DNA from: Bugula neritina | Taxonomy: Eukaryota; Bryozoa; Gymnolaemata; Cheilostomatida; Bugulidae | DNA length: 23,224 bases | Direction of reading: 5' to 3' | NCBI GenBank assembly: GCA_964035545.1 | Contig: CAXIUT010000191.1 | Location: 1 to 23,224, forward strand | Shown: positions 1 to 23,224 of the stretch, piece by piece | Numbering within the stretch: position 1 is the first letter of the stretch | How the letters are laid out: the number at the start of each line of letters is the position of its first letter | The notes under the pieces: model-generated | What the model was told of the DNA's origin: nothing | Seen by the model: only the letters and a program-made list of their open reading frames with translations | The model's database searches: none | Position numbers and translations under genes: made by a program

Positions 1-423
1 CGAGGCTGGCTAAAATCTGTTCGTACGAATACGCAATCTTGCAACGTACGAAACGCTGCCAGTATGCGCAAAATTATCGAGGTGTCAAAACGAGCTGCTT
101 CACTCGTTCTTCACATAAAGCCGATGTGTGGTCTGATGGCTTAAATTTGTGTGAAGATTTGCGGGTGAAAAAGAAAAACAGGTGTCGGGTTAGATACGGT
201 AGCCGCGTTTGAATTTTTGCTGCGCGAGGTGTGCCAGAGCATCTACGGCTTGGCCTTCATCTGCGTGGTAGCTGGTCTTGAGTTTGCCACCAGAGCCGAT
301 ACGTCCCCATTCGCGAACGAGGGTCGCGCCTCCAAAGAGATCGCGCTGCACGGTCATCAAATAGAAGCGGCGCATCTTGTGTATAGGGTCGATCCGGCGC
401 AGCTTAATGCGGCTTGGAAAAAC
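1..423. repeat. Terminal direct repeat, left copy
   Basis: This stretch recurs at 22800-23224 in the same orientation. From about position 34 on the copies are nearly identical, differing by single-base length changes: T3 against T4 near 157, A5 against A6 near 175, and one missing G near 369. The first 33 bases differ more and resemble the opposite arm of the inverted repeat at 22765-22835. A direct overlap of contig ends is what an unclosed circular assembly gives. It is not an inverted terminal repeat of a linear replicon. The copy contains the complete WGR gene. Confidence 0.88.
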
Positions 424-471
424 CTCAGCTTGTGCGGGATTATCTGAGCTAGGATAGTCTGCTGTGTTCAT
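190..471 (-). CDS. Small WGR-domain protein
   Basis: The 93-residue protein carries a WGR domain over about residues 30-90. The signature is visible as FYLMTVQRDLFG, then REWGRIG at about 54-60, then an alternating basic and acidic tail that ends QQKFKRGYRI. WGR domains occur in PARP enzymes, where they contact nucleic acid, and as stand-alone small proteins in many proteobacteria and on their plasmids; the role of the stand-alone form is not established. It lies last in the leftward gene group, about 77 bases after the HEPN-like gene, and starts at an ATG at 471. A broken partial copy lies at the other contig end. Family assignment is firm; function is unknown. Confidence 0.85.
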   Translation of the reverse strand: MNTADYPSSDNPAQAEVFPSRIKLRRIDPIHKMRRFYLMTVQRDLFGGATLVREWGRIGSGGKLKTSYHADEGQAVDALAHLAQQKFKRGYRI

Positions 472-548
472 GGATTTATCATATCCCAGCAGCGCAGATA
501 TGGAAGACTTCGAAGCTCAAATTTTCAAACTGCCCAACGATAGAATTA

Positions 549-1481
549 TCATTCTTCATCAGATCTTGCAGCTTGAATCTTCTGCATAAGCGACATTTGA
601 TCAAGTATAGCCATCAAGCGAGACGTCATCATATCAGGCTCCGAAACATCTGGTGGCGTATAGTTTGAATGGGCTGTGAGGAGCAGTCGCTCACGCTGAA
701 GCATTTGCTTGAAAGTAAGATCACCTTCAGAGAGAGCCTCGTAGTAATCTCGTCTCTCATCGAAGTTCGCATCTTCGCCAGGATCAGGTAACATTCCACC
801 AGTCCAGACCTCTGTTGCATGGCCCAGATAATCCAAAAGAAGATCCATCGCGAGCATCATGCGGTGCGCATCTTGTGGGCGATAAAAATTCCCAGGCTCG
901 CTACCATGAATTACGTAATGACGATTAAGTACCGAAAGGGAAAAATCCACACTGGGATCTTTCGTGTTGCGGTAGAGCCAGTTCTTCAAAAACTCGACTA
1001 ATCCATCGCGATAAGCCGCATGGGTGTTTCTAATATCTTCAGTTGCTTCCCACAGCGGAGCCTTGGAAAGTTTATCAATTAGCAGCGGAAAATTTTTACC
1101 TTCAACATCAAGGTATGAGCGCAAAATTCCTTCAAAGGCTGTGAGCATCAACAAAATGGACGCTGCATACTCTCGCTTATAAAACGAGAAAACACCCATC
1201 TCGACAATATGAGCAAATTTACTGAAGTGCTCGGTTTTCATACCCCTCCAAACAAGTCGCGCACGAAAATTTGGATGAAACACCACATCCATCATGCTCA
1301 TGTACAAGAGCTTTTCTGCTTCTCGGCGCTCGCCATCCGTTTGGGGCGAGCTTGCTTCAATTTGGTCGATTGCTCTGACAATTTTCTGATAATCCGACCC
1401 GATCATATAGGTCGGCGCAAACCAGCCAAACTTAGAAAGCCTGCGTGTTAAATCACGGTGATGTTCTGGCCAGTTTTCCAA
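549..1481 (-). CDS. Unknown protein with HEPN-like RX4H motif
   Basis: I do not recognise this 310-residue family with certainty. The middle (about residues 95-220) looks all-helical and contains LNRHYVIHG, where R187 and H192 form an RX4H motif. That arrangement is the catalytic signature of many HEPN ribonucleases, including Abi-type and toxin-antitoxin proteins. The segment EYAASILLMLTAFEGILRSY at about 104-123 is also typical of the HEPN helical bundle. The tail after 230 is charged and low in hydrophobics. The start is a TTG at 1481, only five bases after the H-NS-like stop, with no clear ribosome binding site, so translation may be coupled; an ATG at residue 26 is an alternative. The RNase role is inference; it could instead be a non-catalytic HEPN-like protein. 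Confidence 0.6.
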   Translation of the reverse strand: MENWPEHHRDLTRRLSKFGWFAPTYMIGSDYQKIVRAIDQIEASSPQTDGERREAEKLLYMSMMDVVFHPNFRARLVWRGMKTEHFSKFAHIVEMGVFSFYKREYAASILLMLTAFEGILRSYLDVEGKNFPLLIDKLSKAPLWEATEDIRNTHAAYRDGLVEFLKNWLYRNTKDPSVDFSLSVLNRHYVIHGSEPGNFYRPQDAHRMMLAMDLLLDYLGHATEVWTGGMLPDPGEDANFDERRDYYEALSEGDLTFKQMLQRERLLLTAHSNYTPPDVSEPDMMTSRLMAILDQMSLMQKIQAARSDEE

Positions 1482-1486
1482 GAGCG

Positions 1487-1792
1487 CTAAATCGCAAACG
1501 TCTCGATATCTTCACCCCGCTCAATCGCTTCAACTATCCATTGGGGTCTGCGCCCCCTACCCGTCCAAGTCATTTCAGCATTTTCTGGGTGGCGATATTT
1601 TGGCGCACTCACGGCCTTCGACTTCTTGCCTTTTCCAACAAGCTCACTGAGCGTAAAGCCCATCTCCTTGGCTTGGGCTTCGAGCTGTTCGCGCGCCTGC
1701 GAAACGCGGCGTTCTTCAAAAGAGGTGATCGCTTTTTCAACGTCTTTTCTGAGCTTCTTCAGCTCCGCAAGCGGCATATCGTTTAAGTTCAT
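1487..1792 (-). CDS. H-NS/HvrA-family nucleoid protein
   Basis: The protein has about 101 residues. It has a helical, charged N-terminal half suited to oligomerisation and a C-terminal DNA-binding module with PKYRHPENAEMTWTGRGRRP, the hallmark of the H-NS histone family (YR.PEN...TW.GRGR.P). Such proteins bind AT-rich DNA and silence transferred genes, and plasmid-borne versions often limit the fitness cost of the plasmid. The start chosen is the ATG at 1792, because AGGAGA lies 7 bases upstream. A longer frame to 1846 exists but adds a tail unlike the family. The gene follows the ParE-like toxin by about 64 bases and almost touches the HEPN-like gene. Confidence 0.93.
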   Translation of the reverse strand: MNLNDMPLAELKKLRKDVEKAITSFEERRVSQAREQLEAQAKEMGFTLSELVGKGKKSKAVSAPKYRHPENAEMTWTGRGRRPQWIVEAIERGEDIETFAI

Positions 1793-1856
1793 TTTAAGAT
1801 CTCCTGAATTTGCAAAGGCCTTAACAGCAAGAACCACAGGCGACAAGAAATGAGAC

Positions 1857-2195
1857 TTAATCCTCGTTTAGGCCAAACTTCTTTTTCAGCTCACGATCAA
1901 AACTTCGCAGCGCCTCTACGCTTCGGTAGCCTCGCTGATCGCGAACATCGATGATATAGGCCGTGTCGCCGCGAATGGTGTAGAGAAACGCAAAAGCCGT
2001 GCGCTGAATACTCACCTCCCAAACATCCGCGAAATCCTCAAAAGTCTCTCTCGGCGGAGAAAGTTCGCAAATTCTGCGCTGCGCCGCATCGAAGTTCTGA
2101 AAAGCCCTTTTTTGATTAAGCTGAGGGTTCGTTCGGTAGTATTGCATCATCCAGCGCAAGCCAGGTTGGGACGATGCGAGAAATTGAATTTTCAT
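1857..2195 (-). CDS. ParE/RelE-superfamily toxin
   Basis: The protein has 112 residues and a RelE/ParE-like fold pattern. An N-terminal helix pair (residues 5-45) is followed by beta strands ending VSIQRTAFAFLYTIRGDTAYIIDVRDQRG and a C-terminal helix. Members act either as gyrase poisons (ParE) or as ribosome-dependent mRNA nucleases (RelE); the sequence alone does not decide which. The gene starts 3 bases after the stop of a ribbon-helix-helix antitoxin, the standard antitoxin-first order. On a plasmid such a pair normally kills or arrests daughter cells that lose the plasmid. No break is seen. Confidence 0.85.
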   Translation of the reverse strand: MKIQFLASSQPGLRWMMQYYRTNPQLNQKRAFQNFDAAQRRICELSPPRETFEDFADVWEVSIQRTAFAFLYTIRGDTAYIIDVRDQRGYRSVEALRSFDRELKKKFGLNED

Positions 2196-2198
2196 AGA

Positions 2199-2471
2199 CT
2201 ATTTTCTGAAAATATCAGGTTCGGGGAATGGCGCATCTTCAGGGCCTTCCATCCATGCGTGAATTGCCTCTGGCGAAATCGTCGGCGCGCCTTGCTCGAT
2301 CAGCTTCAAACCTGTCTCGACAAGCTCACGGGTTGCTTCACGCTCTTCCACAAGGTTCAAGATTGCTTGGTTGGCCATGAATGACGCAGAGCGTCGATCA
2401 TAACTTGCGATCTTCTGGAGGCGCTCCTTCAAATCAACATCCATCCTGGTCGTAAAAGTCGCTGTTGGCAT
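2199..2471 (-). CDS. CopG/ParD-like ribbon-helix-helix antitoxin
   Basis: This 90-residue protein opens with a strand and two helices (TATFTTRMDVDLKERLQ, then SASFMANQAILNLVEER), the ribbon-helix-helix DNA-binding fold. An extended acidic and proline-rich tail (PEDAPFPEPDIF) follows, of the kind antitoxins use to wrap the toxin. It is the first gene of the leftward operon and pairs with the ParE-like toxin 3 bases downstream. The start at 2471 is preferred over an ATG three codons upstream because the fold begins at residue 3. A perfect 8-bp inverted repeat about 30 bases upstream is a likely binding site for autoregulation. Confidence 0.87.
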   Translation of the reverse strand: MPTATFTTRMDVDLKERLQKIASYDRRSASFMANQAILNLVEEREATRELVETGLKLIEQGAPTISPEAIHAWMEGPEDAPFPEPDIFRK

Positions 2472-2500
2472 GGTGTGCATCCTAAAATTTGATTATGTGA

Positions 2501-2519
2501 TACATTGTACGACAATGTA
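2501..2519. promoter_or_regulatory. Inverted repeat, probable antitoxin operator
   Basis: TACATTGT-ACG-ACAATGTA is a perfect 8-bp inverted repeat with a 3-bp centre. It lies between the leftward antitoxin gene and the rightward primase-like gene. Ribbon-helix-helix antitoxins repress their own promoters through such palindromes, so this is the natural candidate operator. It could also affect the divergent gene at 2615. Confidence 0.6.
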
Positions 2520-2614
2520 CTCATCAGTGTGTAAATGTCAAAAGAAAGACCTCTCAAAATTTGCAGATCAAGGGTTTTCGGGTAAAATGCCAGCATACTT
2601 CCTATCTTTGATCT

Positions 2615-3550
2615 ATGCGCGCTGACCAAGCCAGAACTATCCCGATTGACCGCTACCTGAATGCTCAAGGTATCAAGCCTGCGCGCGCTCGTCTGGGTGG
2701 GCGCGAGCTTTGGTATTCTAGTCCTCTGCGCCAGGGAGATGAGACACCTTCGTTCAAAATCGATACGCTCAAAAACCTCTGGTACGATCATGGGCTTGGA
2801 GAAGGTGGGAACATAATCGACCTGGTCACGCATCTCTCTGCGTGTGATGTGCGAGACGCCTTGCGTCACCTCGAACGCACCGGCCTCTATAGTCTTGCTG
2901 GCAATACTGGGTACTCGCCTACTCTGCCATCAGGAAATTATGCCAGCTCAGGATCTTCTAAATCTGCGGGTGAAAAAGAAAAGCAGCTTAAGAACAGCGC
3001 GTTTCAACTCGTCTCAAAAAGCGCGCTGACACATCCTGCCCTGCTGAATTATCTCAGTGGGCGCGGGATCGACCTTGATATAGCCCGTAAATATGCCTCT
3101 CAGGTCGATTTTAAGGCCCCTCAGAGCGGCGGAACTTACTTTGGGGTGGGTTATCCTGCTGGTGAGGGTTTTGAGGTGTGTAACGCGCTGTTTAAGGGCT
3201 TTGTCGGAATCGGCAAAGCTCCGAGCTTTCACAAAGGCACTCAGAGTAACAAGCTCCTGGTCTTCGAAGGCTTCATAGATTTTCTCAGCTACCTGACCAT
3301 GAAAGGCGTTAAAATCGCTGATGGAGATGTTCTTGTGCTGAACTCAACGGCGTTCAAAGCGAGAGCTTTGCCCCATGTGACCAACCCGCAGTACGAAGAA
3401 ATCCAGCTTTTCTTAGATAACGATGATGCTGGCAGTGCTGTCACGAAGTTCATTTGCGAAGCGGATTGCGCGGGAACAGTTTCTGACATGCGCCAACACT
3501 ACGCGACCCACGCGGATCTGAACGACTGGCACACAGGTCGCAAGCTGTAA
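2615..3550 (+). CDS. Toprim-domain DNA primase-like protein
   Basis: The 311-residue protein resembles the N-terminal half of DnaG-type primases carried by plasmids. Residues 1-90 match the region that usually holds the CHC2 zinc finger (WYSSPLRQGDETPSFKID, then LWYDHGLGEGGNIIDLV), but the zinc-binding cysteines are missing. The Toprim catalytic core follows: LLVFEGFIDFLSYL gives the conserved glutamate, and LFLDNDDAG near residues 268-276 gives the DxD motif. It probably makes primers at the adjacent origin or on the transferred strand during mobilization. It starts at an ATG at 2615 with no strong Shine-Dalgarno, reads away from the antitoxin gene and ends just before the origin. Confidence 0.82.
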   Translation: MRADQARTIPIDRYLNAQGIKPARARLGGRELWYSSPLRQGDETPSFKIDTLKNLWYDHGLGEGGNIIDLVTHLSACDVRDALRHLERTGLYSLAGNTGYSPTLPSGNYASSGSSKSAGEKEKQLKNSAFQLVSKSALTHPALLNYLSGRGIDLDIARKYASQVDFKAPQSGGTYFGVGYPAGEGFEVCNALFKGFVGIGKAPSFHKGTQSNKLLVFEGFIDFLSYLTMKGVKIADGDVLVLNSTAFKARALPHVTNPQYEEIQLFLDNDDAGSAVTKFICEADCAGTVSDMRQHYATHADLNDWHTGRKL

Positions 3551-4103
3551 CTAGGTTTCTCTTTTTCACCCTCTGAAAAACTAAAAATAAGAAAAGCAAC
3601 ATTCAACGACATAAGGCTGTAGGCCGTTGTTGTTGTTGTTTAATAATACAACTCTTTAATAAGTTTAGAGCTCTAAAAATGGCTTTGTATCAATACCTTA
3701 AAGGGTGCTAGGTGAGAAGATTTGTGAAATCAGGTGAGGAAATTTGTGAACTTGGAGGGCGAATAGGTGAGGAAATTTGTGAAGTTAAGTGAGAGAATTT
3801 GTGAAGAGTTTAAACCACCCCTAGGAGCCCTGTAATACGCTGATAAACAATAATAAAAATATATTCCTCTAACGTTAGCCACATCTTTAGGTGAGAGAAT
3901 TTGTGAAGTGAGGAGTGAGATCGTATTCTGATATGTTTTCCTGCGCTTTGGTAAGCCAATCGCGTACATCTAGAGCCTTTAAGGTGAGAAGATTTGTGAA
4001 GCTTAGTAGAGCGGGTATTCCAAGGTGAGAGAATTTGTGAAGTTGGTGAGCGGTATAGTAAAAAGGTGAGAGATAAGTTTGACTCTTCTCACCTATAATT
4101 ATA
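3551..4103. other. Replication origin region
   Basis: This gene-free stretch upstream of the initiator holds an AT-rich segment (about 3637-3690) with the perfect 14-bp palindrome TTTAGAGCTCTAAA at 3664-3677, then the iteron array and the rep promoter. The arrangement of AT-rich DNA, direct iterons and then rep is that of iteron-controlled theta plasmids. I did not find a convincing DnaA box by eye. Confidence 0.8.
3711..4082 (+). repeat. Iteron array, 18-bp direct repeats
   Basis: Seven clear copies of GGTGAGARRATTTGTGAA-type repeats lie at 3711-3728, 3733-3750, 3766-3783, 3788-3805, 3890-3907, 3983-4000 and 4024-4041. A decayed eighth lies at 4065-4082. The fourth begins AGTGAG instead of GGTGAG. 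Spacing is irregular: the first four are close together, and the others are separated by 20-85 bases. Iterons bind the initiator to open the origin and to set copy number by handcuffing. Confidence 0.93.
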
Positions 4104-4135
4104 ATGGTGAGAAGTTCTAGCAAGAAATTCTCACC
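4079..4135 (+). promoter_or_regulatory. rep promoter with overlapping operator half-sites
   Basis: TTGACT at 4079-4084 and TATAAT at 4100-4105 make a plausible promoter with a 15-base spacer. The core of the iteron is reused here as inverted half-sites: CTTCTCACC at 4085-4093, GGTGAGAAG at 4106-4114 and TTCTCACC at 4128-4135. Initiator dimers of this plasmid class bind such inverted half-iterons to repress their own gene. The -10 box covers the upstream ATG at 4104, which argues for the ATG at 4137 as the true rep start. Confidence 0.7.
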
Positions 4136-4136
4136 C

Positions 4137-5495
4137 ATGGCAGTTACAAGCAATAAGTCGACAAAAAATGTCGTTCCAAAATCCTCTACCGAGATCGTAA
4201 GGAAGAACGTTTCTGCCGTGCATATCGGTGCGCGCCTATCTCTCATGCAGCGTAAGCTGGTGAACGCGATGCTGCTCAACGCCTATGATACTTTGGTCGT
4301 TGAGGACACCCATAGCGTAAACGTAAGTCTGCTGATGGAAATGATTGGTTTTGATAGCCGAAACCAGGAACACCTTAAATCAGCCATTAGAGGTCTTACA
4401 CAGAAAAGCGTTGAGTGGGACATAATGGAAGACGACGGGACACAGGTCTGGGAAGTCTCCACCCTGCTCTCGTATGCCAGTATTCGCAAAGGTGTTTGCA
4501 CGTATCGCTATGACAAGAGCCTTGCTGAAAAGCTAAGAAACCCAGATATTTACGCGAAAATTAGTCTGAGCGTTGTGCGAGAGATCCGCAGCGTTCACGC
4601 ACTTGTCTTGTACGAAAATTGCTATCGCTATGTGAATATAGGCCATACTCCAAAGTGGGACATTGATGTCTTCAGAAAGCTCATGGGGGTCGATACCGCT
4701 GTAAGTTATAAGCAATTCAAGGTGCTTAAACGCGATGTGATTACCCCTGCTATCAAAGAGATAAACAAGGTTTCGAACATTCAAATTGAGCTTGAAACGG
4801 TGATGAAAGGTCGGACGGTCGTTGCGGTGCAATTCATCATAAGGCCGAATAAACAGCTCGCCTTGCTCGGGCTCGAACTGGAAGATGATGTGACCTCAAG
4901 CAGAGCTTATAAAGCTCTCATCGAGTGTAAGATTGGGAAAAAGTGGGCGTATGATCTCGTTGAAGAACACGGCGAAGAGTATGTTCTTGAGAAAATTGAA
5001 CTTACCGATGCGCGGATGCGTGAAGGGAAGATCAAGTCTTCAAAAGCAGCATTCCTTCGTGCCGCCTTACAGGACGATTATCATAGTGATGTAGCGGAGA
5101 AGAGGCGACAGAGAGACGTGGCTGATGCAAATCGAAACGCTCGCCTTAAGCTTGAGGCAGAACTAGCGGCAGCGAAAAAGAACCTCAAAAAGCTGGAGAA
5201 GATGTATCGTGAAGCGTGCTTGGACCTCGTAACACAAGAGATTGAAAATCTCGACGATGAACAACGTGCATCAACAGAGGCAGCGTTCCGGTCTTCCCTA
5301 TCCAGCAAAATTTATACGGATGACTTTGTAAGATCGAGCTGGGCTGGGCGCTTGATCTTCACCGATGTGTATCAGTTCTGGGAAAAGCGCGGCGTAAGCT
5401 TTCCTGAACCTGATGAGATGATTGCGGATGGCGGTTCTCGAACAACCTCCCAAGAACGTTCGCGGATAAAGGAACTCGAGAGCCAGCTCATGTGA
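4137..5495 (+). CDS. Rep_3-family plasmid replication initiator
   Basis: The protein has about 452 residues from the ATG at 4137; the frame is open from an ATG at 4104, but that lies inside the promoter. It fits the Rep_3 (RepB/Pi-type) initiators. A first winged-helix part begins ARLSLMQRKLVNAMLLNAYD, where helices contact the iterons. A second winged-helix follows, marked by ALVLYENCYRYVNIGHTPKWDIDVFRKLMGV. The last third is charged and coiled-coil-like (AELAAAKKNLKKLEKMYREA), longer than in the smallest family members. It binds the iterons upstream, melts the origin and recruits host helicase; regulation is likely by the inverted half-iterons over its promoter. The gene appears intact. Confidence 0.92.
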   Translation: MAVTSNKSTKNVVPKSSTEIVRKNVSAVHIGARLSLMQRKLVNAMLLNAYDTLVVEDTHSVNVSLLMEMIGFDSRNQEHLKSAIRGLTQKSVEWDIMEDDGTQVWEVSTLLSYASIRKGVCTYRYDKSLAEKLRNPDIYAKISLSVVREIRSVHALVLYENCYRYVNIGHTPKWDIDVFRKLMGVDTAVSYKQFKVLKRDVITPAIKEINKVSNIQIELETVMKGRTVVAVQFIIRPNKQLALLGLELEDDVTSSRAYKALIECKIGKKWAYDLVEEHGEEYVLEKIELTDARMREGKIKSSKAAFLRAALQDDYHSDVAEKRRQRDVADANRNARLKLEAELAAAKKNLKKLEKMYREACLDLVTQEIENLDDEQRASTEAAFRSSLSSKIYTDDFVRSSWAGRLIFTDVYQFWEKRGVSFPEPDEMIADGGSRTTSQERSRIKELESQLM

Positions 5496-5517
5496 GATGC
5501 ATAGACCTTTTAAACAC

Positions 5518-5550
5518 TTAAAACATTTTAAACAGTTAAAAATGTTTTAA
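5518..5550. other. Perfect inverted repeat between rep and parA
   Basis: TTAAAACATTTT at 5518-5529 and AAAATGTTTTAA at 5539-5550 are exact complements around a 9-base centre. The stem is almost pure AT, so it is a poor intrinsic terminator. Its position just upstream of the parA promoter makes it a candidate partition-operator or centromere site for the ParA partner. The neighbouring bases contain further TTTTAAAC-like fragments. Confidence 0.45.
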
Positions 5551-5571
5551 CGTTTTATTAATCATTAAATG

Positions 5572-5597
5572 TTGACAAGTTGAGTAATGTTTATAGG
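5572..5597 (+). promoter_or_regulatory. Possible parA promoter
   Basis: TTGACA at 5572-5577 is a perfect -35 box. The best -10 within range is TATAGG at 5592-5597, with a short 14-base spacer, so the assignment is weak. It lies 35 bases upstream of the parA-like start and directly after the inverted repeat at 5518-5550. Confidence 0.3.
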
Positions 5598-5631
5598 GTT
5601 CTAGCTATTAATAATTTATATGATGTGAAAA

Positions 5632-6249
5632 ATGTCTAAAACAAAAATAGCAGTGTATAACGAAAAGGGCCGAGTTGGGAAAACCCCTCTCTCGCTCGAG
5701 ATAGTCCTTCGCTTGGGCTATAACTATGCAACCAACCAGAACAGGCCGCGCAAGGATATCGAAGATATTATCCCAGATGGAGAGTTCTTGCAGGTCGGCC
5801 CAAATGAAGCTTTCCCTCAGTTAGACGATGATTTTCCTGTGGTTTTCGACTTGGCTGGTGAGCTTGTAGGCTACGAGCGAAGTATCGTCTCGGCGCTTGA
5901 GCAAGTTGATCTCATCATAGTGCCAGTTGTGAATGAGGCAGATGCTATTATGGGAACAGCGTATGCCATCACCGAGATTAAGACGCTGGATACTATCACG
6001 GCTGATTTCGTGATAGTGGCGAACATGCTCAAGAAGCCCGCTGAAGCCGAAGAAGTTGCGGCTCAGCTCATACCAATGATTGGTGAGGAAATTCCAATTT
6101 TGCCGATCAGGTACTCAAAGGCGTTCGATAGAATTCTGTCAAAGGGAACGTCTATCCGTGATCTAGTCAAGCAAGGCGGACTCAATAAGTGGAGCTTCAG
6201 CAATGTGGCCGCCGAGATTGATGAACTGATGTCCTATATAAGTAAGTAA
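5632..6249 (+). CDS. ParA-like partition ATPase
   Basis: The 205-residue protein belongs to the short ParA/MinD-type ATPases that segregate low-copy plasmids over the nucleoid. The deviant Walker A is at residues 9-19 (YNEKGRVGKTP). It keeps the signature lysine and GKT, but has Arg for the second Gly of KGGxGKT and Pro where Thr/Ser is usual. Walker B is PVVFDLAG at about 69-76, and DLIIVPVVNEADAI follows as the switch region. It ends six bases before a small basic protein, as in parA-parB/parG pairs. The changed Walker residues may slow nucleotide hydrolysis. Confidence 0.85.
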   Translation: MSKTKIAVYNEKGRVGKTPLSLEIVLRLGYNYATNQNRPRKDIEDIIPDGEFLQVGPNEAFPQLDDDFPVVFDLAGELVGYERSIVSALEQVDLIIVPVVNEADAIMGTAYAITEIKTLDTITADFVIVANMLKKPAEAEEVAAQLIPMIGEEIPILPIRYSKAFDRILSKGTSIRDLVKQGGLNKWSFSNVAAEIDELMSYISK

Positions 6250-6254
6250 ACGCT

Positions 6255-6515
6255 ATGAAAAAGAAAACATTCGGTAACACCGCAGCAGTTGAACCTCTTA
6301 AACCAAGAGGGATCTTGAACACTCACAAAGCTGAAGAGAAGGCCGCAGCACCGAAAAAGCGCGGTAGACCACCAAAGGAAACTGATCCGCTTCAGTCGAA
6401 GCTAACCCTCTACTTTACTGAATCTGAGATGGAGCAGATCAAAGAGAAGGCTGGTCTGGTTCCGTTGGCGAAGCATCTGCGCCATTACCTTTTAGAAGGT
6501 GGTTACTTTAAATAA
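6255..6515 (+). CDS. Small partition partner with AT-hook-like motif
   Basis: The 86-residue protein has two parts. The disordered, basic N-terminal half carries PKKRGRPPKE at about residues 34-43, an AT-hook-like core (RGRP). The C-terminal half (SKLTLYFTESEMEQIKEKAG, then LAKHLRHYLLEGG) fits a strand and two helices of the ribbon-helix-helix fold. Small proteins of this build directly after a short parA are centromere-binding ParG/ParB-type factors. It starts 5 bases after the parA stop. The AT-rich inverted repeat at 5518-5550 would suit a protein with an AT-hook. No recognisable signal was seen between its end and 6760. Confidence 0.75.
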   Translation: MKKKTFGNTAAVEPLKPRGILNTHKAEEKAAAPKKRGRPPKETDPLQSKLTLYFTESEMEQIKEKAGLVPLAKHLRHYLLEGGYFK

Positions 6516-6759
6516 GGTAATAACTTTATAAACTGTGGTAAATGTTTATTGAACGAATTTGATAGGTAAGTGCAGTAACCTTGCTCGACCCTACAATCAG
6601 CATGTAAAAATTAGGAAAATCAAACGGGAGGGTTAGCAATCTATGCGTGAGTCACTCTTTCGTAACAGATCGCGAACAAGGGATAACGGGTGTTATGTGA
6701 TGCACGTTGGGGTTGAGATTGAAGATACTTTTTAGACCACTGTGGCAAGCTATCCGATA

Positions 6760-7311
6760 TTAGAAAAACCGTCTAACCCGCCTTATGTAGTCCTGATATT
6801 TGGAGCCGTACTGCGTTTTAAGCCAAGGCTCTTCAGCGAATGGTGCCGCTATCAGAATAGCTATTCCTGCAAGGCCGACGTTGGCCGCTGATTCCGATGC
6901 CGATAGAATAATCCAGCCTCCAACTATCGCGATATCCGCCACGTATTGCGGGTTGCGAGAATAGCGATACATACCCGTTGTTCGCAACGAACCTTTAGCA
7001 CCCCCTGTTTGCGGAACGCCGAAGTGTGCGACCTCTGACCAAACAACGATATTGCCTGCAACGATCAAGGGAATGCCCAAACCGAACCGCAACCAATTTG
7101 GCACCGATAGGCTACCCCACTCTAAAATTCCCAAGGCAATCAGAATACCAAACAGCGTGAAGGTAGGAACCCAAACCACGATTGGTGTTAACGCCGTGTA
7201 GCGCTTAGGCGGCCATAGGCGATGCGTGGGAACCACGATTGACCAGATCATTGCAACGAATGTTGCCGCCGCAACGCTCAGACCGAGACTAGCCAATATA
7301 CTCTGCATCAT
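6760..7311 (-). CDS. Isoprenylcysteine methyltransferase-like membrane protein
   Basis: The 183-residue protein has about four to five membrane segments and the C-terminal signature of the ICMT/PEMT methyltransferase superfamily: YRYSRNPQYVADI near residues 114-126, then EEPWLKTQYGSKYQDYIRRV at about 160-179, where the EE pair and the YG..Y..Y spacing contact S-adenosylmethionine. Bacterial members of this size methylate unknown small or lipid substrates. It is often found beside CDF metal transporters, as here, and its ATG overlaps the transporter stop by four bases (ATGA), so the two are co-translated. The substrate cannot be told from sequence. Confidence 0.83.
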   Translation of the reverse strand: MMQSILASLGLSVAAATFVAMIWSIVVPTHRLWPPKRYTALTPIVVWVPTFTLFGILIALGILEWGSLSVPNWLRFGLGIPLIVAGNIVVWSEVAHFGVPQTGGAKGSLRTTGMYRYSRNPQYVADIAIVGGWIILSASESAANVGLAGIAILIAAPFAEEPWLKTQYGSKYQDYIRRVRRFF

Positions 7312-7850
7312 ACTTGAACGTGCTTGTGATTAAGCACCTCCCGCTTTTCCGTAAGGGCTTGACGGACGATTTGGAACGCCGAGGACAAAAACAAACCTGC
7401 CATGATTGTCGCAACGATGAGATCAGGCCAACCGCTCGCCGTTCCCCATACGCCAAGGGCGGCAAACATAACCGCCACGTTGCCAATGGCATCGTTGCGT
7501 GAACATAGCCAAACTGAACGCACGTTGGCATCGCCATCTTTGTAACGCACCAACAGAAGCACGCTAGCCAGATTGGTCAATAGCGCCAGAAAACCAACAA
7601 AGCCCATAATTTCTGCCGTTGGCACTCCAACGTAGAAGACCCGATACACGGTTGATCCCAAGACCCACAAACCCATCAAAAACAAACTTATGCCTTTGAA
7701 CAGTGCGGCGTTAGTCCGTGCGCGCAGTGAAGCTCCGATAACAGCAAGCGAAATTCCATAAGTGAGTGCGTCGCCTGCAAAGTCTAGTGCGTCTGCTTGC
7801 AACGCTTGTGATTTTGCCAAATGTCCTGCCGTCATCTCCACGAAAAACAT
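7308..7850 (-). CDS. CDF-family cation transporter, 5' end lost
   Basis: The frame encodes 180 residues with membrane helices and LQADALDFAGDALTYGISL near residues 17-35, the metal-site helix of cation diffusion facilitators. A second pattern, CSRNDAIGNVAVMFAALGVW at about 115-134, repeats the N/D-D pair of the zinc-type site. This is a short CDF type whose members usually begin some 20 residues further upstream. Here the same frame continues to 7922 with family-like residues (YKRRLWIVIALNAI) but meets the IS30 end with no start codon before it. The native start seems to have been removed by the insertion, and the ATG at 7850 lies inside the first helix. Activity is therefore doubtful unless the element supplies a start. 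Confidence 0.8.
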   Translation of the reverse strand: MFFVEMTAGHLAKSQALQADALDFAGDALTYGISLAVIGASLRARTNAALFKGISLFLMGLWVLGSTVYRVFYVGVPTAEIMGFVGFLALLTNLASVLLLVRYKDGDANVRSVWLCSRNDAIGNVAVMFAALGVWGTASGWPDLIVATIMAGLFLSSAFQIVRQALTEKREVLNHKHVQV

Positions 7851-7922
7851 AATCGCGTTAAGGGCTATGACGATCCAGAGCCGTCGTTTGTAATCGTTTG
7901 AAACACCTGTGAGCGATACGTG

Positions 7923-9009
7923 AACCGCGACTCCTGTTGGCTTCAGGATAGGGCGATCACCGCAGTTCCACCATCATCTTTTCACGGAAGACTTCGGCTG
8001 GTGTTTTCCATCCGAGGCATTTGCGGGGCGTGTTGTTGAGCCGATCACAGATCTCTTTCATGTCTTGATCGGTCATTGACCTGATATCTCGCTTTCGCGG
8101 AAGCCACCGTCTTGCTCGGCGATTTGTGTTCTCCACCGTACCTTTTTGCCAAGGCGAAGAGGGGTCGCAGAACCATGTTTGCGTCCCAATCTCCGCTTGA
8201 AGATGCGGCCAGTTCATAAATTCAGAGCCTCGATCAAAGGTGATCGATCTGCGTGCCTGGTGGGGGAGGTCTTTGATGGCTTTGATGATCTTACCCATCA
8301 CAGGCTTCGTTCGCTTGTTGGGGTTCTTCAGGATCACAGTGAAGCGGCTCACGCGTTCAACCAACGATGTAACATTGCTCTGGCCAAGCTTCTGTTCAAA
8401 CAGCATTAAATCTCCCTCCCAGTGCCCAAACTCTCGTCGGTGGGCAACATCATCTGGTCGGAATAAGATACTGACGTCACGATGGAATTTGGGAGGATGC
8501 TTTTTACGCGCACGGCGTGGCCTTCGCGCGACACGATGCGTTGGCAAGTACCACCAAAGTTCATCACGCAGGCCTTCTTTGGAATAGATGTGACGATAAA
8601 TCGTTTCTTGGCAAACTCGCACTGGGGCGTTTTCATGGATCATCCGATTACCAATCTGCTCTGGCGTCCAGCCATTTTTCAGCCGCTCAATCACACGCTT
8701 GCACAGTTCTGGATATTTGATCAGCTTACGATCTCGCGCACGACGATCTGCACTCATTCGATGCGCCGCATCACCGTAATAACCATCGCATTTCGGCATG
8801 CTCTCATCGCTGAAGAAATTCCTCTTCAGTTCTCTGAAAATCGTTGATCTGCAGCGCTTCAAAACACGCGCCATCTCATCAACAGGGACTTTGGCATGTC
8901 TCCAGCGTTCAATCTTACGTCGTTCTATGATACTCAGTTGCGTATAAACGGCTCCCATACCGATTCCTCTCGTCAGATAACATGTTGTTTTCTAACAAGA
9001 GTCGCAGTT
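7923..9009 (-). mobile_element. IS30-family insertion sequence
   Basis: The element is about 1.09 kb and contains one transposase. Its ends are imperfect inverted repeats: AACCGCGACTCCTGTTGG reads inward from 7923, and AACTGCGACTCTTGTTAG reads inward from 9009 on the other strand, with three mismatches in 18 positions. IS30 elements duplicate 2-3 bases of target; I see no clear duplication, which may mean a later rearrangement or slightly misplaced ends. The left end interrupts the CDF transporter gene. Confidence 0.85.
7957..8958 (-). CDS. IS30-family transposase
   Basis: The 333-residue protein is of normal length for IS30 transposases. An N-terminal helix-turn-helix (LSIIERRKIERWR, then EMARVLKRCRSTIFRELKRN) recognises the inverted repeats. 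The DDE catalytic core follows: GHWEGDLM near residue 178-185 gives the first Asp, FDRGSEFMNW near 240-249 the second, and KGTVENTNRRARRWLPR near 274-290 the Glu. The C-terminus NTPRKCLGWKTPAEVF is characteristic of the family. The frame is intact, so the element may still be active. Confidence 0.96.
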   Translation of the reverse strand: MGAVYTQLSIIERRKIERWRHAKVPVDEMARVLKRCRSTIFRELKRNFFSDESMPKCDGYYGDAAHRMSADRRARDRKLIKYPELCKRVIERLKNGWTPEQIGNRMIHENAPVRVCQETIYRHIYSKEGLRDELWWYLPTHRVARRPRRARKKHPPKFHRDVSILFRPDDVAHRREFGHWEGDLMLFEQKLGQSNVTSLVERVSRFTVILKNPNKRTKPVMGKIIKAIKDLPHQARRSITFDRGSEFMNWPHLQAEIGTQTWFCDPSSPWQKGTVENTNRRARRWLPRKRDIRSMTDQDMKEICDRLNNTPRKCLGWKTPAEVFREKMMVELR

Positions 9010-9048
9010 GGGGGTAGCGCGCACCTTCCTGGAGCCTAAACGCGCATA

Positions 9049-9083
9049 AGCCCTTATATGTGATGTATAGAATCTTAAGGGCT
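9049..9083. terminator. Hairpin at the 3' end of the recombinase gene
   Basis: AGCCCTTA at 9049-9056 pairs with TAAGGGCT at 9076-9083 around a 19-base loop; the right arm overlaps the recombinase stop codon. It could end the leftward recombinase transcript, but no T-run follows. The left part, CGCGCATAA at 9041-9049, also looks like the XerC half of a dif-type site, so a recombination site is an alternative reading. Confidence 0.35.
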
Positions 9084-9621
9084 AACCCCACATCCCCACA
9101 AACTGCTTCTCGTTATACTTGGCATATATAGCTGTGTTGGTGATTGACACATGACCAAGGTAAATCTGCACAGCCCGAATATCAAAACCGTTGTTGATCA
9201 TATAAAAACCACAGCCATGACGCAGCATGTGCGGGTTTACGCGGGGCAGGGCAGCGTCTTTGCTGCACTGCTCAAGGATCTTGTTGACAGAGCTCCGCGC
9301 AAAAGGCGTTCCGCGCTCTGAGACAAAGAGCCAGGGAAGTTCAGAAACCCGTTCACGCAAATACCGCCTGAGAAGCCTTAGCTCATCTCCGGCCATCGGG
9401 TGCATTCCATCGATGCCGTTTTTGTTACGCTTCACGAAGAGGGTAGACTGCTCCAGGTTCAACTGTTCAAGTTGAATACTACACAGCTCAGACACGCGTA
9501 GCCCGTGACGGTAGAGCATCAACACGACCAGCTCGTTACGAGCTGGGTTTCTGGTCTTTCGTGCTGCCTTGCGTAGGGCCTCGACCTCACTGGCAGTGAC
9601 CCAGTTTTTGACGGTGTTCAT
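9082..9621 (-). CDS. Short FimB-type tyrosine recombinase
   Basis: The 179-residue protein is only a tyrosine-recombinase catalytic domain, like FimB/FimE (about 200 residues), without the core-binding N-terminal domain of phage integrases or Xer proteins. The catalytic set is complete: Arg in YRHGLRVSELC at about 43, Lys in VKRNKNG at about 67, HMLRH near 131-135, LGHVS near 150-154, and the nucleophile Tyr in IYAKY near 161-165. On plasmids such enzymes resolve multimers or invert small switches. It starts at an ATG at 9621. The right end of the IS30 element lies 73 bases beyond its stop. Confidence 0.88.
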   Translation of the reverse strand: MNTVKNWVTASEVEALRKAARKTRNPARNELVVLMLYRHGLRVSELCSIQLEQLNLEQSTLFVKRNKNGIDGMHPMAGDELRLLRRYLRERVSELPWLFVSERGTPFARSSVNKILEQCSKDAALPRVNPHMLRHGCGFYMINNGFDIRAVQIYLGHVSITNTAIYAKYNEKQFVGMWG

Positions 9622-9753
9622 ATAACTTTCTACAAAATATAAGTTGGTGTTCTGTCTGAACCGTCCTGAAAGCCTAACAAAATAGGGCAGGGGGCAACAG
9701 CACTTTCAACATTATATACATTTTGTGGAAGGTTACAAAATACATCGAATCTT

Positions 9754-9793
9754 TTGACAAGCCTCACTCTGTCCATACAATGCATCATATGAT
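9754..9793 (+). promoter_or_regulatory. Promoter and palindrome of the BrnT-like operon
   Basis: TTGACA at 9754-9759 and TACAAT at 9776-9781 with a 16-base spacer make a strong sigma-70-type promoter. The palindrome ATCATATGAT at 9784-9793 lies exactly at the expected transcription start and is a likely antitoxin operator. The toxin ATG (9789) falls within it, so the transcript would be leaderless or nearly so. Confidence 0.6.
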
Positions 9794-10067
9794 ACAAGTA
9801 CGATGGAATATCGAGAAGGCGAAGCGCCTTCATGCGCACACAGATAGAAAGGGTGTTGGCTTTGAGGACTGCGTGATTGCGATAGAGGATGGAAGGGTAC
9901 TTGCTGATGAACCCCATCCTCAAAGGGAAAACCAACGGTTGCTGATCTTAGAAATCGATAGCTACGCGCATGTTGTCCCGTATGTTGAAGAAGAAGACGG
10001 AACCCTTTTTCTTAAAACGGTTTTTCCAAGCCGTAAGCACCACGCAAAATATTTGGCTAACGAGTAA
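9789..10067 (+). CDS. BrnT-like (RelE-fold) toxin
   Basis: The 92-residue protein starts WNIEKAKRLHAHTDRKGVGF and ends FLKTVFPSRKHHAKY. This matches a widespread toxin family related to BrnT: NxEKNxxL near the start, the GVGFEDCVIAIEDG segment, and a C-terminal P-S-R-K...Y active-site-like stretch. BrnT toxins are ribonucleases that block translation. It precedes its antitoxin, the usual order for this family. The ATG at 9789 is chosen because the promoter lies immediately upstream; the frame is open from 9723, but those codons would be upstream of transcription. BrnT membership is by pattern memory, not a search. Confidence 0.8.
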   Translation: MIQVRWNIEKAKRLHAHTDRKGVGFEDCVIAIEDGRVLADEPHPQRENQRLLILEIDSYAHVVPYVEEEDGTLFLKTVFPSRKHHAKYLANE

Positions 10068-10071
10068 AATT

Positions 10072-10356
10072 ATGAACACTGAACCTAAAATTGGTGAATA
10101 CATCGACGATGAAGAGCGAGAGCTGGTCGAAGCTCTTGAGGCAGATGACTATGAGCCTGGTGAAAGCTCGCTAACGCCAGAACGCCTCGCAATGATGCAG
10201 GAAGCCGCCCGTAATACTCTCAATGAAGAGAGGCAGAAAATTTCACTGCGCGTACCAAGAACTGACCTTGCTCGCCTGAAGGCAAAAGCCATGCGAGATG
10301 GCATGCCTTACCAGACGATAATCAACTCACTCATCCACAAACACGTCTCTCAATGA
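10072..10356 (+). CDS. CopG/BrnA-like antitoxin
   Basis: The 94-residue protein has an acidic N-terminal half (EYIDDEERELVEALEADDYE) and a C-terminal ribbon-helix-helix module (KISLRVPRTDLARLKAKAM, then MPYQTIINSLIHKHV). This reversed order, with toxin binding first and DNA binding last, is characteristic of antitoxins paired with this toxin type. It begins 4 bases after the toxin stop, at an ATG at 10072. It should neutralise the toxin and repress the promoter at 9754-9793. A terminator follows its stop. Confidence 0.85.
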   Translation: MNTEPKIGEYIDDEERELVEALEADDYEPGESSLTPERLAMMQEAARNTLNEERQKISLRVPRTDLARLKAKAMRDGMPYQTIINSLIHKHVSQ

Positions 10357-10365
10357 ACTGTTAAG

Positions 10366-10400
10366 AAATAGCCGAACTTTCACCAGATCGGCTATTTTGT
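10366..10400. terminator. Bidirectional intrinsic terminator
   Basis: AAATAGCCGA at 10366-10375 and TCGGCTATTT at 10388-10397 form a 10-bp stem with a 12-base loop. A/T tracts on both sides serve each strand. It sits between two convergent operons: the BrnT-like pair from the left and the effector operon from the right. Confidence 0.8.
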
Positions 10401-10420
10401 AGAGAGTTACTGGCTTGAGA

Positions 10421-11365
10421 TTAGTCAGCTAGGAAGATGGTGCTCACAAGCCCATTGTCACCGCGAGCTATGCCTGTGCCCGCGACTTCATCAGGAATTT
10501 TGTTTCCTGCATCGTATCCATGGAAATTACCACCAGACTGCTGAACGGTATTCGGTCCAGTGAGATCTACGGGCGCACCTCCGTTCGTGGTTGCTATGTT
10601 GCCGCCCGTGAATGAACTGCCAGAAATACCCATTCCAGTAATTTGGATCATGTCTACAGGTGATGCGACAACACTACCTGTAGCTTGATCCCGCGCTGTG
10701 AAGTTTGAAACGGTTACATCTACATTTCCATTAAGAAAATCTGCCGTGACGCTGCTTTGACCATTCTCCAAGTCTAAGCCAAGAGTATTGGTGGCAATAA
10801 CACCAGACGCTTCTCCAGTATATGTTCCACCACCTTTATTCGGCATATCAGCCGACGACGTTGCAATTCCATAGACGCCGGAAACATCGTAGTTTGTGCC
10901 ACCAGCAGAGTATGTTTGTGTGTACTTCTGCACGTACTCATATGATCCGGTTGTGCTAAGTGTCAGAACCGATGAACCATCAGTGAGACGTCTATTCGCG
11001 TCTGGGCCGTCAGAATCCACGAGTGAATATGTTCCGTCATTAAACGATGTATTTCCTGAGTTGTGAACAAGCGATCCGGTTGGGCGTACCACAAGAATTT
11101 GGCCTGAAGAATTATTTGTCTGAAATGCTGATCCTGCCAGCGCGCTTGTAGAAGCGTTAGTGCTTGACAGTGTTTGGTAGTTTGGCGTCACGGTTCCTGC
11201 GGTTCCTGCGGTTCCTGCGGTTCCTGCGGTTCCTGCGGTTCCTGCGGTTCCTGTGGGTGGTGGAGTTGTCATCTCTGGCAAATTACAGCAAGGAGTTGGT
11301 CCGGTGGCAATCAATGTGCCAATGCAAGCAACGGCTACGGTTACTTTGTACAGAAGCAGTTTCAT
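10421..11365 (-). CDS. TbpB-like beta-barrel surface protein
   Basis: The 314-residue protein begins with a signal-peptide-like stretch (MKLLLYKVTVAVACIGTLIA). Cysteines at 14 and 28-29 could be lipidated, although no lipobox is perfect. A flexible linker of GTA repeats follows (about residues 38-58), then a beta-strand-rich domain to the end. The end, DEVAGTGIARGDNGLVSTIFLAD, resembles the closing strands of transferrin-binding-protein-B-like barrels (GG.F.G..A.EvgGvF). Such proteins are outer-membrane-anchored binders, often exported by Slam proteins; the ligand here is unknown. Its ATG overlaps the stop of the VanZ-like gene by four bases, so it is the last member of the effector operon. 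Confidence 0.65.
   Translation of the reverse strand: MKLLLYKVTVAVACIGTLIATGPTPCCNLPEMTTPPPTGTAGTAGTAGTAGTAGTAGTVTPNYQTLSSTNASTSALAGSAFQTNNSSGQILVVRPTGSLVHNSGNTSFNDGTYSLVDSDGPDANRRLTDGSSVLTLSTTGSYEYVQKYTQTYSAGGTNYDVSGVYGIATSSADMPNKGGGTYTGEASGVIATNTLGLDLENGQSSVTADFLNGNVDVTVSNFTARDQATGSVVASPVDMIQITGMGISGSSFTGGNIATTNGGAPVDLTGPNTVQQSGGNFHGYDAGNKIPDEVAGTGIARGDNGLVSTIFLAD
11192..11254 (-). repeat. 9-bp tandem repeat encoding GTA linker
   Basis: GGTTCCTGC is repeated six times exactly from 11192 to 11245, with a seventh copy changed at its last base (11246-11254). On the coding strand it gives repeated Ala-Gly-Thr. The unit is a multiple of three, so slippage would change linker length without breaking the frame. 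Confidence 0.95.
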
Positions 11366-11760
11366 ACAGATATCCTAAAATTAACAAAACTCATTGCGGC
11401 TCCTATGAGCACGCCGATCAAACCCAAGAAAAGATCCATCCAATCAAACGTGCCAAAATTCGAATAGTTACTGATAGCGTCTGGGGTAATGCTATCCAAC
11501 CGCCCCTTCATTTCAGGATGTTGTGATACTTCGAACAAAGTAACGATTAGTCCTACTAAAGCTCCTGAAAAGGTTACATCTTTTACGCCTCTATATGGAT
11601 AAGCTAGCAGGTATGTAAAAAAGAGAGCGTGCGAGAATGCTGGTAAGGACTGCAACAATAACCCTTCACTGACACCCAACCACGCGCGGATTGGATATAT
11701 TGCGCTTCCCATCAAAAACATACAAACAGCAAGTGTTGCCAGAGCTATCTTTACGTTCAT
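11362..11760 (-). CDS. VanZ-like small membrane protein
   Basis: The 132-residue protein has four likely membrane segments (about residues 5-25, 38-56, 62-80 and 106-126). FSHALFFTYLLAYPYRG and the late SNFGTFDWMDLFLGLIGVLIG are the pattern of VanZ-like proteins (H-x(n)-A-Y and GT.DW.D). VanZ itself gives low-level glycopeptide resistance by an unclear mechanism; most homologues have no known role. Its ATG overlaps the stop of the giant RTX gene, and its stop overlaps the next ATG, both as ATGA. This links it translationally to the surface proteins on either side. Confidence 0.65.
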   Translation of the reverse strand: MNVKIALATLAVCMFLMGSAIYPIRAWLGVSEGLLLQSLPAFSHALFFTYLLAYPYRGVKDVTFSGALVGLIVTLFEVSQHPEMKGRLDSITPDAISNYSNFGTFDWMDLFLGLIGVLIGAAMSFVNFRISV

Positions 11761-14700
11761 AAGAACATGAAGACATCTGCGTCGATCTGACTGGTAGTTA
11801 AGCCATAGAAGAGGATACTTGTGCCTTCTGCGTTGAAGACTGCGCCATCCGCACTGTCGCTCATGAAAGATGTAACATTTGAAGCGTTCACGGTTGTAAA
11901 CTCCAAAAGTCTGAGAGCATCGTCTCCATTTCCAAAATCACTACCCGAAACGACGACGCTATATCCACTTGTGTCGTTGAAAACTACATTCTCTACATTG
12001 AACGTGCCAATGGTATTATCGCCCTCGTTTGGCTTGAAGATAAACGTATCCGCTCCTCGTCCCCCCATAAGGAAATCATTACCTGCCCCCGCAATGAGTA
12101 TGTCCGAGCCTGCGAAAATACCGTTACTTGCTTCACCGCGAATTACATCATTGCCATTTCCACCATCGAGCGTATCAGCTTGAAAACCACCCAATAGAAG
12201 ATCTGAGTCTTCGCCGCCTGACGTGTGATTGATGCCTAGTTTCGACACGATCTTATCGTGTCCTTGCTGTCCTGATACTGTTTGGCTTTGAAGCGAGCTG
12301 ATGATCAAATCATCTGCGGCACTACCATAGACCGTATCAGAATTTTGCTGACCAAGAACACTGAGCACCTCAGAGATGAAGATGTTGTTCGCCTCATCCA
12401 CTTCATCCTCGTCATTATCGCTATCCAGCTGAAGCACGACGCGCCCCGATCCTTCTTGCAGATCAGATGGTGCGAAGAAATTGAGAGTAATGTCTGACTT
12501 TTCATTCCAAAGGAGCGGATTCACTTCCACTTTTCCGAGAAGGACAGAGTCACTGTCGAGTGTTCCGTCGTCAGTCAAGTAGGCGTTGACGGCAATTACT
12601 GATGAGGTTGACCCAATTTCAATATCAAATGGTGAGAAGCTGATGGGTGCATCGCCTCTGTTAAGGGCGCTAAACCCAAAGCTGAAATCTTCCCCTGCGA
12701 CAATCGAAGTCGGGATAGAGGCCTCTCCATCAAACCGAAGATCAGGCTGTGGGCTGTCTTTTACAATGACGTAGTGAGAAACGAGTGAAAGCTGTTCGCT
12801 ATCGTCAGATGAGCGAAGCTCCGTGAGCACGTAGTGCCCGCCAAGAGTACTATCGAGATCGATCTCTACGCGTGATTGGTAGTTCTGGTTTTGGCCTTGA
12901 GTCATTGAAGCAAGAACTGCTGATGTAAGAAGTTTATCTCCTTCATCCAGCTCATCATTTTCAGAAAGGTATGTACGGATAATTTCGCCGCCAGGCGTTA
13001 TAGTTGGGCTGAAGTTCTCATAGCTCACACCAAAATACAAAGTTCCCCCAAGATACGGGAAGTCTTCGCCGCCCCAGCCTGTTGCCCTGATGTCCACGAC
13101 TGGAGCTGGCTGCACAGTTACTGCGTGAGCGGTCTCAACTAGAAGCGCATTATCATCCGCAACAACGCGATAGATGAGGTTTTGGAGCCCTTCTTCATTG
13201 TCTTCGGGCGTATACTGGTAATCTACGCGATGGCTTTCACCGGCTTCTATGACGGGCAAAATGAGTGATATGACCTCACGATCACCCCCATCTTTTGAAC
13301 CATCAGCAGACAGAAAAATTTCTACGCGCTCTGTGCCGCTACTGGCCGCGCCTCCTGAGTTCGTGAATACAACAAACGCGTTTTGCTGCTCTCCTACAGT
13401 GAGATCAACAGTTTCACTGCGACCTTGGTATTCCAAGAAAGCTTCAGTGGGAGGCGCAACATCATCGTTGGTGATCGTAGTGTGAGCTATTGCCTTCAGA
13501 GGATCAATCTTGGCGGTTCCATCTGGCGAGCTTAAGCCGATTGAGAGAACCTCGTCTGGCGCAACTATGTCATCGCCGTCTACTAAAAGTGTTATGGTCC
13601 GGCTGGCTGTGTCGCCATCAGCGAAAGTTACCGATCCTGAACGATTTCCAGCTCCGTCGGTGATAGAGCTACGCCCTGAAAGCACCGACCACTCAACGGT
13701 CTGTGCACCTTGGCTACCTCCTGCACGTGAAATCTCAAACGGAATTTCTGTTTGCTCTCCCGCACTTCCTTCAAAAACTTCTTGGGATTGTTCGGTAATG
13801 CGAATGAGGCCAGCGCCACCTGTTCCAACAAAAACTGAAGCATAAGCAATGTTGTTGCCTTCATCGGCCTCTTCCACAGTTTCAGCATGATCTGCTTTGA
13901 TGCCTATGAAATATTCACCTAGCCCAAATACATACCCATACCAACCTTCGGTTGCTTCAACGGCTCCAGCTTCCAAGCTTGGAAAGTAAGGTTCGATGAA
14001 TACCCTTTCACTCTCATCGAACGTGGTATCGCTCGAGATATACATCGCAACAGAATAAGCACCTGAAGCTGATTGGCCGCGATTGAAGACGTCAAAGTCG
14101 AAATAGAATTCTTCTCCAAGGTCTGGATCTACAGTGGTGATAATGAGGTTTTCTACTGATAGATCTGCGGGTCCAAGATCTTTTGGTACCAGTGTCATCT
14201 GCGCAGAGGCGATATTGTTGGCTTCGTTTGTCTCATCCCAGCGATGAGCAGAATCCACCTCGCCAAAGACGGTGTAGGTGTGACCAGGCTCCAAATCACC
14301 AGTTGTAATGTAAACCGTCGAAGAGTTATTGGCAGATCGAGATCTGTCTGAAACTTCAACGTCATCAGAGTTCCCATAAACATCATCATAGGAAACGGTG
14401 ACCGTTACGCGATGAAGATTGTCTGGCGAGTCTGTTAGGTTTTTGGTTTTGTAGAGTAGAGCGAGTGTCCCACCCTTTTCGGTATCCGTTGCGCCATAAA
14501 GATTGAATGCAGAGAACACGTAGTCTTGCAGTGGAGCAGCGGGGGGAGGGTCTTGAATAGTAAGTTTGCGTCCTGAAGAAATATTGTCCCCTAACTGGGC
14601 CTCGGCTCCAGCGCTGGCTGAATTAGCGCGCGCGAAGAAATAATATTCACTTCCTTGAGCAAATGAACTTGTAATCGAAGCGGGAACAGTGACCGAAACC

Positions 14701-16175
14701 TCTCGTGTGTCACCTCCTGCAATATTGATATCTTGCGACCCAACTACGACTGCATTACTCAATGAAAACGTTGGTGAGCTAGAGTAGTAAAAAGTGGTCT
14801 GCGTCATTCCTGTCGCTTCATCACCATCGTTCTTAATCCGTGCAGTCAGCGTAATAGGGGCGCTTTGTTCGATCAGGCTATTATCTAGCCAGAGATCTAC
14901 AATGCGTTGGTTCGGTGGCGTACTGTCGGGTTCCCCAGGATTTCCGCCTGGATCGGCGGCTTCGGGTTCAATTTGTATGAAAAAGGAAAAGCGATTGTTG
15001 TCTTCATTAGAGCCTTCATCTGTACGATCCTGCACGTCTGCCGCTAGGACCACCTCATAGGTTCCAGGTGTAATATCCTCTGGGATCATGAAGCTTGGCG
15101 AGGTTAGTTGTTGCGCTTCACCTCCACGGAGAATTTTTGTCAAACCAGATTTAAAGCCTGAGCCAATTTCGGATGCAGTACCAAATGCCCAGAACGATAT
15201 GGTCGAGCTAGTCGCACCTTGGTTGACTACTTCGTAGTCGAAAGAAACTTCGTCTCCAGGCTTGAAAACCCGCGAGAATGTTGCGTTCTCTGAAACAGCC
15301 TCGTTTTCAAAAAATACGTTATCGATGATAAGATCGGCGGGGCCCGTATCGGGTGGATCTACAACGACAGGAGGATCGGTTTCATCCTGAGGAAACGAAA
15401 TCTGCAAATCGAACGTTTCACGCTGCGTGATATTCTCGCCTGATACAACGATGTAGTAACCTTGGTCCGGGGTATAGAACCAGTCTACATGCTCATCCTG
15501 TGTTCCAGGGTTTCGAGACTGAATACCTTGGCCCGCAATAGGGCGTCCCTGGTAGTCTAACACTTCTAGATCGAGCTCTCCCGTAAGTCCCAAGAGATCG
15601 ACATTGATTGGGCCGCTACCAGCCGTTTCGATATAAAAAATCCGGTGATACACACCGTCTTCAAGCTCTACGGCGTAGGTCTTATACTGTGAAACAAAGC
15701 TAAGTTCGTCATAGCCCTCATCATTATCAATCGTTCCCGTTGTAGAAAGAGTCGAACCTCCTTGCGCGGAAACAGCACCTTGGATGTCAGAAATCGTTAG
15801 GCTTACCTTATCTCCGTCTTTGTTTTCTGGCCGTCTATCACCTTTGATCGCAACCTTAATCTGCTCCTTGTGATACCCATCCGACAAGCTCTCGAACGGT
15901 ATTGTTACCGTAAGATTATTCAGCTCATGAAAATCATCATCGGTATCATTAGATGTGTTCACAACAAAGGTCACATCTTCGTACGCAACACCTCGAACTT
16001 CGACATCAAAGGTTAGGTAATTTTCACCGTCATAGTCGCCTTCGCTCACGGAAGAACCGTTCAGATAAAGCTTCGGCTTCGGTGCAAGACTGGTGCCACC
16101 GGAGAACTCAACTAAATCGTGATTATCTTCATAAGTTGCTGAAGCATATACTAACTTTACCTCTCGCCCATTCAA
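11757..16175 (-). CDS. Giant RTX protein with Calx-beta and CARDB-type repeats
   Basis: The frame has 1472 residues and no signal peptide. Approximate order: a Calx-beta-like domain (20-155), a PPC-like domain (160-272), four CARDB-type Ig domains (280-785; each with an E.NN or DNN strand such as DEGSNEDNNRFSFF), a Calx-beta domain (795-905, ending TITNDD), three more CARDB-like domains (910-1265), then degenerate and good RTX nonapeptides (DGGNGNDVI, AGAGNDFLMGGRGADTF) near 1330-1385 and a C-terminal region typical of type I secretion substrates. The start is a TTG that overlaps the M23 stop. As the first residues are mid-domain, the real protein probably begins upstream, as the same polypeptide as the M23 frame. 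It likely acts outside the cell in adhesion or effector delivery. No type I exporter is encoded here, so a chromosomal one would be needed. Confidence 0.88.
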   Translation of the reverse strand: MNGREVKLVYASATYEDNHDLVEFSGGTSLAPKPKLYLNGSSVSEGDYDGENYLTFDVEVRGVAYEDVTFVVNTSNDTDDDFHELNNLTVTIPFESLSDGYHKEQIKVAIKGDRRPENKDGDKVSLTISDIQGAVSAQGGSTLSTTGTIDNDEGYDELSFVSQYKTYAVELEDGVYHRIFYIETAGSGPINVDLLGLTGELDLEVLDYQGRPIAGQGIQSRNPGTQDEHVDWFYTPDQGYYIVVSGENITQRETFDLQISFPQDETDPPVVVDPPDTGPADLIIDNVFFENEAVSENATFSRVFKPGDEVSFDYEVVNQGATSSTISFWAFGTASEIGSGFKSGLTKILRGGEAQQLTSPSFMIPEDITPGTYEVVLAADVQDRTDEGSNEDNNRFSFFIQIEPEAADPGGNPGEPDSTPPNQRIVDLWLDNSLIEQSAPITLTARIKNDGDEATGMTQTTFYYSSSPTFSLSNAVVVGSQDINIAGGDTREVSVTVPASITSSFAQGSEYYFFARANSASAGAEAQLGDNISSGRKLTIQDPPPAAPLQDYVFSAFNLYGATDTEKGGTLALLYKTKNLTDSPDNLHRVTVTVSYDDVYGNSDDVEVSDRSRSANNSSTVYITTGDLEPGHTYTVFGEVDSAHRWDETNEANNIASAQMTLVPKDLGPADLSVENLIITTVDPDLGEEFYFDFDVFNRGQSASGAYSVAMYISSDTTFDESERVFIEPYFPSLEAGAVEATEGWYGYVFGLGEYFIGIKADHAETVEEADEGNNIAYASVFVGTGGAGLIRITEQSQEVFEGSAGEQTEIPFEISRAGGSQGAQTVEWSVLSGRSSITDGAGNRSGSVTFADGDTASRTITLLVDGDDIVAPDEVLSIGLSSPDGTAKIDPLKAIAHTTITNDDVAPPTEAFLEYQGRSETVDLTVGEQQNAFVVFTNSGGAASSGTERVEIFLSADGSKDGGDREVISLILPVIEAGESHRVDYQYTPEDNEEGLQNLIYRVVADDNALLVETAHAVTVQPAPVVDIRATGWGGEDFPYLGGTLYFGVSYENFSPTITPGGEIIRTYLSENDELDEGDKLLTSAVLASMTQGQNQNYQSRVEIDLDSTLGGHYVLTELRSSDDSEQLSLVSHYVIVKDSPQPDLRFDGEASIPTSIVAGEDFSFGFSALNRGDAPISFSPFDIEIGSTSSVIAVNAYLTDDGTLDSDSVLLGKVEVNPLLWNEKSDITLNFFAPSDLQEGSGRVVLQLDSDNDEDEVDEANNIFISEVLSVLGQQNSDTVYGSAADDLIISSLQSQTVSGQQGHDKIVSKLGINHTSGGEDSDLLLGGFQADTLDGGNGNDVIRGEASNGIFAGSDILIAGAGNDFLMGGRGADTFIFKPNEGDNTIGTFNVENVVFNDTSGYSVVVSGSDFGNGDDALRLLEFTTVNASNVTSFMSDSADGAVFNAEGTSILFYGLTTSQIDADVFMFL

Positions 16176-16993
16176 CTTATCGATCCTTCCTCGAGTTTTG
16201 TACCGACCTGGAAGTGAAGATGTGCGCCACCTGTTACCCCTGATAGGCCAATCGTTCCGATTGCTTGCCCTTTTTGAACAAAGTCACCAATTTTAACTCC
16301 ACTATTATCGACTGAATTTTGTCCCAAATGTAGATACGAAGCGTAAAATTTCCGACCATCATCTGACACATGCAGGACTGTTATCCAGTTACCGAACTTA
16401 CCTGGGCCTTTGTCTGAATTAACACTGTTGTCAGTGCTTTGGGCGTCATCAAAATAGCCAACAACTAACCCATCGGCGGCGGCACGAACCGTCGTCCCAA
16501 CGGGTTGCGCAAAATCCCAAGCAGCGTCATCGTGTATCGTTGGTGTATCACCAATGTGACCGCTTGGCCCCTGAGATGTAATCTGTGGGTTCGCGACTTC
16601 GGAGCCGAAAGGGTAGTCAACCACAATCGGTGTCGTAGGATCATTCGCAACGTTGCCTAAAACAAAAATATCATCAAAAAAAACAACTCTTTGAATATTT
16701 TCTATTTGAGCAACTGTGGATCGATCTTCATGCTCTAAAGTTGGATATTCAAGGAACTCTCCAATACTGTACTTTTCCGAATTATCCTTAACAATTAGAG
16801 TGTTCGTGCCACCTACGCCATCAAATATTTTAAAGCTAGAACCCAAATAGAAAACATTGTCTGAGTTATCGCCATCAGAGTTCAACGTGTCTTTTATAAT
16901 TTCAAATTCACCATTCGAAAATGAGATTTCTTCCCATTCACCGCTTAGCTCAGGTCTAAAATAGCTGTTTACGTTAGAAATTCCATCAAACAA
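16172..16993 (-). CDS. M23 (LytM) peptidase domain segment
   Basis: The frame encodes 273 residues. Residues 1-120 are unassigned and end VFFDDIFVLGNVAND, a pattern like RTX-linked spacer repeats. Residues 125-265 form an M23/LytM zinc endopeptidase: HDDAAWDF near 153-160 supplies the first zinc His and Asp, a YLHLGQ stretch follows near 222-227, and the HLHFQV motif near 259-264 supplies the HxH pair. M23 enzymes cut peptide cross-bridges of peptidoglycan. There is no signal peptide, and the start (TTG) is not convincing. The frame runs into the AHH frame upstream and the RTX frame downstream with one-base offsets, so it is probably the middle of one long gene. Confidence 0.8.
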   Translation of the reverse strand: MFDGISNVNSYFRPELSGEWEEISFSNGEFEIIKDTLNSDGDNSDNVFYLGSSFKIFDGVGGTNTLIVKDNSEKYSIGEFLEYPTLEHEDRSTVAQIENIQRVVFFDDIFVLGNVANDPTTPIVVDYPFGSEVANPQITSQGPSGHIGDTPTIHDDAAWDFAQPVGTTVRAAADGLVVGYFDDAQSTDNSVNSDKGPGKFGNWITVLHVSDDGRKFYASYLHLGQNSVDNSGVKIGDFVQKGQAIGTIGLSGVTGGAHLHFQVGTKLEEGSIS

Positions 16994-17016
16994 ATTTTTG
17001 AAAATGCCCTCTGTTT

Positions 17017-18030
17017 TTACCCTACTTTTCCTTCAAAGTTTTCCGTCAACCAGCCATCAACGAAATTCAAACTAGCTGATATCGCGCCAATTGCATCACT
17101 GTCGGGAAAAGCAATATCTGCAAGATCGACAGAAGATTTTAGAAATTCATAATTTTCATATAATTCGTATATAGAATAAGCTATTGCGAACGGCCCACCA
17201 ATAGCACGAGCAAGTAAACCCGCCCCTACTTCAAGAGCGGACACCCCCAAAAAAGAGGTCAGCGCATTCGCGTCAATATCCAAATTAGAATTTTCGACAA
17301 ACTGGCGCAACTCATTAGCAGTGAGTTCTTCTTTCTTTACAATATCTGCAGCTAATTTACCAAGAGACGCGACACTTAAACCAATCGCAGCAGCACCAAC
17401 TGTTCCAGAAGATTTATCTAAATCAAATCCGGAATGTATCTTTGCCTTTATGTCAGGATCAATATTGTGAAATGTTTGCCCAGACGTGATTTTAGAAAAA
17501 TTATCACTATCCAGATATTTGGAAAAAGGTTTTCCAATCTTTTTGAAATTTGGATCAGTAGTAACCAAGTACAAATTTGGGAGTTCTTTTACTTCATCAA
17601 ATATCTTAAAGTGATCAAAATCAATAGAAGGCGCTAAAGCCTGCTTTACACCTCTCAACTCTCCAATCAAATTAGATTTTGCTTGTGCTGGAGTAAGCCC
17701 CTCGGCGTCCATCTTTACTTGAACACCCAAGATATATGATCGCAAGAAAATAGTGTATTCAGGTGAGTGACTACCATGCTTTGCTAGCGAGTATTGACCC
17801 TTCTCAATACCTAGCAACGCGTCTTCTATAGGTAACGGAACTCCATTATATTCAGAATCAAAATCAAAATCGATCTTATCGAGAAAGCTTATGATATCTT
17901 CATCATAGTATAAGCTCGTAGGGTCTTTTAAGCTTTGAGGGATAACATGGTGGGCTTGCCACTTACCCAGCTTGAGAAGCTCGCTATCAGAATATGAATT
18001 CTCAAGTGATTTTCGCAAAGCATCGGCCAC
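17017..18030 (-). CDS. AHH-family nuclease (polymorphic toxin) domain protein
   Basis: The frame encodes 337 residues. Residues 24-31 (WQAHHVIP) carry the AHH motif, NGVPLP follows near 62-67, and KHGSHSPEY near 84-92 completes the HNH/EndoVII-type AHH domain (about 20-105). These domains are predicted nucleases of bacterial polymorphic toxins. The rest is unassigned apart from a small-residue hydrophobic segment at about 210-290 that might insert in a membrane. The start is a GTG at 18030 with GGAG seven bases upstream, inside the end of the preceding immunity-like gene. The toxin domain is thus N-terminal, the reverse of most polymorphic toxins. The stop at 17017 lies next to a GGG run, where one missing base would join it to the M23 frame. 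Confidence 0.8.
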   Translation of the reverse strand: MADALRKSLENSYSDSELLKLGKWQAHHVIPQSLKDPTSLYYDEDIISFLDKIDFDFDSEYNGVPLPIEDALLGIEKGQYSLAKHGSHSPEYTIFLRSYILGVQVKMDAEGLTPAQAKSNLIGELRGVKQALAPSIDFDHFKIFDEVKELPNLYLVTTDPNFKKIGKPFSKYLDSDNFSKITSGQTFHNIDPDIKAKIHSGFDLDKSSGTVGAAAIGLSVASLGKLAADIVKKEELTANELRQFVENSNLDIDANALTSFLGVSALEVGAGLLARAIGGPFAIAYSIYELYENYEFLKSSVDLADIAFPDSDAIGAISASLNFVDGWLTENFEGKVG

Positions 18031-18031
18031 A

Positions 18032-18653
18032 TTAAATCTCCACGCATTTATTTACTAACAGACATTGAATTGCCGTTTCATTTAGTATTTCGAATAAATT
18101 GTCGGAAATATACAGCATGTCCCTACCCAGTACCGTTGAGTCCATCCAAATATCAAAACTTGATATCTTTGATTTGTGAACGGATAGCGGTATATTCAAA
18201 TTGTTATGATCAATTTTTCCATAAACTTTCCCATCGACACTTTGGCATTCCACAAAACGATCTCTGCACTCATTAGAAATCGCCTTCACAAACTTTTCAA
18301 TTCTTATCAAAAAATATTCTGAATTCTGACGCACTTTTACTATCAAGTACACTTGAATAAATGGGCACCAAGTCAACTTTGTTTTTTGCATTTTTTAATA
18401 GAAAATTCGCCACAATATCGTCACAAAACCAATAGTGACCACGTCCAAAAAAATTTGGCAACCACTCCTGTGTCGAGAACTTCACTTTTACTTCGTAGCG
18501 ATCTAATTTGGGAAATTCACCAAGAAATATGGAGCGGCGTGATTCTGTGCTAAAAAATTCCTTCGGGCAATCAACTATCTCGACCCACGCCTTTTCACCC
18601 AGCGGATATAGATCAAAGGATCTTGGAATTGTATGGGAAATTTGCTTTGTCAT
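18032..18653 (-). pseudogene. Probable immunity protein (Imm11/DUF1629-like), one frameshift
   Basis: Two overlapping frames make one gene of about 206 codons: residues from 18653 to about 18310, then a second frame to the stop at 18032. The change of frame falls on an A6 run at 18309-18314, where one base too many would explain it. The C-terminal part, SSFDIWMDSTVLGRD then LYISDNLFEILN, has the pattern of DUF1629/Imm11-type immunity proteins (D.W ... SD.L...L). It lies one base before the AHH start and shares its ribosome-binding region. This fits an immunity gene guarding against the encoded nuclease. The broken frame is likely a sequencing slip but could be real. Confidence 0.6.
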
Positions 18654-18739
18654 AATATTTAATTTTTCAAAAATACTTATTACTTTTACCTTAGTGAATT
18701 AAATATAAATGCAAGCGCAAAAAAAATTAATTCGAAAAC

Positions 18740-19484
18740 TTAAGAAAACCCGTATGCATTTATCACTTCAATAAATTCTACCTGCGATCCACCAACATCA
18801 GGATGGTTCTTTTTAACCTTGCGTCTATACGCTGCCTTTAACTCATCAGGGCTATAGCTCCTTGACGGATCAAGTCCCAAAATCATCAAGCAACGCGTTC
18901 TTTCATCTTCAGCAGGCGATGGATTCTTTGCAGCACTTCCTCGACCTTTTTGAGGATTGGTAGCGGCTCTGTTCTTTCGTGTCACCCGCTTTGTCCCTTT
19001 TATCTTGAGTCGCCTTAGCCTTCCGCCGAAACCCTCTAGCCTCATCCTGCCAACCAGCACGGGCACTCTGCCTCTGTTCTTGCGGCTTATACGCTTGGCG
19101 CCGCGTTTCCTCTCTCAGCTCATGTTCCCGCTCTTCCAGTTCTTGCTCACGCCTACGGATGTCCTCAAACGCGCTGCGATACCGAAACGCATAGATCAAA
19201 TCTCCGAGGTTCCCCGCCCATGCCAGCGCTGAGAAAAAAAGTCCCCACATGCGCCACGCCCAACACGAAAATGCCGCCCAGGATGGGGCCCAGCATCGCG
19301 GACGGGTTCGTAGAGAAACAGACCAAAATAAAGAATGAGCAGGATTTTCCACCAGGACAGGCGCTTGGTGAGCTTGCCTAGATATTTGCCAGCGAGGAAT
19401 AGAACTATCAGCAGAAACAGAAACGCCGGATTGAATAGAGCTGTCAGGGCAAGGCGCCTGAAGATCCTCAAAGTAGTCTATCAT
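18740..19484 (-). pseudogene. Membrane protein with C-terminal J domain, frameshifted
   Basis: Coding signal passes through several frames. After the ATG at 19484 there are three membrane segments in two frames (PAFLFLLIVLFLAGKYLG, WWKILLILYFGLFL, and a third near 19235-19300). A charged coiled coil comes next (FEDIRRREQELEEREHELRE), then a J domain at 18745-18910 with LMILGLDPSRSYSPDELKAAY and the HPD tripeptide in KKNHPDVGG. J domains stimulate Hsp70 ATPase; a membrane-anchored J protein next to a coupling protein may assist relaxase unfolding or transfer. At least three frame changes are needed. It overlaps the end of the coupling protein gene by a few bases. Confidence 0.7.
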
Positions 19485-20942
19485 TGCAGCGGCACCCTTT
19501 GATTTTCGCTGCGCCTTGCTGTTTACTGAGATGCGCTGCGCCGTAGCGTTTCGGAACGCGGGACAACTTGCGGTGCTGGAAATAGGGTGTGGTTTCAATA
19601 ATTGCAGGGTTTTTGTTTGCACTGACCAAAAGCGCCTGCGTGTCTCCCATTCTTCGGATCGCATCAGCGTTGAGCAGATTGTACTCGTGCCGCTGCTGCG
19701 TGATGTCTTCGATCTTATCCCCTTCGAACCTCGATGACCTTTCCGGCTATGGCCTCAAAGAAACGCGCCGTCTCTTGGTCTGAGCCGCTATAGGCAAGAT
19801 AGGTGGTAAAGCCGCCTTGGATGCTCTGCGCGTAGTCTCGACCATAACGGGCAGAAAGCTGGCTCAGGGATTGCAGCACAATCGATAGGCTCACTTTGTA
19901 ACCCCTGATCGTGTTCGCCACGGATACGAAGGACGGTATCGTGGAGTGACCAAATTCATCATAGAGAATGTAGAGCGGAAGTGTAGATTTCGTGGGCATC
20001 TTTCGCATTGAAGCGTTGAACACGCTGCGGAAAAACACGCTCGTCCAAAATCCATAATATTCAGCCAAATGCGGCGGCGTTATAAAAAACACAGCCGTCT
20101 TTTCATGGCGGATGGATTCCAGGCTGAAGCTGCTACTGGCGGTCAGCTCGATCAAGTTCTTGTTGGTGAAGGCTTTCAGGGCCGTCAGCGCTGTAAGAGC
20201 GAAGCTCTGCACCGCGTTTGGGTTTCCCGTCACGGCTCCCTTCCATTCTTCCCACAGGCTTGAATCCTCTGGGTTGCTCGGATTGTAGGCCCACTTGATT
20301 ACAAAGTCGTCCAGGGGTGAGCCGTCCTGCCCAAAATTCTGAAGGCAGTGATACAAATTCCCCAGGGTGTAATAACTGGGGTCACTGTATCCTGCGCGCT
20401 GCAAAAGTTTGAGGCAAGATAGAGATCATGCGCGTTGCGCCGTGTTCCAAAACTCATCCTTGGAACTACCTGACCCCTGCTTTGATAAGAATTTCCGCAA
20501 TCTGCTCGATTTCAATATCGTCCTTGGCTTCAAGCAGAGGATTGAAGTTTGAGCTGCTGGCAAGATCTTCAGGATTTATCGCAATGACCTTGAAGCCACG
20601 TGATTGCAGATAGCCTGAAGTTTCCGCGAACACCTCGCCTTGGGGTCATTCACCACAATGGAGCAGTTTCGTTTCGCGCGATCCAAAACCGACGGTATAA
20701 TATACCGACTGGTTTTCCCCGCTCCCACGCGGGCAATGACCGCTACGTTTTGAAAACTCTCACGCTCAGGACAGCCGGCCTTCATTACCATCCATGAGCA
20801 GGCCTGTGTTGCGTGAAGAAAGCAGGGTGCTGGTTTCTGAACCTGTGAGCATACGCGCGCCGCCTTGTCGCTTCAGGAACTTCCCAAAGAGTAGGGCATA
20901 TCCCGCGTTCTTACTCAACTCACTCAAAAATCTTCCCAGCAC
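19468..20942 (-). pseudogene. VirD4/TraG-type coupling protein, frameshifted
   Basis: The gene would encode about 490 residues. Walker A is near 20715-20745 (VIARVGAGKTSRY). VVNDPK follows with its conserved continuation in another frame, then LYILYDEFGHS near 19945-19975 gives Walker B, and SIVLQSLSQL near 19868-19897 gives motif III. The C-terminal part (HEYNLLNADAIRRMGDTQAL) lies in yet another frame. Frame changes occur near 20770-20780 (one extra C), 20640, 20410-20490 and 19720. The GTG at 20942 follows GAGAGG and overlaps the end of mobA. Coupling proteins hand the relaxase-DNA complex to a type IV channel. The N-terminus appears short, without a clear membrane anchor. Confidence 0.82.
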
Positions 20943-22264
20943 CTTCAGCCTCTCTCAGATGTTCACGTGTCTTGCCATGTTGTTTGGTTTTTAGATGCTT
21001 GAGTAAATGCAGATAACGGTTCTGGATGCCTCGCAAGCTTGCCTGAGTGGCAAGGCGCACGGTGGCGGTCAGCTCGCGCAGGATGGCTTGGACGCTCTGA
21101 CCTCACCTGCTGCGTCCACCTTTGCTCTGTCCATCCTTGCCTGTAATCGTGCGGGCTACTTCGTCCTTGGTTTCTCTCAGCTCATCCATACTGCGTTTCC
21201 AAGCATTCTGGATAGGTGAGAGGCCTTCGCCTTGCTCTTCAGTTCGACCATCTTCGGATTTTACTCCAGAAGGATCAGGAACGACGCGTTCCCCCTCATC
21301 CACGATCTGTACCTTCTGCGGTTCTCCTGGCGCACTTCCCATATCTCGCTCCTGTGTTTGCTCTTCTTGCGTACCATCTGGCGCTTTGCGCTGCGTATCA
21401 TGCTCGGTCTCACGACTTCGCTTCCCAGCGTCTTTTTCTTTTTCACCCGCAGCCTTTTTCTCAGCTCAACGCTTCTCTCATCCTGACGTTCAACATCTAC
21501 CCCAGAGAGCCGGATTTCGATCTGATCGGCCACCTGCAAATCCAGCGTCTTCAGGCGATGCTTTTTGCCTGTCTCCAGATCCACCACGCCGACGGTCTTC
21601 CCTCGAACATAGAGGTCGAGGCCCTCATGGCCGAGCGCTGCGAGAAGGCTGTCACGGTCTTCGCTGGCCTCATAAGCGCTGCCGATACGCTGCAAGATGT
21701 CTTCACGCTTCGGACGCTGCCCTGTGCGGCGTTCTAGCTCGGCTTCCCTCTTGCCGCGTCCACGCTCTGAGCGTTTTCCAATCGCGAGTTTCTGTTCCAG
21801 CTCAGGGTAGTCTGAAGCACGTGCGCTTCGAGCTTCACTTGGATGTCTCGAAACTGGTGTTTGGTGAGACGCTGGCGTTTCACCTCGCCTGAGCGATTGG
21901 CAGAGATCATCAGGTGCATATGGTAGGAATGATCCTTGTCCTGGTGCAGGCCACCATAGACCAGATTGTCCGGGCAACGCGCCGCGATGTATTCACGCGC
22001 GATCTCATGCAGGCGCTCTTTCTGCTCTTGCGCGCTGAGGCCCTTGCGCGGGTTATCGAGATGATTTCGTGAAACAGGTAGGTGCCGTTTTTGCGTTTCT
22101 GCAATAAACTCCGCATTGCGCTCATACTCATCTCTGATGCTGCGGTGGTCACGTCCTAGCAGATTGTGCCGCAGCGTGAATTCTTCCTGCCCCTCTTCGC
22201 GGTCAATATACTCCAAGAGCTGACCAAAGCTTGGCACCTTGCGGCTCATGGATTTGATTATCAT
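20924..22264 (-). pseudogene. mobA: MobA-type relaxase, frameshifted
   Basis: The N-terminal 150 residues are in one frame from the ATG at 22264. They form a relaxase/mobilization nuclease domain, with GGLHQDKDHSYHMHLMIS near 102-119 giving the three-histidine metal motif. The frame changes near 21815, continues with the segment rich in EKQ/R (ELEQKLAIGKRSERGRGKRE), and changes again near 21460. A TGA at 21103-21105 then interrupts the frame, which stays open to 20924. The true end is therefore either 21103 or 20924; the coupling gene starting at 20942 favours the latter. The start overlaps the mobC stop as ATGA. MobA nicks oriT and stays bound to the transferred strand. Whether it is active depends on whether the breaks are real. 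Confidence 0.82.
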
Positions 22265-22674
22265 GCAGAGCCGCCTGGTGGTTTAGGTTTTGCGTGCTGC
22301 TTCGCTGCGGCGATGGCCTTTTTCAGCTCAGCTTCCAGAGACTGGATGTAGAGAAAGGGCGTGCGTGTCATCGAGGACCTGCCGGACGCGATTGGAGTGG
22401 TGCGCCATCTGATTCACGTTGTTTTGCAATATTGCGAACCGTGCGGGTCCAGGTCAGCAAGCTGCTCAAGCAGATCTTCTGGCACAGAGGCTTCGAGCTG
22501 GCCTTGATGGGCCTGTAGGGCGCGGCGTTTAACATGGGCGGAAAGGCTCTCTCCAGAAGCCTGGCCGCGCGTGACAAAGTCACGATGTTCAGCCACGCTC
22601 AAAGTAAGGTTCACGCGTTTCGCCTGAGCCTTGTTGCTTTGTCGGTATTCTCTCTGGTAGCTCTGTCTATCCAT
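22261..22674 (-). pseudogene. mobC: MobC-like accessory mobilization protein, frameshifted
   Basis: Starts at an ATG at 22674 with AAGG seven bases upstream. The first 80 residues are basic, then form a ribbon-helix-helix-like module (KRVNLTLSVAEHRDFVTRGQ, then ESLSAHVKRRALQAH). The frame changes at about 22430-22440, and probably again near 22370. The remaining helical part ends KAIAAAKQHAKPKPPGG in the frame that stops at 22261, overlapping mobA by four bases. MobC-type proteins bind next to nic and help MobA open oriT. The naming rests on position and fold, not on a search. Confidence 0.72.
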
Positions 22675-22675
22675 T

Positions 22676-22836
22676 GGGCCTTAGGGCGATTAGGGTTCAA
22701 AGGGAAATGCGCCTGAGCAGTCTTTCCCTTGTCTGGGGTGCAGGGGTGAAAAACCCCCTGCCAAGATGCGTATTCGCGAACAGATTTTAGCCAGCAACGC
22801 GAGGCTCAAAAATCTTGTTCGTTACGAATATGCAAT
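22676..22836. other. Candidate oriT with three hairpins
   Basis: The intergenic DNA directly upstream of mobC holds AAGGGAAA/TTTCCCTT (22700-22707 and 22723-22730), GCAGGGG/CCCCTGC (22740-22746 and 22755-22761), and a long imperfect inverted repeat (22765-22792 with 22803-22835, arms about 28-33). AAATGCGCC at 22705-22713 in the first loop resembles the nic core of IncQ-type plasmids (TAAGTGCGCC), suggesting but not proving the nick site. Position next to mobC-mobA supports an oriT. Base quality is doubtful here, because the two terminal copies disagree most in this stretch. Confidence 0.5.
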
Positions 22837-23224
22837 CTTGCAACGTACGAAACGCTGCCAGTATGCGCAAAATTATCGAGGTGTCAAAACGAGCTGCTTC
22901 ACTCGTTCTTCACATAAAGCCGATGTGTGGTCTGATGGCTTAAATTTGTGTGAAGATTTTGCGGGTGAAAAAGAAAAAACAGGTGTCGGGTTAGATACGG
23001 TAGCCGCGTTTGAATTTTTGCTGCGCGAGGTGTGCCAGAGCATCTACGGCTTGGCCTTCATCTGCGTGGTAGCTGGTCTTGAGTTTGCCACCAGAGCCGA
23101 TACGTCCCCATTCGCGAACGAGGGTCGCGCCTCCAAAGAGATCGCGCTGCACGGTCATCAAATAGAAGCGCGCATCTTGTGTATAGGGTCGATCCGGCGC
23201 AGCTTAATGCGGCTTGGAAAAAAC
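22800..23224. repeat. Terminal direct repeat, right copy
   Basis: This copy matches 1-423 in the same direction (offset 22799 rising to 22801 after two extra homopolymer bases). It ends in the middle of the WGR gene with an extra A in the final run. It represents the same locus read twice. Confidence 0.88.
22991..23224 (-). pseudogene. Partial second copy of the WGR gene
   Basis: The C-terminal part of the WGR gene at 190-471 reappears here and is cut by the contig end. One G is missing in the GCGGCGC stretch near 23170, which shifts the frame. As it belongs to the terminal redundancy, it should not be counted as a second gene. Confidence 0.85.

What the first reader, a model, noticed from the sequence alone, without database searches (positions are those of the whole stretch)
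11757..18653. Possible type I secreted polymorphic toxin with N-terminal AHH nuclease and upstream immunity gene
Seen: immunity-like gene, AHH frame, M23 frame and RTX frame follow each other on the minus strand with no real intergenic space. At each of the two junctions (16172-16175 and near 17017-17023) one extra base would fuse the frames, and neither the M23 nor the RTX frame has a convincing start. Known: AHH domains are polymorphic-toxin nucleases, usually C-terminal with immunity downstream; RTX repeats mark type I substrates whose signal is C-terminal. Inference: with a C-terminal export signal the toxin must sit N-terminally and immunity upstream, which is exactly the arrangement here. 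An AHH-M23-Calx-beta/CARDB-RTX protein of about 2090 residues on a small plasmid would be an unusual contact-dependent or secreted antagonism system.
Basis: partly seen in the sequence, partly recalled or inferred. Interest (0 to 1): 0.87.

Follow-up and report, generated by a model that had tools for sequence, protein, structure and literature searches.

The report
Bacterial nuclease toxin, RTX export tail
A small plasmid, probably of a marine bacterium, seems to carry a large exported weapon against other bacteria, with a DNA-cutting part at its front, an export tail at its end and a possible protection gene just before it, broken into pieces most likely by sequencing errors.

Summary
On the minus strand, 18653-11757, lie an unidentified upstream gene, a frame starting with an AHH nuclease, an M23 peptidase frame and a CARDB/RTX frame. 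The upstream gene is broken too.

The breaks are best read as assembly errors. The contig is a circular plasmid whose two end copies of the same ~420 bp differ by 6 indel events, and a gene kept in one frame in a related plasmid alternates frames here.

The AHH start is credible (GTG, GGAG 7 nt upstream) and the published AHH motif residues are present. A 37% GC island covers the upstream gene, the AHH frame and about 112 residues of the M23 frame. Because it ends inside the M23 frame, nuclease and M23 frames look like one unit: a cassette joined to a 48% GC M23-CARDB-RTX body, the mirror image of ordinary polymorphic toxins.

Not shown: immunity (no Imm11/Imm43 match), a type I exporter (none recognised on the plasmid; host chromosome apparently absent), or any relative with this architecture. 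Precedents exist: an N-terminal GHH nuclease with a C-terminal T4SS signal, and RTX proteins whose N-termini resemble a bacterial toxin.

The parts
18297..18653 (-). upstream gene, front frame (118 aa); candidate immunity gene
   Evidence: ORF; no Pfam match; one chance-level NCBIfam match
18032..18391 (-). upstream gene, rear frame (119 aa); overlaps the front frame
   Evidence: ORF; only DUF7757 at 15 bits, below its cut-off of 27; no homologue
17017..18030 (-). AHH nuclease frame (337 aa), GTG start with GGAG 7 nt upstream; AHH domain at residues 22-111
   Evidence: Pfam AHH 29.6 bits, cut-off 22.3; motif residues; start read
16172..16993 (-). M23 peptidase frame (273 aa), domain at residues 158-264
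   Evidence: Pfam 56.1 bits; HDDAAWDF at 154 and HLHF at 258
11757..16175 (-). CARDB repeats and C-terminal RTX block (1472 aa)
   Evidence: CARDB 98.1 bits, HemolysinCabind 50.4 bits
16657..18816 (-). AT-rich island (GC about 0.37) holding the upstream gene, the AHH frame and the front of the M23 frame; proposed 5' cassette
   Evidence: change points
11362..11760 (-). 132-aa hydrophobic protein, start overlaps the RTX stop by 4 nt; possible operon partner
   Evidence: ORF; no plasmid match
10421..11365 (-). 314-aa protein, start overlaps the previous stop by 4 nt; weak TbpB_B_D match
   Evidence: 17.5 bits, cut-off 26; no plasmid match

Best explanation
A plasmid-borne antibacterial toxin gene, probably of a Roseobacter-group bacterium, split on paper by indel errors of the assembly. 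One protein of roughly 2080 residues would carry, in order, an AHH (HNH/EndoVII-type) nuclease, a linker, an M23 peptidoglycan peptidase, CARDB repeats and a short RTX block with a type I export signal at the extreme C-terminus. A small gene directly upstream would encode the immunity protein, made first because the nuclease is the first part of the toxin translated. Proposed working (inferred): a type I exporter encoded elsewhere in the host secretes the chain, the RTX block folds on calcium outside, the CARDB repeats act as stalk or adhesin, M23 opens the target's wall, and the nuclease enters and cuts nucleic acid. Shown: domains, order, motif residues, a credible AHH start, frame overlaps, assembly error, composition island. 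Inferred: single chain, export route, delivery, immunity, target.
For: AHH, M23, CARDB and RTX matches above cut-offs. All published Tox-AHH residues present. GTG start with GGAG 7 nt upstream, 1 nt after the upstream gene's stop. Overlapping open frames at all three breaks. Contig ends: 6 gap events and 2 mismatches in 426 columns of one repeated stretch. Coupling-protein homologue is one open frame of at least 578 codons in L003 but alternates frames in the window. AT-rich island ends inside the M23 frame: log-likelihood ratio 32.8 against at most 9.4 in 300 shuffles and 4.5-8.3 in five other, overlapping plasmid windows. Precedents: PMC6759196, PMC11253643.
Against: No relative of the AHH frame in any collection searched. 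0 of 71 RTX-frame matches list AHH or M23. The upstream gene shows no similarity to Imm11/Imm43 beyond shuffles, no Pfam immunity match and no homologue. No exporter recognised in 29 of 54 listed plasmid frames scanned with Pfam; the only HlyD match in the assembly is weak. The RTX frame has a possible start of its own and is unbroken over 4.4 kb. In the relaxase it is the related plasmid, not the window, that changes frame, so real decay also occurs in such plasmids.
Confidence: 0.6

Rival explanations
1. The locus is truly broken: a decaying toxin and upstream gene on a plasmid, with real frameshifts.
For: Three breaks in two neighbouring genes; the related Sulfitobacter plasmid also shows a frame change in its relaxase.
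Against: The same contig disagrees with itself by 6 gap events where it can be checked; the AHH motif residues and M23 motifs are kept; the 4.4-kb RTX frame is open.
Confidence: 0.2
2. Three separate genes in one operon: a small AHH nuclease with its immunity gene, an M23 peptidase, and an RTX surface protein.
For: TTG at 16175 has GGAAGG 9 nt upstream; standalone AHH genes with immunity genes are common on plasmids, 4 of 4 seen.
Against: M23 frame has no good start and no evident signal peptide (by eye) although M23 enzymes work outside the cytoplasm; open frames overlap at each junction; the composition boundary lies inside the M23 frame, not at a gene border.
Confidence: 0.12
3. The chain is real but its target is the eukaryote whose assembly holds the plasmid, or it is a surface protein, and the upstream gene is not immunity.
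For: The contig lies in a 215.8-Mb assembly; the upstream gene matches no immunity family; RTX protein FrpC, which binds FrpD, becomes linked to epithelial membrane proteins in vitro (PMC6759196 passages).
Against: M23 families act on peptidoglycan; AHH domains are listed as polymorphic-toxin nucleases with immunity partners (PMC3482391 passages); a small gene coupled directly upstream fits immunity.
Confidence: 0.08
4. Programmed ribosomal frameshifting joins the frames.
For: Two canonical slippery heptamers lie in phase in the upstream gene's overlap.
Against: None lies in phase in the two toxin overlaps; those in the upstream gene do not give the observed phase change (by hand).
Confidence: 0.02

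Closest known systems
Effector 20845 (taken to be TfdA of the title) of Stenotrophomonas maltophilia, T4SS (PMC11253643; passages)
   Same: N-terminal [AG]HH nuclease, large middle region, C-terminal export signal, cognate immunity protein
   Different: Export by T4SS (XVIPCD signal), 899 aa, no M23, CARDB or RTX reported in the passages seen
Smlt3024-like RTX proteins and FrpC/FrpD (PMC6759196; passages and section 9)
   Same: N-terminal domain resembling a bacterial toxin, RTX or related repeats behind it (all but 6 of 221 proteins), a partner protein that binds the N-terminal part
   Different: Different N-terminal domain, not AHH; no M23 mentioned in the part seen
Polymorphic toxins with Tox-AHH tips (PMC3482391; passages and section 41)
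   Same: AHH nuclease beside a putative immunity gene, cassette-like composition
   Different: There toxin tip is C-terminal and immunity downstream; routes listed for Tox-AHH are T2SS, T5SS, T6SS, T7SS and TcdB/TcaC, not type I
Plasmid-borne RTX bacteriocins of rhizobia and others (PMC3034196; passages)
   Same: Plasmid gene, RTX repeats, proposed action on other bacteria
   Different: Mechanism unknown there; no AHH or M23 named in the passages seen
Cdz system of Caulobacter (PMC5380434; passages)
   Same: Contact-dependent killing through a type I system in an alphaproteobacterium, with an immunity protein
   Different: Small glycine-zipper peptides, exporter genes in the cluster, no nuclease

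Membership tests
Tox-AHH nuclease | Pfam AHH score above the curated cut-off | tested here: met
   29.6 bits, cut-off 22.3
Tox-AHH nuclease | [AG]HH, N, H, H, Y residues (PMC3482391) | tested here: met
   A26-H28, N62, H85, H88, Y92; H27, H28, N62, H88 and Y92 invariant with four plasmid AHH proteins, H85 placed by eye
Tox-AHH nuclease | nuclease activity | not testable with these tools
   no experiment
Polymorphic toxin system | toxin tip at the C-terminus with immunity downstream (TI order) | tested here: not met
   AHH is at the start of its frame; candidate gene upstream
Polymorphic toxin system | adjacent gene is an immunity gene | tested here: inconclusive
   position fits; no family match, no homologue, profile scores at shuffle level: 50 of 200 and 172 of 200 shuffles reach them
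Polymorphic toxin system | same body with different tips in relatives | tested here: inconclusive
   no relative of the whole body found; only composition supports a cassette
RTX protein exported by type I secretion | calcium-binding nonapeptide repeats near the C-terminus | tested here: met
   HemolysinCabind 50.4 bits, best stretch 1355-1377 of 1472
RTX protein exported by type I secretion | cognate exporter in the producer | tested here: inconclusive
   none recognised on the plasmid (29 of 54 frames scanned with Pfam); assembly lacks DnaA and has one sub-cut-off HlyD match; exporter ATPase search unanswered
M23 peptidase | family score and metal-site motifs | tested here: met
   56.1 bits; HDDAAWDF and HLHF; 10 solved sequences matched
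Imm11 / Imm43 immunity protein | family score for the upstream gene | tested here: not met
   no match with either half searched apart; shuffles

The most novel reading that the evidence does not exclude
A class of type I-exported polymorphic toxins built in mirror image: a constant M23-CARDB-RTX body at the 3' end receives exchangeable 5' cassettes of immunity gene plus N-terminal toxin, so that one recombination at the front of the gene swaps both weapon and protection.
Probability: 0.3. Interest if true: 0.75.

Novelty: new variant of a known kind. Interest (0 to 1): 0.52.

Why it matters
Polymorphic toxins are thought to diversify because toxin tip and immunity gene sit together at the 3' end (PMC3482391 section 41). 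A C-terminal export signal rules that out. This locus shows what the mirror solution would look like, with a measurable cassette boundary, and would pair a wall-cutting peptidase with a nuclease in one exported chain. It would add type I export to the routes that paper lists for AHH nucleases, and would bear on the N-terminal regions of RTX proteins for which PMC6759196 says no functional information was available.

Tried and rejected
Imm11/Imm43 identity of the upstream gene: suggested to me by eye and by four AHH neighbours on other plasmids, but not supported by Pfam, by a four-sequence profile against 200 shuffles of each piece (ten other window pieces scored 9.5-13.6, the two halves 13.6 and 9.9) or by solved structures (best E 0.36, unrelated names). 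Structure of the AHH frame: the single-sequence model had mean pLDDT 36.6, so no fold search was run. Programmed frameshifting: above. A codon-usage frame model, trained on plasmid genes richer in GC, called the AT-rich island noncoding; I take this as composition, and note that its coding signal resumes at 16661 and changes frame near 16256. PADLOC gave nothing for five frames, Rfam nothing at gathering scores. The 132-aa and 314-aa frames had no plasmid match. The 16S search of the assembly gave 8 matches on C6, C65 and C196 with 5 of 998 candidates scored; I could not assign any to the plasmid's host. Seven literature searches returned 5, 1, 2, 4, 18, 1 and 4 papers; five papers were looked into (see Closest known systems), the rest seen as listings only. 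I found no paper describing AHH with RTX in one chain in these searches.

Full report
What the window is. It is contig C182 of a 215.8-Mb, 295-contig assembly, a size that suggests a eukaryote with accompanying bacteria (inference). The contig is a circular plasmid: bases 1-422 and 22800-23222 are the same DNA. Its Rep protein is closest, at 49-50% identity, to those of Octadecabacter, Sulfitobacter and another Rhodobacteraceae plasmid, and parts of its backbone resemble Sulfitobacter sp. S223 plasmid unnamed2. The carrier is most likely a Roseobacter-group bacterium (inference).

The finding. On the minus strand, read from 18653 down to 11757, come two overlapping frames of an upstream gene, the AHH frame (337 aa), the M23 frame (273 aa) and the CARDB/RTX frame (1472 aa). 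Pfam gives AHH 29.6 bits (cut-off 22.3), M23 56.1 (28.7), CARDB 98.1 over 5 stretches, HemolysinCabind 50.4, and PPC 22.4, below its cut-off of 25.9. The published Tox-AHH residues, [AG]HH, N, H, H, Y (PMC3482391, passages), are present at 26-28, 62, 85, 88 and 92. The open frame holding AHH is 344 codons long. Its GTG has GGAG 7 nt upstream and lies 1 nt after the upstream gene's stop.

Why the breaks are probably errors. At all three breaks the open frames overlap: about 95 nt in the upstream gene, 14 nt between AHH and M23, 110 nt between M23 and RTX. The contig gives its own error measure: its two copies of one stretch differ in 426 aligned columns by 2 mismatches and 6 gap events, mostly length differences of short single-base runs. 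A second control is the coupling protein of mobilisation. In the Sulfitobacter plasmid the region is one open frame of at least 578 codons, not annotated as a gene and running off the record's start; its counterpart at 20942-19700 of the window alternates between two frames. Another contig of the assembly that looks bacterial by its genes, C285, has frames of 265 to 555 aa intact in the 9.9 kb read. Against this: the 4.4-kb RTX frame is unbroken, and in the relaxase it is the Sulfitobacter plasmid that changes frame while the window keeps one. Genuine decay is therefore not excluded. Programmed frameshifting is unlikely: no canonical slippery heptamer lies in phase in the two toxin overlaps, although two do in the upstream gene's overlap.

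A cassette. The stretch 18653-11757 has one strong composition change, at 16657: GC 0.374 before, 0.480 after, log-likelihood ratio 32.8 against at most 9.4 in 300 shuffles. Single-base shuffles ignore codon structure, so stretches of real sequence were used as well: the RTX frame alone gives 1.9, the AT-rich part alone 1.8, and five other, mutually overlapping 6.9-kb plasmid windows give 4.5-8.3; a sixth, which contains the boundary, gives 31.9. The other edge of the island lies near 18816 (ratio 49.3). The boundary at 16657 falls inside the M23 frame, near residue 112, before the peptidase domain (158-264); third-position GC rises there from 0.277 to 0.41. The upstream gene, the nuclease and the front of the M23 frame thus share one composition, and are joined in frame to a different body. 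In ordinary polymorphic toxins a 3' cassette of toxin tip plus downstream immunity gene is exchanged (PMC3482391 section 41). Here the same logic would run at the 5' end. This is inference from composition: no second locus with the same body and another tip was found.

Relatives. The AHH frame has no relative by phmmer (7966 candidates, none at E <= 0.001), in genome contigs, viral contigs or plasmids; the collections may leave out the window's own genome and near kin. The RTX frame has 71 protein matches among 7999 scored candidates; 0 of 71 list AHH or M23 among their Pfam domains, and the widest coverages (60-66%) come from CARDB-containing proteins at 23-24% identity. In plasmids 94 records match it, none over 80% of the query. 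The M23 frame found one weak genome locus among 83 stretches and 80 plasmid records at below 60% identity, mostly actinobacterial M23 peptidases. At a loose limit of E 10 the AHH domain alone matched five plasmid records, three of them annotated as AHH proteins. Those three loci hold four AHH genes, and in all four the next gene downstream matches Imm11 or Imm43. The window has the reverse order.

The upstream gene. Its position suits an immunity gene, but neither half matches an immunity family and the rear half shares too few words with any protein to be scored. A profile of the four Imm11/Imm43 proteins scores the halves no better than shuffles (50 of 200 and 172 of 200 shuffles reach the score). 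The DUF7757 match (15 bits, cut-off 27) is not evidence.

Export. RTX repeats lie near the C-terminus. The last residues, acidic followed by hydrophobic, resemble type I signals of some secreted proteases (recalled, not tested). No exporter was recognised in the 29 of 54 listed plasmid frames scanned with Pfam. The assembly has one weak HlyD match, 25 bits against a cut-off of 208.65, beside a permease that I read as RND efflux. No DnaA match was found although 13 of 14 control genomes ring, so the host chromosome seems to be missing. The exporter ATPase search did not complete.

Precedents. In Stenotrophomonas maltophilia T4SS effectors the signal is C-terminal, the partner gene lies upstream, and the figure legend names an AHH domain (PMC6759196, passages). 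Effector 20845 has an N-terminal GHH nuclease whose two histidines are needed for toxicity and DNA loss, and a cognate immunity protein (PMC11253643, passages). Toxin Smlt3024 resembles 221 larger proteins, all but one through their N-terminal regions and all but six with RTX or related domains, from genera that include Leisingera and Halocynthiibacter (section 9); its immunity protein resembles FrpD, which binds the N-terminal part of RTX protein FrpC. Plasmid-borne RTX bacteriocins are known, mechanism uncharacterised (PMC3034196, passages). So the logic has precedents; an AHH nuclease on an RTX chain with M23 was not found in the seven searches made.

Downstream. Two more genes follow with 4-nt overlaps: a 132-aa hydrophobic protein and a 314-aa protein with a weak TbpB-type match. 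They may be operon partners, for instance for anchoring or a second protection, but only position supports this.

Verdict. A probable new variant of antibacterial polymorphic toxin, one chain by the best evidence, with immunity and export inferred. Confidence 0.6.

Noticed in passing
window 1-422 and 22800-23222: Terminal redundancy of a circular plasmid; the two copies differ by 6 gap events and 2 mismatches, a direct measure of assembly error.
   Followed up: yes
window 18740-22674: DnaJ-like, coupling-protein and relaxase regions related to Sulfitobacter sp. S223 plasmid unnamed2 (L003); the coupling-protein region changes frame repeatedly in the window.
   Followed up: partly
L003 2429-2884: In the Sulfitobacter plasmid the relaxase region changes frame relative to the window and is annotated only in part.
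   Followed up: no
L015 and L017 (C285 of the assembly, 26.9 kb): A second contig that looks bacterial, with an efflux adaptor and permease and intact long frames, apparently from another bacterium.
   Followed up: partly
window 10421-11760: Two small genes translationally coupled behind the RTX frame, one hydrophobic, one with a tandem GTA repeat stretch and a weak TbpB-type barrel match.
   Followed up: partly
window 22762-22795 and 5-41: Inverted repeat of about 35 bp at the contig ends, perhaps an assembly artefact.
   Followed up: no
window 7957-8958 and 9082-9621: A transposase-like frame (HTH_38 plus rve) and a phage-integrase family frame on the same plasmid.
   Followed up: no
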